From Treponema sp. J25 (GTDB lineage: Bacteria; Spirochaetota; Spirochaetia; Treponematales; Breznakiellaceae): DNA of 64,000 nucleotides. Position 1 is the stretch's first letter, and every line of letters starts with the position of its first letter. Position numbers and translations under genes: made by a program. The notes beneath the pieces were generated by a model that was not told the origin of the DNA, ran no database searches, and was given only the letters and a program-made list of their open reading frames with translations. The stretch is taken from NCBI RefSeq assembly GCF_004343725.1, contig NZ_PTQW01000029.1, positions 1 to 64,000 on the forward strand, read 5' to 3'. Shown one piece after another: positions 1-64,000 of the stretch.

Positions 1-6
1 CAACTA

Positions 7-219
7 TTATGGCAGAGCGCGTACATCCACTAGTTGTTGAAGTTTATGGGTCCTGGGAACTTTTTTATGTTGATACTCTAAAAGAGCCTTAAGAGACTTT
101 TCTATGGCCTGTTGGGAATGGAAGGCTATCAAATTAGTAATATGGTTATTATTTTTGATATCCTCGAGCAAAATCAAATCATCCTGTGCAGCTTTAAGCC
201 ATTCCTTTGCCACACTCAC
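7..219 (-). CDS. HEPN-domain protein, short or truncated
   Basis: The 70-residue product resembles the N-terminal half of HEPN proteins (PF05168), which pair with MNT nucleotidyltransferases in toxin-antitoxin systems. Visible family features are the AKEWLKAAQDDL start, an AFHSQQAIEKSLKALL helix and PRTHKLQQL. Family members are usually about 120-130 residues. This frame ends at two adjacent stops (TAA TAG) right after the RTHxL motif, so the second half of the helical bundle is absent. The start is GTG at 219, overlapping the stop of the upstream MNT gene as GTGA, which suggests translational coupling. It may be a frameshifted copy whose remainder lies left of the window, or a genuinely short protein. 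Confidence 0.65.
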   Translation of the reverse strand: MSVAKEWLKAAQDDLILLEDIKNNNHITNLIAFHSQQAIEKSLKALLEYQHKKVPRTHKLQQLVDVRALP

Positions 220-545
220 AGCTCTATACCCTTTTTAAGAGAGTATCTATAAAAACTACCATCTAAATCGATGAGTTTCTCATACATCTTTTTGGTATGT
301 ACTATCAGATCAACAGCAATAATCTTTTGCAAATCCCGTATAGCCTGGGAGTATTTTAGATAAATCTCGCTTTTTTGTTTCCAATTCTGGGGAATAAAAT
401 CATCATTGGTAACAACGTACAGATCGATATCGCTTTCTTCGTTGGGAGTGCCGTAGGCATAACTGCCAAAGAGGATAACCTTATAGGGATTAAGCGGCTT
501 AAGCCGCTCGACGATAAGCGCCTTTACCGTTTCGATATCTATCAT
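216..545 (-). CDS. MNT-type nucleotidyltransferase, probable antitoxin of HEPN partner
   Basis: A 109-residue minimal nucleotidyltransferase (Pol-beta fold). The signature GSYAYGTPNEESDIDL (about residues 26-41) carries the GS motif and the paired metal-binding aspartates. MNT proteins of this type act as antitoxins to HEPN RNase toxins, in the best-studied HepT/MntA pair by AMPylating the toxin. The gene overlaps the HEPN gene by 4 nt, so the two are probably co-translated. The start is ATG at 545, preceded by a purine-rich AAAGAAG, 8 nt after the AbiEii gene. The assignment to a toxin-antitoxin role comes from family and gene order, not from experiment. Confidence 0.8.
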   Translation of the reverse strand: MIDIETVKALIVERLKPLNPYKVILFGSYAYGTPNEESDIDLYVVTNDDFIPQNWKQKSEIYLKYSQAIRDLQKIIAVDLIVHTKKMYEKLIDLDGSFYRYSLKKGIEL

Positions 546-553
546 GGTCTTCT

Positions 554-1249
554 TTATTCTAATATAGCCGCATTGACTGTCTTACCCAATGAATTATCTG
601 TTTGCAAAGCTATATCAGTATATACACATTCCAGGGCATCCTTGTATACGGCGAGAGGTTTTTCTATAATAAATGGCACCGTTTCTAACAAGGTAATCGG
701 AAAGGTTTTTAACCTTAGGAGTATATCTTCAAGTAAGAAAATATCTTTTTTTTGGGCATCGGCTATAATATCGGACCAGTTGAACTGGCGTTTCATCGCA
801 ATCCATAGTATATCAGCCACATCTTTGGGCTCATCCCTATTTAATAAGGCGCATATCTTGTTGCTTAATATATTACGCACCGTATCGATTCTTATAGGGC
901 CCGAATACACGGGTATCCCAATACGGGGGATTCTGTCAGCAACAAAATCTAATTTTAGCGAATAACTCCCCTCCGTGATGATTACACGTTTAAAGTCTCG
1001 AGCATCAACAGGGATCTGCAACGAAGGATAACGCTTTACCAGGGTTCTATATATAGTACGAAACACATCAGGAAACTGGGCCGGATCACTGTAAAAAAAA
1101 TCGAGATCATCACTATAGCGATGTTGTAAATAAAAGCGGCTGAGTGCAGTACCCCCTGTGAGATACAATCCTGAAGGTTCTGCAAAAACTATCTCCAGAA
1201 TAGTGTCTTGCAGTTGGTATATACCCTGATAATTAAACAGTCCCATCAC
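554..1249 (-). CDS. AbiEii/AbiGii-family nucleotidyltransferase toxin
   Basis: A 231-residue protein of the AbiEii/AbiGii (DUF1814, MenT-like) family. Motif I is clear: LTGGTALSRFYL followed by HRYSDDLDFF. A later EPKDVADILWI matches the conserved KDxxDL motif. Known members are nucleotidyltransferases that inhibit growth, some by modifying tRNA 3' ends, and are controlled by an upstream antitoxin. The upstream gene (1233-1601) overlaps this one by 17 nt and occupies the antitoxin position. The next gene downstream is an unrelated MNT. Family assignment is firm; substrate is unknown. Confidence 0.82.
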   Translation of the reverse strand: MMGLFNYQGIYQLQDTILEIVFAEPSGLYLTGGTALSRFYLQHRYSDDLDFFYSDPAQFPDVFRTIYRTLVKRYPSLQIPVDARDFKRVIITEGSYSLKLDFVADRIPRIGIPVYSGPIRIDTVRNILSNKICALLNRDEPKDVADILWIAMKRQFNWSDIIADAQKKDIFLLEDILLRLKTFPITLLETVPFIIEKPLAVYKDALECVYTDIALQTDNSLGKTVNAAILE

Positions 1250-1601
1250 CGTATCGTATAACCCAATCTAATTCTTTGATTGGTTCTCGAATATCTAAAA
1301 ACAAATAACGCCAGACCTTTCGGCGTTTCTCAAGATGAGGTCGAGGAAGGGGTCTGTTCATGGTTTCAAGACAGGATTTAATAAAATCTTTATCAAAGAG
1401 CTGGGTAATAATATCATACCCCACTAATTCAAAGAATAATTTATTGAATAATCGTTTTTTCTGCTGTATATCATTACCCTGCACAATGGCAAGCCATGTC
1501 TCCGGTGTTTCTCGAGTATCTCCCCAGGTGCAGGCATTCCATGCTTTGGTGATAATTTTTAACAGAGACGGCGTATCAGATCCCCTATCGCTTTGCATCA
1601 T
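1233..1601 (-). CDS. Unrecognised small protein in AbiEi-like (antitoxin) position
   Basis: A 122-residue protein that I do not recognise as a named family. It is rich in basic and aromatic residues, with a PHLEKRRKVWRYL segment near the C-terminus, and has no signal peptide or membrane segment. It lies directly upstream of the AbiEii-like toxin and overlaps it by 17 nt, exactly where AbiEi antitoxins normally sit. It shows no obvious winged-helix domain of the AbiEi type. Small uncharacterised proteins adjoining AbiEii genes are known, so it is probably the cognate regulator, but this is inference from position. The start at 1601 has two consecutive ATGs and no convincing Shine-Dalgarno, 15 nt after the preceding gene. 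Confidence 0.6.
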   Translation of the reverse strand: MMQSDRGSDTPSLLKIITKAWNACTWGDTRETPETWLAIVQGNDIQQKKRLFNKLFFELVGYDIITQLFDKDFIKSCLETMNRPLPRPHLEKRRKVWRYLFLDIREPIKELDWVIRYGDGTV

Positions 1602-1616
1602 GATTATTTAAAACCA

Positions 1617-2114
1617 CTACTCTAATGCCTGGGTAAGCGCTCTGAGCCACCCTACAAAGTTGGTATGCATGACAGCAAAGACCGCATCAATGTTTTGAGC
1701 GGCATCACTTACTATTTTTAACTTTTCAGGATGAAGTTTTGTTTTATATAAATTACGGAAAAGGTGCCTAAACCTCCTCAATTCGTCTATCTTTTCAAAC
1801 AATTCTCTATCAGAAATAAGCGCAGGACGAACCCCTCTTATCTCCAATGCCATTCGATCTAACAAATCTCGATACCACATAGACTTATCAATTGAATTTT
1901 CAAAAAATTTTGCAATTCGAAAAAAATAAGCTTCAAAGGCATTATACAAAGCATGCAGGCAGCTACCCAGAACCATAAGATCAAGCTCATCGTTCCAAAA
2001 AGAACTCTGAACCCTGGCAAGGGCCTTTTCATATAACTTTACATTTTGAGTTATATAATCAAAGTCATTTTCTAATTCACTTATGAGTAATTCAATACTT
2101 GTTCTACTAATCAC
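1617..2114 (-). CDS. HepT-like protein (probable RNase toxin)
   Basis: An all-helical protein of about 165 residues resembling HepT-like ribonuclease-domain proteins found beside MNT nucleotidyltransferases. The C-terminal RRFRHLFRNLY segment carries the arginine/histidine pattern expected of a HEPN RNase centre (RxxxxH-like). I chose the GTG at 2114 because GAGG lies 6 nt upstream, giving an 8-nt overlap with the preceding MNT gene. An in-frame ATG at 2141 would give 174 residues but has no Shine-Dalgarno. It pairs with 2107-2472 as a second HEPN/MNT-type module, of a subfamily different from 7-545. Confidence 0.68.
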   Translation of the reverse strand: MISRTSIELLISELENDFDYITQNVKLYEKALARVQSSFWNDELDLMVLGSCLHALYNAFEAYFFRIAKFFENSIDKSMWYRDLLDRMALEIRGVRPALISDRELFEKIDELRRFRHLFRNLYKTKLHPEKLKIVSDAAQNIDAVFAVMHTNFVGWLRALTQALE

Positions 2115-2472
2115 AGGGAACCTCTGCAAGAATAACCCCATGGGAGCGAATTGCCGCGGCCATAGAGGGAGGACAATCTTCGAGAGAAACCAGATCTATC
2201 GGTATTTCACATCCCTCGGTAATACGGAATATTTCAAGAATATCGCCCCCCTCGAGGGCCAGATCAATATCGCTTGTTGATCGATAGGACCGCCAGGTCT
2301 CATAGGTAGAACCAAAACCCCATACGCGGCGTACCTCAGGATATCGCTGTAGTATTTGTCTGGCCATATACTTTCCAAGATTCTGGGCATGTTGACGCCG
2401 TTGTGCAAGATCCTGAGCTTCCCGCTGATTTTCTTTTTTAATCCGTTCTGCCACGGAAACCGGATCTACCAT
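2107..2472 (-). CDS. MNT-type nucleotidyltransferase, first gene of TA island
   Basis: A 121-residue nucleotidyltransferase-domain protein. The active-site signature is GFGSTYETWRSYRSTSDIDL (about residues 52-71), with the GS motif and DxD metal ligands. It heads the six-gene minus-strand group. The Shine-Dalgarno AAGGTG lies 7 nt before ATG 2472. Its partner is the HepT-like protein immediately downstream. By analogy with HepT/MntA it would neutralise that partner by nucleotidylation. The N-terminal 40 residues are a charged helix rather than part of the core fold. Confidence 0.78.
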   Translation of the reverse strand: MVDPVSVAERIKKENQREAQDLAQRRQHAQNLGKYMARQILQRYPEVRRVWGFGSTYETWRSYRSTSDIDLALEGGDILEIFRITEGCEIPIDLVSLEDCPPSMAAAIRSHGVILAEVPCD

Positions 2473-2772
2473 ACAAACACCTTTTTTTTAGAGAAAAAAA
2501 ACACAGCCAAACCTCTTAGGCTCCAGAGGAGAAATGAAAAGGACAAGACCCAGCCCCAGGGCCTTTCAGGGCCCTGCAGCATCCTGGATCGTCCAGGAGC
2601 GTTTTTGCCCCTCATATAAAAACCCCGCTGGCCGCCGAAACAGGCTCAGAGGATTATACATCTTCTTTTGTAGTGTACCATCACCTTCCGGGTTTTTCAA
2701 TGGTTCCCGATGAATTTCGTTCAGATATTGAACATTATTGTTTAGGATACTGGTGGCTAGCCATCATTGCAT

Positions 2773-2797
2773 TTCTAGGATCATAAACGTCCTAGAA
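2773..2797. promoter_or_regulatory. 8-bp perfect palindrome upstream of wecA-like gene
   Basis: TTCTAGGA and TCCTAGAA flank a 9-bp spacer. There is no following T run, so it is not a terminator. It ends 11 bp before the -35 candidate of the downstream gene, the position of an operator. The binding protein is unknown. Confidence 0.35.
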
Positions 2798-2808
2798 GAC
2801 TACGTACT

Positions 2809-2836
2809 TTGTTATGAGCATGTAAATTCTTATAAA
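2809..2836 (+). promoter_or_regulatory. Candidate sigma70-type promoter for wecA-like gene
   Basis: TTGTTA (2809-2814) and TATAAA (2831-2836) are separated by 16 bp. The predicted leader is about 55 nt and includes the Shine-Dalgarno GGTGAGG just before ATG 2898. The match is moderate and was found by eye. Confidence 0.4.
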
Positions 2837-2897
2837 TATATTGTGGGGCTCTTCTTTCTGCGATATACTCAATCAAAAAATATAAGGTGAGGAACCG

Positions 2898-3965
2898 ATG
2901 GGGTTTATGGTGATACTTACGCTGGCAACCTTTGGGCTTTCTTGGTGTTTTGTCTGGTGTATACTGCGGCTTTCCCATAAAAAGGGGTGGTTCGATCACC
3001 ACGACGAACGGAAGATCCACGAAGGGCAGATTCCCCGGCTGGGAGGGGTGGGATTTATAACAGCCTATGTAGGAATGGTGTGCATCCTTCTTTTAAGTGG
3101 GTTCTGGAAAGATAGGACTCAGGATCTTTCTTTCTTTCTTGTCCTTGCGGCGATGCTCCTTATTTTAATATTTGGCGTCTGGGATGATTTTAAACCCCTG
3201 CGGGCCAGGTATAAATTCCTTGTTCAGGCGATGGCCGCCCTGTTGGTGGTGCTGGCAGGATATAGATTTCAGCGACTTTCGTTTCCTGAAATTGGGCTTG
3301 TTTTTCAATTTGGCTGGCTTTCCTATCCTCTTACCTTTATATGGATTATCGGTATCATCAATGCCATTAACCTTATCGATGGGGTTGATGGCCTTGCGGG
3401 GGGCATCTCGGTCATTATTCTAGTATGGTATGCCGTCATTTACCTGATGATGAAAAATGTGCAGGCCTGGCAGTTTTCGCTCCTCCTCATAGGGGCTATT
3501 GGGGGATTCCTCTGTTTTAATTTTCCCGCCCCCCGGGCAAAAATCTTTATGGGGGATACGGGGAGCCAGTTCCTCGGTTTTTTTATCGCCCTCCTTCCCA
3601 TCTGGGATACTGTCCAATGGGGAATTTCTCCCATCTCTCCACCCTATGCGGCGGGGCTCACCTTGATTCCCATTCTGGATACCTTTGCGGCTATCTGGCG
3701 AAGGGTCCGGGATAAACGGGGTATTTATGAGCCCGACCGGGAACATACCCACCACAAACTCATGGCCCTGGGGTGTACTGCCCTTCAGGTGGATGGAATT
3801 TTGTATGGCTTGCAATTCGTAAGCGGGCTGTGTATCGCCCTTTCGCTTACCATAGGAAAGGCTTTTCGGGTTCCCCTGGTGATTGCGGCGTACGGCATAG
3901 TGATTCTTTTTTTTGTACTGCTCCATTACGCGTATAGCCACCGAATAAAGGGTACAGAAGCATAA
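2898..3965 (+). CDS. UDP-HexNAc:polyprenyl-phosphate HexNAc-1-phosphate transferase (WecA/TagO/MraY superfamily)
   Basis: A 355-residue polytopic inner-membrane protein of glycosyltransferase family 4. Such enzymes move a sugar-1-phosphate, usually GlcNAc-1-P, from UDP-sugar to undecaprenyl phosphate, the first step of surface polysaccharide or glycan assembly. Diagnostic motifs are DDFKPL (about 93-98), NAINLIDGVDGLAGG (about 155-169) with the metal-binding aspartates, FMGDTGSQFLGF (about 217-228), and the cytoplasmic HTHHK histidine motif (about 283-287) that favours the WecA/TagO group over MraY. A GGTGAGG Shine-Dalgarno precedes the ATG. It appears to be monocistronic. The glycan it serves cannot be read from the window. 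Confidence 0.85.
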   Translation: MGFMVILTLATFGLSWCFVWCILRLSHKKGWFDHHDERKIHEGQIPRLGGVGFITAYVGMVCILLLSGFWKDRTQDLSFFLVLAAMLLILIFGVWDDFKPLRARYKFLVQAMAALLVVLAGYRFQRLSFPEIGLVFQFGWLSYPLTFIWIIGIINAINLIDGVDGLAGGISVIILVWYAVIYLMMKNVQAWQFSLLLIGAIGGFLCFNFPAPRAKIFMGDTGSQFLGFFIALLPIWDTVQWGISPISPPYAAGLTLIPILDTFAAIWRRVRDKRGIYEPDREHTHHKLMALGCTALQVDGILYGLQFVSGLCIALSLTIGKAFRVPLVIAAYGIVILFFVLLHYAYSHRIKGTEA

Positions 3966-4065
3966 AGAATACATGTGAGGTCTTTGCCAGAGACAGGATC
4001 CCCGTATTACATCCATAAAAAATCGCTAAAAAAGTCATCTTCCTCTGGACATTTTTTGTGTTTTA

Positions 4066-4094
4066 TGTTAACCATTAAATTAAGATGGTTAACA
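4066..4094. promoter_or_regulatory. BirA-type operator (biotin regulon palindrome)
   Basis: TGTTAACCAT and ATGGTTAACA form a perfect 10-bp inverted repeat with a 9-bp spacer. The TGTTAACC...GGTTAACA half-sites match the known BirA box consensus (TTGTAAACC/TTGTTAACC and its complement). It lies immediately before a BirA-like gene and bioY and covers the first in-frame ATG of the regulator gene. Binding would block transcription initiation, giving autoregulation of the whole birA-bioYMN operon. Confidence 0.8.
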
Positions 4095-4117
4095 GCAAAG
4101 GGGCAGAAAATCCAGTC

Positions 4118-5011
4118 ATGGGTCACCCGTATCATACAGAAGGTATATCCGCACAGGCCTATGCTGCCGGTATAAAAACAAAGCTTTCCACCAAAGCCTG
4201 GGTTCTGAAACTATTGCGAGAGGCCCGGGGATCGGTGGTATCCGGCGAGACCATTGCTTCTCTGGCCGGTTGTTCCCGGGTGGCGGTATGGAAGGCCGCC
4301 GAAGCTTTGCGGGAAGCAGGCTACGCTATCGAAAGTTGCGGCAAAGAAGGCTATCGGCTTGTGACGAATAGCAAAGGGGAGCCCTTTCATGCAGCCTCAT
4401 ATGCAATGGAAGATTTTCTCTATCCCTGGGAATTCGAAGAACTGGAAGAAGAGGTCATCTATTATAAAGAGACCGACAGTACCATGAATCGGGCCCGGGA
4501 ACTGGCGGCCCGCAGGATTCCTGGCCCGGCCATCATCGTGGCAGAAACCCAAACGGCGAGCAAGGCCCAGGATCCTGGGTCCTGGCACGCCGGAGCGGGA
4601 GGTCTTTTTTGTACCCTTTTAGAATGGCCAGCGCTGCCGGTTTCGTTGTATCATCACCTTATACAGGAAGCATCGGAGGCGCTCCAAAAGGCCATCTTCG
4701 ATGAAATGGGGATTGAGCCAGCGGTGCCAGCACCCCATCATCTTATGGTGCAGGGGAAAAAGCTGGCGGGCCTTTTCTGGGAATTTTTTGCCGAGCTTGA
4801 TCACATCACGTGGTTTTCTCTGGGGGTAGGGGTCCATGTGAACGAACCCTTCGTAGGACCAGAAGAAATTTCCTGCTATCAGCTTACCGGAAGGTTCCAT
4901 TCCCGCAGAAATCTGTTGTTGCGCTTTCTGCGGTACTATAAACAAACAAAACAAGAGGGAGGATTCTATGGACGAAACGAAAGTGCCGTCGGCATCCACG
5001 GGACGATCTAA
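4118..5011 (+). CDS. birA: BirA-like biotin-operon repressor with degenerate ligase domain
   Basis: The N-terminus is a winged helix-turn-helix as in group II BirA (SGETIASLAGCSRVAVWKAA). The rest aligns with the biotin-protein ligase fold (YYKETDSTMNRARELA, AETQT, GKKLAGLFWE, GVGVHVNEP). The GRGRxGRxW loop that binds biotin and biotinyl-AMP is replaced by SKAQDPGSW, and the KWPND motif by VPAPHH, so ligase activity is doubtful. The C-terminal SH3-like domain seems short or missing, because the gene runs into bioY with a 44-nt overlap. I start it at ATG 4118 because the ATG at 4085 lies inside the operator. AAAGGGG precedes 4118 at a slightly long spacing. It probably regulates biotin uptake while another ligase does catalysis. 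The gene name refers to the family, not proven ligase function. Confidence 0.72.
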   Translation: MGHPYHTEGISAQAYAAGIKTKLSTKAWVLKLLREARGSVVSGETIASLAGCSRVAVWKAAEALREAGYAIESCGKEGYRLVTNSKGEPFHAASYAMEDFLYPWEFEELEEEVIYYKETDSTMNRARELAARRIPGPAIIVAETQTASKAQDPGSWHAGAGGLFCTLLEWPALPVSLYHHLIQEASEALQKAIFDEMGIEPAVPAPHHLMVQGKKLAGLFWEFFAELDHITWFSLGVGVHVNEPFVGPEEISCYQLTGRFHSRRNLLLRFLRYYKQTKQEGGFYGRNESAVGIHGTI

Positions 5012-5558
5012 ACTGGTGGGCATCACCCTGGCGGCCCTCTGCGCCGCCCTGATTGCGGTAGGAACCTTTATCAGTATTCCCGTTCCCATGTCGCCGGTTC
5101 CTATTGTACTGCAGAACATGTTTGCTATTCTGGCGGGGCTCCTTCTGGGCCCCCTCTGGGGTGGGATAGCAGTAGCCCTGTACCTTGTCATAGGAGCCCT
5201 GGGGGCTCCTGTTTTTGCGGGGGCTAAAGGGGGAATGGCTATCATTCTTGGCCCCACCGGGGGCTATCTGCTTGGGTATCTTCTTGCGGCCATCGTTGGG
5301 GGATTAATCGCCGGAACCCCTCAGGCGGGCAAAAAAACACCCCTGTGGAGGCTCGCCATCGCCACAGGGGTTGCGATCCTTGTGATTTATGTCCCGGGGC
5401 TTTTACGGCTTAACATGGTGTATGAAGGGAACTGGACAAAAACCTTTGCTACCGGCTTTCTTCCCTTTATCATTGGAGACATCCTTAAAGGAATAGTGGC
5501 TGCCCTGGTGAGTCTTCGGGTCCGTAGCACCGTGGGAGATCTCTACCAATCGGCGTAA
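4968..5558 (+). CDS. bioY: Biotin transporter substrate-binding subunit BioY (ECF S component)
   Basis: A 196-residue membrane protein with about six hydrophobic segments. It shows the BioY pattern: ITLAALCAALIAVG, a PVPMSPVPIVLQN loop that contributes to biotin binding, LGPLWGG, and GPTGGYLLGY. It captures biotin and works with the ECF ATPase and transmembrane subunits encoded next. The start is ATG 4968 behind a strong GGGAGG, inside the 3' end of the BirA-like gene, so translation is probably coupled. The BirA-type operator upstream of the operon supports biotin as substrate. Confidence 0.9.
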   Translation: MDETKVPSASTGRSKLVGITLAALCAALIAVGTFISIPVPMSPVPIVLQNMFAILAGLLLGPLWGGIAVALYLVIGALGAPVFAGAKGGMAIILGPTGGYLLGYLLAAIVGGLIAGTPQAGKKTPLWRLAIATGVAILVIYVPGLLRLNMVYEGNWTKTFATGFLPFIIGDILKGIVAALVSLRVRSTVGDLYQSA

Positions 5559-5572
5559 AACCGGAGCGTTTC

Positions 5573-6349
5573 ATGGAAGCCCCTCTGTTCGAGATTCGCC
5601 ACCTGGGGAAGGTGTTCCCGGGAGGCTTTCGGGTTCTGTCGGATATCAACCTCAGTATTTTTCAAGGTACCTGCACAGTGCTGGCCGGAGCAAATGGGTC
5701 AGGGAAAACTATCCTTATGAAACACCTCGTGGGGCTTCTAGAGCCCACCGAAGGGGCAGTCTATTACCAGGGGAAGCCCCTCTCGGGTAAAGGAGCTTCT
5801 TCTCGTATTCAAAAACAGCTTCGCCAGGAAGTGGGCTTTGTGTTTCAGGATGCGGACGCCCAGATACTGGGCGAAACCGTATGGGAAGATGTGCGGTTTG
5901 GACCTAAAAACCTGGGATATACCGGAAAAGACGAAGAACGTCGAGTGACGGAGGCCCTTGAAAAGCTGGGGCTCCTGGGGAAAAGGGATGTCCCCCCACG
6001 GTACCTTTCGGGGGGAGAAAAACGGCGCCTTGCCATTGCGGGAATCCTTGCCATGGGGTGTCATACTATCATCATGGATGAGCCCTTTGCCAACCTCGAT
6101 TACCCGGGGGTGGTCCAGGTGCTGGAAACCATCGTAGCCCTTCGTTCGGAGGGAAAAACCCTTATCATCTGTACCCACGAGTTGGAAAAGGTACTGGCCC
6201 ATGCGGAACGCCTCGTGGTGATCTATCAGGGAAAGGTGCAAACCGACGGGAAGCCCGCAGAGGTCCTGGATCAGATTGATCCCCGCTGGGGCATCCGGGA
6301 TCCCCGGCATACCTACCGCACTATCGCGGACTGTACCTGGCTCGGCTGA
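5573..6349 (+). CDS. bioM: ECF transporter ATP-binding protein (BioM/CbiO type)
   Basis: A 258-residue ABC ATPase. Walker A is GANGSGKT (about 39-46), the Q-loop is FVFQDAD, the signature is YLSGGEKRRLAI, Walker B is HTIIMDEPF, and the switch histidine is in ICTHELE. The closest type is the CbiO-like ATPases of energy-coupling-factor importers. It lies 14 nt after bioY and before the ECF transmembrane gene, giving the bioY-bioM-bioN arrangement of a dedicated biotin importer. It acts at the cytoplasmic face of the membrane. Confidence 0.87.
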   Translation: MEAPLFEIRHLGKVFPGGFRVLSDINLSIFQGTCTVLAGANGSGKTILMKHLVGLLEPTEGAVYYQGKPLSGKGASSRIQKQLRQEVGFVFQDADAQILGETVWEDVRFGPKNLGYTGKDEERRVTEALEKLGLLGKRDVPPRYLSGGEKRRLAIAGILAMGCHTIIMDEPFANLDYPGVVQVLETIVALRSEGKTLIICTHELEKVLAHAERLVVIYQGKVQTDGKPAEVLDQIDPRWGIRDPRHTYRTIADCTWLG

Positions 6350-6380
6350 TCTTCCTGGCGGATCTATCGGGAGGGGTACT

Positions 6381-7028
6381 ATGGATGTTCGGAGCGCTTT
6401 TATGTTTATCCCCGGCAGGGGATTTTTATACAGGATACAGGCAGGATGGAAACTGGCGGGGCTCCTTGTGCTTTCGGTACTTTCCCTGCGGCGGGACTTG
6501 CTGTTCCTCGGTGGTATCGATGCAGTTCTCTTACTGTTGGTCTGCGGCTCTCGGCTCAAGCTTCGGGACCTTTTTGCAGGAACCAGGGGACTTTTTTTTA
6601 CCCTGGGGATCATTCTTTTTGTTCAGAGCCTTCGGTTGCAAGACAATAATGCGCAGCCTTTCCCCCTGGAGATCTCCTACCCAGCCCTGGTTGAGGGGCT
6701 TCCCCTCGTCATAGGGGTGCTAACCGCCTATCTTGGCGCCGCCATGGTATACACTACCACGCCCCTCTGGGAAATGCGGCAGGTGCTCGAAACCATGGAA
6801 GGGCGTTTTTTCCCCAGCCGAAGAAGGTGGATTTCCCTCGCCCTGGCCATGGTGCTTGCCTTTATTCCCCGAATCTTTGAACTCTGGCAAGAAACAGAGG
6901 CCGCCTACGTTGCCCGGGGAGGTAAACGAGGCATAGGGGAACTTCTGGTTATTTTACCCATCATTCTGGAACGGCTTTTCCAGGAAGGGTCCGAACGATC
7001 GGCGGCTATGGAATGTCGGGGATTTTAA
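6381..7028 (+). CDS. bioN: ECF transporter transmembrane protein (BioN/CbiQ type)
   Basis: A 215-residue membrane protein of the EcfT/CbiQ family, with hydrophobic segments from about residue 25 onward and a cytoplasmic coupling region near the C-terminus (AYVARGGKRG, matching the AxxxRG coupling motif). It connects BioY to the ATPase. The start is ATG 6381 behind GGGAGGGG. A longer frame opens at 6276 inside bioM but has no ribosome-binding site and adds a non-conserved leader. The stop overlaps that of the convergent ABC ATPase gene by 4 nt. Confidence 0.83.
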   Translation: MDVRSAFMFIPGRGFLYRIQAGWKLAGLLVLSVLSLRRDLLFLGGIDAVLLLLVCGSRLKLRDLFAGTRGLFFTLGIILFVQSLRLQDNNAQPFPLEISYPALVEGLPLVIGVLTAYLGAAMVYTTTPLWEMRQVLETMEGRFFPSRRRWISLALAMVLAFIPRIFELWQETEAAYVARGGKRGIGELLVILPIILERLFQEGSERSAAMECRGF

Positions 7029-7834
7029 AAAGGGCCGTACCGAGGAGGCAACTCCGACAGGGCCTGGTACAAACGGGCTTCTAACTCAGCGGAAGCGGGA
7101 TGTTGATAGGAGCGTTCTTCGGCGCTGAGACCATTGGGGATATCCAGGGCCACCTGGACCGGCGGTTCGGTAAGGACAATAATGCGGTCCGAGAGGAATA
7201 TGGCTTCCCGCGGATCGTGGGTAACCATGATGATATGCCGGGGATCTTCCCTTTGAAGCAGTTGAATGCACCGCATCAGTTGAATACGCAGGGGTATGTC
7301 AAGGCTCTGAAAGGGCTCATCCATCAAGATTAAGGGAGCAGGGTACGCAAAGGCCCGGGCAAGGGCTACCCGCTGCCGCTGACCACCGGAAAGATGGCGG
7401 GGATAGCGATGACGATATTCCCATAGCTCTCCAAGTTCAAGCATCCTCCGGGTCCGTTGGGCCGCTTCCGAGGGGGGCAAAAGGTCCTGTACTACCAGCA
7501 TAACATTCTCATACACCGTATACCAAGGGAAAAGCCGGTCCTGCTGGAACACATAGGACACGGTAGCGATAGGCCCTGATTCAAAGGTGATAGTCCCTCC
7601 CATGGGGAAAGAAGGCCCCTCTTTGCTCGTTCCTGCTTCCACAAACCTGGATTCTGGAGGGGGTATCTGTCCGGCCAGTAAACCTGCGATAAGGTGGAGG
7701 AGCGTTGTCTTTCCACAGCCCGAGGGTCCAAGGAGGGCCACTATCCGTGAATCATCATCCAGAAAGAGGGAAAAATCCTTAAAAAGGGGCTGTTCGGTAT
7801 AAGAGAAATTCAAATTATCTATACTGAGTTTCAT
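7025..7834 (-). CDS. ABC transporter ATP-binding protein (nitrate/sulfonate/thiamine-precursor type)
   Basis: A 269-residue ATPase of the SsuB/TauB/ThiZ type. Walker A is GPSGCGKTTL, the Q-loop is YVFQQDRLFPW, the signature is HLSGGQRQRVALARA, Walker B is LILMDEPFQSLD, and the switch histidine is in MVTHDPREA. The start was set at ATG 7834, where MKLSIDNLNFSY begins the conserved domain. The longer frame reaching 7960 would read through the permease gene. It overlaps the permease gene by 20 nt and is the last gene of the permease-containing operon. Confidence 0.85.
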   Translation of the reverse strand: MKLSIDNLNFSYTEQPLFKDFSLFLDDDSRIVALLGPSGCGKTTLLHLIAGLLAGQIPPPESRFVEAGTSKEGPSFPMGGTITFESGPIATVSYVFQQDRLFPWYTVYENVMLVVQDLLPPSEAAQRTRRMLELGELWEYRHRYPRHLSGGQRQRVALARAFAYPAPLILMDEPFQSLDIPLRIQLMRCIQLLQREDPRHIIMVTHDPREAIFLSDRIIVLTEPPVQVALDIPNGLSAEERSYQHPASAELEARLYQALSELPPRYGPF

Positions 7835-8588
7835 AGCGCCGTATCCAATAGAGGCATGCTTCCATAAAGCCCGCAAGAGCAACGGTAACCACGGTCCAGG
7901 CAAAGAGGTCCGGCGTTTCAAGCATGGCCTTTGCCTGTTGCATGCCCGTTCCAAGCCCATATCGGGGCTGGAGAAGCACCTCTGAGGCTACCACCACTTT
8001 CCAGCATAGGGACAAGCCGCTCTGGAGGCCCCCCAAGAGGTAGGGAACAATACTGGGGAAAATAAAGGCCCTGAACGAACGAAGAGGGGATAGGCGGTAC
8101 ACCTGAACCACCTCTTTAAGGCCCTGATCGAGCTGTTGAATGCCCGCAATCACATTGGCAGTGAGCACCGGAAACACCATGAGTACCGCCGCAAACACGG
8201 GGGTTCGTTCCTGTCCAAACCAGAGAAAGGCAATCAAAATAATCGAAAGCACCGGTGTTGCCCCAATCAGGGTAAAGAGGGGCTTAAAAAAGGCCCCAAA
8301 GGGTTTGGATAGGGCCGCCGGGATACCCACCATAAGGGATAGGGGAAAAACGATGAGTAAGGCCAGTCCCACCCGCCCCAGGGAAGCTCCCAGGGCAGGG
8401 AGAAAGCGGGGATGCTGGACTAAGGAGATAAGGGCCCCTACTGTCTCCCCCGGCCCCGGCAGGATAAGCGAACTTTTTGTCATTCGGGCGGCAAAAAGCC
8501 AGAGGGTCCCAATAAAAAGGATGCCTCCTCCATACCACAGAGGAACCCAGCGCCGCCCCTTATTCCTAGAAGGTGCCGTAGAAATCAT
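7815..8588 (-). CDS. ABC transporter permease (SsuC/TauC-like)
   Basis: A 257-residue inner-membrane permease of the BPD_transp_1 fold, with about six hydrophobic segments. The EAA-type coupling loop is around GLKEVVQVYRLSPLRSFRAFIFPSI. The start was placed at ATG 8588, 23 nt inside the preceding gene, with GGAGGG about 12 nt upstream. The frame extends further upstream but without a ribosome-binding site or family similarity. It forms the channel for the importer with the ATPase (7025-7834) and binding protein (8566-9603). Confidence 0.83.
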   Translation of the reverse strand: MISTAPSRNKGRRWVPLWYGGGILFIGTLWLFAARMTKSSLILPGPGETVGALISLVQHPRFLPALGASLGRVGLALLIVFPLSLMVGIPAALSKPFGAFFKPLFTLIGATPVLSIILIAFLWFGQERTPVFAAVLMVFPVLTANVIAGIQQLDQGLKEVVQVYRLSPLRSFRAFIFPSIVPYLLGGLQSGLSLCWKVVVASEVLLQPRYGLGTGMQQAKAMLETPDLFAWTVVTVALAGFMEACLYWIRRYETQYR

Positions 8589-9603
8589 CTCCCGGTAATT
8601 TCCCTCCAATTGATTGGGGGGCATATTCGAGAAAAGCCGCAAAGAGGCGTTCCAGGGCAGGACGGGCTTCCCGGGCAGGAATAAACACGTACGCCGACCG
8701 GGGAATCGCCGCGGTAGCGACGGCGGCCGTAAGCCCCAATTCATGTTTTTGTACCAGTCTTCCTGCTTCCACCGGATTCTGCACCACCCACTGAATCGAT
8801 GCCCGATAGGCCTCGGCAATAGCCCTTACTACCCTCGGGTTGGCGGCCGCAAAGGTTCGGTCCACCACAAAGACCGTCATCGGATAGCTAGGGGCTCCAG
8901 CGGAAACACCGCCGCTTTGGCTTCCTCCAGCGGCCGGGGTCTTCTGCACTCCCCCCTCTTCGCTGGCCCCGGTGGTAGCATCGGCCGCCGTCGCCCGATT
9001 CCATTCATCCTGGATATTTCCCACCACCCGCAGGTGGGGGCTTCCGCTTAAGGCCATGGTGGCAAAGGGTTCGGGAAGCAGGGCGGTCTGTATTTTTCCC
9101 GCCTTGAGGGACTGGGCAATTTCTGGATAGGCCAGGGCATACCCAAGTTGCACATCCTTACCGGGAGTTAAGCCATAATAACTTAGGATACGGCGGAATA
9201 CAAAATCGGGGGTTGCCCCCTGCCCCGCCACTTCCACGGTTTTGCCCCGCAGATCCCCAATGCCACGGATAGCTGGATCGGCGGTGATAAGGCTCAGCAT
9301 CCCCTCCCCTACGACGGCGAGCACCTGAATAGGCCGGCCAGCGGCGTATAATTTCGCCGCCACATTGGGGGGAAGGATTCCCAGTTTTGCTTCCCCACTG
9401 GCAAATTTCGCCGCCATGAGGTCTGCCTGGGCCAGGGCTTCTAGTGAAATTTGCCATCCCGCCACCTGAGGGGGAGATTCAAAAAGTCGAATCATGCCAA
9501 TCCCCGAGGGACCCTTGATACCATAGAGGGTTATCCGCTCCTGGGAAAAGAGAAAACCCGCAACCGCAAAAAGGCTGCCTAAAACTAATACGCTTCGTTT
9601 CAT
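8566..9603 (-). CDS. ABC transporter periplasmic substrate-binding protein (NMT1/SsuA-like)
   Basis: A 345-residue secreted protein with a signal peptide (MKRSVLVLGSLFAVAGFLFSQ; no lipobox cysteine) and the type-2 periplasmic-binding fold of NMT1/SsuA proteins (KFASGEAKLGILPPNVAAKLY, GKTVEVAGQGATPDFVFRRIL). The ligand may be an aliphatic sulfonate, a pyrimidine precursor of thiamine, or a related small compound; nothing in the window decides. A Gly/Ala/Ser-rich insert (about residues 208-238) interrupts the second lobe and is probably a surface loop. No Shine-Dalgarno precedes the ATG, and the -10 box is 6 nt away, so the mRNA is probably leaderless. Confidence 0.83.
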   Translation of the reverse strand: MKRSVLVLGSLFAVAGFLFSQERITLYGIKGPSGIGMIRLFESPPQVAGWQISLEALAQADLMAAKFASGEAKLGILPPNVAAKLYAAGRPIQVLAVVGEGMLSLITADPAIRGIGDLRGKTVEVAGQGATPDFVFRRILSYYGLTPGKDVQLGYALAYPEIAQSLKAGKIQTALLPEPFATMALSGSPHLRVVGNIQDEWNRATAADATTGASEEGGVQKTPAAGGSQSGGVSAGAPSYPMTVFVVDRTFAAANPRVVRAIAEAYRASIQWVVQNPVEAGRLVQKHELGLTAAVATAAIPRSAYVFIPAREARPALERLFAAFLEYAPQSIGGKLPGDDFYGTF

Positions 9604-9609
9604 AGGGGT

Positions 9610-9638
9610 AGTATAAAAAAAAGGGGGACCGTGGTAAA
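9610..9638 (-). promoter_or_regulatory. Promoter of ABC importer operon, predicted leaderless
   Basis: Read on the minus strand, TTTACC (9638-9633) and TATACT (9615-9610) are 17 bp apart. Only 6 nt separate the -10 from the ATG at 9603, so transcription should start at the start codon. The -35 lies inside the stem of the ppdK terminator. Confidence 0.5.
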
Positions 9639-9653
9639 CACCCGGCCCCCCTT
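9615..9653 (-). terminator. Rho-independent terminator downstream of ppdK
   Basis: On the minus strand an 11-bp GC-rich stem with one mismatch (AAGGGGGGCCG pairing with CGGTCCCCCTT) is followed by eight T. It lies about 57 nt after the ppdK stop and separates ppdK from the ABC operon. Confidence 0.75.
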
Positions 9654-9710
9654 ACTCACTTCAAGTACCGCAGACAGGAATCCATTCCTTTCTGCTGTTG
9701 TGGCAATGTG

Positions 9711-12383
9711 CTATTTCTTACTGTTCCGAATCACCGCCTGGGCCGCGGCAAGTCGAGCAATCGGAACGCGGAAGGGAGAACAGGAAACATAGTTCAATCC
9801 TGTCCGATAACAGAAATCGATGGTGGCGGGATCTCCTCCCTGTTCCCCACAGATGCCCACCTTCAGGTCCGGTTTAGTGCTTCGTCCCTTCGTCGTGGCC
9901 ATATCCATGAGGAGTCCCACCCCTTCTTCGTCCACCGACTTAAAGGGATCCACCTCCAGGAGTCCCAGTTTCTCATAGGCCGGCAGGAACGACGCCGCAT
10001 CGTCCCGGCTAAAGGCAAAGGTCATTTGCGTCAGGTCATTGGTACCGAAACTAAAGAAATCCGCGTATGCGGCAATTTTATCGGCCAATAGGGCAGCCCG
10101 GGGAACTTCGATCATGGTACCGATCTTAAATTCCACCTGCACCTTGGCTTTTTCGAGGACCTTCTTAATGATCGCCTCCGCCCGGGGCCGCAGCAGGGCC
10201 AATTCCTGTTCATCACAGACGATGGGAATCATGATTTCCGGGTTTACGGGGATGTTTTTCTTCACACAATCCACCGCCGCCAGGGCAATGGCCTCCACCT
10301 GCATGTCATAGATTTCGGGATAGGTTACCGCGAGTCGACACCCCCGGTGTCCCAACATGGGGTTTGCCTCGTGGAGTCGATCTATTTTAGGCTGCAGGTC
10401 CTTGGGTTTTACGCCCAATTGTTCCGCCAGTTCCGCCACCTCTTCCTTTGTTTTGGGAACAAATTCATGGAGGGGCGGATCCAAAAGACGGATGGTAACC
10501 GGTCGACCTTCCATGGCTTTAAAGATGCCAAAGAAATCCTTCTTCTGAAGGGGGAGAATCTTTTTGAGGGCCTCTTTGCGTTCTTCTTCGCTGTCTGCCA
10601 CGATCATCGCCCGGAAGTGGATAAGCTTTTCCTTATCAAAGAACATGTGTTCGGTTCGGCACAACCCCACTCCCTGGGCACCAAAATCAAAGGCCCGCTT
10701 GGCATCTTCGGGAAGGTCCGCATTGGTCCGCACCGTAAAGCCTTTGATAGTTCCCCGGACCGAAGCAGCGCACACTTCGTCGCACCAGGAAAGGAAGGTC
10801 TCGATTTCTTTGGAGAATTTCGGGGTCATAAGGGGAAGCTGGCCATCGTAGACATCTCCCGTGGAACCATCGATGGTAATCCAATCCCCTTCTTTAAAGG
10901 TTTTTTCGCCGATAACCACCTTTTTCCCCTGTACCGAAACACCCTTGGCGCCGGCCACACAGGGGGTTCCCATTCCGCGGGCCACGACCGCCGCATGGCT
11001 TGTCATCCCTCCGGTACTGGTGAGGATTCCTTCAGAGACCACCATGCCTCCGATATCTTCGGGGCTGGTCTCTTTACGTACCAGGAGAACCTTTTCTCCC
11101 TTTTCTGCCCAGAGTTCCGCATCCTTGGCGGTAAACACGATCCGACCACAGGCGGCACCCGGAGAAGCATTTAAGCCCTTGGTTAAGGGTTTAACTCCCT
11201 TCAGGGCCTTGGGATCAATCATGGGGTGCAGAAGCTGGTCCAGATGTTCGGGGGTTACCCGCAAGATGGCGGTGTTTTTATCGATAAGCCCTTCCTGAAC
11301 CATGTCGTAGGCAATCTTAACCGCCGCCTGGCCAGTCCGCTTCCCGTTCCGGGTCTGGAGAATGTAGAGCACCCCCTGCTGGACCGTAAACTCCATGTCC
11401 TGCATATCCCGGAAATGCTTTTCGAGGCGATCCTTAATGGCCACAAGCTGTTCGTAGACCTGTTTGTTTCGTTTTGCCAGGGTAGCAATTTTTTCAGGGG
11501 TCCTGATGCCGGCCACCACATCCTCGCCCTGAGCGTTCATCAAGAATTCACCATAGAACTCATTCTTGCCCGTGGAAGGATCGCGGCTAAAGCAGACCCC
11601 CGTACCTGAATCATCACCGAAATTTCCAAACACCATGGACTGGACGTTTACCGCCGTTCCCTTAAGCCCTTTAATATTGTTCAGTTCCCGGTATTTGATA
11701 GCCCGCTCGTTCATCCAGGAACCAAACACCGCATTGATGGCTCCCCAGAGCTGGTCCATGGGATCCTGAGGAAAGTCCTTTTTGGTATGTTTTTTATAAA
11801 TTTTCTTGTATTCACCAACCAACCGTTCCAGGTCCTGAGCATCGAGTCCCGTATCAAGTTCCACGCCCTTAGCCTTTTTCATAGCCGCCAGGGCTTCTTC
11901 AAACTCGTCGTGGGGGATGCCCATCACGATATCCCCATACATCTGGATAAAGCGCCGATAGGCATCCCAGGCGAAACGGGGATTGTTGGTTTTCTTTGCA
12001 AGGCCAAGCACCGCCTTATCGTTCATGCCCAGATTCAGAATGGTGTCCATCATCCCTGGCATGGAAACGGCCGCCCCAGAACGGACCGAAACCAACAGGG
12101 GATCCTCCGCATCCCCTAGTTTCTTTCCCATCAATTTTTCTAGTTTTCTGAGATTCTCCAGTACTTCTTCTTCGAGCCCCGCAGGATATTGCCGGTTGTT
12201 TTCGTAGTAGGCCGCACATACTTCGGTGGAAATGGTAAAGCCCGGTGGAACGGGGATACCCAGGTTCGTCATCTCCGCCAGGTTTGCCCCCTTGCCACCC
12301 AGGATGTCCTTCATCTTCGCATCCCCTTCGGCCTTCCCTTCTCCAAAGAAATAGACATACTTCTGTTTCGTTGCTTTCGCCAT
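9711..12383 (-). CDS. ppdK: Pyruvate, phosphate dikinase
   Basis: An 890-residue enzyme interconverting pyruvate, ATP and phosphate with PEP, AMP and pyrophosphate. It is used in the glycolytic direction by many fermentative anaerobes and treponemes. The N-terminal ATP-grasp domain starts at GGKGANLAEM. The swivelling phosphohistidine is in GGMTSHAAVVARG. The C-terminal PEP/pyruvate barrel carries GHRGCRLAVTYPEIY, SFGTNDLTQM and the catalytic cysteine in VGICGEQGGDP. Length is normal for the family. The start is ATG 12383 behind GGAGG; a longer frame upstream reads into the insertion element. An IS481-like element lies 71 bp upstream and has separated ppdK from the same-strand gene at 14945-15691. 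Confidence 0.95.
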   Translation of the reverse strand: MAKATKQKYVYFFGEGKAEGDAKMKDILGGKGANLAEMTNLGIPVPPGFTISTEVCAAYYENNRQYPAGLEEEVLENLRKLEKLMGKKLGDAEDPLLVSVRSGAAVSMPGMMDTILNLGMNDKAVLGLAKKTNNPRFAWDAYRRFIQMYGDIVMGIPHDEFEEALAAMKKAKGVELDTGLDAQDLERLVGEYKKIYKKHTKKDFPQDPMDQLWGAINAVFGSWMNERAIKYRELNNIKGLKGTAVNVQSMVFGNFGDDSGTGVCFSRDPSTGKNEFYGEFLMNAQGEDVVAGIRTPEKIATLAKRNKQVYEQLVAIKDRLEKHFRDMQDMEFTVQQGVLYILQTRNGKRTGQAAVKIAYDMVQEGLIDKNTAILRVTPEHLDQLLHPMIDPKALKGVKPLTKGLNASPGAACGRIVFTAKDAELWAEKGEKVLLVRKETSPEDIGGMVVSEGILTSTGGMTSHAAVVARGMGTPCVAGAKGVSVQGKKVVIGEKTFKEGDWITIDGSTGDVYDGQLPLMTPKFSKEIETFLSWCDEVCAASVRGTIKGFTVRTNADLPEDAKRAFDFGAQGVGLCRTEHMFFDKEKLIHFRAMIVADSEEERKEALKKILPLQKKDFFGIFKAMEGRPVTIRLLDPPLHEFVPKTKEEVAELAEQLGVKPKDLQPKIDRLHEANPMLGHRGCRLAVTYPEIYDMQVEAIALAAVDCVKKNIPVNPEIMIPIVCDEQELALLRPRAEAIIKKVLEKAKVQVEFKIGTMIEVPRAALLADKIAAYADFFSFGTNDLTQMTFAFSRDDAASFLPAYEKLGLLEVDPFKSVDEEGVGLLMDMATTKGRSTKPDLKVGICGEQGGDPATIDFCYRTGLNYVSCSPFRVPIARLAAAQAVIRNSKK

Positions 12384-12439
12384 TAACTGTTTCCTCCAGT
12401 ACCATATAGAATAGCATATACTGCAAAAAATGAAAGAGG

Positions 12440-12454
12440 TAGCCTTCAAGGAAC
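12440..12454. repeat. Target-site duplication, left copy (15 bp)
   Basis: TAGCCTTCAAGGAAC directly abuts the left end of the IS481-like element and is repeated exactly at 14927-14941. A 15-bp duplication is within the range reported for the IS481 family. Confidence 0.85.
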
Positions 12455-13412
12455 TGTTCTTTAAACAGACATGGTACCCCCCTGGGCCTACCCCGATCCA
12501 ACGGATAGGGATAGAATAGGGTAAACAAAACACTCTTAAACAGGAGGGTACCAATGTACGAGAAGAAGTATTACGAGTTTATCCAGATAAGTAAAGACCG
12601 GTATGCAGCAAGGCTTGAGCTTGTAGAAGCCGCTTTAAAGTATGGTATTAAGCCCACCGCTCGAGAGTATGGGACGACGGTGAAGACGGTGAGAAAGTGG
12701 GTGCGGCGATACGAAGCAGATAAGAAGTCGGGACTTGTAGAACTGAGTCGGCGACCCCATACGAGCCCGGATGCTACGAAGCCCTGGATCCGGTTTAAAC
12801 TGTACCAGGAGGTTCGAAGGTTGCAAGAAACAGGTAAACGGAAGAGCGCATCGCGGCTGCGACGGGACCTTGCCCTTCCGGTGAGTGTTCCTACGGTACT
12901 CAAGTTGCTGCGGGAAGAGGGACTGTGGCGGCCGCAACGGAAGGTGGCGGAAAAGAAACGGGATCTGCGGGAGGTAAAACGGCGACTCAAGGCCTTTGAG
13001 AAACTGCAGATAGACATAAAGTACCTGGATGATATTCCTGAACTGTACGAGGAATATCGACGGCACCAGCTACCACGGTACCAGTTTACTGCCCGCTGCG
13101 TACGTACGGGAGCGATATTTATTGCCTATGGGCGAGAAAAGAGTGTAACCAATGCGGCACTCTTTCTCCTGGCGCTGTATCGACATTTTCAAGGCTATGG
13201 CATTCGTCTAGAAGGCTCGGTAGTACAAACAGACAACGGGACCGAGTTTACCGCCCCCTGGAACAGCACTAAGGTGACGATCTTCACGAAGGTGGTGGAG
13301 CGGTGTTGGCACGCCACCCATCATCGTATTCCTCCCGGAGCAAAAACTGGACCTACCCTAGAAAAGTGGACATGAAGTTAAGACTTTCTTAGATTTGAGT
13401 AAGGAGTACTGT

Positions 13413-13715
13413 ATGGGAAACGAACGGAGGGTATACCAGGAGGAGTTCAAAAGGGATGCATTAGCCCTTCTTGAGTCCTCGGGTAGGAGCGGTGCAGAAG
13501 TAGCCAGGGAACTGGGGATATTGCCGAGCCTTCTTAATAGGTGGCAACGAGAGGCCAGGGGGGAAGGTTCTGGGAAACGAGCTTTCAGCGGTCATGGCGT
13601 ACCCCGGGATGCTGAGATGGCGCGATTACAAAAGGAGAACGCTGAACTGCGGGAGGCCAACGAAATACTAAAAAAAGCAGTAGCCATCTTTTCCCTACAG
13701 GGCCCCAAAAGATGA
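13413..13715 (+). CDS. IS3-family transposase OrfA (helix-turn-helix)
   Basis: A 100-residue DNA-binding protein of the HTH_Tnp_1 type: YQEEFKRDALALL, then GRSGAEVARELGI and SLLNRWQRE. It ends in a leucine-zipper-like coil (EMARLQKENAELREANEILKKAVAIFS). The start is ATG 13413, with GGAG about 7 nt upstream; an upstream in-frame start at 13395 has none. An A7 run at 13670-13676 forms an A_AAA_AAA slippery heptamer in the right frame for -1 shifting into orfB. Its stop also overlaps the orfB ATG as ATGA. Confidence 0.87.
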   Translation: MGNERRVYQEEFKRDALALLESSGRSGAEVARELGILPSLLNRWQREARGEGSGKRAFSGHGVPRDAEMARLQKENAELREANEILKKAVAIFSLQGPKR

Positions 13716-14584
13716 TCTATTGCTTTATGAATACCAATGGCCTAGATAAAGGCGGATGGCCCGTGGAGAAGATGGCAAGGGTGTTAGGGGTAAGTCGATC
13801 AGGGTACTATAAATGGACGCATAAGACGGCATCCAAGAGAGCACAAGAAGACAGTCTGCTTCTTGAGAAAATCCGCTCTATCCAAAAGCTCCATAAGGGC
13901 CGTTATGGCGTACCGCGGATGCACCGGGAATTACAACGACAGGGATTTCATGTAGGACACAACCGAGTGGCCCGCATTATGCGTTGCAATAAGCTTAATT
14001 GTAGGCCCAAGAAGAAATTCGTGCGAACTACTAACTCCCGGCATACCTTACCAGTAGCCCCCAATCTACTTAATCGGAAGTTCAATGTAGCAGTTCCTAA
14101 CGCCTATTGGGTTAGTGACATAACCTACATTCCGAGCACAACGGGGTGGATGTATCTCTGTGTAATCATAGACCTCTATGACCGTAAAGTGGTGGGGTAT
14201 TCGATTCGGCCTGATATGACCAGCACCCTTGTCGTACAAGCCTTCATGATGGCCATTATGCAGCGGCATCCGCAGGGATCTCTGATATTTCATTCCGACC
14301 GCGGGGTCCAATACTGTAGCCATGATTTCCAGGATACGGCTAAGCGGGTCCTTCCAACCATAGAGTTCAGTATGAGTCGCAAAGGAAACTGCTGGGATAA
14401 TGCAGTTAGTGAGAGCTTTTTTAAAACCTTGAAAAGGGAGGTTGCGGGCCTAGATGGAGGTAGGTCCATGAAGGAGGTGCACCTCCTTGTATTCGAATAC
14501 GTGGAGAGCTATTATAACCGTATTAGGCTACACTCTCATCTGGGGTATGTTCCCCCGATGGAGGTAGGTAACAAAAGCGCTTAA
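13712..14584 (+). CDS. IS3-family transposase OrfB (DDE integrase core)
   Basis: A 290-residue catalytic transposase subunit. An HTH_21-like N-terminus is followed by the rve core with D (VSDITYI), D (HSDRGVQY) and E (NAVSESFFKTLK), and the typical C-terminal YNRIRLHSHLGYVPP. The frame is open upstream to the slippery A7 run in orfA, so an OrfAB fusion by -1 frameshift is possible as well as separate initiation at ATG 13712. No damage is seen. Confidence 0.92.
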   Translation: MIYCFMNTNGLDKGGWPVEKMARVLGVSRSGYYKWTHKTASKRAQEDSLLLEKIRSIQKLHKGRYGVPRMHRELQRQGFHVGHNRVARIMRCNKLNCRPKKKFVRTTNSRHTLPVAPNLLNRKFNVAVPNAYWVSDITYIPSTTGWMYLCVIIDLYDRKVVGYSIRPDMTSTLVVQAFMMAIMQRHPQGSLIFHSDRGVQYCSHDFQDTAKRVLPTIEFSMSRKGNCWDNAVSESFFKTLKREVAGLDGGRSMKEVHLLVFEYVESYYNRIRLHSHLGYVPPMEVGNKSA

Positions 14585-14926
14585 TATGCTGTCTACTTTT
14601 TCGGGTAAAGTCCAAACGTTTCAGAGCGATGTGGAGAGTTCTCATCGCTGGATTGAGGAAGAACTGTATGCCGCAGAAACGTTTTCCTCGCTCCACGAGT
14701 TTCTCAGTAAAGCCGCGGCCTATCAACGCTGGTTTAATGAGAAACGGGTAAACACGTACAAAGGCGGGACTCCTCTTCACCTCATGCGTGAGACCTATCC
14801 TGCTGTACCCGCAGACGTACTCGTATTCCCACCACTGATACTTGACAATCTGCTGGTTCAGTACAAAGCTGAACTTGCTCAATGGGCTGCTTAATTCCAG
14901 GGGGTACCATGTCTGTTAAATTACCA

Positions 14927-14941
14927 TAGCCTTCAAGGAAC
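14927..14941. repeat. Target-site duplication, right copy (15 bp)
   Basis: An exact copy of the 15-bp sequence at 12440-12454, abutting the right end of the IS481-like element. It lies 3 bp beyond the stop of the DUF3592-like gene. Confidence 0.85.
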
Positions 14942-14944
14942 TTA

Positions 14945-15691
14945 CTATTTTTTGAGAAAGAGGAGCCATACCCCGAGGCATGCCACCACTACCGTCGCCA
15001 GCACTCCAAGCCAGGTAGGTAGATATATAAGGCTTTTCAGCATTTCTCCGGAGATAGCCCGGTCCTCATTACCTGGAAGGTACACCACATCGATGGTATC
15101 TCCTACTTCGTACGCTTTATACATAGACCCATCGACCGGCATGGGTAGTTTAACCGGGGAAATAGCGGCCGAAACATTGGAAGCGGAAAAATAAATTTCC
15201 ACCTTTCCATTTTCCAGGATTTTTCGTACCTGGGCCCGGCTGACCTTGGCCTCTTCGGCATACCGTTTCTTTGTTGTCCCATCCAGGCTATGGCGACCTG
15301 CTAAAAAATCTTCCCGAGCTATCACCGTTTCCGTAGGATTCTCCGCAAGATACAAAACCTCGATGGTGGAGTCCTTAGTGAGGGTAGATCCCAATTCAGG
15401 GCTTACCACAAGAGGGGCACTGACAAATTGGAAGGCTTTATCCGATGGTGGTAGAGCGGTATTCAGAGTTACATCAAAATAATACTCTCGCTGTAACATG
15501 CGGGAATAGCGAGACACCGCTGGATTTCCCCAGAGTTTTGAACGTTCCAGGGTATACTTCTGGAGTATCTTTGCCGTCACCGGTTGGCCCTTCGTATGGA
15601 AGGCTTCTATCTGAGATCCTTGATAGGTAAGAATCCCTATCAAAACGGCAATAATAACAAGAAAGGCCCCAAGTAACTGTTGAACATTCAT
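14945..15691 (-). CDS. DUF3592-like membrane-anchored protein
   Basis: A 248-residue protein with an N-terminal membrane segment (about 7-24), an extracytoplasmic region of about 200 residues and a C-terminal membrane segment (about 222-244). Its middle resembles DUF3592 proteins: the repeated pattern of a predicted beta-strand followed by DTIDVVYLPGN or DSTIEVLYLAEN occurs twice, so it may contain two copies of the domain. Function is unknown. A strong AAGGAGGTGA precedes ATG 15691. It was probably adjacent to ppdK, about 75 bp apart, before the IS481-like insertion. Confidence 0.7.
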   Translation of the reverse strand: MNVQQLLGAFLVIIAVLIGILTYQGSQIEAFHTKGQPVTAKILQKYTLERSKLWGNPAVSRYSRMLQREYYFDVTLNTALPPSDKAFQFVSAPLVVSPELGSTLTKDSTIEVLYLAENPTETVIAREDFLAGRHSLDGTTKKRYAEEAKVSRAQVRKILENGKVEIYFSASNVSAAISPVKLPMPVDGSMYKAYEVGDTIDVVYLPGNEDRAISGEMLKSLIYLPTWLGVLATVVVACLGVWLLFLKK

Positions 15692-15734
15692 ATCCGATTC
15701 ACCTCCTTTTTAATGAATAACCCATGCACAGAAT

Positions 15735-15764
15735 AGTATACTGCCTAGCGGACCTTTTTTTAAA
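15735..15764 (-). promoter_or_regulatory. Candidate promoter of DUF3592-like gene
   Basis: On the minus strand TTTAAA (15764-15759) and TATACT (15740-15735) are 18 bp apart. This leaves a leader of about 37 nt with a strong Shine-Dalgarno, in contrast to the leaderless genes elsewhere in the window. Confidence 0.45.
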
Positions 15765-15857
15765 GCTTTCCTGTAATTTTTGAATGTAGCACCTTGTAAT
15801 TCCAGAGCCCTATGGTAGCATTAAGGTATACCCCTTTTTAAACCGAGGAAGGTCTCC

Positions 15858-17168
15858 ATGGATAATGAACAGCTTCAAAAGTACATCGCCCAGATTCACC
15901 GGATAAAGGGAAAGGATGAGGTAAAAAAAGAGGACTTTGAAGCGGTTGCCCGGGAATTAGGAATTACAAGACAGGACTTACAAGAGATATATCAGTATGC
16001 CGCATCCTGCCACATCAGGGCCCAGGAACTGTTACGCTCCGGATTTTACAGAGAAGCCCTGACCTGTGCCCAGGAAGCCCACGACATTCTCCCCTGGGAT
16101 GCGGAAATCTGCGCTTTACTGGGAACCATTTACAAAACCCAGGGAGAAAGGAGTTTCTTCCCCTTTCTATCCTACCGAAAGGCCCTTTTCTGGTATAAAA
16201 AGGCCACCGAACTCCAACCAAGCTACTCCACCGTGTATGAACAGATGCGGTATATCCAGGGGAGTTTTCGGAAGGCTATACGGATTGGAACATTTCTAGG
16301 AGTTATAGGTGTAGCCCTCACGGTGACCTTCATTGTTCTGCAAAATATCAAATCTGTAACTCCCCCGTCTGCGGCCCTACAGATACCGGCGGAAGGTCCC
16401 GTTTCAACAAACCAAGGGACCCCACCCATCGTTCAACCGAATCCTGAACAAACGATTCCCCTCCGAGTTCTTTTCTCGGAAGACCAGGGCCTCAGTTTTC
16501 ATCTCCAATCAAGCACCCTGTATCGGTATGGGAGCACGGAACCGGCCTTTTCACTGAATATCAAGGGAACCCTGCAGGCTCATCAAAAAGAAATATATGA
16601 AATCACCCTCACCCACTCCTGGTATGACACCAAAGGGAATCTCCTTTTTAAGGGGTCAAAAAAGGTGTTAAGTCCTCCCAATGCGCCCCTTGAACCAGGG
16701 GATGTACTACCCATCAATCTATTAGTCTACGAAAAACAATCCCCACCCCCTATTGCCCAGGTAACCCTGGAACTAGAAAAAATCGATGGGGCCCCCCGGA
16801 GCCAGGCCTCGGTGGGGACCGCCGTACCCATTCGCTGGATAGCATCCCCGCCCGAGGGGACAGCCCTTGAGATTACCCTTCGGTCCCAGCAGATCCATTC
16901 GTTTAAAGATACCCACTACGTTAAAAGCACCATCACTATTACGAATCGAGGAGAAAAAAGAATCCACTTTTTACGGATTACCCCCCTCTACGGCAAGGGG
17001 GCTAGCGAACTCCGGGGCAAGGAAATCATTGTCCTTTCCCGGGATAACGCCTATCTTTCGCAAGGGGATCGGTATCCCTTTTTCATCATAAATATGTACA
17101 AGGGGCTTGAGGATCCCACGTCTGTCCGCTTCGAACCGCTTACCATAGAAATAGGGGGAATAGAATAG
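15858..17168 (+). CDS. Membrane-anchored protein with TPR-like N-terminus, function unknown
   Basis: A 436-residue protein that I cannot assign to a named family. Residues 1-140 are helical, with tetratricopeptide-like spacing (AQELLRSGFYREALTCAQEAHDI, then ALFWYKKATELQPSYSTVY). One membrane segment follows at about 143-162, then a proline-rich linker (164-195) and a predicted beta-rich extracytoplasmic region to the end, with no cysteines or enzyme motifs noted there. Topology would be TPR inside, beta domains outside. GAGGAAGG precedes the ATG. Its stop is 3 bp from that of the convergent gene at 17172. Confidence 0.65.
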   Translation: MDNEQLQKYIAQIHRIKGKDEVKKEDFEAVARELGITRQDLQEIYQYAASCHIRAQELLRSGFYREALTCAQEAHDILPWDAEICALLGTIYKTQGERSFFPFLSYRKALFWYKKATELQPSYSTVYEQMRYIQGSFRKAIRIGTFLGVIGVALTVTFIVLQNIKSVTPPSAALQIPAEGPVSTNQGTPPIVQPNPEQTIPLRVLFSEDQGLSFHLQSSTLYRYGSTEPAFSLNIKGTLQAHQKEIYEITLTHSWYDTKGNLLFKGSKKVLSPPNAPLEPGDVLPINLLVYEKQSPPPIAQVTLELEKIDGAPRSQASVGTAVPIRWIASPPEGTALEITLRSQQIHSFKDTHYVKSTITITNRGEKRIHFLRITPLYGKGASELRGKEIIVLSRDNAYLSQGDRYPFFIINMYKGLEDPTSVRFEPLTIEIGGIE

Positions 17169-17171
17169 CCC

Positions 17172-17885
17172 CTATTGCAGCCACTGCGGGTCGATCCCCG
17201 AGGAGGCCATATCAAAGGGAACCATGGTTCCTTCCGTAAGAGTAAGAGACAGGTTTTTCATCAGATAATGGGTTTGCACCGACCGTTGTGCCCGGTCCGC
17301 CGCAAAAGGTTCAGGGTAGGCATAGCGATCCTCCACAATAACCTGCCCTGAAGGAACCTGGTATATTTTATACATTACCTTGCCCATTTCCCCCAAAATT
17401 TCCACCTCCGTATAGACAGGACGGGAATTTCTGGTATAGCGGACCAATGTGCCCCCTTCGGTGGAGACATCCTCTAAGGATCGTTCTTCCCGGGCAAGGC
17501 CTTCCAGGGTAATACGCCGGGCGGCCCCTATAGCCCCTTCAATATCCTTCGCTCGGGGATCCTTTGAAAAAAGGATGGCCCATACCTTTTTGGTAACCCT
17601 TCCATCGGGAACACAGCCAACAAATTCCTGGTACGCCCGGACAGCCTTATCGGTATTCGGTCCAAACCAGCCATCGGCGCTGTCCACTTCTTTAAAACCC
17701 AGGGTAAGCAACTTATTCTGGAGTTGTTTCACGTCTTCCCCATTCATTCGGGTTTTGGCCAGAAAGAGATCCCGTTTAAATTCCTGAGCCGTAAGAGAAC
17801 CCACCAGAAAGAAAAGTGCGAGGCCTATGCCCAGGGGGCCGAAATTTCTCCCCCTCCCACACCGACACATTTTCATAATTTTCAC
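17172..17885 (-). CDS. Secreted protein with N-terminal peptidoglycan-binding domain
   Basis: A 237-residue product with a signal peptide (hydrophobic stretch about 16-33, ending SLTA-QEF). A PG_binding_1-type domain follows at about residues 45-108: MNGEDVKQLQNKLLTLGF, DGWFGPNTDKAVRAYQ, DGRVTKKVW. The C-terminal half is predicted beta-rich and unrecognised. It probably associates with the cell wall in the periplasm. AGGAGGTGA precedes ATG 17885. It is divergent from the helicase gene with a 41-bp gap. Confidence 0.75.
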   Translation of the reverse strand: MKIMKMCRCGRGRNFGPLGIGLALFFLVGSLTAQEFKRDLFLAKTRMNGEDVKQLQNKLLTLGFKEVDSADGWFGPNTDKAVRAYQEFVGCVPDGRVTKKVWAILFSKDPRAKDIEGAIGAARRITLEGLAREERSLEDVSTEGGTLVRYTRNSRPVYTEVEILGEMGKVMYKIYQVPSGQVIVEDRYAYPEPFAADRAQRSVQTHYLMKNLSLTLTEGTMVPFDMASSGIDPQWLQ

Positions 17886-17911
17886 CTCCTTTGCGCAGCC
17901 TTTTAAAATAG

Positions 17912-17917
17912 TATACT
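17912..17917 (+). promoter_or_regulatory. -10 box of helicase gene, near-leaderless
   Basis: TATACT lies 9 nt before ATG 17927, predicting a leader of only 2-3 nt. No Shine-Dalgarno is present. The -35 is weak (TTTGCG or TTGCGC around 17890). Confidence 0.4.
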
Positions 17918-17926
17918 ATCTACAGT

Positions 17927-20425
17927 ATGATATATACAGAACTTCCGGTCTATCAACACAAAGATCGAATTCTTGAAGGCCTTGCTACCAATCAGGTTAT
18001 CGTTGTAGAAAGCCCCACCGGTTCCGGAAAGACTACCCAGATGCCGGTTATCCTGTACGAGGCGGGGTACGGGAAATATGGCATTATCGGGGTTACCCAG
18101 CCCCGGCGTATTGCCGCCGTATCGGTTAGCGAATTCATTGCCCGCCAGATGGGAACGAAGATCCCTGGCCTTGTGGGCTATAAGATGCGGTTTGAAGATA
18201 AAACAAGCCCAGAGACGGTAATAAAAATCATGACCGATGGGATTCTGCTCCAGGAAATGAAGCTTGATCCCTATCTTTCTAAATATGGGGTGCTTATTGT
18301 AGACGAGGCCCACGAGCGGAGCCTTAATATTGATTTTATTTTGGGGCTCCTTAAGCGGGTTCTGGAGGTTCGGCCCGAATTCAAGGTGATCATATCCTCT
18401 GCCACCATCAATGCCCAGGTATTCTCCGAATACTTTGGGGAATGTCCTATCGTAAAAATCGATGCCATGACCTACCCCGTCACGGTAGTGTATGATCCGC
18501 CACCGGGAGGAACCACCACCACCGCCAGCGACGCCGCCGAAGCGGCCCTCCTCGAGAAGATCGTCCACATTGTGGATCGGATAGTCAGCGAACGACGGGA
18601 AGGGGATATTCTGGTGTTCCTTCCTGGCGAAAAGGCCATTAAGGACTGTATCGAACGGCTTGAAACAAGCCCCGTAGGGCGGGCCCTCCACGTGCTTCCG
18701 CTGTATGGACGTCTGGGCAAGGATGAACAGGAACGGGTCTTTGATAAAGCACCCTGGGGGAAAACCAAGGTGGTCGTGGCTACGAATATTGCAGAAACCT
18801 CGGTGACCATCGATGGCATTACCACCGTCATCGATTCGGGGCTCGCAAAGCTGAATTACTACAATCCCCGGACTTTTACATCGAGCCTTATCGAAGTTCC
18901 CATATCAAAAGCATCCTGTAACCAGCGAAAAGGTCGGGCAGGTCGGACCCAACCGGGAACCTGTTACCGGCTCTATACCCGCAAGGATTACGATAACCGG
19001 CCCCTTTTTACCACGGAAGAAATATACCGGACCGACCTATCTGAAGTAGTGCTCCGCATGGCCGAATTGGGGATTACTAATTTTGAGGAATTCGATTTTA
19101 TATCTCCCCCCAATCGGGAAGGACTCCTTGGGGCCATCGAAACCTTAAACCTTCTGGATGCTCTTGCCCCCGATAACAGCCTTTCCGATATCGGCAAGAT
19201 GATGGCCCAGTTTCCCCTGCCCCCTCGCCATTCCCGGATGATTGTGGAAGCAATCCGCCAGTATCCCCAGGTGCTGGAAGAAACCCTCATTGCGGCGGCC
19301 TTTCTGACCACCCAGAGTCCCTATGTGCTCCCCCCGGGAGAAGAGATGGATGCTCGGCGGGCCCACCATAGTTTCCGGGACCCCGCCGGAGATTTTGTCT
19401 CTTATCTTAAATTGTTCCGGGCCTTTAAGGAAGCAAAAAACAAGGCTAAATTCTGCGACAAGAACTACCTGGACGAAAAAACCATGGTAGAAATCGTAAA
19501 CGTAAAGGAACAACTGGAGCTCATTGTATCTGATATGGGGATACCGATTTTATCGGGCGGGCCGGTGGAAGATTACCTCTGCGCGGTAGGCCGGGGACTG
19601 ATTCAATTTGTCTGTGTCCGGGAAGGCCGGGAAAGTTACCGGAGTCTTACGGCGGATCGAATCTCGATTCATCCCGGTTCGGTGATGTTCCGCCAGGATC
19701 CCCAGTATATTGTGGCAGGAGAAATCGTTCGCACCACCCGTACCTACGCCATGTCGGTGTCACCCCTTTCGCCGGCGGCCCTCCATCGCATCAGCCCTGA
19801 ACTGTACGACAAGCTGGTTCGTAAAACCGCCGCAGCGACGAAGAAGAAGGCTAAAGAAGAACGGGACTTCACCAATCGGATCAAAATTCTGGGAGAAATT
19901 TTTGAGATTGAAAAAATCAAGGGAGCTAAAACCGTTATTCTTACCTGGGAACGGCTGGCACCCCATCTTTCAGAGCTTAACCTTGAAACCGCGGCCCTCT
20001 ACCGGGATTTGCGGGGGCTGGTGCGCTACCAAGAACGGTACACCATTCTGGCGGGAGAAAAACTTTCTTTTATTCTTTCCCTGCTCCCCCACCTGGATCT
20101 CGAAGAGGCGTTACATCGCGAGTGGCCCCGAAAACGAAATTACTCGCTGGCCACCGACCTTGACGCCCTCCTCGAGGTTGTTCCCCTGGCGGGGACCACG
20201 GCTCTCTGGAAACCGGGAAAGACTGATCTGGGCTTCATCAGTCTGTTTACGGACGGCCAGGGAACCTATTGGTTCCGTTGTTCCCGGGGCTTCCATACGG
20301 CTATCAACGAAAGCATTGCAAGCCTCGAGTCCCTTATCGATGAACTTTCGGAAGAAGTGGACCTGCTTAAAAAAGACCGGGTGAATCAAACCTATCGGCG
20401 GCTCTCTTCCTACCTGGTTTCTTAA
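17927..20425 (+). CDS. hrpA: DEAH-box ATP-dependent RNA helicase HrpA-like
   Basis: An 832-residue superfamily 2 helicase. Motif I is SPTGSGKTTQMP, followed by QPRRIAAVS, the DEAHERS box, SSATI (motif III), VATNIAETSVTIDG (motif V) and QRKGRAGRTQPG (motif VI). The helicase-associated winged-helix and OB regions follow. It is shorter than E. coli HrpA (about 1300 residues) and closer to the compact bacterial DEAH proteins seen in spirochaetes, where HrpA affects mRNA levels. It probably acts on RNA in the cytoplasm. It stands alone between divergent and convergent neighbours. Confidence 0.88.
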   Translation: MIYTELPVYQHKDRILEGLATNQVIVVESPTGSGKTTQMPVILYEAGYGKYGIIGVTQPRRIAAVSVSEFIARQMGTKIPGLVGYKMRFEDKTSPETVIKIMTDGILLQEMKLDPYLSKYGVLIVDEAHERSLNIDFILGLLKRVLEVRPEFKVIISSATINAQVFSEYFGECPIVKIDAMTYPVTVVYDPPPGGTTTTASDAAEAALLEKIVHIVDRIVSERREGDILVFLPGEKAIKDCIERLETSPVGRALHVLPLYGRLGKDEQERVFDKAPWGKTKVVVATNIAETSVTIDGITTVIDSGLAKLNYYNPRTFTSSLIEVPISKASCNQRKGRAGRTQPGTCYRLYTRKDYDNRPLFTTEEIYRTDLSEVVLRMAELGITNFEEFDFISPPNREGLLGAIETLNLLDALAPDNSLSDIGKMMAQFPLPPRHSRMIVEAIRQYPQVLEETLIAAAFLTTQSPYVLPPGEEMDARRAHHSFRDPAGDFVSYLKLFRAFKEAKNKAKFCDKNYLDEKTMVEIVNVKEQLELIVSDMGIPILSGGPVEDYLCAVGRGLIQFVCVREGRESYRSLTADRISIHPGSVMFRQDPQYIVAGEIVRTTRTYAMSVSPLSPAALHRISPELYDKLVRKTAAATKKKAKEERDFTNRIKILGEIFEIEKIKGAKTVILTWERLAPHLSELNLETAALYRDLRGLVRYQERYTILAGEKLSFILSLLPHLDLEEALHREWPRKRNYSLATDLDALLEVVPLAGTTALWKPGKTDLGFISLFTDGQGTYWFRCSRGFHTAINESIASLESLIDELSEEVDLLKKDRVNQTYRRLSSYLVS

Positions 20426-20453
20426 AAAAGAGCCCCTGGCCCTTCCCATAAAA

Positions 20454-20483
20454 AAAGGGCCCCCCAATCCTGGGGGGCCCTTT
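20454..20483 (-). terminator. Strong hairpin terminator between hrpA and hemW operons
   Basis: AAAGGGCCCCCC and GGGGGGCCCTTT pair perfectly (12 bp) around a 6-nt loop. On the minus strand the stem runs into seven T, so it best terminates the lepB-lepB-hemW transcript. On the plus strand only TTT follows, but it could still stop hrpA transcription. Confidence 0.75.
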
Positions 20484-20642
20484 AACGGGCGCCCCTGACC
20501 TTTCCTGCAGCAAAAAGGAGCCTTTTAAGGGGTGCCCCTGGAACGGCGGCAGTCCTTTTAACGGCTGGTCAACGGCTGGAACGACGAGGCCCCTCTGATA
20601 AAGAGGGCCCTTTTACGAGTTCCGCAGGAACGCGGCCATAGG
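20484..20642. repeat. Degenerate GC-rich intergenic repeats
   Basis: This stretch holds three or more diverged copies of a CCTTTTAACGG-like unit, two followed by GCCCCTG. There is a tandem AACGGCTGG (about 20560-20580) and another hairpin (about 20591-20611). No gene is seen. It lies between the hemW stop and its apparent terminator. Confidence 0.4.
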
Positions 20643-21791
20643 CTACCTTCCTTTTTCCAGTTCCTGAAAACATTCCACAATAAAAGTATTTGCATACCTG
20701 AGTCCTTGAGGGGTAAGAGCCGGCCGATGCTTTTCGCACAAGCCCCGGCGTCGCCAAATTTCAAGGGTCCGGGGGATAGCCGCTTCAACAGAAAGCCCGA
20801 AACGTTGCTCAAAAAGCTTCGGGTCCGGTCCCTGGATGGTTCTAAAGCCCATCATAAGGCATTCTTTCTGCAATGTCTCCCGATCAATGGGTTCTTCCCG
20901 ATACCGGGGTCCCCTGGCACAATACCCAGCCACATCCTCTGCCACGGTGCGACGAAGGGCTCTTCCCCTTTTTTCGTCAATCATCGTAGTAGACGCCGAA
21001 GGGCCACAGCCAATCCAGCTTTGCATCTGCCAGTACCGCATGTTGTGTTTGCAGATAGCACCGGATCGGGCAAAGTTGGAAACCTCATACTGATCAAAGC
21101 CATGGGAAACAAGCCAATCCCGTCCTGCAAGCCAGAGTTCTTCCTGATACTCTGCACCGGGAAGCATCTGTTCCCTCGCGGCAAGACGTTGAGCCAGCGG
21201 AGTCCCCTCTTCTACCGTCAGGGCATACAGGGAAACATGAGCGATAGGATAGGGAGCGAGGGTTTCCAAGTCTGAAACAAGGGTGTCCACGGTCTGGAAA
21301 GGCAGCCCCGTCATGAGATCTATCGAAAGCCCCTCTGGATAAAAGTACAGGGCCTGTTCCAAAGAGGAAAGACATTGATAGGCAGAACCTAGCCGATGCA
21401 CCGCCTGCCGGCTTTGATCGGTAAGGGTCTGGATGCCGAGGCTTAATCGGGTAATGCCAGAATCCTTGCAAACCTGGAGAATCGATGCGTCAAGAGACTC
21501 GGGGTTGGCCTCTAACGTACATTCTTCCGGCCAGGTAGGTAACAGGTGCTGCAGCGACACGAGGAGCGTTTCTAGCTGCCGGGCCCCCAATAGGGAGGGT
21601 GTCCCTCCCCCAATATACAGGGTAGGAACCCGATCTATTGAAAATTCCTCTATATTTTGGCGGAGTTCCTTAAGGAGGGTCCTGCAAAATCCCTCATATG
21701 TTCCCCAATAAGCCAGCGGCACCGAATAAAAATCACAGTAATCGCATTTTTGGGTGCAAAAGGGGATATGGAGGTATACAGAGGCTTCCAT
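20643..21791 (-). CDS. hemW: HemW-like radical SAM protein (heme chaperone family)
   Basis: A 382-residue radical SAM protein. The cluster motif CTQKCDYCDF is at about residues 12-21, followed by YIGGGTPSLL and NPESLD. The HemN C-terminal domain is visible with HNMRYWQ. This set indicates HemW, formerly annotated as oxygen-independent coproporphyrinogen oxidase, which binds heme and passes it to partner proteins. True HemN has a longer N-terminus with an additional cluster cysteine. It is the last gene of the operon with two signal peptidases, 22 nt after the second. Confidence 0.85.
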   Translation of the reverse strand: MEASVYLHIPFCTQKCDYCDFYSVPLAYWGTYEGFCRTLLKELRQNIEEFSIDRVPTLYIGGGTPSLLGARQLETLLVSLQHLLPTWPEECTLEANPESLDASILQVCKDSGITRLSLGIQTLTDQSRQAVHRLGSAYQCLSSLEQALYFYPEGLSIDLMTGLPFQTVDTLVSDLETLAPYPIAHVSLYALTVEEGTPLAQRLAAREQMLPGAEYQEELWLAGRDWLVSHGFDQYEVSNFARSGAICKHNMRYWQMQSWIGCGPSASTTMIDEKRGRALRRTVAEDVAGYCARGPRYREEPIDRETLQKECLMMGFRTIQGPDPKLFEQRFGLSVEAAIPRTLEIWRRRGLCEKHRPALTPQGLRYANTFIVECFQELEKGR

Positions 21792-21813
21792 AATGGTTAG
21801 GAATTAGCAGTAC

Positions 21814-22545
21814 TCACGGTAACAGGCCAAAACGAGCAATAGGCCAATACCGAAAAACGAGCCGCCCCGATATCGCCGTGATTGGAATGGTCCCCCAGCT
21901 TCGGGAATCCTGAATGGAGGATCTATCGTCGGAGGCAACGAAAATTGTCCCCGCCGGGACCGTGAGTTCTTCCATGTTTCCGGAATATGGAAGACTCCTG
22001 TCCCATAGGGGATTCTTTTCAGGAAGCGTAAGGGTATAGGAATCCTGGGAGAGTTCAAATTCGGTAAGACTGTAGGTTTTTCCCGCCGGTTGAACTTTAA
22101 AGAGGTAGTCCTCCATTACTATTTTATCGCCGGGGAGGGCTATAACCCGTTTTATCATTCTACTCCGATAGGAAGCTAAAGGATCTATCCGCTGGGCTGT
22201 AAAAAAACTCACCAGGTCCCCATAGAGCTTGATGAACCAGGAGGGGTTCTTTTGTCCCCACTGTTTTTCCAACACCACCAGGTCCCCCCGATGAATAGGG
22301 AACCACGAATGATCCACCTCTTTCGGAAACAGGGCAATGGGAAGCACCAGGCACCGATCCCCCTTTTCCAGGGCCGGCATCATCGAAGCAGAACCTACTT
22401 CCACTGAAAAAACAACAAAGGAATGGAGCACCAGGTAAAAAATAAAAAATGACAGGAGGACCACCACCACCGTTATGAAACGTCGGCGCTGATTTTTCCG
22501 GGCCACATAGGAATATTGCTGCCATTTTTTATACAGAATGCCCAT
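21814..22545 (-). CDS. lepB: Signal peptidase I, second tandem copy
   Basis: A 243-residue type I signal peptidase (Ser/Lys protease of the inner membrane, active site outside). A membrane segment at about 24-48 is followed by the nucleophile serine in VGSASMMPALEKGD, the general-base lysine in MIKRVIALPGDKI, and the SDDRSSIQDSRSWG motif (usual form GDNRxxSxDSRxxG). All catalytic elements appear present. It lies 9 nt downstream of a larger paralogue. Confidence 0.85.
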   Translation of the reverse strand: MGILYKKWQQYSYVARKNQRRRFITVVVVLLSFFIFYLVLHSFVVFSVEVGSASMMPALEKGDRCLVLPIALFPKEVDHSWFPIHRGDLVVLEKQWGQKNPSWFIKLYGDLVSFFTAQRIDPLASYRSRMIKRVIALPGDKIVMEDYLFKVQPAGKTYSLTEFELSQDSYTLTLPEKNPLWDRSLPYSGNMEELTVPAGTIFVASDDRSSIQDSRSWGTIPITAISGRLVFRYWPIARFGLLP

Positions 22546-22554
22546 ACTACACCT

Positions 22555-23541
22555 TTATCGAATAATTCCAATCCGCGAGAGGGGCCAGTATTTAAAGGCC
22601 CCTTTCCCGAGAACCTTTTGTAAACGCACGGGCCCAAAATATCGGGCATCCCGGGAATTATCCCGATTATCTCCCATCGGGAAAATCCGCCCCTCCGGCA
22701 CATACCAGCCCATAGTATACTGATTAGCAAGGGCCCCATATCTTTGATCCTGAGGGAAGGCGCTCCGGAGCACCTCAAGCCGGGCCTGTTCACGGGCAAG
22801 ATAATCCACATACTGGAGACTTCTCAGGGCCTGCATCTTTTGAACAAGGGAAGTAGGGACTCCCAGACCAAGATCCGAATAGGCCATTGCATAGCCCGCC
22901 GCATAGAGGGCTGGATAGGCGGTCACATCCATGAGTCGATTGATAGGGTGCTCCATGCCGTTTTGTTTAATATACTGCCGCTCTTCAATCCACTGGGTTT
23001 CTCCAGGAAAAAGGATTTTCATTTCCCCCCCTTCCATCCGAAGGGTATCGCCGGCCATACCTACGGCCCGTTTTATCAAGAAGTGGGGCTTCGGATTTCC
23101 CTGTTCATCCCGGTCAATATCCACGAGCGAAAAAGTAAGCATGTACAGAACCCGCTGTACCACATCAAAAACCGGTCCCCGGGAAATATACGAAGGATTT
23201 TCGAATATGATAACCTCGTTTCGCTGCGGTTTGATAGGACTGGGTAATTTCACAAAGCCCGGCAAAAGCTCTGGGCCATAAATCAATTTATTGACAAATA
23301 TACGATCCCCAATAAGGAGGGTATCAATCATAGATCCCGACGGAATCTGATAGGCCTGAAATAAATATTGATTTAAGAGAAGGACCACCCCCGCAGCCCA
23401 GAGAAAGGCTTCGATCCAATCCACAATGGGATTCTTGGCTCGCTGAATCTCTTTCTGGATACGCCGCTTTGCCCGCCGCCGGGTCAACACCATCTCGGTA
23501 AAAAGCAAAAGCCGTTCTGAAAAGGATTTTTTTTCTTGCAT
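22555..23541 (-). CDS. lepB: Signal peptidase I with large insertion
   Basis: A 328-residue type I signal peptidase. An N-terminal basic region is followed by a membrane segment (about 44-66), the catalytic serine in YQIPSGSMIDTLLIGD, the lysine in LIKRAVGMAGDTL, and MGDNRDNSRDARYFG. Between the lysine box and the last motif sits roughly 90 extra residues (AAGYAMAYSDLGLGVP to ANQYTMGWYVP region), enlarging the extracytoplasmic domain compared with the family norm. No Shine-Dalgarno precedes ATG 23541, and the predicted -10 lies 6 nt upstream, so the operon mRNA is probably leaderless. Confidence 0.85.
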   Translation of the reverse strand: MQEKKSFSERLLLFTEMVLTRRRAKRRIQKEIQRAKNPIVDWIEAFLWAAGVVLLLNQYLFQAYQIPSGSMIDTLLIGDRIFVNKLIYGPELLPGFVKLPSPIKPQRNEVIIFENPSYISRGPVFDVVQRVLYMLTFSLVDIDRDEQGNPKPHFLIKRAVGMAGDTLRMEGGEMKILFPGETQWIEERQYIKQNGMEHPINRLMDVTAYPALYAAGYAMAYSDLGLGVPTSLVQKMQALRSLQYVDYLAREQARLEVLRSAFPQDQRYGALANQYTMGWYVPEGRIFPMGDNRDNSRDARYFGPVRLQKVLGKGAFKYWPLSRIGIIR

Positions 23542-23547
23542 ATCAAA

Positions 23548-23598
23548 AAACTACCATGAATAGGAAACGTTGACAAGGTCTTGAGGCCTTTCTATAAT
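23548..23598. promoter_or_regulatory. Divergent promoters sharing one -35 region, both leaderless
   Basis: Plus strand: TTGACA (23570-23575), 17-bp spacer and TATAAT (23593-23598), a perfect consensus. ATG 23605 is 7 nt after the -10. Minus strand: TTGTCA (23576-23571), 17-bp spacer and TAGTTT (23553-23548), with ATG 23541 6 nt further. The two -35 hexamers overlap by 5 bp, so polymerase cannot occupy both. Neither start has a Shine-Dalgarno. Confidence 0.75.
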
Positions 23599-23604
23599 TC
23601 ATCC

Positions 23605-25134
23605 ATGTTGAATAAACTTAAAAAGCCCCTCATCGTTTTACCAGAAGATGAAGTTCATTTAAAACCTATCCTGGGGATTCCCCCCAAACAGTATATTCCT
23701 GCAGTATATGGCCTGGGATTACTGGTAGTTCTCTTTTTTCTTCTTGTGTATCCGGGGTTTCGTCATCCCGGAGCCTATCTTCGCCTTTCTTCAGAGCCCT
23801 GGGGAATAGCGGTTCGTATCGATGGGGTATATCAGGGAACCACTCCCTGTACTATCTGGGTAAAAGACGGAACCCACACCCTTACCCTGGTTTCACCCGG
23901 TTTTTCCTCCCAGGAAGACAGCATCACCATAAAGGGACGAAAATTCGCTACCCTTCTTTTTCCTGATTATCGAGATAAACACTATACCCTTACGAAGGGT
24001 AACCAGAACGACATCATGCTTGAGGCCGCCCAACGGTTTACGGAGTGGACCTTTACCGGCGAACCAACCGCTACGTATCAAATTCCCATGGTGCTTTCGG
24101 AAGCGGCGTATCGCAGGGGGACCCTCGAAAAGGATGGTCCTTCTTTTGTATCTTCCCTCTCGATCCTTGAAGCCTGTGTGCCCTTTGTAACCAACGGCGT
24201 ATCGCTACGGGATCTGGGTCGAGCATCGGCCCTGCTCAGTACGGGGGGGCTTGCGCCTTCCCCTCTTTCAGCCATCGCGGCAATCCGCCAGATTCTCACG
24301 TTTCTGGACGGGCACCCCGAAACAGCCATATGGCTTGCGTCGGTACTGCCGAAAGAAACGGCCCCATTCGTGCTGGATTCTTCCTGGTACCGGAGGGTAA
24401 GCGAAAAAGGCACCGAACTTGCAGAAAAAAAAGGGGCCCTTTCTTTTTCTTCTTCCACAAGAACGCTTACCATAGAAGGGATTCGCTTTTTCCTTATACC
24501 GGCGGGAGAAGCTATCTTTACGAGCACCTTCCCCTATCGGTCATCTTTACAGGAGTTCTGGATTGCGGAAAAGGAAATCTCCCGAGAAAGGTGGGAGCAG
24601 TTTATAAAAGAAAATCCCCGCTGGGCAGTAGGACAGCGGGAAACCCTTATACAACAAGGCCTGGTTGGGGAAGCATACCTTGAGTCACCGGAATTTTCGG
24701 GATACCCCGAGGGAGTAGCCCCAGGGATTTCCTGGTATGGGGCAGAGGCCTTCTGCAGTTGGTTAACCACGAAACTTCCCTCATCCCTTCGGGAAAGAGG
24801 AGGATCTCCCCTCGTGGTACGGCTTCCCACAGAAGAAGAATGGGAATATGCAGCCCGATGGAACAGGATATACAAGACCCTCCAAAACATGGAAGGGGGC
24901 CTGTGGGAATGGTGTGGTAATCCCTTTGTCCCCCATGAATATCTTTCGGTTTCTGAGAAGGCCCTGTACCTCCTGGGATCTCCCGAACGGCCCGTACGAG
25001 GAGGATCGTGGGTAAACAAGACAGGTACTGTCCAGATAGAAACGAGAGGGTCCCTTCCCCCTCGGACGTCCAGCTTTTTTGTGGGATTCCGGCCGGTTAT
25101 CGCCGTACCCCGGGGAAATGAGCCCTCCCGTTAA
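23605..25134 (+). CDS. Membrane protein with PEGA and SUMF1/FGE-like domains
   Basis: A 509-residue protein. Short cytoplasmic N-terminus, membrane segment (about 30-52), a PEGA-type beta domain (about 58-112; SSEPWGIAVRIDGVYQGTTP), a helical middle, and a C-terminal SUMF1/formylglycine-enzyme fold (about 290-505; EFWIAEKEISRERWEQF, RLPTEEEWEYAARW, LWEWCGNPF, RGGSW, GFRPV). The active-site cysteine pair of true formylglycine-generating enzymes is not seen, so a structural or binding role outside the membrane is more likely. ATG 23605 coincides with the predicted transcription start. It leads an operon-like group with smpB. Confidence 0.8.
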   Translation: MLNKLKKPLIVLPEDEVHLKPILGIPPKQYIPAVYGLGLLVVLFFLLVYPGFRHPGAYLRLSSEPWGIAVRIDGVYQGTTPCTIWVKDGTHTLTLVSPGFSSQEDSITIKGRKFATLLFPDYRDKHYTLTKGNQNDIMLEAAQRFTEWTFTGEPTATYQIPMVLSEAAYRRGTLEKDGPSFVSSLSILEACVPFVTNGVSLRDLGRASALLSTGGLAPSPLSAIAAIRQILTFLDGHPETAIWLASVLPKETAPFVLDSSWYRRVSEKGTELAEKKGALSFSSSTRTLTIEGIRFFLIPAGEAIFTSTFPYRSSLQEFWIAEKEISRERWEQFIKENPRWAVGQRETLIQQGLVGEAYLESPEFSGYPEGVAPGISWYGAEAFCSWLTTKLPSSLRERGGSPLVVRLPTEEEWEYAARWNRIYKTLQNMEGGLWEWCGNPFVPHEYLSVSEKALYLLGSPERPVRGGSWVNKTGTVQIETRGSLPPRTSSFFVGFRPVIAVPRGNEPSR

Positions 25135-25176
25135 TATGGAAATGCTGGAAAGCAGAAAAAACAGAAGGAATAAGCA

Positions 25177-25638
25177 ATGCAGGAAGGGGTAAAAATAGTC
25201 GCTATAAATCGGAAGGCCCGCCATGATTACACGATAGACGAAACCTATGAGTGCGGGATTGTTCTGGTAGGAAGCGAAATAAAATCGGTACGGGAAGGGA
25301 AAATATCCTTTCCCGACGCGTGGGCTGAGATAGAAAATGGAGAGGTATGGCTACGGAACTGTACGATCGCCGAAAACCCCTATTCCTCGGTGTTCAACCA
25401 TGATCCCAATCGAAAAAAAAAGCTCCTCCTTCACAGAGATGAGATAAAGCGTCTCCAGCGACGGGTAGAAGAAAAGGGGTACACCCTTATTCCGCTCTCT
25501 TTTTACTTGAAAAATGGGAAAGTTAAGGTAGAATTAGGGGTATGTAAAGGGAAAAAAGCGGTAGATAAGCGGGCAGATATCCGAGAACGGGACGTAAAGC
25601 GAGAAATGGAGCGGGAATTCCGCCACAAAGGGGGCTAA
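25177..25638 (+). CDS. smpB: SsrA-binding protein SmpB
   Basis: A 153-residue tmRNA-binding protein for ribosome rescue. Family motifs: INRKARHDYTIDETYECGIVLVGSE, SVREGKISFPDAW, and the C-terminal basic tail KRADIRERDVKREMEREF. Length is normal. AAGGAATA precedes the ATG. The partner tmRNA gene was not found in this window. It lies 42 nt after the PEGA/SUMF1 gene and 1 nt before the next gene. Confidence 0.95.
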   Translation: MQEGVKIVAINRKARHDYTIDETYECGIVLVGSEIKSVREGKISFPDAWAEIENGEVWLRNCTIAENPYSSVFNHDPNRKKKLLLHRDEIKRLQRRVEEKGYTLIPLSFYLKNGKVKVELGVCKGKKAVDKRADIRERDVKREMEREFRHKGG

Positions 25639-25639
25639 C

Positions 25640-26512
25640 ATGAAAGGCCGAATACTTCCTCTTTTTGTATGGATAGTGGGAGGCCTCATGCTTTTTGCGC
25701 AGGAAAATGCATCAAAGCCCATCATGGTTATTCTTCCCTTTTCTGCGGTCACCGAATATCAGGAAGAAACAAAAACCCTGGAGAAACTTATCGCCGCCTA
25801 TGTGATCCAGGAGGGGCAATTCACTCTCGCGCTTCCAGGAGAAACAGGAGAGGTACCAAAAACTCAAGGGGAATCATTGGATTCCCCTTCGGATCGTTCC
25901 CAGTTAGAAAGTCTCTTTTCTGCCCAGTATATTATTACCGGTTCGGTGGGAAAGCTGGGGAATAAAGTGATTCTTACTTTAGAACGGATCAAACTTTCCG
26001 ATGGTCAAAAGATCACTGTTTCTGGCCGATATGCCACCTTTGAGGAATTACTCTCCCATCTTTCTCCCTTACTCGAACAACTCGTATGGATCGAGAAAAA
26101 AGCCTCCCCTTCGGGAAGTGAAACAAAAGAACCTATCACCGAAGAACTGTTAATTGGATCCTGGTGGGGAGATCGGGGTATCGAAATGGTCCGTTTATTC
26201 AGTGGGGGAAAAGGTCAGGCTATTTTAACCTCGGGGGCAAAGATGGAACTTTCCTATTCTATACAGCCCCAGGGAGTTAAGATCTGGCAAAGTTCCCCAA
26301 ACCAGGATCGTTTCTACCATCCCGTGCCCTATAAAGTAGCCCAGCAATTGGTAGACATTGCCCGTCCCATGGAATGGGAATTTACCATCTATGAAGGGGG
26401 TAAACTGAAGGGTATTAAGCGAGCCACCGCAGTTCGTTATGAAGGAGAAACCATTATAGAAGTTATCCACGGATCAGTTCGGGAAGCGGAATGGACAAAA
26501 ATCGGCCGATAG
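25640..26512 (+). CDS. Secreted protein with CsgG/TolB-like N-terminal domain
   Basis: A 290-residue protein with a signal peptide (about 1-20, ending LFAQ). An N-terminal alpha/beta domain follows, of the kind seen in CsgG, TolB and penicillin-binding-protein-activator families: IMVILPFSAVTEYQEETKTLEKLI, then QYIITGSVGKLGNKVILTLERI. The C-terminal 130 residues are predicted beta-rich and unrecognised. It probably acts in the periplasm. It begins 1 nt after the smpB stop and is likely co-transcribed. Exact function unknown. Confidence 0.65.
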   Translation: MKGRILPLFVWIVGGLMLFAQENASKPIMVILPFSAVTEYQEETKTLEKLIAAYVIQEGQFTLALPGETGEVPKTQGESLDSPSDRSQLESLFSAQYIITGSVGKLGNKVILTLERIKLSDGQKITVSGRYATFEELLSHLSPLLEQLVWIEKKASPSGSETKEPITEELLIGSWWGDRGIEMVRLFSGGKGQAILTSGAKMELSYSIQPQGVKIWQSSPNQDRFYHPVPYKVAQQLVDIARPMEWEFTIYEGGKLKGIKRATAVRYEGETIIEVIHGSVREAEWTKIGR

Positions 26513-26534
26513 AAAAAATCAGGGCTCCCAATAA

Positions 26535-26993
26535 TTAGTAGTGGTAAGTCTTTCTTTTTGAGAACCCCCAAGAGAAAAACAAAAGAACAATGAAAGAAAA
26601 AAAGCCCGCCCCGCACGAAAAGAGAAGAATTTGTTCATGAGAAAGAGTGACTGGTGTTTTTATCTGAATAAGAGCACCGATCGGATATGATTCTCCTTGT
26701 AAGGGGCCTTTCCCCTGAATACGAATGAATTTTTCGTTAGGCTTGCCATAGCCAAGGTTCCGTGCATATTCTTGGAGGGTTTCTGGATCATATAACAGGG
26801 AAAGGACCTGTTGCTGCAAAATAGTTCCCTGTGCAGACAGTTCCTCTAAGTTCTTTTCTAGGTTCTTTTTTTGTTCTAAAAGATACTTCATGGCTCTTTC
26901 CCCACTGGGACCCCAGAAATACGAGAGCCCCGTATAGAAACCGATGGTAATCCATATGGCCATGAGGATAGGCATACACAAACGTTGCATCAT
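26535..26993 (-). CDS. FtsB/DivIC-like septum-formation protein with extra C-terminal membrane segment
   Basis: A product of about 152 residues with an N-terminal membrane segment, a coiled coil (LLEQKKNLEKNLEELSAQGT region) and a short distal region with YARNLGYGKPNEKFIRI, similar to the ARxxLGYxxPxE motif of septum initiators (FtsB/DivIC/FtsL type). Unusually it has a second hydrophobic segment at the C-terminus (LLFSCGAGFFSFIVLLFF). The start is uncertain: I chose the ATG at 26993; the frame extends to 27116 with other ATGs and no clear ribosome-binding site. It probably belongs to the divisome at the inner membrane. Confidence 0.6.
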   Translation of the reverse strand: MMQRLCMPILMAIWITIGFYTGLSYFWGPSGERAMKYLLEQKKNLEKNLEELSAQGTILQQQVLSLLYDPETLQEYARNLGYGKPNEKFIRIQGKGPLQGESYPIGALIQIKTPVTLSHEQILLFSCGAGFFSFIVLLFFSWGFSKRKTYHY

Positions 26994-27236
26994 TATGTCT
27001 ATATTAACGGAAAAGAAGGGCTTTTCATGAAGTATTTTATTTTCCATTGACAACACTAAAGCCCATAGGATAGAATTTAGTAGGTAGAAAAAACAAAAGA
27101 CTGTTGTTTTACTCAATAGTTTTTATAAAAAGTGTCGATATTAGGAAGGAAGGCCTATGTGGCAAAATGCGCCAGATAGGGAACGATGAGGATACGGCCC
27201 CGAATCTGTATCCTTACAACGGTATGGGAGTGGGGA

Positions 27237-29465
27237 ATGGCAACGAACAAGGATCCTTCAATATTCGAGGAACGGAGTACTATCGGTTCTATAGATGAGC
27301 TAGATGAATATGGTGTGTGGATTAAAAGCGAACCAAAGGACATAGAAGACATGAAAACATTATCTGGTACCGGGCCAAACGACGAAGGCCAGCTAGAAGA
27401 AGACGTAGAATCTATCAAGAAGGGGGGCAGTTCCCTTTCTGAACACGAGTCTTTGGATGTTTTTGAACCATCTATTCCCGACATAGAAGATCTCCCCGAT
27501 CTTGATATTGATGTAAATGAACCCTTCCCTGAACTGGCAGAAGAGGGATCTCGAGAACAAAACGTAAGCGAAGCTCAGAAAGAATCCGAACTCCCTGAAA
27601 TAGAAGGCCTTTCCTTTGAGGTAGAAGAAATCGAGGGGTTCCCATCCTCTGAGCCACCCGTATCCCGGGAAAAAGAAGTTCCCCCTTCTGAAACTAAAGA
27701 AGCAGAACAAATCCAGAGAGTATTAGAACCCCTCCCCGATATGGATATAGAAGAAAATGTGTCTTTTGAAGAAGTTACCAGTGATGAAAAACAAGATACG
27801 ACGGATGAATCCTTGATGGTTGCTGAAGAAAATACATCAGATTTTACCGAATTATCGATGGAAGATTTCCTGGGAGAAGACTCAGAAACGGGGATTCCTG
27901 CAAGCCCGACCGTAGAAGAAGAGCCTCTCAATATTGATCTGGAATTCACCGACGAAACCGAGGGTGTTGAAACCGTAAGCATTGATTCGGTGTCATCCCT
28001 TGCTTCCCCCGTGGTTTCGGATACTACTGCGGACCTCCAATTAGAAACCGTTTCCGACTTTGATGATTTACTGAGCGATTTGCAAAAGGAAGAAAGCTCA
28101 GAGAAGGAAGAACCCGTTCTTCCCTCCGCCACACCAGAAGTTCCTTCTGCGGCTGCAAAAGGAGATACAGAGGAGAAACACAAGGGAATTTTCTCAGAAG
28201 AACTCCCAAAAGAGCATGAAGCAAGCGGCCTAGTACAAAGAGCAGAAGAGGTATCCAGTAAAGGTGAAGGATCGGATCTTTCGACCCAATTGCTGATGAA
28301 AATAGCTGAGGAAATAGCTTCCATAAAAAACGAACTTGCCACCCTGAAAGAAGAGCTCTCCCATTTTAAAGGGTCCTCTGAATCCCATCATGAAGAAAAA
28401 GAAAAGGAGCCAGGGCCCCGGGGTTTCTTTGAAGAAGAAGAGGACGAAAAGATTGCCCTTACCGGTGATGAATTAGATAACATATTGAATACCGCCGAGT
28501 TTACCGAAGAAACAGGCAGCGGTATACCAGAAAGCGATCTTCTTGAGGAAACCGAACAATCCCAAGAGGTTCTCTTTGAAGAAAAAGAAAACCTTAAAGA
28601 AGAAAATACAGAAACAACGGGCATCGGAGAAGAACCCTTCTCAGGGTCTTCCCTTTCAGAACCTTCCGCCTTTGAAAAAATAGAAAGCGAAGAATTAGTA
28701 ACCGACGATGAAATCAAAAATCTCATGGAAGAGGGGGTTACCCCATTAAGCAGCCCGCCGGAAGACACGAGTTACTTAGAAGAAGATCTGGTCTCCAGTG
28801 AGCCCCTCTTTGAAGAATCCCTCCCAGACATAGAAATGGGGGATATCGTTCTAGAAGAACCTCCTTTGGAAGAGCCGGCTATCGAGTCGATTAAACTGGA
28901 GTTAGAAGAAGGTGAAAAAGAGGCTTCCGTAGTTGATGAGTTTGCAGCCCCCGAAGAATTGGTAGAAGAGGAAAATCTACAGGAAATAAAACTTCATGAT
29001 GAAATCCTGGATGAAGCAAATTCGTTTGATCTAGAAGAACTTGGCTCAGAAATTCCTGTATCAGAAGAATCCTTTGCAGAGGTGGTACCTGAAAATTTTG
29101 TGGTAGCCTCAGAAGAAGAGCCATCTACCGCTAGCTCATCTCTTTCAACAATAGAAGAAGCACAGCCCCTTCCTGAACTCGAAAATCTTGAGATAGAAGA
29201 AGACATTCTTACGGAAACAGAAATTTCAGAACCCGAAATAGAAGAACAAGAAAGCCCCAGAGAAACGGTCACTTCCGCCACCACGTCTGGTGCTCCTTCG
29301 GTGACAACCAACCTTCCCCCGGATTTAACCGAAGAAATCAAGGCAGTCCTTTCCTATATGGACCAGTTGCTTGAGTCTTTGCCCGAAGAAAAGATAGAAG
29401 AGTTTGCCCGATCTGAATATTTTGTGACCTATAAGAAACTCTTCGAAGAACTGGGATTAGTGTAA
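27237..29465 (+). CDS. Very acidic low-complexity protein, first gene of Maf operon
   Basis: A 742-residue protein dominated by glutamate, aspartate, serine and proline, with degenerate EEPLxE-type stretches and no membrane segment or enzyme motif. A short coil (about 360-377, IASIKNELATLKEELSHF) interrupts it. The last 45 residues look folded (PDLTEEIKAVLSYMDQLLESL to KKLFEELGLV). I recognise no family. The start is ATG 27237 behind GGGAGTGGGG; an upstream start at 27186 is less likely. It overlaps the next gene by one base (TAATG) and heads an operon with two flagellin-modification-type Maf proteins, so a motility or envelope scaffold role is possible. That is inference. Confidence 0.65.
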   Translation: MATNKDPSIFEERSTIGSIDELDEYGVWIKSEPKDIEDMKTLSGTGPNDEGQLEEDVESIKKGGSSLSEHESLDVFEPSIPDIEDLPDLDIDVNEPFPELAEEGSREQNVSEAQKESELPEIEGLSFEVEEIEGFPSSEPPVSREKEVPPSETKEAEQIQRVLEPLPDMDIEENVSFEEVTSDEKQDTTDESLMVAEENTSDFTELSMEDFLGEDSETGIPASPTVEEEPLNIDLEFTDETEGVETVSIDSVSSLASPVVSDTTADLQLETVSDFDDLLSDLQKEESSEKEEPVLPSATPEVPSAAAKGDTEEKHKGIFSEELPKEHEASGLVQRAEEVSSKGEGSDLSTQLLMKIAEEIASIKNELATLKEELSHFKGSSESHHEEKEKEPGPRGFFEEEEDEKIALTGDELDNILNTAEFTEETGSGIPESDLLEETEQSQEVLFEEKENLKEENTETTGIGEEPFSGSSLSEPSAFEKIESEELVTDDEIKNLMEEGVTPLSSPPEDTSYLEEDLVSSEPLFEESLPDIEMGDIVLEEPPLEEPAIESIKLELEEGEKEASVVDEFAAPEELVEEENLQEIKLHDEILDEANSFDLEELGSEIPVSEESFAEVVPENFVVASEEEPSTASSSLSTIEEAQPLPELENLEIEEDILTETEISEPEIEEQESPRETVTSATTSGAPSVTTNLPPDLTEEIKAVLSYMDQLLESLPEEKIEEFARSEYFVTYKKLFEELGLV

Positions 29466-30325
29466 TGGGACTCTTGCAACGGATCCAAAAAATCACGAGT
29501 GAGGAAGGGGTTTTACGTGATCCGATCGCAGAACAGTTAGTTGTCCGGATAGAGCGCCTTGGAGAAAAAAAGGAAGATCTCTATACGGTTCTTTCTCTTT
29601 TGAAGACCTATACTCCCTTTCTTTTTGCGGTGGTAGGAGTATGGGATCCAGAAAAAGAAGCGGTGCATATCCTTACCTCTGCAGGTATTGGAGAATTATC
29701 CGAATCCTTTACGAAAAAAATTTCTCAGCATAAGGAACATCTTATCTCAGGGAACTCTTTCATCGTTCTTGGTAGAGGACATGAATGGGGATTAGATACG
29801 GATCTTGCCAACGCCGCCTTATGGGGATATAGCCTGGGCACGTGGGAACAAAGGATTATCTTTTTTTGTATTGGAACCGAACAAAACGATATCCTGTATC
29901 TAGAATCCCTGGGGAATATTCTCCCCCGGATAGCTGAAAAATTTATTTCTTTTGTAAGAAAAACTTTTTCAGAAAATTCAGCAGGGGAATTCTCAGAAGG
30001 AAATAAACAAAACCAACAAAAAGGAGAAGATAATTCGCTCCTTCCTCTAATTGATCAGTTATTTCCTCAAGATATTCCCAATAGTAATGGTTTTTATTTT
30101 TTTAAAATAAAAGAACTTACAGAAAGCCAAGCCCAACAAACAAGAGAAGTGACCTCCTCCTTGGGCATGATGGTACCCCTTACCGAAGACTCCTGGGCTT
30201 TGATTTGTGAGGGCAACCTTGATGGGAGCCTGATACACCATCACCTGGAACGGATACTGCAGCATCCGCTGGAGGGGCCTGTTCGAGTGACATCCAGACA
30301 GGAGGCTCTGAGCGCCCTCTCATGA
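29465..30325 (+). CDS. Unrecognised cytoplasmic protein in Maf operon
   Basis: A 286-residue soluble protein with no signal peptide. The N-terminal 170 residues have a mixed alpha/beta pattern that could be GAF-like (LKTYTPFLFAVVGVWDPEKE, then FCIGTEQNDILYLESLGNIL). A lysine/glutamine-rich linker (about 178-192) leads to a second alpha/beta region. No catalytic motif is recognisable. It starts on the stop of the acidic-protein gene (TAATG) and overlaps the following Maf gene by 4 nt, so the three are translationally coupled. Confidence 0.6.
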   Translation: MGLLQRIQKITSEEGVLRDPIAEQLVVRIERLGEKKEDLYTVLSLLKTYTPFLFAVVGVWDPEKEAVHILTSAGIGELSESFTKKISQHKEHLISGNSFIVLGRGHEWGLDTDLANAALWGYSLGTWEQRIIFFCIGTEQNDILYLESLGNILPRIAEKFISFVRKTFSENSAGEFSEGNKQNQQKGEDNSLLPLIDQLFPQDIPNSNGFYFFKIKELTESQAQQTREVTSSLGMMVPLTEDSWALICEGNLDGSLIHHHLERILQHPLEGPVRVTSRQEALSALS

Positions 30326-31770
30326 CCGAAGAGCTTCGCCCTACTCGAGGAGGCGCTCTCAGCCTGGTAGTAAACGGACAGTGCCTTCATTCTCTGTATG
30401 ATCCAGTAAAAGAGGCCTTCAGGTTTCTTCATTCGCTCCACCTTCCTGCACATACGGGTAATGAAATTCTTATCGTCCTCGAACCAGGCCTTGGGTACCT
30501 GATACAAGCCCTTATCGAAGAAAAAGCAAATCCCTCCATCATCATCATCCATGTAAGCCCCTTTTGCAAAGAGCACGATCCTTACAGCTCCGTGTATCCG
30601 GCGTGGTCCCCCCGTCAAGAAGAAGGACTGTTTTCTTTTTTAGAACACCATATCCCGGAAGGAAGCACCCTACGTCTTATTGAGTGGCCCCCGGCGGAAA
30701 AAGCCTATGGATCGTCGTATCGAACAATTAAACAAACTATCCTTAATTTTATACACCAGGAAGAGGCTAACACCCGAACCGTTCAGAACTTCGGAAAACG
30801 ATGGTTAAGAAATTTTCTTATTAACCTACGGCAGCTCACCGTCCCCCTCTGGTTTGAGCAGGGAGATCAACCACTTATTATTTGTGGCGCAGGACCTTCC
30901 CTGGAAGACACGGTGCCCCTCATCCAGAAGGCCCTTACAGAAGGCAATTGCGGCCTCCTTTCGGTTTCTTCTGCGACCGCCGCTCTCACCGCCCATCGGC
31001 TATATCCTTCCCTGGTTCTTACCACCGACGGAGGTTTCTGGGCCCGTTACCACGGGTTCGAAGTAAGGCGGTCTACCGCCTGTCCCCTCTGTATCTACCT
31101 GGGAGCCCAGGTTCCCACCCCCCTCAGTGAGCGGCCCTGGCTCCTCTGTACCGATGGATCTCTCTGGCAGGGGCAGTTTCTACGGGTCCTTAACCTTCCC
31201 TTTCTTCATCTTCCTCAACGGGGAACCGTAAGCGCCACCGCCCTTGATGTTGCCCTGGAGCTAACCAGAGGCTCCCTCTACATTACGGGCTTCGACATGG
31301 GGTTCCGGGACATGCAAAGCCATGCCCGCCCCTATAGTCTGGACAGGTTGTTGGAAATAAACCAGAATCGCTGCCAGCCCTACTATAGTTCCCAATGGGA
31401 ACGGACAAAAATGTTACAACAGGGAGAGGCCTTCCAGGTATACGCTTCCTGGTTCAGGGAACATCTGGTTCAGTATCCGGCCCGGCTAAATTATTTTGGT
31501 TCGCAGAGCCCTTCCCACCTTACTCATCTTCCCAGTGTAACCCAGGTAGAAGGAACTGCTACCTCTCCTACCCGCTGGTATCGCGTTCCCTGGAAGCCCC
31601 CTTCTTCTAGTAAAGAAATACTCGCTATCTTTGATATGATTATCCACGATGGCTCAACGGGAACATACGTTCAAAGGGAGTTGCAAAAACTACTGGGGCT
31701 TCCTCAGGATGAAAGGCCCCATATACTTATTAAAGAGCTCCTCCAATTAATAGGAAAATACTATGAATGA
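30322..31770 (+). CDS. Motility-associated factor (Maf/DUF115) glycosyltransferase-like protein, copy 1
   Basis: A 482-residue protein of the DUF115 (MptE-like) Maf family. The conserved core shows IICGAGPSLEDTVPLIQKA (about 191-209), then LVLTTDGGFWARYHG and LYITGFDMGFRD. Maf proteins transfer nonulosonic acids such as pseudaminic acid to flagellins, or are needed for flagellar assembly, in several bacteria. In treponemes their role is less defined. It overlaps both neighbours by 4-8 nt. Confidence 0.8.
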   Translation: MTEELRPTRGGALSLVVNGQCLHSLYDPVKEAFRFLHSLHLPAHTGNEILIVLEPGLGYLIQALIEEKANPSIIIIHVSPFCKEHDPYSSVYPAWSPRQEEGLFSFLEHHIPEGSTLRLIEWPPAEKAYGSSYRTIKQTILNFIHQEEANTRTVQNFGKRWLRNFLINLRQLTVPLWFEQGDQPLIICGAGPSLEDTVPLIQKALTEGNCGLLSVSSATAALTAHRLYPSLVLTTDGGFWARYHGFEVRRSTACPLCIYLGAQVPTPLSERPWLLCTDGSLWQGQFLRVLNLPFLHLPQRGTVSATALDVALELTRGSLYITGFDMGFRDMQSHARPYSLDRLLEINQNRCQPYYSSQWERTKMLQQGEAFQVYASWFREHLVQYPARLNYFGSQSPSHLTHLPSVTQVEGTATSPTRWYRVPWKPPSSSKEILAIFDMIIHDGSTGTYVQRELQKLLGLPQDERPHILIKELLQLIGKYYE

Positions 31771-33430
31771 CCGAAACATCTTTGAACGGAACATGCTCGC
31801 CCTTTCGGCAAAAAACCCCCTCCTCTGCCAACGATTGAGCCGGGCTAATCCACAGAAAGGGATGTATATATTTGAACGGGCCCGTAATGGATCCCCCGTT
31901 CCCCTCTGGGCCCTTCATAAAGAAAAACCAGTTCCTCTCCATTCACTCATCGACCCAGATCGGGAGGGTGAGCGGCTTATCGAAACAAGTTTTTCAGGAA
32001 GAGAGGGTTCTCTTATCTTTCTCGGTCTTGGGGGAGGCTATGCCCTTCGCTCTGCCATTAGCCGGTCCACGATTCATCATATTACGATTATTGATTTTCA
32101 TATTGATGGTATTGCCGAGTTGTTCTCTCATATAGACTATGTTCCTATTTTAACCGATCCCCGGGTAGACCTCCTCATCGACCCAGACAAAAAAGAGGTG
32201 CAGGAATACCTGATTTCCAAATACGCTCCTGTCTTCTGGGGGAATCTCAACATCCTCAGCCTTCGAAATCGTTATCAAAGCGAAGAAACACTCTTTTCGG
32301 AACTCCAGCGGTGGATCAGCGAAGGGCTTGAACAGGTGGGCGAAGATTTTTCGGTTCAGGCCCTTTTTGGGAAACGGTGGTTCTCTAACATTATCAGAAA
32401 CATGCTCTTTTCATCCCCGGAAACTACTCCCCTTCCTCCCGTTCGAAATGTAGCTATCACTGCGGCAGGTCCTTCGCTGGAAAAACACCTGACCTCTCTA
32501 AAAAAAAATCGAAGGGATTTTTTTCTCCTTGCTACAGATACTTCTCTCTCCGCCCTGCTCCTATCCAACATTGTTCCCGATGGGGTGGTCTCCATCGATT
32601 GCCAGCACATAAGTTATCATCACTTTCTAAAGGGGATCCCCGACAGGGTTTTTCTTTTTGCAGATCTCGCAAGCCCCCCCTCGGTGGTACAGAGAAGCAG
32701 GCACACCTATTTTTTTGCCGGGGGACATCCTTTAACCCGTTACCTTGTGCAATGGTGGCGATCCTTTCCCGTAGTCGACACCTCAGGGGGAAACGTAACC
32801 TACGCCGCGGTATCCCTTGCCGAACAGCTTGGAGCTCGCAGCATACGGTTATATGGCGCTGATTTTTCCTATCCCGAAGGAAAAACCTATGCCCGGGGAA
32901 CCTATGTGTACGACGTTTTTCAGGAAAAACAATCGAGGCTTGCTCCTCTGGAAAGCATCCTGTCGGCCTTTCTCTTTAGGAGTCCAAGCCTTGAAAAAAA
33001 AGTAGATAGCCGAGGCTGGCGATACGAAACAAAACCCCTTACGACCTATCGTCTAAGGCTGGAAAGGCTTGCCCAGCACCTTTCTGTTCCTATTACCGCG
33101 TCCGAGGGTGACGGTTCCCCGTTGACGCTGCCTTCTTTATCATCACCGGTAACTTCGAATACCCTTTCTGTTTTTGGGCCCGGAAGACAGGCCCTGTCGG
33201 CGAGGGACTTCCTTTCCGAGTATAGCGAGAAAATACGACGCCTTCCCTCTCCGAAAGGAATTCCCTTCGGGAAATACCTCGCCCAGCGTTCAGGAGAAGA
33301 ACTGGGGATTCTCATGACCCTGGCGCCCCTTGCCGCTGCACTTCGCCATCGTCAGAAGGAACTTTCTCTGTGGGAGCTCTTTGAAATGGTCGTAACCAGG
33401 GCCCTTACAGAGATAGAACAATTTCTGTAA
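31763..33430 (+). CDS. Motility-associated factor (Maf/DUF115) glycosyltransferase-like protein, copy 2
   Basis: A 555-residue paralogue of the preceding gene with the same architecture: an N-terminal region with FLGLGGGYALR, then the DUF115 core AITAAGPSLEKHLTSLKKN, GVVSIDCQHISYHHFL, SGGNVTYAAVSLAEQLG and LYGADFSYPEGKTYARG. Two adjacent Maf genes suggest different acceptor sites or substrates. It is the last gene of the operon, ending 8 bp from the convergent MEMO-like gene. Confidence 0.82.
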   Translation: MNDRNIFERNMLALSAKNPLLCQRLSRANPQKGMYIFERARNGSPVPLWALHKEKPVPLHSLIDPDREGERLIETSFSGREGSLIFLGLGGGYALRSAISRSTIHHITIIDFHIDGIAELFSHIDYVPILTDPRVDLLIDPDKKEVQEYLISKYAPVFWGNLNILSLRNRYQSEETLFSELQRWISEGLEQVGEDFSVQALFGKRWFSNIIRNMLFSSPETTPLPPVRNVAITAAGPSLEKHLTSLKKNRRDFFLLATDTSLSALLLSNIVPDGVVSIDCQHISYHHFLKGIPDRVFLFADLASPPSVVQRSRHTYFFAGGHPLTRYLVQWWRSFPVVDTSGGNVTYAAVSLAEQLGARSIRLYGADFSYPEGKTYARGTYVYDVFQEKQSRLAPLESILSAFLFRSPSLEKKVDSRGWRYETKPLTTYRLRLERLAQHLSVPITASEGDGSPLTLPSLSSPVTSNTLSVFGPGRQALSARDFLSEYSEKIRRLPSPKGIPFGKYLAQRSGEELGILMTLAPLAAALRHRQKELSLWELFEMVVTRALTEIEQFL

Positions 33431-33438
33431 GAAGTCCT

Positions 33439-34275
33439 TTACGGAGAAGAAAAGCCCACGACGCCGTACCCTACAAAAGAATAGGACGGATACCTATCGG
33501 CGCTGGTAGCGTACTCAATGAGGTGAACGCGGGTATATCCTGCCTCATCGGCGAAACCGAGGGTCCCCAACACCGCTCCGATGGAACAGGCCGAATAGTC
33601 TTGATGGGCCCGCTTCAGGATTTCCTCAGGATCCCGGCGCTGAATAGCGTCGAGGAGCATCTTGTCATTTACCTCTTTAACCCAACCGAGGGCAGCCTTT
33701 CCCACCCCCTGGGGAACAAAGCCATAATTGGGCCCATAGTGGGTAAGGTCGGTAGAACCAACCACCCCACAGGGATACCCCAGTTCCCGGGCAATCCGGG
33801 CTATGGTCTTACCTATCCTGTATGATTCAAGCGAAGGGGGCAAGCGTAGCCATACTATTTGGACAGCGGGGAAAAGATAGTGAATCATGGGGAGCTGCAC
33901 TTCCACCGTATTATCCACCTCTTCATCTTCTATCCAAGAAATAAGTTGCTGGATTTTTTGGGTAAACTCCCCATCTACCGGTAACACACCAAGGGGTGTT
34001 TCTACCCCATCGCGGCTCATAATTCGCGGCGTATCCCGCGAAGAAAGGTGTCCCCCTATTACGACGAGGGTCTTGCATTCTTTAGAAAGAAGCTCAAGGC
34101 CATGGAGGGCGAGGCTCCCCGAAAAATACCAGCCCGCATGGGGTACTACCACGGCCCCACAGGAAAATGATGGAGGGTTTTTTTGTCGTTGTTCTTCCAC
34201 AAAGGTCTGGATAGCTTCTCTGGTATCGGGGTACCACCCCGGCGGAAGGCCCCGCTTACGAATAGATTTCGTCAT
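33439..34275 (-). CDS. MEMO-like protein (AmmeMemoRadiSam system protein B)
   Basis: A 278-residue protein of the Memo family, related in fold to class III extradiol dioxygenases. Characteristic stretches: VVPHAGWYFSGSLA, TLVVIGGHLSSRDTP, VEVQLPMIHYLFP, GVVGSTDLTHYGPNYGF and CSIGAVLGTLGFADEAG. In the AmmeMemoRadiSam system it co-occurs with an AMMECR1-domain protein and a radical SAM enzyme, proposed to modify an RNA or protein; neither partner is in this window. GAGGAGGG precedes ATG 34275. Confidence 0.85.
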   Translation of the reverse strand: MTKSIRKRGLPPGWYPDTREAIQTFVEEQRQKNPPSFSCGAVVVPHAGWYFSGSLALHGLELLSKECKTLVVIGGHLSSRDTPRIMSRDGVETPLGVLPVDGEFTQKIQQLISWIEDEEVDNTVEVQLPMIHYLFPAVQIVWLRLPPSLESYRIGKTIARIARELGYPCGVVGSTDLTHYGPNYGFVPQGVGKAALGWVKEVNDKMLLDAIQRRDPEEILKRAHQDYSACSIGAVLGTLGFADEAGYTRVHLIEYATSADRYPSYSFVGYGVVGFSSP

Positions 34276-34347
34276 TTTTACACACCCTCCTCAGTGGGGT
34301 TGATGAGGAAAAGTATAATTATTCTAGCACGAATCAAGAAAAACGTA

Positions 34348-34353
34348 TATAAT
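34348..34353 (+). promoter_or_regulatory. -10 box of 34361 gene, predicted leaderless
   Basis: TATAAT lies 7 nt before ATG 34361. There is no Shine-Dalgarno, and no good -35 is seen at 16-18 bp. Confidence 0.45.
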
Positions 34354-34360
34354 ACACACC

Positions 34361-35596
34361 ATGCATATCAATAAATCTTTTTTTATCCTTCTTTTCTGCA
34401 CGTTGATGTATGTCCTTGCGCTTACTTTTGGTGGAATCAAGATTTTTCAAGATATTCAAGAACGGACCCGCAAAGGAGAAGCGGAATTCTTAGACCTAGC
34501 CGCAAAAACCAGTGGGGCCGCGGTCTATGGTTTTCTGTCCGAACCTTTTCAGGAAACTATCCGGGATTTTCTTGCCTCTTCCCAGATTTTAAAGGCAGTC
34601 CTTATAACTGGCCCCAGCGGCGTGGAATTTGCCTATGAAAAAGAAGGGGGATATATCGACTGGGTCAAGGGGCCTACCTTTGTTGCCTCATCCTTTCCCT
34701 TTATGCCCCGTCCTCTTTCTGCACCATTGCGGGTTGAAGGGGTAAGAAACGTTGTTCTATCAGCTCAGGGTGAATACCTGGACTGGACTTTTATACACCA
34801 AATTCTTCTCTCATCGCTGATTGTGATTAGCGCGACCTTACTGCTTGCTATCCTGTCCTATATCCTTGAAAAGAATCTTTCCTTTGCCCAGAAGACAGAA
34901 GGTCAATATGCTGCGAAAGATCAAGAAAGATCGACGGGCGCTGCGGTCCCCGTTGAGGATACTCTTTCCTCTCCCCTATCCAATCCTGAAACGGAAGATC
35001 TTTTTGAAATCCCCCGCCTTGATATATCTGAAGAGGACACTCCTATCCAGGAAACCGAAGGAGCCTCTCAATCAGCGGCAAACAAAACACAGGGAACCGA
35101 ACCTTTGCTCTATACCCCCCACACGGGGGTTAGCTGGGAATCCCATTTAGAAGAACGGCTTGCGGCGGAACTCCATCGCAGTGCCTCTTTTGATCAAGAC
35201 CTCGCCCTTCTTATCATCGAAGCACCGGAAGTACATGAACAGGACCTTCCTCTTTTAGCAGAAAAAATAGTAGGATTCTTTACCTTCCGGGATATGGTGT
35301 TCGAATGGGGAAAAGAGGGGTTTTCGGTGATTCTCCCCAACATCGATCTCGATCATGCCTTTAAAATGGCCGATGAGTTCTATACAAAATTGTATAAGGA
35401 TCCTGATACCCGTCATATAGGGGTTGCCATCGGGATTACCTCCCGTTCTGGTCGCCTCGTAGAAGCTTCCCGTTTACGCAGAGAAGCAGAAGAGGCCCTC
35501 CGCAAGGCAAGACAAGAAAAAAGCCACCCTATCGTGGCTTTTAAGAGCGATCCTGATAAATATCGGGCCTATCTAAAAAAGCAGGAAGAGACATAA
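34361..35596 (+). CDS. Membrane protein with degenerate GGDEF-like domain
   Basis: A 411-residue protein with an N-terminal membrane segment (about 5-24), an extracytoplasmic sensor-like region, a second membrane segment (about 146-168), an acidic linker (about 175-255) and a C-terminal domain. That domain resembles a diguanylate cyclase (FDQDLALLIIEAPE, then VFEWGKEGFSVILPNIDLDHAFKMADEF, GVAIGITSRSGRLVEASRLRREAEEALRKAR). The GGDEF signature position reads EWGKEG, so cyclase activity is unlikely; it may bind nucleotide or act as a scaffold. The ATG coincides with the predicted transcription start. Confidence 0.72.
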   Translation: MHINKSFFILLFCTLMYVLALTFGGIKIFQDIQERTRKGEAEFLDLAAKTSGAAVYGFLSEPFQETIRDFLASSQILKAVLITGPSGVEFAYEKEGGYIDWVKGPTFVASSFPFMPRPLSAPLRVEGVRNVVLSAQGEYLDWTFIHQILLSSLIVISATLLLAILSYILEKNLSFAQKTEGQYAAKDQERSTGAAVPVEDTLSSPLSNPETEDLFEIPRLDISEEDTPIQETEGASQSAANKTQGTEPLLYTPHTGVSWESHLEERLAAELHRSASFDQDLALLIIEAPEVHEQDLPLLAEKIVGFFTFRDMVFEWGKEGFSVILPNIDLDHAFKMADEFYTKLYKDPDTRHIGVAIGITSRSGRLVEASRLRREAEEALRKARQEKSHPIVAFKSDPDKYRAYLKKQEET

Positions 35597-35642
35597 AAAG
35601 CCATCCGCATCTTCCCCCGCCGGGTTTTAAAGGCCACAAGGG

Positions 35643-35715
35643 ACCACACTCTGGCGAGTTACACCTTTTCCCCTTGGTCTTCTCAAGACCAAGGGGCACG
35701 TACCACACTCCGGCG
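35643..35715. repeat. Direct repeats flanking a perfect 12-bp hairpin
   Basis: ACCACACTCTGGCG (35643-35656) and ACCACACTCCGGCG (35702-35715) bracket CCCCTTGGTCTT-ctc-AAGACCAAGGGG (35670-35696), a perfect stem with a 3-nt loop. A T7 run follows at about 35720-35726. The stem is not directly followed by T on either strand. It lies between convergent genes (stops at 35596 and 35758). Confidence 0.6.
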
Positions 35716-35757
35716 GCCCCTTTTTTTGAACACTTTTCCTATATCTTCACAACACTT

Positions 35758-36738
35758 CTATGGTTTGGTCTGGGAATCGTTTTTCTTAAAGTCCTCTCCC
35801 TTTTGAAGAAGCCGTTCTACGGTCCATTGAGCAAGGCTATAGAGATATGATGTGTCGGAAGAGGTACCCGTAAACTTGTTATCCTTTGTTTCATAAATCA
35901 CAATCCGTTTTTTCCGGCCATCTCCCAGTTCGAGGCTAATCGTCGCTTTTTCTGTTCCCTGTTTTTCGGACCTTTCAGCGCTGGGAATAAAGGTTTCCCC
36001 CTCTGCAGAAATGACGGTCTGTAGGTACGATGCTACTTTCTGAGGATCCGCATCAAAACGACTAGCTCCCTCCTGAGCATCCCATTCGTTTTTTTCTTTG
36101 CGGCTCAGGGTGAGGGGGGCCTTTCCTTTTTCTTCTATACGGATGCGTTGCACCAGGTCCGCGGTAAGGGCCAGCTTTCCTTCCTGAGGAAAGAAACGAA
36201 GATCATACCAACTGGGAAGCCCACTTTCGAGATATGAGATAATGGCATCGCTTCCGGAACGAACCTCGTCCTTTTGACCGATCCGGAAGTACACTTCCTG
36301 GCCAGACACATCCTTATCGCCAAAAGTGAATTCCGCCAGAGTTCCCTTTTCGCCAGCAAGAACTAGCTTTTTCCCTTTTTCTTGCGTAAGGCCTAACTTT
36401 TCATGGGCATCCTTCGTACGAGCCCGGACAGGATAGCTCGCCTTTTTAGAAAGCAACGCCAAAAAATCATCTATCCTTCCTTTTTTTGCAGGGAATTCAT
36501 CCTGTTCGCTGAGTTGGACAAACCAGTCCTGACCTCGTTTTACAATGGTAAGGGGATTCTCAGAGGAACGGGTGATGTGTATCTTCGTAAGAGAAGTAAG
36601 GGCCCTCGGATCTACCAATGAGAACTGAGATTGGGTTTCTTCAATCCGACTGGCATCCAGAAAGAACGAAAGCCCATATACCAGCACCAATATGCCTAAA
36701 AGGCCGCTTAAAAGATATATCTTTTTCTGGAATGTCAT
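35758..36738 (-). CDS. DUF4340-domain protein of Gld-type ABC system
   Basis: A 326-residue protein with an N-terminal membrane anchor (about 7-25) and a DUF4340-type extracytoplasmic region containing repeated beta-rich units (WFVQLSEQDEFPAKKGRIDDFLALL and a second similar unit near residue 220). DUF4340 proteins regularly follow GldG-like subunits in putative ABC exporters. It overlaps the GldG-like gene by 4 nt (ATGA) and is last in the operon. Function unknown beyond this association. Confidence 0.78.
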   Translation of the reverse strand: MTFQKKIYLLSGLLGILVLVYGLSFFLDASRIEETQSQFSLVDPRALTSLTKIHITRSSENPLTIVKRGQDWFVQLSEQDEFPAKKGRIDDFLALLSKKASYPVRARTKDAHEKLGLTQEKGKKLVLAGEKGTLAEFTFGDKDVSGQEVYFRIGQKDEVRSGSDAIISYLESGLPSWYDLRFFPQEGKLALTADLVQRIRIEEKGKAPLTLSRKEKNEWDAQEGASRFDADPQKVASYLQTVISAEGETFIPSAERSEKQGTEKATISLELGDGRKKRIVIYETKDNKFTGTSSDTSYLYSLAQWTVERLLQKGEDFKKNDSQTKP

Positions 36739-38342
36739 TGGGACACCTCCATGGTAGCACGCATTCTTCTTTTCCGCCCCACAATTCTAATAACCGCCAC
36801 TATCACCACAGCGAGGGGAATAAGAATAATATTGATGAGTTGGGCCAGCAAGGCCACTGCGGCTCGCTGTACCGGATCGGTAATCCGATCGAGGCGACCA
36901 ACCTGAGAGGTCCTTGTTCGTATAGCAAGAATCTCCGGATCATTACCCAGCCAATCGGCCGCCTGGATAAGGAAATCCAGGTTTCGTTCACTCTGGGTAT
37001 ACTGGACAAGCGTAGACCCCAGGTCTTCATCTCCTACTACAAAGACCCGACCTGCCTTGGGGTTTTCGGGTAAGTCAGGCAACGTAAGGGAAGAACCTGA
37101 ACGAACCGGTTTTGGTTTACCTTTGAAATACGAAGGGAAGGTCCCTTCCAGAGTGGCGGCCACCGTATATTGTCCTTTCGTTGTCCCCTGTTCGGTGGTA
37201 AAAAGATAGTCCATTTCAGGGTTAACCGTGAACTCCTTGGTCATTTTCCATGCCTCAGAGGAAGAAGAACAAAGAGACGTAGCGATAATTCCCGAGGGAG
37301 CCTGGAGCGTGAGAGGACTTGGCCAGTACAGATCGATTCCCTGGAAATTAGCCGTCACCGGATGGGACTTATTGCCATTTTCGGCAAGGATCGTTACCCA
37401 GTGGGGATAGCGGAGCAGTTTAAACTGTACCGCCCCCGTATAACTCCTTATTTGATAAGGAATCGTAAGGCAGGCCTTATCAAGAAGGAGCGCCTTTTCT
37501 ACCGTAACGCCATAATGGGAAAGCATCGCCAAGAGCCCCTTATCCTGTCGGGCTGTAGCGTACATCCCCGTCTGGGTATCCACCATCACCCCATCGACCG
37601 CAAAAAGCACCTTTCCCCCCTGCTGAAGGTAATAATCGATACGGTAGAGGTCCCAATCTTCAAGCTGTTCTACCCCACCAATAACAAAGAGGGCCACTAT
37701 ATTGGTGGGGATTTCTTCTCCTGGATATACCTGACGAATTTTGTAGCCTGCGCCAGTTAATGCCTTATCCAACAGGCCAAAATCCCGGCTCCATAGTTTT
37801 CCACTGTCCCCTATCAGTACCCCTAAGGTTCGTTCTTGCTGGGAAACCAATGCTCGAATGCGGCTGGTAAGGTCATATTCCAGGGTATCAAGGCTGAACA
37901 CCACCGGCATCACCTCGGTTTTTCCAAGGTATTCCACCACGATACCGGTATACACCATGGCAACGCTGGCCTGATCCTGTTCCACCGTCTGAATTTGCTG
38001 AGGCTGAACCCCTAACTGTTCCGCCACCGCGGCCGTACCTGCCTTTACGGGGTCCTGGACCACCAGGCGTATGCGTCCCCGGGAATGGTTGGCATATTCC
38101 CGCAAAAGATCAATGATTTCCTGGGGGATAGGATGGATGGCTTTCAACTTATCTGAAATGTAATAGGTGATGGTGACCCGTTCGGGGATTTCTTTATACA
38201 ATTCCCGGGAAACCTTTGAAAGGGTATAGGATTTATTTTTTGTTATATCCCATCGTACATACAGGCGCCCTGATACCAGAAAACCCATTATCCCTATGAC
38301 GATAACCAGGACGGTGATGATGGTCAGTTCTCTTTTTGACAT
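36735..38342 (-). CDS. GldG-like ABC transporter auxiliary protein
   Basis: A protein of about 535 residues with a short cytoplasmic start, a membrane segment (about 8-27), a large extracytoplasmic region with the ABC_transp_aux (GldG/IFT52-like) pattern (TITYYISDKLKAIHPIPQEI, GRIRLVVQDPVKAGTAA, VVEYLGKTEVMPVVF), and a C-terminal membrane segment (about 495-515) with a basic tail. The start was set at ATG 38342, since GGAGG sits 6 nt upstream; the frame also opens at 38354. Bacteroidetes GldG serves gliding motility, but homologues occur widely in non-gliding bacteria. Confidence 0.8.
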   Translation of the reverse strand: MSKRELTIITVLVIVIGIMGFLVSGRLYVRWDITKNKSYTLSKVSRELYKEIPERVTITYYISDKLKAIHPIPQEIIDLLREYANHSRGRIRLVVQDPVKAGTAAVAEQLGVQPQQIQTVEQDQASVAMVYTGIVVEYLGKTEVMPVVFSLDTLEYDLTSRIRALVSQQERTLGVLIGDSGKLWSRDFGLLDKALTGAGYKIRQVYPGEEIPTNIVALFVIGGVEQLEDWDLYRIDYYLQQGGKVLFAVDGVMVDTQTGMYATARQDKGLLAMLSHYGVTVEKALLLDKACLTIPYQIRSYTGAVQFKLLRYPHWVTILAENGNKSHPVTANFQGIDLYWPSPLTLQAPSGIIATSLCSSSSEAWKMTKEFTVNPEMDYLFTTEQGTTKGQYTVAATLEGTFPSYFKGKPKPVRSGSSLTLPDLPENPKAGRVFVVGDEDLGSTLVQYTQSERNLDFLIQAADWLGNDPEILAIRTRTSQVGRLDRITDPVQRAAVALLAQLINIILIPLAVVIVAVIRIVGRKRRMRATMEVSQ

Positions 38343-38344
38343 GG

Positions 38345-39079
38345 CTACCTCCATTTCCGATACAAAATCACCCGGGTGTTAATAAAAAGCATGAGGAAGG
38401 TAAGGATACCGAAAAAAAGAATGTCCCGGCTATCCAGGATTCCCTTTGAAAATCCTTCATAATGAAAGGCAAGGGAAAGGTAATTAAGAGCGTTGGCCAT
38501 CGTTTCGGGTAAGGGAAACACCGTGGCTACCTGATTAATGAGGGTGATACTAAAAAGAATCGCCAGGGTACCCAGATATGCGCCGATCTGGTTCTTGGAA
38601 AGGGCACTCCACAAAAGACCAATACTAATCGCCGCGGATCCCAGTAACAGGGCCCCAATATATTCGGTAATAATTACCCCCACATCAAATTTGCCCATGG
38701 GCATGATGGTCAAGGGAATACCGAGGGTCCCCAGCAAGAGAACAAGAAGGAGCACAAAACTCGAAAGAAATTTGGCAAGCACCAGGTCCCACTCGGAGAA
38801 GGGCATCGTTAAAAGAAGCTCCGCGGTACCCACCTTCCGTTCCTCAGCCCAACTTTTCATCGTAAGGGCGGGAATAACCATGGAAAATACCAAAGGAAAC
38901 TGGGTAAAATAGTTCCGCAGGCTCGCCGTGTTGAGAGAAAAATACTTCTGTATATAGAAAAACGATATATTGTTAAAAAGCAGAAAAAACAGTATAACCC
39001 CATAGGTGCTCACGCTCTGAAGGGAAGAAAAAATTTCCTTTCGGGCGAGCGCCAGAATAGTTTCACCGTTTCGTTTCAT
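38345..39079 (-). CDS. ABC-2 type permease (GldF-like)
   Basis: A 244-residue permease with about six membrane segments. It carries the ABC-2 pattern of an N-terminal amphipathic region (LALARKEIFSSLQSVSTY), then FSMVIPALTMKSWAEERKVGTAELLLTMPFSEWDLVLAKF, typical of GldF/NosY-like exporters. The start is ATG 39079, with GGAGGG 8 nt upstream, inside the 3' end of the ATPase gene (17-nt overlap). Confidence 0.82.
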   Translation of the reverse strand: MKRNGETILALARKEIFSSLQSVSTYGVILFFLLFNNISFFYIQKYFSLNTASLRNYFTQFPLVFSMVIPALTMKSWAEERKVGTAELLLTMPFSEWDLVLAKFLSSFVLLLVLLLGTLGIPLTIMPMGKFDVGVIITEYIGALLLGSAAISIGLLWSALSKNQIGAYLGTLAILFSITLINQVATVFPLPETMANALNYLSLAFHYEGFSKGILDSRDILFFGILTFLMLFINTRVILYRKWR

Positions 39080-40046
39080 TCTGTTTACCCTCCGTGGTGA
39101 GTCGGACAAAAATATCTTCCAACGAAAGCCGTTGGCGCTGCATCTCCAATATCTTAAGCCCCTGACCTACCGCCCAATCGAAGAGGGCTTCACTCAGTTG
39201 TAGAGGGTCCGGAGATGTTCCCGGGGCCCCACTTGCTTCTACTATATGGAGACGCACCGTTCCATCAGCGAGATTTTCCGTATGGGAAAGGCTTACCGTA
39301 ACGGGAAGCCCCTGGATCTTCTGGCCAGGCTCTTCTTTTTTCATTCCCTTTACGATAAGGATCCAGGAATTCCCTCCCTTCAGGGTTGCCGCAATTTCTT
39401 CGGTAGTTCCCTGGGCCGCAATCCGGCCTTCGTTAATAATAAGCACCTGGGAACACACCGCTTCTACTTCCTGGAGAATATGGGTAGAAAGTATCACGGT
39501 TTTGCTTTTTCCCAGTTCCCGAATTAAGTTCCGAATTTCGATTATCTGGTTTGGATCAAGACCGGTAGTTGGTTCATCAAGGATGAGAATGGGCGGATCG
39601 TGGAGAATCGCCTGGGCCAGCCCTACCCGCTGTCGATATCCCTTAGAAAGGGTTTCGATGGGCCGGTTCTGAACCGCTTCGATACCACAGGCTGCAAGAA
39701 CCTCATTGATGCGGGCCCTTCGTTTTTCTTTGGGTAGTTGCCGGGCCTCTGCCACAAATTGTAGATACTCCCGGGGAGTAAGATCGGTGTACAACGGGGC
39801 ATTCTCCGGTAAATAACCGAGACGGCGTTTTACTTCCAGACTGTTTTCGAACACCGAAAAACCGTCAATCCGGGCATCCCCTTCGGTGGGATAATGGTAG
39901 CCCGTAAGGACCTTCATGATGGTGGTTTTCCCGGCGCCGTTGGGACCTAAGAGCCCCACAATCTGACCCGTATCCACCGTAAAAGACACCCGACGGACCG
40001 CTTCTACCGATCCATACCGTTTGGTGAGATCCTGTACTTCTATCAT
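39063..40046 (-). CDS. ABC transporter ATP-binding protein (GldA-like)
   Basis: A 327-residue ATPase. Walker A is GPNGAGKTTIMK, followed by the Q-loop GYLPENAPLY, the signature TLSKGYRQRVGLAQA (SKGYRQR variant common in this subfamily), Walker B ILILDEPTTGLDP, and STHILQE. The C-terminal extension is as in GldA and CcmA-type ATPases. It heads the GldA-GldF-GldG-DUF4340 operon. GGAG precedes the ATG. Confidence 0.87.
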   Translation of the reverse strand: MIEVQDLTKRYGSVEAVRRVSFTVDTGQIVGLLGPNGAGKTTIMKVLTGYHYPTEGDARIDGFSVFENSLEVKRRLGYLPENAPLYTDLTPREYLQFVAEARQLPKEKRRARINEVLAACGIEAVQNRPIETLSKGYRQRVGLAQAILHDPPILILDEPTTGLDPNQIIEIRNLIRELGKSKTVILSTHILQEVEAVCSQVLIINEGRIAAQGTTEEIAATLKGGNSWILIVKGMKKEEPGQKIQGLPVTVSLSHTENLADGTVRLHIVEASGAPGTSPDPLQLSEALFDWAVGQGLKILEMQRQRLSLEDIFVRLTTEGKQNETKR

Positions 40047-40118
40047 GGGATAACTCCTGTCCCCTTTTTGGGGTGTATGTTGGACTATTTATTTTTTATG
40101 TGCGAGTCCTTTTAAGAA

Positions 40119-40147
40119 AAAATACTTACCCCACAAAAAAGTTACAA
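40119..40147 (-). promoter_or_regulatory. Candidate promoter of Gld-type ABC operon
   Basis: On the minus strand TTGTAA (40147-40142) and TATTTT (40124-40119) are 17 bp apart, giving a leader of about 65 nt. Moderate match. The region 40047-40212 contains no gene. Confidence 0.35.
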
Positions 40148-40212
40148 GTACCCCACCCCACAGGCGCGCTCAGGATCGGCTATACCAACAATCAACCATC
40201 CGCTAGAGGGGT

Positions 40213-41151
40213 CTACTCTTCTTCATCATCGTATAAAAGGGGAAACACCATGCGGTCCCGGCTTAATACGGTGTCCGGGAAAATCCGTTGAGCCTCTGCA
40301 AGAAGGTTCTTCAAATTCTGTTCGGTATAGCGGGGACTATAATGGATAAGGGCAAGCTTCTTTACGCCCCCCGCATCCCGGGCAATCAGGGCCGCCTGTT
40401 CGGCGGTCATGTGTTTCTTTTCCAGGGCACTTTCCAGGAGATCCCGTTCAAACATTCCTTCGCAAATAAAGAGATCCGAATTTCCTACTTCCTGGGAAAT
40501 TTCAGGGAAATACAGGGTGTCTGTCACAAAGGAAAATTTTCTTCCCCGGCGGGGGGGACCCAAAATTTCTGAAGGTTCCACTCGACGTCCCGCCTCATTC
40601 ATGACGGCCTCCCCATTTTGGAGCCGAGACCACAGGGGCCCCCGGGGAACCCCTAATGCTAAAGCCCGCTCAGGATAAAACACCCCCGGTCGGGGATCTT
40701 CTTCCAACACATAGCCCACGCAGGGCTTAGTATGACGCAGAGGAAAGGCCCGCACATGGAACCCCTCACCCCTATACACAATACCGGGTTCCAGAATTTC
40801 CTGAACGATGATTTCATAATTGATATACATATCCAGAACCCGGCGACTGGTTTCAATGTATTCTGCAATTCGCGGAGGCCCATAAATATAGAGGGGTTCG
40901 TTGCGGTCTACCTGACTCGACAGCATAAGAATTCCCGGCAATCCCGTCACATGGTCTGCATGGGTGTGGCTCACAAAGATGGCAGAAATTTTTTTCCATC
41001 TTAGATTGAGCTTACGTAAAGAAACCTGGGTACCCTCTCCTCCATCAAACAGGAACAGGTCCCCCTCTCGTCGCACCAACACGGATGTAAGATATCGATG
41101 AGGAAGGGGCATCATTCCCCCACAACCGAGGATAAATACTTCTAAATTCAT
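40213..41151 (-). CDS. rnz: Ribonuclease Z
   Basis: A 312-residue metallo-beta-lactamase-fold tRNA 3' endonuclease. The metal motif is SHTHADHVTGLPG, with LRHTKPCVGYVLEE, a FVTDTLYFPEI segment carrying the bridging aspartate, and a late LIHYSPRY histidine. It trims tRNA precursors lacking an encoded CCA; PcnB/CCA-type enzymes occur at 55906-57123. GGAG precedes the ATG, and the gene overlaps the upstream FemAB-like gene by 4 nt. Confidence 0.9.
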   Translation of the reverse strand: MNLEVFILGCGGMMPLPHRYLTSVLVRREGDLFLFDGGEGTQVSLRKLNLRWKKISAIFVSHTHADHVTGLPGILMLSSQVDRNEPLYIYGPPRIAEYIETSRRVLDMYINYEIIVQEILEPGIVYRGEGFHVRAFPLRHTKPCVGYVLEEDPRPGVFYPERALALGVPRGPLWSRLQNGEAVMNEAGRRVEPSEILGPPRRGRKFSFVTDTLYFPEISQEVGNSDLFICEGMFERDLLESALEKKHMTAEQAALIARDAGGVKKLALIHYSPRYTEQNLKNLLAEAQRIFPDTVLSRDRMVFPLLYDDEEE

Positions 41152-42323
41152 GATCTCCTCAAATAACGTAGAACTTTTTTTACACTCCGCAGGTTTTTTC
41201 TGAGCCCTTCTAACCTTCGAAATAAAAAGGCGATTCCCCTTTTGTACGGATAATCCCAGCTCCCCGGGCGATGAATAATCTCTCCTCCAAAACCGGTCTT
41301 AAACAGGTATAAACCAGCCATAGGATGATGGGGGTCCGCAGAAGGGGGAATTCCAAAGAAGTCATAGGTGGTACACCCTGAGGCGCGGGCATCGCGGATA
41401 GCCTTCCATTGGAGCGCATAGGGAGCCATATAGTTGCGATATTGATTGGATGAGGCCCCATAGAGATAGGTTGCCGTCCCTTTCCAGAAAAGGACAATGA
41501 TCCCCGCTAAACAAAACTCTTGATAATAGGCGAGGTACAAGCGGAGATCTAGTTGGCCATCCCGATATTCTTTTTTATGACGAAAGAGGGCTTGATAATA
41601 GTCAATATCATGAATAGCTATTCCATCCCGCTGGGCCGTTTCCTTAAGAAGTTCATAAAACAGAGGAAGGCCCTCTTCATCTTTTTGTTCTACCCGGACA
41701 CCTTTTTTTTCTGCCAGGCGGATATTATAGCGCCATTTACTTTTCATAGCCGCCAGGAGGGCTTCTTCCTCAGGAACGAGGGAAAGGAGCACCGTATCCG
41801 GCGGTTGGACATCCGCTCCGGCACGAACAAAAGGTTTAGGAAAAGAAAAAAAATGTTTCTCAGGAGCGCCATTGCTTCGCATCCGAGAAGAAGCGGTAGC
41901 ATTCTCTTCAGATTCATCACTGGCATCCCGGGAAGCCCCTTTATTTCCTGGATGCTCAGACACATACCAGGGAGGATCAAAACGGACAAAGGCCGTCTCA
42001 TGGGGTAGTTCTTCCCGGAGAAGTTCCGCCAGCTCTTGCAAAATCTTCCCATAGTCAGACCTATCTTGAAGAACCTCTGCCGGAACCTCTGGGCCCCAGG
42101 GGATATAGGCAAACGAAAAGCCCCGAAAGAGACGGCGCCGGATAACCAACAAGGGCTTTACCGTCCCATTCATCCATTCGATGAGAAAGGGACGGGCATT
42201 CCAGCCAAAACGGGCCTTAAAGGCCCCCCAGAAGCCGGACTGCAGGAAAGACTCGGCCCCATCGCACCGGGCTAGATCGGTGGGAACAATGCGTCGAATA
42301 TACTGATGTTCTGCCGGGGGCAT
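41148..42323 (-). CDS. FemAB/GNAT-type peptidoglycan peptidyltransferase-like protein
   Basis: A 391-residue protein of the FemABX/lipid II:glycine-transferase type, with two GNAT-like halves: FLQSGFWGAFKARFGW at the start, SKWRYNIRLAEKKGVRVE, LAGIIVLFWKGTATYLYGASS, and YDFFGIP near the end. Members add amino acids from aminoacyl-tRNA to the peptidoglycan stem peptide. An acidic linker (about 128-152) separates the first two parts. The ATG overlaps the metG stop (TGATG), indicating coupling. Confidence 0.78.
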   Translation of the reverse strand: MPPAEHQYIRRIVPTDLARCDGAESFLQSGFWGAFKARFGWNARPFLIEWMNGTVKPLLVIRRRLFRGFSFAYIPWGPEVPAEVLQDRSDYGKILQELAELLREELPHETAFVRFDPPWYVSEHPGNKGASRDASDESEENATASSRMRSNGAPEKHFFSFPKPFVRAGADVQPPDTVLLSLVPEEEALLAAMKSKWRYNIRLAEKKGVRVEQKDEEGLPLFYELLKETAQRDGIAIHDIDYYQALFRHKKEYRDGQLDLRLYLAYYQEFCLAGIIVLFWKGTATYLYGASSNQYRNYMAPYALQWKAIRDARASGCTTYDFFGIPPSADPHHPMAGLYLFKTGFGGEIIHRPGSWDYPYKRGIAFLFRRLEGLRKNLRSVKKVLRYLRRS

Positions 42324-44587
42324 CAGCCCACCTCGCCATCAAGCACCCGAGTAGTGGTAAGGTTCCGGCCCGCCGCTACCAGAGGAGCGTCTTCTACCGC
42401 TACCTTACCCTGTACTACCCGGATAGGAATCGCAAAAAAGGTATCAATATCGATTTCGGAAGGAGTCGCCACCGCAGGGTACCCCTCTACCTCCAGACGG
42501 GTGCCGGGTTCGGCCCAGGGAGCTTCCAGCACTTCCACCAGGTTGTTTCCCTCCGCATCCTTTCGAGAGGCCGCAAGAAGCATTCCCCGGCTTTCCACTC
42601 CCCGCAACACCGCCGGTTTAAGGTTATACACCAGAATAATATGCTTTCCTTCCAGTTCTTCCGCCCGGTAATAGGGGACAAGGCCGGAAACAATAACCCT
42701 CTGCTCTCCCCCCCCGACGTCCAGGGTCTCGATATACAGTTTATCGGCCTTGGGATGCCGTTCTACCTTGAGGATTTTTGCGACCCGTAGATCAACCCGG
42801 GAAGCAAATTTCCCCGCCCGAGAGGCGGTCTTTTCCTGGCCATTCTCAGAAAGGGCTCCTTTTTCCGATTCCGATTTCTGGGTCGTGTCAGACCGCCCTT
42901 CCCGCTCCTTCTGGCTTCCGTTGTAGCGTTCCCGCAGTTCCTGGATAAGAGCATCTTCCAAGCGATTAAAGAGCACTTCGGGCCGCTCGATAGTGCTCAG
43001 CCCCTCACATTTCCCGAGATGATGCCAGGAAAGGCCCCCTTTACCGATGGTAGTTCCTAAAAAGGTAGCGATCCGCTCTGCTGCTGCTGGCAGATAGGGA
43101 TGAATCAGAATGGCCAAATCCCGCACCACATATGAAAGGTCCCGGATAAGCCCCGCCGCAAGTTCGGGGGCCTCGGTTCGTTTTTTCCAGGGCTCCCCAT
43201 CCTGGAAAGCCTTGTTTGCAAAGGATGAAAGTTCAAAAATCTCCCGCAGGGCATCCCGGAGTTCCGCCTGTTCGAGCTTTTCGGTGATTCGCCCTTCATA
43301 TTCCCGGACCACCTTCCAGAATGCTTCGTTCTGGGGACCTTCAGGAATCTTGCCATCATAGTAGCGATGCACAAAGGAAAGGGTCCGATTCACCAGGTTC
43401 CCCAAATTTCCAATAAGTTCGCTGTTTACCTTCTCTTGAAAGTCCTTCCAGGTAAAGAGGGTGTCTGATTTTTCAGGTCGATTATAAAAAATATAGAAAC
43501 GCCATACATCCGCAGGAATACCCGATTCCATGGCATCGGTGCCAAATACACCTATTCCTTTCGATTTAGAGAACTTTCCTCCTTCATAGTTCAGGTATTC
43601 CGTGCTGGACATATGGTGTAAGAGGGTCCATTTTTCCCCCGTTCCCAGGAGACTGGAGGGGAAAATCACCGTATGGAAAGGAATGTTATCCTTTCCAATA
43701 AACTGGAACAGTTCTACTTCCTCGGGGTTTTTCCACCATTCCTTTATGAAAGCCCGCCAGTCTAAGCCCCGTTCTTCCGCATAGGTGCCAGTGATAGAAA
43801 TATACCCAATAGGAGCATCAAACCAGACATAAAAAACCTTGTCTTCATAGCCTGGCTTGGGGACAGGAATCCCCCACTTAAGATCCCGGGTGATGGCCCG
43901 TTCTTTAAGGCCATCCCGAATCCAGGCATTGGTCATCTGAATAGCATTGTTCGCCCAGAATCCTTCTACTGAAGCACGGGCAATCCAGGCCTCAAGGCGA
44001 TCCTTGATTTTCGGAAGATCAATATACAGATGCCGGGTACTGCGAGGAAGTGGGGTGGCTCCACAGGTAGAACAGCGGGGATCCTTTAATTCGGTGGGCT
44101 CAAGGAGCTTCCCGCACTGTTCGCATTGATCTCCCCGGGCATCAGGATACCCACAGTGGGGGCAGGTCCCCCGCACATAGCGATCCGCCAAAAAGCGATT
44201 ACAGGAACCGCAATGGAGCTGTTCAATGGTGCGTTCCAGGATGAACCCCTGGGCGTCGAGTTTTTTAAAGATATCCTGTACTACTTCCGTCTGGACAGGG
44301 GTAGAGGTTCTCCCGAATTTATCAAAGGAAATATTAAACCACGCATAAATTTCTTTATGCAGTTTATGATACCGATCACACAATTCGCGGGGGCTAATGC
44401 CTTCTTCTAAAGCTTTAGTCTCCGTAGCAGTGCCATACTCATCGGTACCGCAAATATAGAGGGTTTCATAGCCCCGTAATCGGCAGAAACGGGCAAATAC
44501 ATCGGCGGATAAAACCTGAATAAGATTTCCCAGATGGGGCACATTATTTACATAGGGTAAAGCGGAGGTTATAAGACGACGTTTCAT
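42323..44587 (-). CDS. metG: Methionyl-tRNA synthetase
   Basis: A 754-residue class I synthetase. The HIGH-like motif is in NVPHLGNL, the zinc knuckle region has four CxxC pairs (CGSCNRF, CPHCGYP, CEQCGKL, CSTCGA), and the KMSKS-like motif is GGKFSKSKG. The anticodon-binding helical domain follows. The C-terminal tRNA-binding EMAP/Trbp111-like domain (FASRVDLRVAKILKVERHPKADK) is fused, preceded by a charged low-complexity linker (about 575-615). Predicted leader is 2-3 nt without Shine-Dalgarno. Confidence 0.95.
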   Translation of the reverse strand: MKRRLITSALPYVNNVPHLGNLIQVLSADVFARFCRLRGYETLYICGTDEYGTATETKALEEGISPRELCDRYHKLHKEIYAWFNISFDKFGRTSTPVQTEVVQDIFKKLDAQGFILERTIEQLHCGSCNRFLADRYVRGTCPHCGYPDARGDQCEQCGKLLEPTELKDPRCSTCGATPLPRSTRHLYIDLPKIKDRLEAWIARASVEGFWANNAIQMTNAWIRDGLKERAITRDLKWGIPVPKPGYEDKVFYVWFDAPIGYISITGTYAEERGLDWRAFIKEWWKNPEEVELFQFIGKDNIPFHTVIFPSSLLGTGEKWTLLHHMSSTEYLNYEGGKFSKSKGIGVFGTDAMESGIPADVWRFYIFYNRPEKSDTLFTWKDFQEKVNSELIGNLGNLVNRTLSFVHRYYDGKIPEGPQNEAFWKVVREYEGRITEKLEQAELRDALREIFELSSFANKAFQDGEPWKKRTEAPELAAGLIRDLSYVVRDLAILIHPYLPAAAERIATFLGTTIGKGGLSWHHLGKCEGLSTIERPEVLFNRLEDALIQELRERYNGSQKEREGRSDTTQKSESEKGALSENGQEKTASRAGKFASRVDLRVAKILKVERHPKADKLYIETLDVGGGEQRVIVSGLVPYYRAEELEGKHIILVYNLKPAVLRGVESRGMLLAASRKDAEGNNLVEVLEAPWAEPGTRLEVEGYPAVATPSEIDIDTFFAIPIRVVQGKVAVEDAPLVAAGRNLTTTRVLDGEVG

Positions 44588-44596
44588 GGTTCAGTT

Positions 44597-44626
44597 ACTA
44601 TAGGGAGCTTCTATGGTGCATGTCAA
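44597..44626 (-). promoter_or_regulatory. metG promoter, near-leaderless
   Basis: On the minus strand a perfect TTGACA (44626-44621), an 18-bp spacer and TATAGT (44602-44597) lie 9 nt before ATG 44587. Transcription should begin about 3 nt before the start codon. There is no Shine-Dalgarno. Confidence 0.65.
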
Positions 44627-46506
44627 GTTGATTGATTACTAAACTTAAGGAAGAAAGAAAACTCCTTTTCCTCTTCTGGTGCCAGAATCAATTGCTGGAG
44701 AGGGAGGAAAGAAACATAATAATAGGTATCTTCCCCTTGTTCATCCTGACAATGGGGAATGAGCCACAGGTCAAACGAAGGGGGGCCTCCCAAGGTAATA
44801 AAGGTATCATTCTTATAATCGTGAATAAGTACTTCTTCTACATCCTTTAGATGCTCCATGTGCCCAAGAACAGGGGTTTTGTTTCCGTTTCGCAGAACTT
44901 CCACCGGGAATCTATTAAGGCCACACCCCAGGAAAGAAAGATGAATCTGGGTAGTAAAATTAAACCGTTTGGGACTGAGGGCTGTGTTTTTTAACCGGTA
45001 CTGTACACAAAGGGCGTTTTTTTTAAGCTCAAACTTTTTATAAACTCTAATTTCCCCATAGGGATAGGTATCATCAATGGTGAGGGGACTTACCAATCCC
45101 ACCGATTGGTGCACCCTGTCGATTTCGATATTCTCATACCACTCTTCTCCACACCATCTGATGTTTCCTTTACATTCCCGTCCCTGGGCTTTGTAATGAA
45201 AAAGGGTAAGCTCCGGGGAAAAGAGCACATCCTTAAAAAGAGCTCCCCCTTCTTGTTCTCCTTCGGAAAAGAATTCCACGTAATTTTTTAATCGAGATAT
45301 ATAATCAAGTTCTATCACCGAGGCTCCACGATGATGAATATAACAATTCAGGTCTGTCCCTTGCAGAAGATACTCATCTCGACCATCAAAATCAAAATCC
45401 ATTCGTACCACCGAAGGGAGAAAAACTCCCCTGTCCCGGGTTATCTTTTCAGCCTCTAACAGAGAACGATAGACCTGACGTTTTACCCCCCACTGTCCGT
45501 GATTAACCGCATCAGAAAAAAAACTATCGCACCCCTGGGCTTTCCATAATTCTTCCCGGGCACTCTTTTTACGAGACTTATCTCCCCGCAATTGATTTAC
45601 AAGGGTATGGAGATATACTATTTTTCCATAGAGGTAGTTAGCCCCCTTACTTTGTAAGAGCCGTTTCCGTGCATGGGTGCTGGGGAAATAAACCTTTCGG
45701 AATCCCTGTTCAAGCCGCTGCAACCGATTGGGTAGAGTACATTCGATCCCCTGATGTTCCTCCGAAAGCTCTGCGAACAACTGGGCATAAAACAATTCCC
45801 GGTCCTGTTCAGAAGGAAGAGCCTGGGCCCGCAATTCAGGACGAAACACAAGGGTCTTAAATTCCTGAGGGGTTCCTTTTTTTATTTCCAAAAAGGCACC
45901 TTTGGTAAGGATTCTGGACACCTGGCCACGGAAGTTTTTAGGCTCAAACTGACTACTGAGAACAGAAGCTACCGGATAAACCCATACGACCTTTCCCTGA
46001 TCTTCCGTAAGGTACGGATAGTAGAGCTCCCCCTCTGAAACACCGGCGGCCTTAAAATTTTCTTCGTCCAAAATAGTATAATCCATCCCACAGGTATTAA
46101 GAAAAGCCGGGAAGTCTTCTTCCCACATAGAACGGGGAATCCAACAGCCCCGGGGCCGTTTTCCAAAGTGTTGACGGATAAAGGTGGTCAGTTTTTCTAT
46201 CTGCCCAATCCTATCGGTAAGGGAAAGAAGGGGAAACATGGGTTCATAGTACCCACCCCCTAAAATTTCAACCTGCTTTCGATTTACCAGTTCCTCGAGG
46301 AGCATAAAAAATTCCCCATGCTCCTGCAGAAGATATTCATACACAGGTCCAGAGTAATGCAAAAGGGCAGGAACCCGAGGATACCGATATAGGGCAGTAA
46401 TAAAGGGTTTTATGTTTTGTATATAGTTATTCTCATATATATCATGAGAAGCACCATAAGGGACATGATTATGGGAACAGACAAAAACTTTTATAGCTTC
46501 TTTCAT
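44623..46506 (-). CDS. GH57-family alpha-glucan enzyme-like protein, catalytic residues apparently replaced
   Basis: A 627-residue protein aligning with GH57 4-alpha-glucanotransferases/amylases along its length: CSHNHVPYG, LHYSGPVYEYL, VEILGGGYYEPMFPLL, and a C-terminal beta region of the DUF1926 type. In the Thermococcus litoralis enzyme the nucleophile Glu is in WLTERVW; here the position reads WIPRSMW. The acid/base Asp in FHDDGEKFG aligns with FRPELRA. Both carboxylates therefore seem lost. The start is ATG 46506, with AGGTGA 10 nt upstream; the in-frame ATG at 46542 lies inside the predicted -10. A glycogen synthase gene is elsewhere in the window (63442). Confidence 0.72.
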   Translation of the reverse strand: MKEAIKVFVCSHNHVPYGASHDIYENNYIQNIKPFITALYRYPRVPALLHYSGPVYEYLLQEHGEFFMLLEELVNRKQVEILGGGYYEPMFPLLSLTDRIGQIEKLTTFIRQHFGKRPRGCWIPRSMWEEDFPAFLNTCGMDYTILDEENFKAAGVSEGELYYPYLTEDQGKVVWVYPVASVLSSQFEPKNFRGQVSRILTKGAFLEIKKGTPQEFKTLVFRPELRAQALPSEQDRELFYAQLFAELSEEHQGIECTLPNRLQRLEQGFRKVYFPSTHARKRLLQSKGANYLYGKIVYLHTLVNQLRGDKSRKKSAREELWKAQGCDSFFSDAVNHGQWGVKRQVYRSLLEAEKITRDRGVFLPSVVRMDFDFDGRDEYLLQGTDLNCYIHHRGASVIELDYISRLKNYVEFFSEGEQEGGALFKDVLFSPELTLFHYKAQGRECKGNIRWCGEEWYENIEIDRVHQSVGLVSPLTIDDTYPYGEIRVYKKFELKKNALCVQYRLKNTALSPKRFNFTTQIHLSFLGCGLNRFPVEVLRNGNKTPVLGHMEHLKDVEEVLIHDYKNDTFITLGGPPSFDLWLIPHCQDEQGEDTYYYVSFLPLQQLILAPEEEKEFSFFLKFSNQST

Positions 46507-46540
46507 ACTGGTTTGATCACCTGGTTCCTCGTATTCTATC

Positions 46541-46569
46541 ATAATACCGTATATTCCGCAGTCTGAAAA
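46541..46569 (-). promoter_or_regulatory. Candidate promoter of GH57-like gene
   Basis: On the minus strand TTTTCA (46569-46564) and TATTAT (46546-46541) are 17 bp apart. The -10 includes the upstream ATG of the frame, supporting translation from 46506. Confidence 0.4.
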
Positions 46570-46698
46570 GTTTTTTTTGCGTTTTTGTAAAAACTCTATT
46601 AAGAGAAGCGCCTACCATTTGTTAACACTGTAAAAACTTTCTCTCCCCAGAGGCGATGCTCTACCTTTTCTATAGGAAATAGTATTGCCAGGTATTTT

Positions 46699-47277
46699 TT
46701 ACCGGAAAATAAAATAACCTATAGCTCCCATAATCATAGAAAGGATGCCCCCAATGAGAAGTACCAGGGCGCCCCCCCGTAGGGCTCCTACAGAACGCTC
46801 TACCGCTAAGCGCCGTACTATACCATTGACAACTATGAAGAGGCAATAGATACCACCGGCGATTCCCCCCACCATAGCCAGCGCATGGAGAAAGGTAGGG
46901 GCCAACAAAAATACGATGAGGGCCGAAAAAAGACTGAGACCATCAAATCCATTGTAAAGGGAGGAATTTTTTTCTTCTTCCTGAAGTTGTGTTGGTGGTA
47001 GAATTTTACGATGTATAAAGATGAAAAGCCCATGGATCCCCGCAAGGAGGGGTACCGTAGTAAAGAGTATTAAAAATTCCCTGTCTATAAATCCAAAAAG
47101 ATAGGTATACAAGATCCAGAGAACAAGGGATTCTCCGGCAAGGAGAAGCGGTATAAAAGGTCGAGGGAAAGAGGATGCCACAGTAGCCTCTCGGAAGAGT
47201 CTAAAGCCCATTCCCCAGGACAATATTCCATTAAAAAAGAGGGCGCTCACAAGACCATATATGAGATATTCCATCAC
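46699..47277 (-). CDS. rnfA: RnfA/NqrE-like membrane subunit, divergent
   Basis: A 192-residue membrane protein with about six hydrophobic segments. Size and topology fit RnfA/NqrE, and its position as last gene of the C-D-G-E-A series supports this, but the sequence is clearly diverged. It overlaps the rnfE-like gene by 4 nt. The gene for RnfB, the iron-sulfur subunit that usually follows, is absent: the next 157 bp hold no gene, and then the GH57-like gene begins. Confidence 0.6.
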   Translation of the reverse strand: MMEYLIYGLVSALFFNGILSWGMGFRLFREATVASSFPRPFIPLLLAGESLVLWILYTYLFGFIDREFLILFTTVPLLAGIHGLFIFIHRKILPPTQLQEEEKNSSLYNGFDGLSLFSALIVFLLAPTFLHALAMVGGIAGGIYCLFIVVNGIVRRLAVERSVGALRGGALVLLIGGILSMIMGAIGYFIFR

Positions 47278-47930
47278 TCCCCTTCCTTTTGTTCCAGGTA
47301 ATGACGGTATACCCTTCTAAAGAAACGATAGAGGGCTACCACATAACCAAACAAAATCAAAAGCCCCGCAGTACTGGCAAGAAGCTGGATAGCTATCGAC
47401 GCAGATTGTTCAGAAGAAAGGAAATTCACCGCCCCATATCGAGTAGGGATCGTAAGAGATCCATGCCCAAAGGGCTCGCGAATACATGATAGGGCAAGTC
47501 CCAACAAACCAACGATGAGGGCCTTGATGATACTCTGTCCCACAACCCGTTGGGGAAAGGAAAAGTCCAACATCGGAATACCGGAAGATAAAAAGAGAAA
47601 GGGTACGATCAACAAAAAGAAAAAGGTTTCCAGATACAAGATCGGAGAAATAAACGACAGGGCCAGTAAAAACACATACTGAACAAAAGCAGGAACAAGT
47701 ATCATAAGAATCTGCCAGGCAGCGCGCTCTTTTATGTTAAATAAATAAAGAAAAGAGAGTATGCCCACCGAAGAGGCCAAAAAAACTCCCAAAATATCAA
47801 GAAAAGCTATAATGCCATACGCCAGGGAACTACTCGAAAAAACAAGGAAACCCACAGCCCATAAGGAATACAGGGGAGAGGCATATCCCCAAAAAGGATG
47901 CATATCTAAATGGCGATTCTGGCTGCTCAT
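47274..47930 (-). CDS. rnfE: RnfE/NqrD-like membrane subunit, divergent
   Basis: A 218-residue protein with about six membrane segments, placed between RnfG-like and RnfA-like genes. The RnfE/RnfA pair normally forms the membrane core with a buried 2Fe-2S cluster held by cysteines from both subunits. Few cysteines are seen here (one in the LALSCIREPFGHGSL loop), so cluster binding is uncertain. It overlaps both neighbours by 4 nt. Confidence 0.6.
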   Translation of the reverse strand: MSSQNRHLDMHPFWGYASPLYSLWAVGFLVFSSSSLAYGIIAFLDILGVFLASSVGILSFLYLFNIKERAAWQILMILVPAFVQYVFLLALSFISPILYLETFFFLLIVPFLFLSSGIPMLDFSFPQRVVGQSIIKALIVGLLGLALSCIREPFGHGSLTIPTRYGAVNFLSSEQSASIAIQLLASTAGLLILFGYVVALYRFFRRVYRHYLEQKEGE

Positions 47931-48352
47931 TGTATAGCCCCCAATCTTCGTAAATGATGCAGTATTCTGTTCTCGTAGACATAGAGAAGCCGCGTTGGCG
48001 GAAGGGCCATAGCAGTATCATGATAAAAAAGAAGACAGGTATCCACAAACGTTCCTTCTCCGTTTATCACCTTTCCATAAAGATAAATCCGCCCCTGGTA
48101 GAGCACCGGAAATACCACAAGGATATGGGAACTTTTACTCAACTGGTAAGTTTTAAAGATCCCCGGCCCGGGTATTTCTTTTTCCAGCGTATAGGTGTAC
48201 CCTCTTTCTTTCAAGAGATACTGGAGCGCTTCCTTGAAAGAAGCATTTTTCAGAGGCGCGAGCAGGTACCAACTAAGTCCCCCGAGGATAAGAAAAACCA
48301 CTCCTATTACTAAAGGCAAAACCACGTCACGGCGCAGTGTGTGATGATCCAT
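47927..48352 (-). CDS. RnfG-position protein lacking the flavin-attachment motif
   Basis: A 141-residue protein with one N-terminal membrane segment (about 12-34) and a small extracytoplasmic domain. Gene order (between rnfD and rnfE) and topology match RnfG/NqrC. True RnfG is longer (about 180-210) and carries SGATxTS near the C-terminus, whose threonine is covalently linked to FMN. No such motif is present; the C-terminal region reads YHDTAMALPPTRLLYVYEN. It may be a reduced RnfG or an unrelated replacement. Confidence 0.5.
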   Translation of the reverse strand: MDHHTLRRDVVLPLVIGVVFLILGGLSWYLLAPLKNASFKEALQYLLKERGYTYTLEKEIPGPGIFKTYQLSKSSHILVVFPVLYQGRIYLYGKVINGEGTFVDTCLLFYHDTAMALPPTRLLYVYENRILHHLRRLGAIQ

Positions 48353-49419
48353 TATGGAATCCTTCGTGCTTTTTTATACAACAGAATAGTTTCCATCTCC
48401 CGTACCCAGGGGATGAAAACAACTCCCACTACCATTGCATACAGGGGTCCAAAAAGAATGCCCCCCGGATAGGTAAACACAAAACTCAATATCCCTAATA
48501 TAAAGGCCACAGAGAGGGCCCCCATAAGAGATTTTGTTCCGGTCACCGGTTCAGAAAGAATGATAAACGCAGCAAGGATAGTACCTCCGGAAAGAAGGGC
48601 AAACAGCATATCCCCTCCTCCAAAAATTCCTCCAAAGGGAAGGGCCCCATACAAACGAACCAGGACAAGATAGACAGCAAGATACACCAATGGAACAAGG
48701 AAGCGTACTACGGAAAAAGCCAGAAGGAGCATCGTGCCTAACAAAAGTCCCAGAGCCCCCCGATCAGCAATAATCCCCGGACCAGTATAGAAGAGTAGAT
48801 CAATATAGCCCCGCGGTAGTTCTGCATCAAAACGAGAAAAAAGAGTTTGATTCAAGAAAGAAACAATCCCCTCATCAAGAGAACTCGTCGTAAAGCCCAT
48901 ATACTTTAGCACCGCCAGGGGCGACCCGCCTGGATCCAGGATGCCTTTCCCTATTCCTTCCTGAATCTTTACAAGATGAGATTGTATAAGGGCATCCCGA
49001 AACAGATGGGGCCAGGAAAGGTACGAAAAAAGCCAGCCCCCCAGGGCAGGATTGAACCAATTTGCTCCTAACCCCCCAAAGCTTTGTTTAACCACCAGAA
49101 GGGCAAAAAGAACTCCCAGTACGAGTACCGCAGGATGTATCGTATGGGGCATCATAAGGGTTAGTATGAGGGCTGTAGCGATACTACTCCCATCTCCCAT
49201 ACTGGTATATTTTGCGTGGACGGTTCCCACTAAGAGCTCTACCACCAGCGCCGTTGCCACCGCAACCAGGGCGAGCAAGAAGGAATACCCACCATCGGTG
49301 AACGCCGACTGGACAATCCCCCCCAAAGCCGCGATAGAAACGAGCCACATCCGACTATAGGTGGGCAGGGTAATATGGATTAAGGGTTTTCGAGCCACGT
49401 GGATATGGGAAACGTTCAT
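48352..49419 (-). CDS. rnfD: RnfD/NqrB-like membrane subunit with altered flavin site
   Basis: A 355-residue polytopic protein with hallmarks of RnfD: RKPLIHITLPT at the start, GGLGANWFNPALGGW (about 115-129), and a late SEPVTGTKS. In canonical RnfD the periplasmic motif (D/T)xxSGATPLA carries the FMN-bound threonine. The matching stretch here reads DPGGSPLA (162-169), with glycine and serine in place of the SGAT core. Overlaps with neighbours are short or absent, so translation is probably coupled. Confidence 0.78.
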   Translation of the reverse strand: MNVSHIHVARKPLIHITLPTYSRMWLVSIAALGGIVQSAFTDGGYSFLLALVAVATALVVELLVGTVHAKYTSMGDGSSIATALILTLMMPHTIHPAVLVLGVLFALLVVKQSFGGLGANWFNPALGGWLFSYLSWPHLFRDALIQSHLVKIQEGIGKGILDPGGSPLAVLKYMGFTTSSLDEGIVSFLNQTLFSRFDAELPRGYIDLLFYTGPGIIADRGALGLLLGTMLLLAFSVVRFLVPLVYLAVYLVLVRLYGALPFGGIFGGGDMLFALLSGGTILAAFIILSEPVTGTKSLMGALSVAFILGILSFVFTYPGGILFGPLYAMVVGVVFIPWVREMETILLYKKARRIP

Positions 49420-50726
49420 TTTGCGGCGCCTCGCTTAATGGAAATTCGAATCACCGTGCTTAAAGGAAGCCGGGAAGGGCATACTACTTCACAACAGCCA
49501 CAACCGTGGCAGTCTACCACATTATATCGCCGGGCCTCCTCATCCTTTTCGAGAAGAGCGTATTTATATAACCGCTCCGGGTCGAGTCCAACCGGACAAA
49601 TACGACGACATTCCCCGCAGTTGATACAGGCGTAGGTTTGTTCTCCCCCGATTTGTTCCTCCGTAAGGGCAATCACGCTGACCGTTGTTTTGGTAATGGG
49701 CTCATCCAGGTCCTGCACGTACTTACCCTTCATGGTAGAGCCAGTGGCAATCCTGGCAGGGCGAGAAACAAAACCACCGCACTGGGCAATAGCATCCCCA
49801 ATGGTAGTGCCCAGACGAAGTCTCAGTACGCGAGGGCTCTTTACCGCTCCTCCCCCTACCGCCACATACCGTTCTAGAATGGGAATGTTATGGACAACCC
49901 CCGTGTAAATCGCATAGGCCGTAGCAGGATTAATAATACAATGATAGGAGGAAGGGGCGTTGTTTACTTTTTCATACTGTTTCAAAACGATTTCAAGTTC
50001 CCGCCTATTCCGCTGGGGATATCTGGCCCCTACATACACCACAGAAATCGATTCTTTATAGGGAGCGGCGGCCTGTTCAAATAAAGTGCCAAGGGCAGTT
50101 TCTTCTTCAGAGATGGTGAAAATAATGTGACTTCCCTTTGTGGCTTTCCGGAGAATTCGGGCTCCTTCGATGATTTCTTCCACATGTTCCTTACAAAGAA
50201 CATAATCAGCCACAAGCCAGGGATCATCAAAGACCATCCGCACTACCACAATAACCGGCTGCTGACTGGCGGTAGCTTCCCGAACCATATCGTACAGGGG
50301 TTTACCCGGTTCCTCCATTTCCACAAGGCCCTTGTCAGCAAAGGTTCGCAGCAAGTCCGCAGGGGAGATAGTCTCCCACTGATACCTTTCCTTCCGGTGC
50401 CCCAGGGTAGTAAAGGCCCCCTCGAGACGAATAACCAGCCCCTCCGTCGGCCGCCCATCCGCCAACGTCCAGGTAACTTTACGAATAACCCTTCCCGGGA
50501 TAGGGGCATGAATATGGGCAGACCCAGGACCCTTTCCTCGACCTATGAGCATTCCTTCGCTTACCCGATCTCCCACCGACACCAGGGGCACAGCCGCTTC
50601 TCCCGGATGTTGAATAAGCGGGACCACCGCAATCGAAGGCAAAAAGGCGGCAATACTCTCCGTGGCCGGAGGTGTGGAGGGATCCTCAAGAACGAGGCCT
50701 CCCTTTTTAAACGAATATATCTTCAT
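49416..50726 (-). CDS. rnfC: RnfC-like electron-transport subunit
   Basis: A 436-residue protein with the RnfC N-terminal barrel (VPLIQHPGEAAVPLVSVGDRV, HAPIPGRVI), a middle FMN/NADH-binding-like region (VGARYPQR, GVVHNIPILERYVAVGGGAV), and two C-terminal 4Fe-4S motifs, CINCGECRRICPVGLDP and CHGCGCCEVVCPSRLP. Both clusters look intact. In Rnf complexes RnfC exchanges electrons with NADH and RnfB; here no rnfB follows. It overlaps the upstream membrane-protein gene by 4 nt. Confidence 0.85.
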   Translation of the reverse strand: MKIYSFKKGGLVLEDPSTPPATESIAAFLPSIAVVPLIQHPGEAAVPLVSVGDRVSEGMLIGRGKGPGSAHIHAPIPGRVIRKVTWTLADGRPTEGLVIRLEGAFTTLGHRKERYQWETISPADLLRTFADKGLVEMEEPGKPLYDMVREATASQQPVIVVVRMVFDDPWLVADYVLCKEHVEEIIEGARILRKATKGSHIIFTISEEETALGTLFEQAAAPYKESISVVYVGARYPQRNRRELEIVLKQYEKVNNAPSSYHCIINPATAYAIYTGVVHNIPILERYVAVGGGAVKSPRVLRLRLGTTIGDAIAQCGGFVSRPARIATGSTMKGKYVQDLDEPITKTTVSVIALTEEQIGGEQTYACINCGECRRICPVGLDPERLYKYALLEKDEEARRYNVVDCHGCGCCEVVCPSRLPLSTVIRISIKRGAAK

Positions 50727-52126
50727 GCTGCAATCCGTCTTTCATACAAGGCTATTTTTTTTCTCTTTTTTACTACCCAACGGGTTCCCCCCTGTATAAT
50801 GACAGAATACCAGAAAAGAGACAATAACAAAACAGGGATTTTAAAGGAAGAAGACAGGTCTTTGCCGTTCATCCTCGGTACTTGAGAGAAAAACGACTCA
50901 AGAGGCGGTAGTTCCAGATGCTGCCATTCTGAGATATCCGGAGCAAGTTTTCCCCGGGCCACGGCAAAACCATCCCGATTCTTTTCAAATACCTGATAGT
51001 CCCGATCTGGATCCGCAAGAGAGGTATACATAAAATTAGCCTGTTTTTCTATATACGCCTGGTATTGCTCTTTCAATTGCCGAAGGTCTTCTCCAACATC
51101 CTCAAAACGGGCCTGAGGGGTTAGCCCCACTTCGCCCAGCACCAAGAGGGGGATCCCCATACCATACACTATAAGGGCCCTTTTCCATTGCCCTACCCTC
51201 TTACTATCAGAAAGAATAGGAATAGGAGAAAAAAATGCCCCGGGACGTTTTTGGAAGTAAGAACGAAGCATGAAAAGACTTATTACAAGTAAAAGAGAAC
51301 TCAGAAGGGCAAGAACAAACCAGTGCCAGGAGGAAAAAGCAAAAACCATTACCCCCCCATAGAGCAGGAATGCATAGGCCGCCTGCCAGAACTCGGTCCG
51401 AAACCACTGAAATACCCGACGATAGGGGGTACGTCGAAAAAAGAGCTCTTCCAGGGGAGTATAACCAGAGGCAAGGAGACTTAAAAGAGCCATACTTCCC
51501 GCAAGGCCCTCTACCCCTCGTCTGGAAAGAAAAACACACACCGGAAGCACAAGAAAAAAGGGAGGGGGAAGCCGTAATTTCATGATAAACCAGAGGGCCG
51601 CCCCTAATCCGATAAGCGGGGAAATCCACCACAGCCAGGACGGTACAGCACTCCCCCCAAGACGAACAATCTGGATCTGCTTTTGCTCTTTAAGGAGTTC
51701 TCTCTTAATATGCTCTATCCTATCGGTTCTTAGATAAAATACTCGCGAGGGACCACCGGTTTCCGTCTGCGGGATCACAAAAAGGGACCACAGATGTTCG
51801 ACATACCTATCATAGCGGGGATCTTCGGGGCTAATCCGTTCATGATAGTGTTCAAGAGGGAGCGCTTCGACACTCCCCATGGCATTGATATAGACCCACT
51901 CTCGAGAAAGACCTATGAGTTCTTCTTTTTGGAGTATCGGGAATTGTGCCCGAAGGGTCTCTTCGGAATAGTCTCCCGCTATAATCAGCTTATATACGCC
52001 CCCTGCAGGAACATTGTGGTACGTAAGAAGACCAAGCAACACCATGCATCCCAGCCCCACAACAAAAACAGCAAGGGGTATCCAGGGGAAAATAGGCCGA
52101 TCCACCATACGCGGGTCAGTTTTCAC
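50723..52126 (-). CDS. Unknown polytopic membrane protein co-encoded with Rnf-like genes
   Basis: A 467-residue protein that I do not recognise. One membrane segment at about 13-36, an extracytoplasmic region to about 160, then about six membrane segments (roughly 165-340), a helical charged region (about 360-430) and a final membrane segment near 440. It starts at GTG 52126 behind TAAGGG and overlaps rnfC by 4 nt, so it belongs to the same transcript. It could be an accessory or replacement subunit of the Rnf-like complex. Confidence 0.65.
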   Translation of the reverse strand: MKTDPRMVDRPIFPWIPLAVFVVGLGCMVLLGLLTYHNVPAGGVYKLIIAGDYSEETLRAQFPILQKEELIGLSREWVYINAMGSVEALPLEHYHERISPEDPRYDRYVEHLWSLFVIPQTETGGPSRVFYLRTDRIEHIKRELLKEQKQIQIVRLGGSAVPSWLWWISPLIGLGAALWFIMKLRLPPPFFLVLPVCVFLSRRGVEGLAGSMALLSLLASGYTPLEELFFRRTPYRRVFQWFRTEFWQAAYAFLLYGGVMVFAFSSWHWFVLALLSSLLLVISLFMLRSYFQKRPGAFFSPIPILSDSKRVGQWKRALIVYGMGIPLLVLGEVGLTPQARFEDVGEDLRQLKEQYQAYIEKQANFMYTSLADPDRDYQVFEKNRDGFAVARGKLAPDISEWQHLELPPLESFFSQVPRMNGKDLSSSFKIPVLLLSLFWYSVIIQGGTRWVVKKRKKIALYERRIAA

Positions 52127-52135
52127 AGAAAACCC

Positions 52136-52624
52136 TTACAATAAGACAATCGCCGATGCAATTAACAGGCCAAGAAGGGCCCCTACCAGAACCTCCAGCG
52201 GCGCATGGCCCTGGATTTCCTTCACGGGGTAGTACTCAATGCCAAACCTATCATTTATGTGTTTACCCAGCATATTAAGAGAGCGGGCCTGGAGTCCCGC
52301 AGAACGACGAACCCCCATGGCATCCCGAATCACAATCAAGGCCAGGCACAAACTTACGATAAAGATTGAACTATCAAAACCTTCGGTAAATCCTACCGAC
52401 GTAGCCAGGGCACTTACTAAGGCCGAATGACTCGATGGCATCCCACCGGTTTTCCACAGGAGGGCATACATCACTTCTTTAAAAGAGCGCCGCGGACGGG
52501 TAATTAAAATGATAATAGCCTTCAGGACCTGGGCAAGAATAAGGCTCGTAATAGCAGCCAAAAACACCGGATGCACCACTAACTGCCTGAACTGCCGCAC
52601 ATACATCATTTCCATTCGTGACAT
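52136..52624 (-). CDS. Divergent PAP2-family (DUF212) membrane protein
   Basis: A product of about 162 residues with four or so membrane segments. DUF212/acid-phosphatase-related motifs are visible: KTGGMPSSHSALVSALATSVG, IVIRDAMGVRRSAG and GHAPLEVLVGALLG. Such proteins are related to vanadium haloperoxidase/PAP2 phosphatases. The start is probably ATG 52624 or 52615; the frame opening at 52726 runs through an IS-derived sequence. It ends 9 nt before the next gene and probably begins the Rnf-like transcript. Confidence 0.75.
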   Translation of the reverse strand: MSRMEMMYVRQFRQLVVHPVFLAAITSLILAQVLKAIIILITRPRRSFKEVMYALLWKTGGMPSSHSALVSALATSVGFTEGFDSSIFIVSLCLALIVIRDAMGVRRSAGLQARSLNMLGKHINDRFGIEYYPVKEIQGHAPLEVLVGALLGLLIASAIVLL

Positions 52625-52681
52625 TGGGTAACAATTGCCCAGATAGGCTCTTTTGTCAAGAAGTCTCTCTAGTATAGAATG

Positions 52682-52750
52682 TGTTGTATCAACAGAGATG
52701 ATACTCCCTGAGCCACCCCGATCCAACGGATAGGGTAAAATAGGGAATAC
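52682..52750 (+). repeat. Relic of an IS481-like left end
   Basis: This stretch aligns with the first ~70 bp of the IS481-like element at 12455. The TGTT start, AACAGA, ATG and TAC blocks match with scattered substitutions, and CCCCGATCCAACGGATAGGG (52716-52735) is identical to 12491-12510. No transposase or opposite end is visible nearby, so it is a solo end or decayed copy. It lies upstream of both the PAP2-like gene and the pseudouridine synthase. Confidence 0.75.
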
Positions 52751-52849
52751 CTCCAGAGCTACATCAAAGGGCGATGCAATAAAGAAATGATAGATTACCA
52801 GGACAGTGGCGTATATACAAGGATCTCATAGCCAAAAGAGGCATTCACG

Positions 52850-53824
52850 ATGATACAAGAGTTTATTATTCAACCCAACGACGAAGGTCGCCGGATTGAC
52901 CGGATCCTCCGCAAGGTCCTTCCGGATCTTCCCCTTTCAGCGATCCACCGACTGTTACGGTCTAAAAAGGTGTTTCTTAACGGAAAAGCGGTCCTCGCAG
53001 GCGACCGGGTTCAAGCGGGGATGAAGCTCGAGATAGACCTGGCACGCCCTCCCCTGGTGGTTGTACCAGGGGGGGGCCGGCAAAAGTCAAATGTTCCCTC
53101 CGGGTCTATCCCGCTAGAAATTCTCTGGGAATGCCCTGATTTTATGGCGATTTATAAACCAGCGGGGATACCCGTGCATGGACCAGGCAGCGTCGAGACC
53201 AGGATGGTTCCCCTCATTCTCAAAACCATTCCCCCATCCCTCTCCTTCCGGCCAGGCCCCCTCCATCGGCTTGACCAGGGAACCAGCGGGATTCTCCTTT
53301 TTTCTAAAAGTCTCCGGGGAGCCCAGGTTATTACCGAGGCGTTTCGACAGCGGCGACTTACCAAGTGGTACCTGGCAATTTTAGAGGGAGTGCTCCCCAC
53401 AACAGAAACCTGGTGTGACGTACTCCTTCGGAATCGACAGGAACGGCGCACCCAGCGGGCTAGAGAAGACCAGCCTCAGCGTAAAGCCCAGGAGGCCCGG
53501 ACCTTGTGTGTACCCCTGAGTACAACCCAGGGCTATACCCTGGCGGCTCTTACCATTGAAACGGGCCGCACCCATCAGATTCGCGCTCAAGCGGCCGTTC
53601 ATGGGCGCCCCCTCATGGGGGATGCAAAGTATGGCGCCGCTCCCTTTAAAGGAGGATTTTTCCTGCATGCCTATGAAATTCAGTTCCCCGATAACCTTCC
53701 CATTCCCCATCCCCCATTCCTTCGGGCGCCCATTCCACCCCTTTTTAAAACCCAGATACACCGCTTATTTGGCGAAAAAGTACTCCTTCAGCTTGATAGA
53801 AATCCTTTTCTTAACCCATTATGA
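52850..53824 (+). CDS. RluA-family pseudouridine synthase
   Basis: A 324-residue RNA-modification enzyme. An N-terminal S4 domain (about 10-65, RIDRILRKVLPDLPLSAIHRLL) precedes the catalytic domain, with the active-site aspartate in HRLDQGTSGILLFSKS and the late TGRTHQIRAQAAVHGRPLMGD motif. This is RluC/RluD-like architecture, but the exact target cannot be told from sequence alone. AGG lies about 9 nt before the ATG. It precedes the P-loop/Asp23 gene by 18 bp. Confidence 0.88.
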   Translation: MIQEFIIQPNDEGRRIDRILRKVLPDLPLSAIHRLLRSKKVFLNGKAVLAGDRVQAGMKLEIDLARPPLVVVPGGGRQKSNVPSGSIPLEILWECPDFMAIYKPAGIPVHGPGSVETRMVPLILKTIPPSLSFRPGPLHRLDQGTSGILLFSKSLRGAQVITEAFRQRRLTKWYLAILEGVLPTTETWCDVLLRNRQERRTQRAREDQPQRKAQEARTLCVPLSTTQGYTLAALTIETGRTHQIRAQAAVHGRPLMGDAKYGAAPFKGGFFLHAYEIQFPDNLPIPHPPFLRAPIPPLFKTQIHRLFGEKVLLQLDRNPFLNPL

Positions 53825-53829
53825 GATAG

Positions 53830-53835
53830 TATAGT
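53830..53835 (+). promoter_or_regulatory. -10 box of 53843 gene, predicted leaderless
   Basis: TATAGT lies 7 nt before ATG 53843 (and 4 nt before ATG 53840). No Shine-Dalgarno and no strong -35 are seen; read-through from the upstream gene is also possible. Confidence 0.4.
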
Positions 53836-53842
53836 AAACATG

Positions 53843-54709
53843 ATGTGGAAATTCTTACGAGAGTTTTTCTGGTTCTTCAAGGGCATTAAGGTATACGCCC
53901 TGGTAGGAGAAAGCGGGACCGGCAAAAGCTTTAGGGCAAAACTAGTTGCTCAAAAATACGGAATCGATTTCATTATTGATGACGGACTCCTTATTCGCGA
54001 CAATCGTATTATCGCCGGCCATTCCGCAAAAAAGGAAAAAACCTTTTTGGCAGCCGTAAAGGTAGCCCTCTTTGATGATAAGGCCCATAGAGACGAGGTA
54101 GCCCGGAAACTTCAGACAGAGAAATTCAAAAAGATCCTTATTCTTGGGACCTCTATCAAAATGGTAAACAAAATTGCCGCCCGACTGCAACTGCCCCAAC
54201 CGCAGAAAATAATAAAGATTGAAGATATCGCTACAAAAGAAGAAATAGAAAAGGCCATCCGTTCCCGTCAGATTGAAGGTAAGCACGTCATCCCCGTTCC
54301 TTCCATCGAGGTAAAGAAGAATTATCCTGCCATTTTTTACGATGCTATCCGGGTTTTTTTGAAACGCCCCCGTATCCCTCCGATTACCAGTCCTACCAGG
54401 ATTCATGAAAAATCGGTGGTTCGTCCAGAATACTCCCGGCGAGGGCGGGTATTAATCTCAGAAGCAGCCTTAAGTCAGATGGTTATCCATTGCGTGGATG
54501 AATACAATCCTCAGATACGACTAAAAAAAATTCTTGTTAAAGAAGATGGCCAGGGATACCGGCTTGTCATCACCATTGATGTTCCCTTTGGGACCCAGCT
54601 AGCAGGGAATATTCACGAACTCCAGCAATATCTTATTGATAACATTGAACGATATACGGGTATACTTATTGAAGAAGTCAATATTATAATAGACAAAATA
54701 ATCCAATAA
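53843..54709 (+). CDS. P-loop ATPase fused to Asp23/Gls24-like domain
   Basis: A product of about 288 residues. The N-terminal part contains Walker A (LVGESGTGKSF, about 21-31) and a short nucleotide-binding fold with ILGTSIKMVNKIAARLQLP. A linker (about 175-200) leads to a C-terminal domain like Asp23/Gls24 envelope-stress proteins: RVLISEAALSQMV, then LKKILVKEDGQGYRLVITIDV and a helix ending in EEVNIIIDKI. I know of no well-described protein with this pairing. The start is the second of two ATGs (53840, 53843), the one at +1 of the predicted transcript. Confidence 0.68.
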   Translation: MWKFLREFFWFFKGIKVYALVGESGTGKSFRAKLVAQKYGIDFIIDDGLLIRDNRIIAGHSAKKEKTFLAAVKVALFDDKAHRDEVARKLQTEKFKKILILGTSIKMVNKIAARLQLPQPQKIIKIEDIATKEEIEKAIRSRQIEGKHVIPVPSIEVKKNYPAIFYDAIRVFLKRPRIPPITSPTRIHEKSVVRPEYSRRGRVLISEAALSQMVIHCVDEYNPQIRLKKILVKEDGQGYRLVITIDVPFGTQLAGNIHELQQYLIDNIERYTGILIEEVNIIIDKIIQ

Positions 54710-54725
54710 AGAATAGGGGGTACAT

Positions 54726-55913
54726 ATGAAAAAGGGTATCGGTCTAAAGAAAGGGTGGCTTCTTTTCTTTTACTGTATGGCGCTCGGTGGAATCCCGTAC
54801 CTCTGGGCTCAGGAAACAATTCCTGTCACCGAAGGAACCTACTATCGCATCAGCAGCCGGCTATCTGCCGAAGAAGTAAAAACGCTCCTTCAGGAAATGG
54901 ATGGGCGATTTACCTTATACAATCGGCTCTTTCATTTTTCACCGGAGAGTCTTTCTCAAAAGCTGAACCTTCGAGTTTTTACTTCGGAAAAAGAATATAA
55001 CGAATATGTGACCAGTAAGATTGGTCAGATTCGAGAAGGGGCAGTTTACTTACACTATGGGGACCCGGCACTGAATGAACTGGTTCTGCGCTATCCAACC
55101 ACTCCCTATGGGAAAATCATGGCCCATCAAAGTTGTATTCAATTCCTCCGGGCCTTCATCCCCAATCCCCCCACATGGCTCCAGGAAGGTATGGCCATCT
55201 ATTTTAGCGGTCTTTTGTACAACCAGGAAAAGGGGGAGTTTACCTATGAAGAAAATCTCTCCTGGCTTCCCACGATAAAGAGTTGGGGAAAGGAAGTTCC
55301 AGTACCCACAGACATCTTGTTCCATGATGTGACGCCGACCATTCCTCAAACAAAGGTGCAGGGAGCCGCCTGGGCGCTGGTATCCTTTTTACTGAATACG
55401 GATAACGAAGAGTATCGCCGCCTATTGTATGAAACCTTTATTCTCCTTTCGCCCACCCTGGATCGAAAAGCAAACAGCCTTCTTCTTGAAAAGCGGCTGG
55501 GTCCCTGGTTTGACAAGGAACTCTTTAGTCAGGATTTCCTTGCCTACCTCGGTTCCCGGAAAACCTTTACCGAGCTGATAGAAGAGGGGCGGCGGGCCTA
55601 CAATGAAAAGAACTATGCCCAGGCCGAACGGGCCTTCAACGAAAGTCTGCGAATTAAACAGGACCATTATGCCCCATATTACTATCTGGGGCTCTTAGCG
55701 TATGAACAAAAACTGTATGATCTCGCAGAACAGCAGTACCTGGCGGCATTGAATTACGGCGCTGACAAGGCCCTGCTAAACTACGCCCTGGGACTTAATG
55801 CCCTGGCGGCGAACAAAAAAGATGCGGCCCGGACCTATCTTATTCAGGCCGCCGAGGCTGCACCCCAGCGGTATAAGACAAAGGTGGACGAAATCCTTTC
55901 CCGTCTTAAATAG
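54726..55913 (+). CDS. Secreted peptidase-MA-like protein with C-terminal TPRs
   Basis: A 395-residue protein with a signal peptide (about 1-28, ending LWAQ). A region resembles the peptidase MA/gluzincin fold, with YGKIMAHQSCIQFLRA where HExxH would be, and PPTWLQEGMAIYFSG, the conserved downstream glutamate-containing segment. Two or three TPR units follow (NEKNYAQAERAFNESLRIK, YDLAEQQYLAALNYG). The zinc-binding HExxH is altered to AHQSC, so it is probably not a peptidase. GGGGG precedes the ATG. Its end overlaps the convergent pcnB gene by 8 bp. Confidence 0.7.
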   Translation: MKKGIGLKKGWLLFFYCMALGGIPYLWAQETIPVTEGTYYRISSRLSAEEVKTLLQEMDGRFTLYNRLFHFSPESLSQKLNLRVFTSEKEYNEYVTSKIGQIREGAVYLHYGDPALNELVLRYPTTPYGKIMAHQSCIQFLRAFIPNPPTWLQEGMAIYFSGLLYNQEKGEFTYEENLSWLPTIKSWGKEVPVPTDILFHDVTPTIPQTKVQGAAWALVSFLLNTDNEEYRRLLYETFILLSPTLDRKANSLLLEKRLGPWFDKELFSQDFLAYLGSRKTFTELIEEGRRAYNEKNYAQAERAFNESLRIKQDHYAPYYYLGLLAYEQKLYDLAEQQYLAALNYGADKALLNYALGLNALAANKKDAARTYLIQAAEAAPQRYKTKVDEILSRLK

Positions 55914-57123
55914 GAGCATGCTCTGCGAGGGGGGTCTTTTTTCCTTTTCTTCGTCGTTTTTTCCTTCTCGGGCGTTCAGAGAGCGAAGGGGTACTCCGGT
56001 GGTCCCCTTCTTGTTCCTCTTTAAAAAGCTCAGGGAAAGAGGGGGCCCCCTTTTTATTTTTCGGAAGGCGATGTTTTTTAACAACGATGCCCCGTTCCCG
56101 GAATAACAGTCGCAGGGCCTGTTCCAGCGCAAGGCGGGGAGGATTAAGGGGCATGATAAACTGGCGAACCTCCCGGAACGTATCCCGGTACACTTCCAGA
56201 TTTTCTTTTTCTTTATCCCAGGGCGATGTTATTTCCACATAGGAACGAATCAAAAAAACCAGGGCGTCCCCCATAGAAACGGTACCGGCCTCCTGCACCT
56301 TTTTATCCAGGGCTTGTAACGAAGCAAAATAGGCTTTCTTAAAAAGCCGATCTTTTTTACAAAGCCCTGCCGCCCGGGGTTGTAAATAACGATACAATCC
56401 GTACTTAAAAAGCTCCTCTACAATGGGATAGGCATACCCGGAACTTACGATTTTGGACATTTCTTCTGTCCGCCGAGAAGGCGATACCGTATCGAGCAAG
56501 GGAGCTTCTCGACGGATCTGCCAGGCCAGGTACCAGGGGATAGAAAAACCTGTCATGACCGCGTATTTTACGGCCCGAATCATGCGGACCGGATCATCCT
56601 TAAAAATAACCTCCCGAGGGATAATTGCCTTCAGCCGGCGATTTCGAATGTCCTCTACCCCGCCGACAAAATCAAGCACCACCTCTTCCACAGGATCGTA
56701 AAAAAGGGCATTCAGGGTAAAATCCCGCCGTAAAACATCCTCTTCGATAGTGCCGTAGGTGTTTCCCGTATGGCCATCCTTAATGGAACGAAAGGTGGCC
56801 ACTTCAAAAATTTTATTTCCTACGTAGACGTGGACCAGCCGAAACCGTTTACCAATAATGCGGGAGTTTCTAAAAATCCGTTTTATCTGATGAGGGGTCG
56901 CATTGGTAACAATGTCAAAGTCCTTGGGTTTTTTACCGATGAGAAGGTCCCGAACGGCACCTCCCACAATATAGGTCTCGTAGTGAAAGGATTTCAGTCG
57001 TGTCACAATCATTACCGCATCGGGATCTACCAAATTCAGGGTGATCCGATGTTCTTCCCTCGTATACACCAGGGCTTGTTTTTCCAGTGTTCCCCTGGGA
57101 GTGGTAGCATAGCGAATTCGCAA
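55906..57123 (-). CDS. pcnB: Poly(A) polymerase / tRNA nucleotidyltransferase family protein (PcnB-like)
   Basis: A 405-residue class II nucleotidyltransferase. The head domain carries GGAVRDLLIGKKPKDFDIVT (about 54-73) and RRDFTLNALFYDP, with the RNA-binding neck at EDPVR-like FKDDPVRMIRAVKYA. The PcnB C-terminal extension ends in a lysine/arginine-rich tail (RPRRKKRRRKGKK), consistent with poly(A) polymerase I more than with a CCA enzyme. The start is TTG 57123, with AGG close upstream; no nearer ATG fits the conserved N-terminus. Confidence 0.85.
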   Translation of the reverse strand: MRIRYATTPRGTLEKQALVYTREEHRITLNLVDPDAVMIVTRLKSFHYETYIVGGAVRDLLIGKKPKDFDIVTNATPHQIKRIFRNSRIIGKRFRLVHVYVGNKIFEVATFRSIKDGHTGNTYGTIEEDVLRRDFTLNALFYDPVEEVVLDFVGGVEDIRNRRLKAIIPREVIFKDDPVRMIRAVKYAVMTGFSIPWYLAWQIRREAPLLDTVSPSRRTEEMSKIVSSGYAYPIVEELFKYGLYRYLQPRAAGLCKKDRLFKKAYFASLQALDKKVQEAGTVSMGDALVFLIRSYVEITSPWDKEKENLEVYRDTFREVRQFIMPLNPPRLALEQALRLLFRERGIVVKKHRLPKNKKGAPSFPELFKEEQEGDHRSTPSLSERPRRKKRRRKGKKTPLAEHAPI

Positions 57124-57172
57124 GGAAACCTCAGCCGTTGTTGTTGGTATAAAGATGTTTCAACGAAACATA

Positions 57173-58123
57173 TTATCGCGTTTCTAAATGTCGATTAATC
57201 CAGGAAAGAAGATGATGAAACACTTCGGTACGATTGAGCTCATTGATCATTTCATGTCGTCCCTCCGGATACAGGATAAACTCCAGGTCCTGAATTCCCG
57301 CCTGTTTGTACGCATCAACCAGCCGGGTTGGGCTTTTCCCCATTTCTCCTACCGGATCAGAAGCGCCGGCAAAGATTAAAATCGGCAATGTTGAAGGTAT
57401 GTTCTGTATCGCCTTCGGTGTATGAATAGTCCTGAGACCCCACAGAAGGTCCCGATAAAAGGCGGCCGAACAGGGGAAGCCGCAGAGGGGATCCTGGATA
57501 TAGGCGTCTACCCGTTCTGGATCCCGAGAAAGCCAATCAAATTTGGTACGGGCCGGCTGAAAGGGGAGATTATAAGCCCCATCAGAGAGGGAGTATAAGA
57601 GGGGAGAAAATTTGCGCCCTCCCTTAAAAAAGGCCACCAGTGAAGCAAGACAGGCCCCCAGAAAAATCACCGGCCCTCCAGGGCCCCGGGTTCCCGATAG
57701 AATACACCCCGAAAGAAGTGCCCCCTCTTTTTCAATATACGCCTGGGCAAGGAAGGAGCCCCAGGAATGTCCAAAAAGGATAAGAGGAAGCTGGGGATAT
57801 TCCTGTTTTATCTGTGTACTTATGGCGATCAGGTCCTGCCCCACCCGGGCAAAGCCATTTCGATCCGCACAATGGCCGAGTTGTCCTCCGCGGGAAGGAT
57901 CCGATATGGCACGAGCCGTAGCACCATGCCCCCGGTGATCATCGGCCCATACTTCTATTCCTTGATTGCAAAGGAACTCCGCAAATTCCCGATATCGCTC
58001 CGAATGTTCCGCCATGCCATGCACCACCTGGAGAACCGCCTTAGGAGTTCCATCGGGTTTCCATCGACGAACAAAAATCGTACATCCATCGTCCATGGAG
58101 ATATAACAATTCGATTCCTGCAT
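57173..58123 (-). CDS. Monoacylglycerol-lipase/lysophospholipase-like alpha/beta hydrolase
   Basis: A 316-residue serine hydrolase of the Hydrolase_4 group. Features: VVHGMAEHSERYREFA, DDHRGHGATA, the nucleophile elbow FGHSWGSFLAQ, an aspartate in IFAGASDPVGE and a histidine in EGRHEMINE. It likely cleaves acyl esters of glycerolipids. No signal peptide is seen. A strong promoter lies 8 nt before the ATG with no Shine-Dalgarno, so the mRNA is probably leaderless. Confidence 0.85.
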   Translation of the reverse strand: MQESNCYISMDDGCTIFVRRWKPDGTPKAVLQVVHGMAEHSERYREFAEFLCNQGIEVWADDHRGHGATARAISDPSRGGQLGHCADRNGFARVGQDLIAISTQIKQEYPQLPLILFGHSWGSFLAQAYIEKEGALLSGCILSGTRGPGGPVIFLGACLASLVAFFKGGRKFSPLLYSLSDGAYNLPFQPARTKFDWLSRDPERVDAYIQDPLCGFPCSAAFYRDLLWGLRTIHTPKAIQNIPSTLPILIFAGASDPVGEMGKSPTRLVDAYKQAGIQDLEFILYPEGRHEMINELNRTEVFHHLLSWINRHLETR

Positions 58124-58131
58124 GGTATTCT

Positions 58132-58160
58132 ATTGTATCCCTATACCACGATTCTGGCAA
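58132..58160 (-). promoter_or_regulatory. Promoter of lysophospholipase-like gene, leaderless
   Basis: On the minus strand TTGCCA (58160-58155) and TACAAT (58137-58132) have a 17-bp spacer, each 5 of 6 to consensus. Only 8 nt separate the -10 from ATG 58123, predicting a leader of 0-1 nt. Confidence 0.65.
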
Positions 58161-58186
58161 TCATGCTATAGTGCCACTGGATAGGT

Positions 58187-59347
58187 ATGTCAACAAGGGA
58201 TAACTATTTTCAAGGAACCGTAGAACGACTTGTGGCAGGCGGCGATGGTCTTGTGGTACACGAGGGGAAACCCTATTTTGTTCCCTTTTCTGCACCCCAG
58301 GATAAACTGGCGCTCCGCATCACGGAGCATCATAGCTCTTTTGGACGGGCTACGATTGAAGAAATTATTGAGCCATCACCCCTGAGGATATCCCCCTCCT
58401 GCCCGCTGTATGGCCAGTGCGGGGGCTGTTCTCTGCAACATATTCAGTATGAGGCCCAACTTACCATAAAGGAAGGGATCCTCACTGAGCTCTTCCAACG
58501 GATTGGGAAGGGCATAACCATCCCCCCCATCAAGGTTATTCCAAGTGAACCCTATGAATATCGCCATCGGATTCAACTGCATGCCACAGATCCAAGAGAA
58601 AAACAAAGCCCCGTTGGATTCAAGGCCTTTCATCAAGAACGGGTGGTGCCTGTGACGGATTGCCCCATCTGTCATAGTCCTATCCGCAGGGCTCTGCAAA
58701 AAAAAGAACTCCGCCCACCGCAGGGCAAGAATCGATTCACGGTTTTTTCCTGGGATACGGCCCTTTTTCAGGAAGGAAAACAGCCCCAGGGAAAGATCAT
58801 TTTGAAAGGGAAACCCCTATACGTAGATGCGGGGGTATTCTTTCAGAGTAATCTTTCAACCCTGGAACTTTTAATTGAAGAACTGATGGAAATAACCAGG
58901 AATATTCCCCATCGACATAGGGCGGCGGATCTCTATTGTGGGGTTGGCACCTTTGGGGCCTTCCTCCGGGAATATTTTTCTGAACTCGATCTCCTTGAAG
59001 CTACCGAAGCATCCCTTTTTTTAGCAAAAAAGAATATCCAGGGTTCGGGGATTCGGTACTTCATGATGCGGGACGAAGCCTGGGCCAGTTCTCAAAAAAG
59101 GGAACCCCAGGGATACGATCTTGTGGTGGTAGATCCTCCCCGGCAGGGCTTATCTCCTGCCATGCGAAACTACCTTGCTTACCAGGGGTCTCCTTTTCTG
59201 GTCTACGTATCCTGCGAAGGATCAACCCTTGCCCGGGACTGCAAAGAGCTTACCGAAGGGGGCTATACTCTTGAACAACTGAGCCTCTATGATTTTTATC
59301 CCCAAACGGCCCATATGGAATGTCTTGCCTTTTTAAGGAAAAAATGA
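58187..59347 (+). CDS. RNA (uracil-5-)-methyltransferase, RlmD/RumA type
   Basis: A 386-residue SAM-dependent methyltransferase. An N-terminal TRAM domain (about 1-62) is followed by iron-sulfur cysteines (CPLYGQCGGCSLQH and a later DCPICHS), the SAM-binding loop DLYCGVGTFGAFL, VVDPPRQGL, and the catalytic cysteine in YVSCEGSTLARD. Family members methylate 23S rRNA U1939 (RlmD), U747 or tRNA U54; which one applies is not clear. GGATAGG precedes the ATG closely, and TATAGT at 58167-58172 is a possible -10. Confidence 0.87.
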   Translation: MSTRDNYFQGTVERLVAGGDGLVVHEGKPYFVPFSAPQDKLALRITEHHSSFGRATIEEIIEPSPLRISPSCPLYGQCGGCSLQHIQYEAQLTIKEGILTELFQRIGKGITIPPIKVIPSEPYEYRHRIQLHATDPREKQSPVGFKAFHQERVVPVTDCPICHSPIRRALQKKELRPPQGKNRFTVFSWDTALFQEGKQPQGKIILKGKPLYVDAGVFFQSNLSTLELLIEELMEITRNIPHRHRAADLYCGVGTFGAFLREYFSELDLLEATEASLFLAKKNIQGSGIRYFMMRDEAWASSQKREPQGYDLVVVDPPRQGLSPAMRNYLAYQGSPFLVYVSCEGSTLARDCKELTEGGYTLEQLSLYDFYPQTAHMECLAFLRKK

Positions 59348-59419
59348 TGAGAAGGAATATCTTTCAGCGAACGGCCCCGTGTATTGAGCGGGCTCTGCAG
59401 TTTTTTTAAGGGAATATCA

Positions 59420-61165
59420 ATGAGAGGGCATATACGGCGACATGGAGGACTACAGGGGGCCTGTTTTTTTCTGCTTCCCCTTTTTGTCTTTTTCGAATTT
59501 TTGCCTTCTTCCTACGCCCAGGAGTTTACCACTTCTCCCACCTGGAGGGAGGCCCTGGGCGCAAAGATCATCGGTGAACCCACCAGCCAGGCCTCCTCGG
59601 TGGTAATCCTCTGCGATGACGGAACCGTCCGCTGTTTTAGCTATACCGGCAAAGCCCTGTGGACCTTTGATACCCGTTCGAAGCTCCTTCCCTTTGTAAG
59701 CCGGGCCCCCGATGGGAGCACCTACGTGATGAGCCAAGAACGGTTTTTAATAGCCCTTAATCGGGCGGGAAGAAAACTCTGGAGCATCCGTTTAGCCGCC
59801 CCTTTACAGGGGCCCATCCAGTTCGGCTGGGATGGCCGGCTTTTTATTCCCCTTCCGGACAGGGTCCTGTGTTTTACACCCGGGGGCTTTCAGCTCTGGG
59901 AACGGAAACTCCCTTTTCCCCTTCGGGAAGCGTTGGTCCCCGATTCCCAGGGGGGTGTTCTGGGGATGACCGAAGGGGCTATCCTGATCCGTCTTTCTGC
60001 GCTGGGGAGGCTTGAACAATATACCTGTGATTCTTCCCCATGCCTTGTTTTTTCCCTTCCTCCGGTGGAACAGGACTCCTGGCGAGGGGGTATCTACTAC
60101 AACAATGGAACAGGGGAGATTATCAGGGGAGGAAAGCGGGAAGGCCCCTTGCCAGCCCTTCCCGCCCCACCCCTCCATGCCAAGGAACAGCAGGGGAAGC
60201 TTGCCCTTTTCCTTGAAAACGGGAAACTGGTACTCCTTAGCCTGAAGTCCCATACCACTCTGTGGGAAGGGGCTGTTCCTTTTTACCAGCGGGGAACGGC
60301 CGTAAAGGACTCCCCCTCCCGAACTACAATGGTGGAAAGCCGGCTTCTTTTTGATGAACGGGGCGTTTACTACCTGAGTCGGGTCGGGGCGGTAGGCTTT
60401 ACCCCGACCGGGCAGCGACTATGGCAGCTTACCCTGAAGGGAGCCAGTTCTCTCCCCGCCTTTAGCGACGAAGGGATTCTGTACGCCGGCGGTACCGATT
60501 GGATCCTCTATGCCTATAAAATAGAGGAACGGGTCCGATCACGAACAACCTCTTTGTATGGGTCATTTCCAGAGGGTTCCTACGGATTTGCCGTCGTTTC
60601 CGGTGGAGGAGGCCCCTTTATGTACCCCTTTGACACAGAAGAAGCGGCTATCCAAACACAACTCAGGGAAATTCAGGATGCCCTGCAGAATCAATCCATA
60701 GGAGAAAAAGAAAGGGACTATTATGAGATTCTTTGTTTTATTGCAGAAGGGAAGGTTCCTCCCGGATGGCAACCAATTCTTCTTTCTTCTCGGATTCAGG
60801 CCCTTTCTCTTTTGGGGGCCTTCGCTTCCCGGGAACTTATTCCCTTTCTTGCCCAGTTAGTCCAAAAAGAATCGGAACATCTGGTCATTGCCCAGGCCCT
60901 TACCGCCCTTGGCTCTATTGGGTCCGATCCTTTTGGATATGCCATGGGTGCATTTCGTTATCTTCTGAGCCGACCATTCCTGTATCGGAACGAACAACTT
61001 GCGGCCAGTCTCGCCAACGCCATTTATCGACTCTGCATGTTTTCGGGTCCCCCGCTCAGTGTGGAAGGGGTGCACCTCCTCGTTCAACTTTCTAACCAGA
61101 TTTTTTCGGCAGGACTCCAAAACACCATAAAAACCTATCTTGCGGATCTCCGAAAAGAATCATAA
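59420..61165 (+). CDS. Secreted PQQ-type beta-propeller protein with HEAT-like C-terminus
   Basis: A 581-residue protein with a signal peptide (about 1-34, ending SSYAQ). Residues 45-380 contain repeated PQQ-type propeller blades (VRCFSYTGKALWTFDTRSK, LNRAGRKLWSIRL, FTPGGFQLWERKL, FTPTGQRLWQLTLKG). The C-terminal 170 residues are helical with HEAT-like spacing (QALSLLGAFASRELIPFLAQLV, VIAQALTALGSIG). It is probably a periplasmic or outer-membrane-associated scaffold. AAGGGA is 6 nt before ATG 59420; an earlier in-frame start (59384) lacks one. Confidence 0.75.
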   Translation: MRGHIRRHGGLQGACFFLLPLFVFFEFLPSSYAQEFTTSPTWREALGAKIIGEPTSQASSVVILCDDGTVRCFSYTGKALWTFDTRSKLLPFVSRAPDGSTYVMSQERFLIALNRAGRKLWSIRLAAPLQGPIQFGWDGRLFIPLPDRVLCFTPGGFQLWERKLPFPLREALVPDSQGGVLGMTEGAILIRLSALGRLEQYTCDSSPCLVFSLPPVEQDSWRGGIYYNNGTGEIIRGGKREGPLPALPAPPLHAKEQQGKLALFLENGKLVLLSLKSHTTLWEGAVPFYQRGTAVKDSPSRTTMVESRLLFDERGVYYLSRVGAVGFTPTGQRLWQLTLKGASSLPAFSDEGILYAGGTDWILYAYKIEERVRSRTTSLYGSFPEGSYGFAVVSGGGGPFMYPFDTEEAAIQTQLREIQDALQNQSIGEKERDYYEILCFIAEGKVPPGWQPILLSSRIQALSLLGAFASRELIPFLAQLVQKESEHLVIAQALTALGSIGSDPFGYAMGAFRYLLSRPFLYRNEQLAASLANAIYRLCMFSGPPLSVEGVHLLVQLSNQIFSAGLQNTIKTYLADLRKES

Positions 61166-61369
61166 AATCTTAGTAGCCATGGCGTTCTCCAGAAAAACAT
61201 GATAAAATGAAAAAATAGAGGGAATAAAAAAGAGCAAAAACAAAAGGGATGAACCCTTTGGGAGTGAAAGAACAGCATCTGATACCAGGGAAGAACCAGT
61301 AGAGGGATTCCGCATATAAAAAGCGGCAATCTTTGAAGGGCCTTCCCTCTAAAAGTAAAGGAGAAAACG
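61166..61369. other. Intergenic, 204 bp, no gene
   Basis: AT-rich plus-strand gap between the propeller gene and P83/100. A short AAAGGG/CCCTTT hairpin lies near 61240 without a T run. A hydrophobic minus-strand frame crosses it, but it overlaps the ends of both neighbours and has no ribosome-binding site. Confidence 0.5.
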
Positions 61370-63064
61370 ATGGGAGATACTTCTGGATTCCAGAAGAAGG
61401 CGTGCTGCATAGGGCTTCTGTGGTGGGGAATCTTTTTTTATCTCATTCCCTCAGCTTTTGCTCAGGAAGCGGTGGATCGACAAGAGCTGGAAAAGGCCCG
61501 TTCGGCCCAGATCATATTTATCAATTACGAAGGCCCCCATGGACGGATAGATACCCGGGACGATATCTGGGCTATCGGCTACGCCCTTGGACGGGCAATT
61601 CGAGCGGGAGCCACAGAGGCAGGTTCGATGAATCGATACCATGTGGTCCATATACTCAAGGCTCAGCCAAGTCCCGGGACGCTGAATGCGGATGTTTTTT
61701 CTTTAGGGATCGATGTAGGGGTAGATCACATACGGAATTTACGACTTATCCTTCAAGGATACCTTGAGGGAGCCTATGAATACAATAAAAATGATGCGGC
61801 CCTGCTTGCTACGTTTATTACCCTCTATAATGCGGTGTATCGGGGCGATATTGCCTATCTCCAATCCCGCTACGTGCCAGAGGTTGCTTCCCGCTTGCAA
61901 CCAGGAAAGGCCGGTCTTGCCCTCCGCTTCGATGACTGGCCAGGGAAAACCCAGATGCTCATTCCCCTTGCCACAGGCGAGGCGGGGTCCCTCAGGGCCA
62001 TCGATACCACGTCCCTCACCGATAAGGGGGTTACCGAACAGCTTCGCAAAGAAAGCGATCGGGGGGTAGAGCCTCGGAAAGACATGGTGGATCTCAAGGA
62101 ACGGCAGATTCAGGAGGCCCAACAACAGGCAACGCTGCAGCGGGAGGCCATCGTACAGGAAGAACAACGCCTTGCGGCAGAACGGGCCGCACTGGAGGCA
62201 GAGAAGGCCCGGATCGCCCAGCAAGAACAGGCCATGGGGCAACAACAAGCAGGGCAGACTGGTCCTCAGGGGACTCAAGCTGCTACGGCAGGAAGTGCCG
62301 CTCCCCAAACACCCCCGGAAGGTGCCCCGGCAAGTACTGCTGCCGCGGGACAGGCAGGAGCCTCTCCTTCAGAGCAGACCCTGGCAGAACAGAAACAGGC
62401 AGTGCAGGAAAAGGAAGCGAGCCTTGCCCAACGGGAACAGGAACTGGCCCGTCAGAAAGAAACCCTTGCGGCCCTAGAAAAGGAAGTGGAACAAAAAAAG
62501 GAAGAAGTTAAAGAGGATCGACGAGAAATTGCCCGGGATCAACAAGTTCTGATTCAGCAAGAAGAAGCTAAAAAACCAAGTCCTACGGGTATCCTGGGGT
62601 TCCAACTGTTACAACAAAACAGTCCCCTGGGCCGGTTCCTTCTTCTGCAACAGGATGATCCCCGCACCATCCTGGGGTCCTCTACGTTGAACACCATCAA
62701 TGGCCGGACCATCCTCTATGAAGAGAACGTAATCTACGCCATTGCAGGGATGGCCCAGGGCACCGGGGCAATCCGGTTGGTTCGCATCAATGCCACCACC
62801 CTGGAAATGATCGATCAGGGCAAAGACGACATCAGCGCCACCAGTTTGCTGTGGAAATTCGGGAAGGACCTCTATGCCCTGGTAGTAGCAGAAGGGAAGA
62901 CCTACCTCGGTAGGTTTGACACGAACCTGGCCCTGCAGGCCCGTTCCCGGACAGAGGTACACCCCTACGCGACGGTGGAAATCCGAAACGGTACGCTGCT
63001 TACCCAACAAAAAGATGGAGCACCCCTCCTCCTGGTTCCCACCGATTTAACAGAAAAACGATAA
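61370..63064 (+). CDS. P83/100-family spirochaete antigen-like protein
   Basis: A 564-residue secreted protein with a signal peptide (about 1-33, ending SAFAQ). The N-terminal domain matches the P83/100 family known from Borrelia and treponemes: IIFINYEGPHGRIDTRDDIWAIGYALG and YHVVHILK. The middle (about 235-405) is a long coiled coil rich in Q, E, K and A with an Ala/Gly/Pro-rich interruption. The C-terminal domain is beta-rich (GRTILYEENVIYAIAG). Function of the family is unknown; it is exported to the cell surface or periplasm in Borrelia. GGAG precedes the ATG by about 7 nt. Confidence 0.85.
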   Translation: MGDTSGFQKKACCIGLLWWGIFFYLIPSAFAQEAVDRQELEKARSAQIIFINYEGPHGRIDTRDDIWAIGYALGRAIRAGATEAGSMNRYHVVHILKAQPSPGTLNADVFSLGIDVGVDHIRNLRLILQGYLEGAYEYNKNDAALLATFITLYNAVYRGDIAYLQSRYVPEVASRLQPGKAGLALRFDDWPGKTQMLIPLATGEAGSLRAIDTTSLTDKGVTEQLRKESDRGVEPRKDMVDLKERQIQEAQQQATLQREAIVQEEQRLAAERAALEAEKARIAQQEQAMGQQQAGQTGPQGTQAATAGSAAPQTPPEGAPASTAAAGQAGASPSEQTLAEQKQAVQEKEASLAQREQELARQKETLAALEKEVEQKKEEVKEDRREIARDQQVLIQQEEAKKPSPTGILGFQLLQQNSPLGRFLLLQQDDPRTILGSSTLNTINGRTILYEENVIYAIAGMAQGTGAIRLVRINATTLEMIDQGKDDISATSLLWKFGKDLYALVVAEGKTYLGRFDTNLALQARSRTEVHPYATVEIRNGTLLTQQKDGAPLLLVPTDLTEKR

Positions 63065-63441
63065 GCATCGGGGCCTTTCGTTTTAGTGGGGGGCCCCCTT
63101 ACCTTCTCGGGGCATCAAAAACGCCGCCATTTTCCCCCTCAGGGGGTCTCTTCCTTTCATGGGGCCTCCGCTTGAATGGGGAGATGCATTTTACAGGAGC
63201 CAAAGCACTATTCTTTTCCTCCTCAGGGGGGCTCCCCTTCAAGGAGAGGGGGTATCCCTTTCCTTGGGGCATCAAAAGCGCTTCAGTCCCCCACAGGGGG
63301 CTTTCCCAGAGACCCCGGATGTGGAGAAAGGGAGCAGCAACAGCACCCTGTAACCATAAGGGGGTTCCTCTCCGCCAATAAAGAGGTGGGGTAAACGGGG
63401 GGAACAAAGGCGGCTCAACTGCTCCGCGACATTTTAGACCC
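63065..63441. repeat. Intergenic region with three CCCCC/GGGGG mini-hairpins
   Basis: Convergent region of 377 bp. Three short hairpins with 3-nt loops recur: CCCCC-TCA-GGGGG (63134-63146), CCTCC-TCA-GGGGG (63218-63230) and CCCCC-ACA-GGGGG (63288-63300). GGGGCATCAAAA occurs twice (about 63109 and 63266). No real gene is seen; long frames here reflect low stop density in GC-rich sequence. It may serve as terminator region for both flanking genes. Confidence 0.5.
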
Positions 63442-64000
63442 TTACGAAAAAAAGGCCTGGTACAGGGCTTCGTAGCGACTTGCAGAACGGTTCCAGGAAA
63501 AGTCCTGCTGCATTCCCCGTTTTCGCATGGCCGTGATATGGTCAGGCCGGTTATAATATGCCCATATGGCCCAGCCAACCGTATCGTAAATAGCCCGAGG
63601 GGTAAGGTCATCAAACATAAAACCGGTCCCCTCGCCGGTTTGTTGGTTGTAGTTTTCCACCGAATCGGCAAGGCCCCCCGTCCGCCGCACAATCGGGGGG
63701 GTTCCGTACACCAGGGAATACATCTGATTGAGTCCACAGGGTTCATAGCGACTGGGCATGAGGAAAAAGTCGCTTCCCGCCTCGATAAGGTGGCTTGTCT
63801 TTTCATCATAGCCGATCATCACCTTGAGATTTGGAAGCCGACTTGCCAGGGACCGCAGTTCCTGTTCGCACCACCTTTCTCCTGAGCCCAACACCACCAT
63901 CTGGAGCCGCAATTCAGTACAGATAGACCAGGCGGCTCCGTAATTGGGACCAAAGAGTTCTCCGATCCCCTTCTGGTCCGTAAGACGACCCACCATTCCT
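63442..64000 (-). CDS. glgA: Glycogen synthase, C-terminal part (runs off window)
   Basis: About 186 residues of the C-terminal GT-B domain of a GT5 ADP-glucose glycogen synthase: GMVGRLTDQKG at the window edge, GSDFFLMPSRYEPCGLNQMYSLVYGT, then RRTGGLADSVENYNQQTGEGTGF. The acceptor-binding E-x7-E motif (EPCGLNQMY variant) looks like other bacterial GlgA. The N-terminal half lies beyond 64000. It indicates glycogen-type storage. Confidence 0.92.
   Translation of the reverse strand, partial: GMVGRLTDQKGIGELFGPNYGAAWSICTELRLQMVVLGSGERWCEQELRSLASRLPNLKVMIGYDEKTSHLIEAGSDFFLMPSRYEPCGLNQMYSLVYGTPPIVRRTGGLADSVENYNQQTGEGTGFMFDDLTPRAIYDTVGWAIWAYYNRPDHITAMRKRGMQQDFSWNRSASRYEALYQAFFS

Follow-up and report, generated by a model that had tools for sequence, protein, structure and literature searches.

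What does an Rnf operon do when it has no rnfB and no sites for flavin attachment? The question is raised by five translationally coupled open reading frames on the minus strand (46699-50726) of the window, by which we mean the whole 64,000-nucleotide stretch of Treponema sp. J25 DNA analysed here. The initial annotation had recognized in them the order C-D-G-E-A, had supposed that, to reach the membrane from RnfC, electrons would have to take some other path, and had raised the possibility of a new Rnf-derived complex. We consider it reasonably likely that the operon belongs to an ancient Rnf paralogue of Spirochaetia, here called Rnf2, which, in the window's and the Treponema families, has been reshaped to form a complex in the membrane that has no electron path across it and acts as a redox-responsive gate or sensor. 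Ion pumping by electron transfer is probably no longer done by Rnf2, which would have another role instead.

Composition of the operon and its genomic setting

The features of the locus are as follows.

44623..46542, minus strand: GH57-family protein, conserved neighbour (PF03065, 1.6e-31; synteny)
46699..47277, minus strand: RnfA-like protein, 192 aa (hhalign; motif table)
47274..47930, minus strand: RnfE-like protein, 218 aa (hhalign; PDB matches of the AF2 model; motif table)
47927..48352, minus strand: RnfG-position protein, 141 aa (hhalign to SGAT-bearing RnfG)
48352..49419, minus strand: RnfD-like protein, 355 aa (PF03116, 1.2e-47; alignment to A. woodii RnfD; family table)
49051..49053, minus strand: codon of RnfD N123 (alignment), the residue being a riboflavin ligand in A. 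woodii Rnf (PMC11889175)
49416..50726, minus strand: RnfC-like protein, 436 aa (TIGR01945, 252.6 bits; alignment to 7zc6_C, 8ahx_C and 9eri_C; motif table)
49479..49628, minus strand: two CxxCxxCxxxC [4Fe-4S] motifs of RnfC, codons C367-C416 (sequence)
50723..52126, minus strand: X, membrane protein of 467 aa encoded at the head of the operon, with a 4-base overlap with rnfC
52136..52726, minus strand: divergent PAP2 (DUF212) protein, conserved upstream neighbour (PF02681, 4.1e-42)

Adjacent frames among the five overlap by 1-4 bases, and X is a sixth member, giving a coupled operon X, C, D, G-like, E-like, A-like. RnfC exceeds the cut-off of its model, and RnfD matches PF03116 with 163 bits while reaching 106 bits against TIGR01946, short of the cut-off of 207. 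At the G, E and A positions no Rnf model matched among Pfam or NCBIfam. A first guess from the missing Pfam hits, that the E and A proteins are unrelated to Rnf, was ruled out by profile-profile comparison: the former is a very diverged RnfE (hhalign 97.4%, E 1e-11) and the latter a very diverged RnfA (99.0%, E 7e-18). The best nine PDB matches of the AF2 model of the RnfE-like protein are all RnfE/NqrD. The G-position protein, a single TM helix followed by a short domain, has weak homology to SGAT-bearing RnfG (hhalign 83%, E 8e-6) and may plausibly be an RnfG that has been truncated. In having homologues of RnfC, D, E and A in CDGEA order the operon agrees with an Rnf complex, and the gene order first described stands. 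Against the PrdC model (TIGR04481) the RnfC-like protein scored 71.2 bits, below the cut-off of 490.

In the class, X precedes rnfC at almost every Rnf2 locus; it is absent in T. pallidum. It consists of an N-terminal TM helix, a small extracytoplasmic alpha/beta domain and then about seven TM helices (AF2 model, pLDDT 79), and a Pfam search placed it in no family. A half-RND/SecDF-like fold was considered and set aside, Foldseek of the AF2 model giving E values of 0.2 or worse, the usual background, and VIA-align a Z of about 6 with an rmsd of 8-9 Å, so that no fold is assigned. The PAP2 gene occupies the equivalent position at loci L006, L008, L102, L120 and L144, and the GH57 gene is a constant neighbour of Rnf2 across the order Treponematales and the class. 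By alignment, the GH57 protein of the window lacks the nucleophile Glu, a loss found in the families with degenerate Rnf2.

Is rnfB really missing, as had been claimed? Family searches of the gene content located, at another place in the genome (G000:C14, L004), an rnfCDGEAB operon that is canonical and complete, together with a separate NQR (L136) and ApbE; thus both the second complete operon and the flavin transferase that the initial annotation had suggested looking for exist. The RnfB of the canonical operon is the only one in the genome, and two further PF04060 proteins, candidates for the missing subunit, are [FeFe]-hydrogenase-like sensory PAS/MCP proteins. The window's operon has no intact RnfB; rnfB is absent from this operon only, which is a second, divergent Rnf paralogue.

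Cofactor signatures and the electron chain

In canonical Rnf, RnfC receives electrons from the riboflavin of RnfD and hands them to NAD+. How much of this chain is left in the window? RnfC retains both [4Fe-4S] motifs (C367/370/373/377 and C406/409/412/416), as originally reported, and two clusters are predicted from these eight cysteines. Its FMN/NAD motifs GGAGFP and ECEPY have been lost, with EMEEPGKP and FDDPW found in the window. All four RnfA/E [2Fe-2S] cysteines, both in the RnfE-like and both in the RnfA-like protein, are gone, which is the outcome of the check for conserved cysteines that had been suggested for these subunits. The G-position protein is short and without a flavinylation motif, in agreement with the first reading: PF04205 has no match at the locus (two lie elsewhere in the genome) and the C-terminal part of the protein contains no SGAT. 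In RnfD the SGAT (FMN-Thr) segment is deleted. This part of the earlier description is correct, but DPGGSPLA does not replace SGAT in position, because intermediates carry both segments, as at locus L101, where SGATPL is followed by GSPMEIL about 20 residues downstream; the window's family has lost the former segment and kept the latter (GSPMEIL/DPGGSPLA). The same intermediates rule out S166 in DPGGSPLA as a substitute for the FMN threonine. No NqrF-like gene is found in the operon.

The residues N120, N123 and E290 of RnfD, which belong to the riboflavin site and the proposed Na+ site, are retained, N123 aligning without gaps with N123 of A. woodii, and the D249 position (A. woodii numbering) holds Glu, a conservative change. 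The riboflavin ligands are N123 and D249 in A. woodii (PMC11889175), and their counterparts in C. tetanomorphum are N124/D248 (PMC9588780). Riboflavin binding is thus predicted from N123 and the Glu; this reading rests on two or three residues, which may be structural too.

The extent of the loss had therefore been understated, as the RnfC FMN/NAD motif and the four RnfA/E cysteines are missing besides the sites already noted. One end of the chain (RnfB, [2Fe-2S], FMN-G and FMN-D) and the other end (the RnfC FMN/NAD site) have both disappeared, leaving the middle, namely the RnfD riboflavin-site residues and the two RnfC cluster motifs. The idea that electrons reach the membrane from RnfC by another path was only half right: since both ends are missing, the simplest inference is that Rnf2 has no transmembrane electron route.

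Rnf2 across Treponematales and in T. pallidum

Besides the family of the window (f1, 26 loci), Rnf2 includes groups f2-f5 and basal class-level loci, and the loss of signatures is graded among them. The class-level loci L142, L143 and L148 have all Rnf cofactor signatures, f2, f4 and f5 have part of them, and f1 and f3 almost none. RnfB is present in class-level, f4 and f5 Rnf2 and truncated at a few f1/f3 loci (L045, L111, L112, L116); the RnfD SGAT segment, deleted in f1/f3, is present in most basal Rnf2. In f1 (26/26 loci) and Treponemataceae, intact RnfB, the RnfC FMN/NAD motif and both covalent-FMN sites are absent, and at least three of the four RnfA/E cysteines have been lost (at most one of four remains in f1, none in T. 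pallidum). From these motifs we infer that Rnf2 has lost cofactors, and at the level of sequence its derivation from a complete, cofactor-bearing Rnf has been shown.

The eight-cysteine pattern is kept in all 66 distinct RnfC proteins without GGAGFP. A loss of the ferredoxin domain, suspected in some family members because local matches ended near residue 360, was dismissed by this survey and by examination of L059, which has the motif. In f1, RnfD has N120/N123 at every one of the 26 loci and an acidic residue at the D249 position likewise (Asp in 21), and some f3 members have Trp at that position and Ser for N120. Might Rnf2 be a structural relic or scaffold, kept, as has been suggested for NqrA, for assembly or membrane architecture, with the RnfC clusters serving stability or a soluble electron transfer apart from the membrane part? 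NqrA sets a precedent as a retained, cofactor-free RnfC homologue (PMC12174285), and the nucleophile loss of the adjacent GH57 protein in the same families looks like a parallel loss of catalysis. However, the cysteines of NqrA disappeared after its chain was broken (PMC4014512), and the strict conservation of the eight cysteines, together with that of the f1 riboflavin-site residues, favours redox chemistry; we regard a scaffold as rather unlikely.

In a FastTree phylogeny of concatenated C, D, E and A, Rnf2 is separate from canonical Rnf, and f1 and f3 are sister clades whose joint clade has a support of 1.0. Reading frames are intact throughout the family and the order, and dN/dS in f1 pairs, of which most are saturated in dS and one is not, is 0.04-0.13 for C, 0.06-0.18 for D, 0.14-0.26 for E, 0.08-0.32 for A and 0.17-0.39 for G; the Rnf2 genes are therefore not pseudogenes. 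Cofactor sites and rnfB were lost step by step and independently, and G, E, A and X have diverged strongly, as would suit an operon decaying under relaxed selection, but the intact frames, dN/dS values well under 1 and retention in the 1.14-Mb genome of T. pallidum have already largely refuted decay, which is now very improbable. On the tree and the substitution rates, Rnf2 is a monophyletic paralogue that spans the order, evolves under purifying selection and persists even in genomes from which canonical Rnf has disappeared, which bears out the suspicion of a new Rnf-derived complex.

Fourteen genomes, T. pallidum included and each with a completeness of 95% or more, keep the degenerate Rnf2 and neither canonical RnfA/E nor RnfB, and their PF04060 hits are frames not like RnfB. 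The initial annotation had held that an rnfB encoded elsewhere would speak against it; one is indeed encoded elsewhere, but in a separate, complete operon, and these fourteen genomes do without it. They also weigh against a hybrid in which Rnf2 C, D, E and A serve canonical RnfB and RnfG as an alternative module in the membrane. The window's genome does encode canonical RnfB, RnfG and ApbE, but the Rnf2 RnfA/E lack the [2Fe-2S] ligands needed to accept the electron, and such a hybrid is improbable.

In T. pallidum, the syphilis spirochete, the Rnf-type locus (L120; GH57, A, E, G, D, C) is homologous and syntenic to that of the window, and it is the only such cluster found there, with one match to PF03116 and none to PF04060 or PF02508 in a family search of the genome. 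An atypical, flavin-dependent RNF has been proposed for this organism (PMC7512555; PMC11717252), and tp0151, at the same locus, is annotated as rnfD (PMC11371664); no mention of TP0152 was found in the literature searched. Its proposers read it as a working redox pump, a non-canonical flavin/flavodoxin-driven Na+ pump, and the genome has ApbE and two FMN_bind proteins. The cluster, however, lacks the sites required, namely both FMN sites, the A/E cysteines, RnfB and the RnfC FMN motif, and we give the pump little credence. Membrane energization of T. pallidum is currently explained by this pump, whose underlying cluster belongs to a lineage without the signatures of a transmembrane redox chain. 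If the present reading of Rnf2 is right, the proposed pump is doubtful: the model is wrong or else relies on chemistry without precedent, and both can be tested.

A proposed role and comparison with known systems

How might Rnf2 work? Its subunits would still assemble in the membrane, where RnfC may exchange electrons both with the riboflavin of RnfD and with a soluble partner in the cytoplasm, as a cytoplasm-side relay. With the periplasmic exit absent, so short a relay would be incapable of ion pumping by the Rnf mechanism. RnfD has relatives among the urea/ammonium transporters (PMC12174285). The most probable reading is that the conformation of this transporter-like subunit and its A/E partners is set by the redox state of riboflavin and the RnfC clusters, which would make Rnf2 a redox-responsive sensor or a gate of that kind for ions or solutes. 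More specifically, and only tentatively, Rnf2 may be a redox-gated channel or transporter for ions or solutes, whose RnfD is opened by its own riboflavin and the RnfC clusters as they sense the redox state of the cytoplasm, with no electron transfer across the membrane, and which is the sole Rnf-type complex in T. pallidum and about twelve other treponemes. Were this so, these species would have no redox pump of the Rnf class.

The Na+-translocating ferredoxin:NAD+ oxidoreductase Rnf (A. woodii 9eri, C. tetanomorphum 7zc6, A. vinelandii 8ahx) shares with Rnf2 the order C-D-G-E-A, homologous C, D, E and A, the two RnfC [4Fe-4S] motifs and the RnfD riboflavin-site residues. Rnf2 differs in lacking intact RnfB, the covalent-FMN sites, the RnfA/E [2Fe-2S] ligand set and the RnfC FMN/NAD motif, and in adding protein X and the GH57 neighbour. 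It offers a natural dissection of the Rnf parts able to work without electron transfer across the membrane. PrdC and other stand-alone RnfC-like electron-transfer proteins likewise place an RnfC-type protein outside the standard complex, whereas Rnf2 retains membrane subunits. Na+-NQR, like Rnf2, is a duplicated rnf operon that lost rnfB; it acquired NqrF and still has the cofactor chain in the membrane, but the RnfC clusters are gone, its NqrA-type RnfC being without clusters where that of the window has eight cysteines. Rnf2 is the reverse and gained no NqrF. Beside NQR, it is a second case of a duplicated rnf operon without rnfB, but one that ended the other way round, with the pump core stripped and the clusters on the output side preserved.

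The Rnf2 operon and its genome

Six minus-strand open reading frames at 46699-52126, with neighbours overlapping by 1-4 bases, constitute the operon of a divergent second Rnf paralogue (Rnf2).

Features of the Rnf2 operon, its surroundings and related proteins elsewhere in the genome
50723-52126, minus strand: X, 467 aa, family unassigned
Operon 46699-52126, minus strand: C, 436 aa, recognised by Pfam and NCBIfam
Operon 46699-52126, minus strand: D, 355 aa, recognised by Pfam and NCBIfam
Operon 46699-52126, minus strand: RnfG-position protein, 141 aa
Operon 46699-52126, minus strand: RnfE-position protein, 218 aa
Operon 46699-52126, minus strand: RnfA-position protein, 192 aa
44623-46542, downstream of the operon: GH57-family gene
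Downstream of the operon: metG
Upstream of the operon: DUF212/PAP2-like gene
Upstream of the operon: pseudouridine synthase gene
Contigs C32 (locus L002, 328-2151) and C33 (locus L003, 191-2275): [FeFe]-hydrogenase-like PF04060 proteins with fused PAS or methyl-accepting chemotaxis domains

Pfam and NCBIfam searches of the operon matched C and D only, leaving the X, G, E and A positions without a match. In profile-profile comparison, the E and A profiles of the window's family matched canonical RnfE (97.4% probability, E 1e-11) and RnfA (99.0%, E 7e-18), and the G-position family weakly matched the N-terminal half of RnfG (83%, E 8e-6). The nine best PDB matches of an AF2 model of the E protein (mean pLDDT 78) are RnfE/NqrD chains (probability 0.87-0.99, weak E-values). 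On the basis of the coupled frames, family matches, profiles and model, the Rnf-like operon described in the initial annotation at 46699-50726 is real and its C-D-G-E-A assignment from gene order is correct. The AF2 model of X loosely resembles half of an RND/SecDF protein, possibly by chance.

The genome (3.18 Mb, 99.9% complete) also carries, on contig C14, a canonical rnfCDGEAB operon with every cofactor motif, the flavinylation motifs of its RnfG and RnfD being AST and STAT-type variants. Thus, the window operon is a second paralogue, and rnfB, initially reported as missing, is absent from this operon only. The genome search found all of rnfB, a second complete rnf operon and a single flavin transferase ApbE. 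Contig C30 carries NqrB-E-like genes, and FMN_bind matches are restricted to canonical RnfG and NqrC. Two more matches to the RnfB-type domain PF04060, the [FeFe]-hydrogenase-like fusions on C32 and C33, are probably redox/H2 sensors.

Cofactor sites lost and kept under selection

In canonical Rnf, electrons pass from ferredoxin through the RnfB clusters, the RnfA/E [2Fe-2S] cluster, FMN-G, FMN-D, riboflavin-D, two RnfC clusters and FMN-C to NAD+ (PMC12174285; PMC11889175). In the window and its family, signatures are gone for all steps before riboflavin-D and all after the RnfC clusters: RnfB is absent from their Rnf2 loci except for a truncated copy in L045, zero or one of the four RnfA/E cysteines is present, motif comparison finds no covalent-FMN motif SGAT in D or G, as originally noted, and the RnfC FMN/NAD motifs GMGGAGFP/ECEPY are lost, with EMEEPGKP/FDDPW in their place in the window. 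The eight cysteines of both RnfC 4Fe-4S sites, also recognised from the outset, are retained by all 66 distinct RnfC proteins lacking GGAGFP. Residues equivalent to known riboflavin contacts are kept as well: A. woodii RnfD N123 and D249 hydrogen-bond riboflavin (PMC11889175), the C. tetanomorphum counterparts N124 and D248 also being a proposed Na+ site (PMC9588780), and all 26 loci of the family have Asn at the former position and Asp/Glu at the latter (Treponemataceae: Asn in 8/9, acid in 6/9). As read from sequence, the kept RnfD-RnfC sites form a contiguous stretch of the electron chain, which may still carry electrons.

Within the window's family, C is the most constrained subunit, with pairwise NG86 dN/dS of 0.04-0.13; D has 0.06-0.18, E 0.14-0.26, A 0.08-0.32 and G 0.17-0.39. 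For L046/L057, the only pair clearly free of saturation (dS 0.39-0.72), the values are 0.09, 0.18, 0.20, 0.23 and 0.36 for C, D, E, A and G. Rnf2 subunits are thus functional proteins, and a decaying operon, which might also shed cofactor sites, is contradicted by values of 0.04-0.39 across the subunits.

Vertical inheritance and independence of Rnf2

The window's RnfD has a match in 118 of 120 family genomes, some being weak matches to canonical RnfD only. The same GH57 gene adjoins Rnf2 in four families of the order (the window's family, Treponemataceae, f4 and f5) and in several families elsewhere in the class; f2 is represented by one contig ending before the GH57 position. Loci L142, L143 and L148 have the order X-C-D-G-E-A-B-GH57 with complete motifs, f4 (L102, L106, L119) and f5 (L103, L105, L107) loci retain B and most motifs, and nearly all cofactor motifs are gone from the window's family and Treponemataceae. 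When C, D, E and A are concatenated, the resulting tree sets the 49 Rnf2 tips apart from canonical Rnf, and the window's family (support 0.86) and Treponemataceae (1.0) are each monophyletic and sisters (joint clade 1.0). Because fully equipped versions lie at the base of Rnf2 and these two families are sisters, the losses occurred within Rnf2, and in part independently, since truncated RnfB (L045 and three Treponemataceae loci) and one of four RnfA/E cysteines remain in some members of both.

The window's GH57 has WIPRSMW at the WLTExxW-type motif, lacking the nucleophile Glu, which is also missing in nearly all of its family and Treponemataceae and kept in L140, L141 and L144 (WITEQVW, WIPEMVW); it is likely a pseudo-enzyme that lost catalysis in parallel with Rnf2. 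In L144 (2289-6407), one class-level genome has DUF212, X and GH57 side by side, uninterrupted by rnf genes; X and GH57 may therefore be an independent unit that the rnf block entered or left.

INDEPENDENCE from canonical Rnf, Rnf2-type RnfD occurs alone in 14 of 118 genomes, each at least 95% complete: 13 Treponemataceae, T. pallidum among them, and one of the window's family. Four f4 genomes (G127, G130, G133, G148; genera g64, g66) keep canonical RNF and NQR and have no Rnf2-type RnfD; Rnf2 is therefore losable in one branch while others keep only Rnf2. A hybrid complex borrowing canonical RnfB/G is opposed by the 14 genomes, in which a PF02508 search found no canonical RnfA/E, the single match (G029) adjoining its Rnf2 RnfD, and no RnfB was found, the few PF04060 matches being partial and hydrogenase-type (model positions 4-32, mostly long frames). 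Of the 14 genomes, G129 (1,139,633 bp) is identified as T. pallidum by an ApbE that matches PDB 4ifu with full identity across 340 residues. Its locus reads GH57, A, E, G, D, C, ordered as elsewhere, with B and X absent; tp0151 is annotated as rnfD (PMC11371664). The model published for T. pallidum, a flavin-dependent RNF (PMC7512555; PMC11717252), would make Rnf2 a redox pump, but the sites of the known mechanism are absent, and sequence does not support an RNF pump working by it.

Possible roles and known systems

The analysis demonstrates which cofactor signatures were lost or retained, that the subunits are under selection, and that Rnf2 is inherited vertically and is independent. Beyond this, Rnf2 is very probably a paralogue of Rnf that lacks a redox path across the membrane. 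C-D-G-E-A would assemble with X, and RnfC and riboflavin would form a one-sided relay. RnfD, which has the fold of urea/ammonium transporters (PMC12174285) and through which Na+ passage in Rnf is proposed to run (PMC9588780), could be the base of a gating or sensing role; the gate itself has a fairly low probability. A pure scaffold is a rival to such roles.

Rnf2 subunits are homologous to those of the functional Rnf complex, but its defining cofactor signatures are missing, which places Rnf2 outside that family. In the literature, incompletely covered, no description of such cofactor loss was found. The known duplicated rnf operon minus rnfB is NQR, which gained NqrF, kept the membrane chain and lost the RnfC clusters (PMC4014512; PMC12174285); the pattern in Rnf2 is the opposite.
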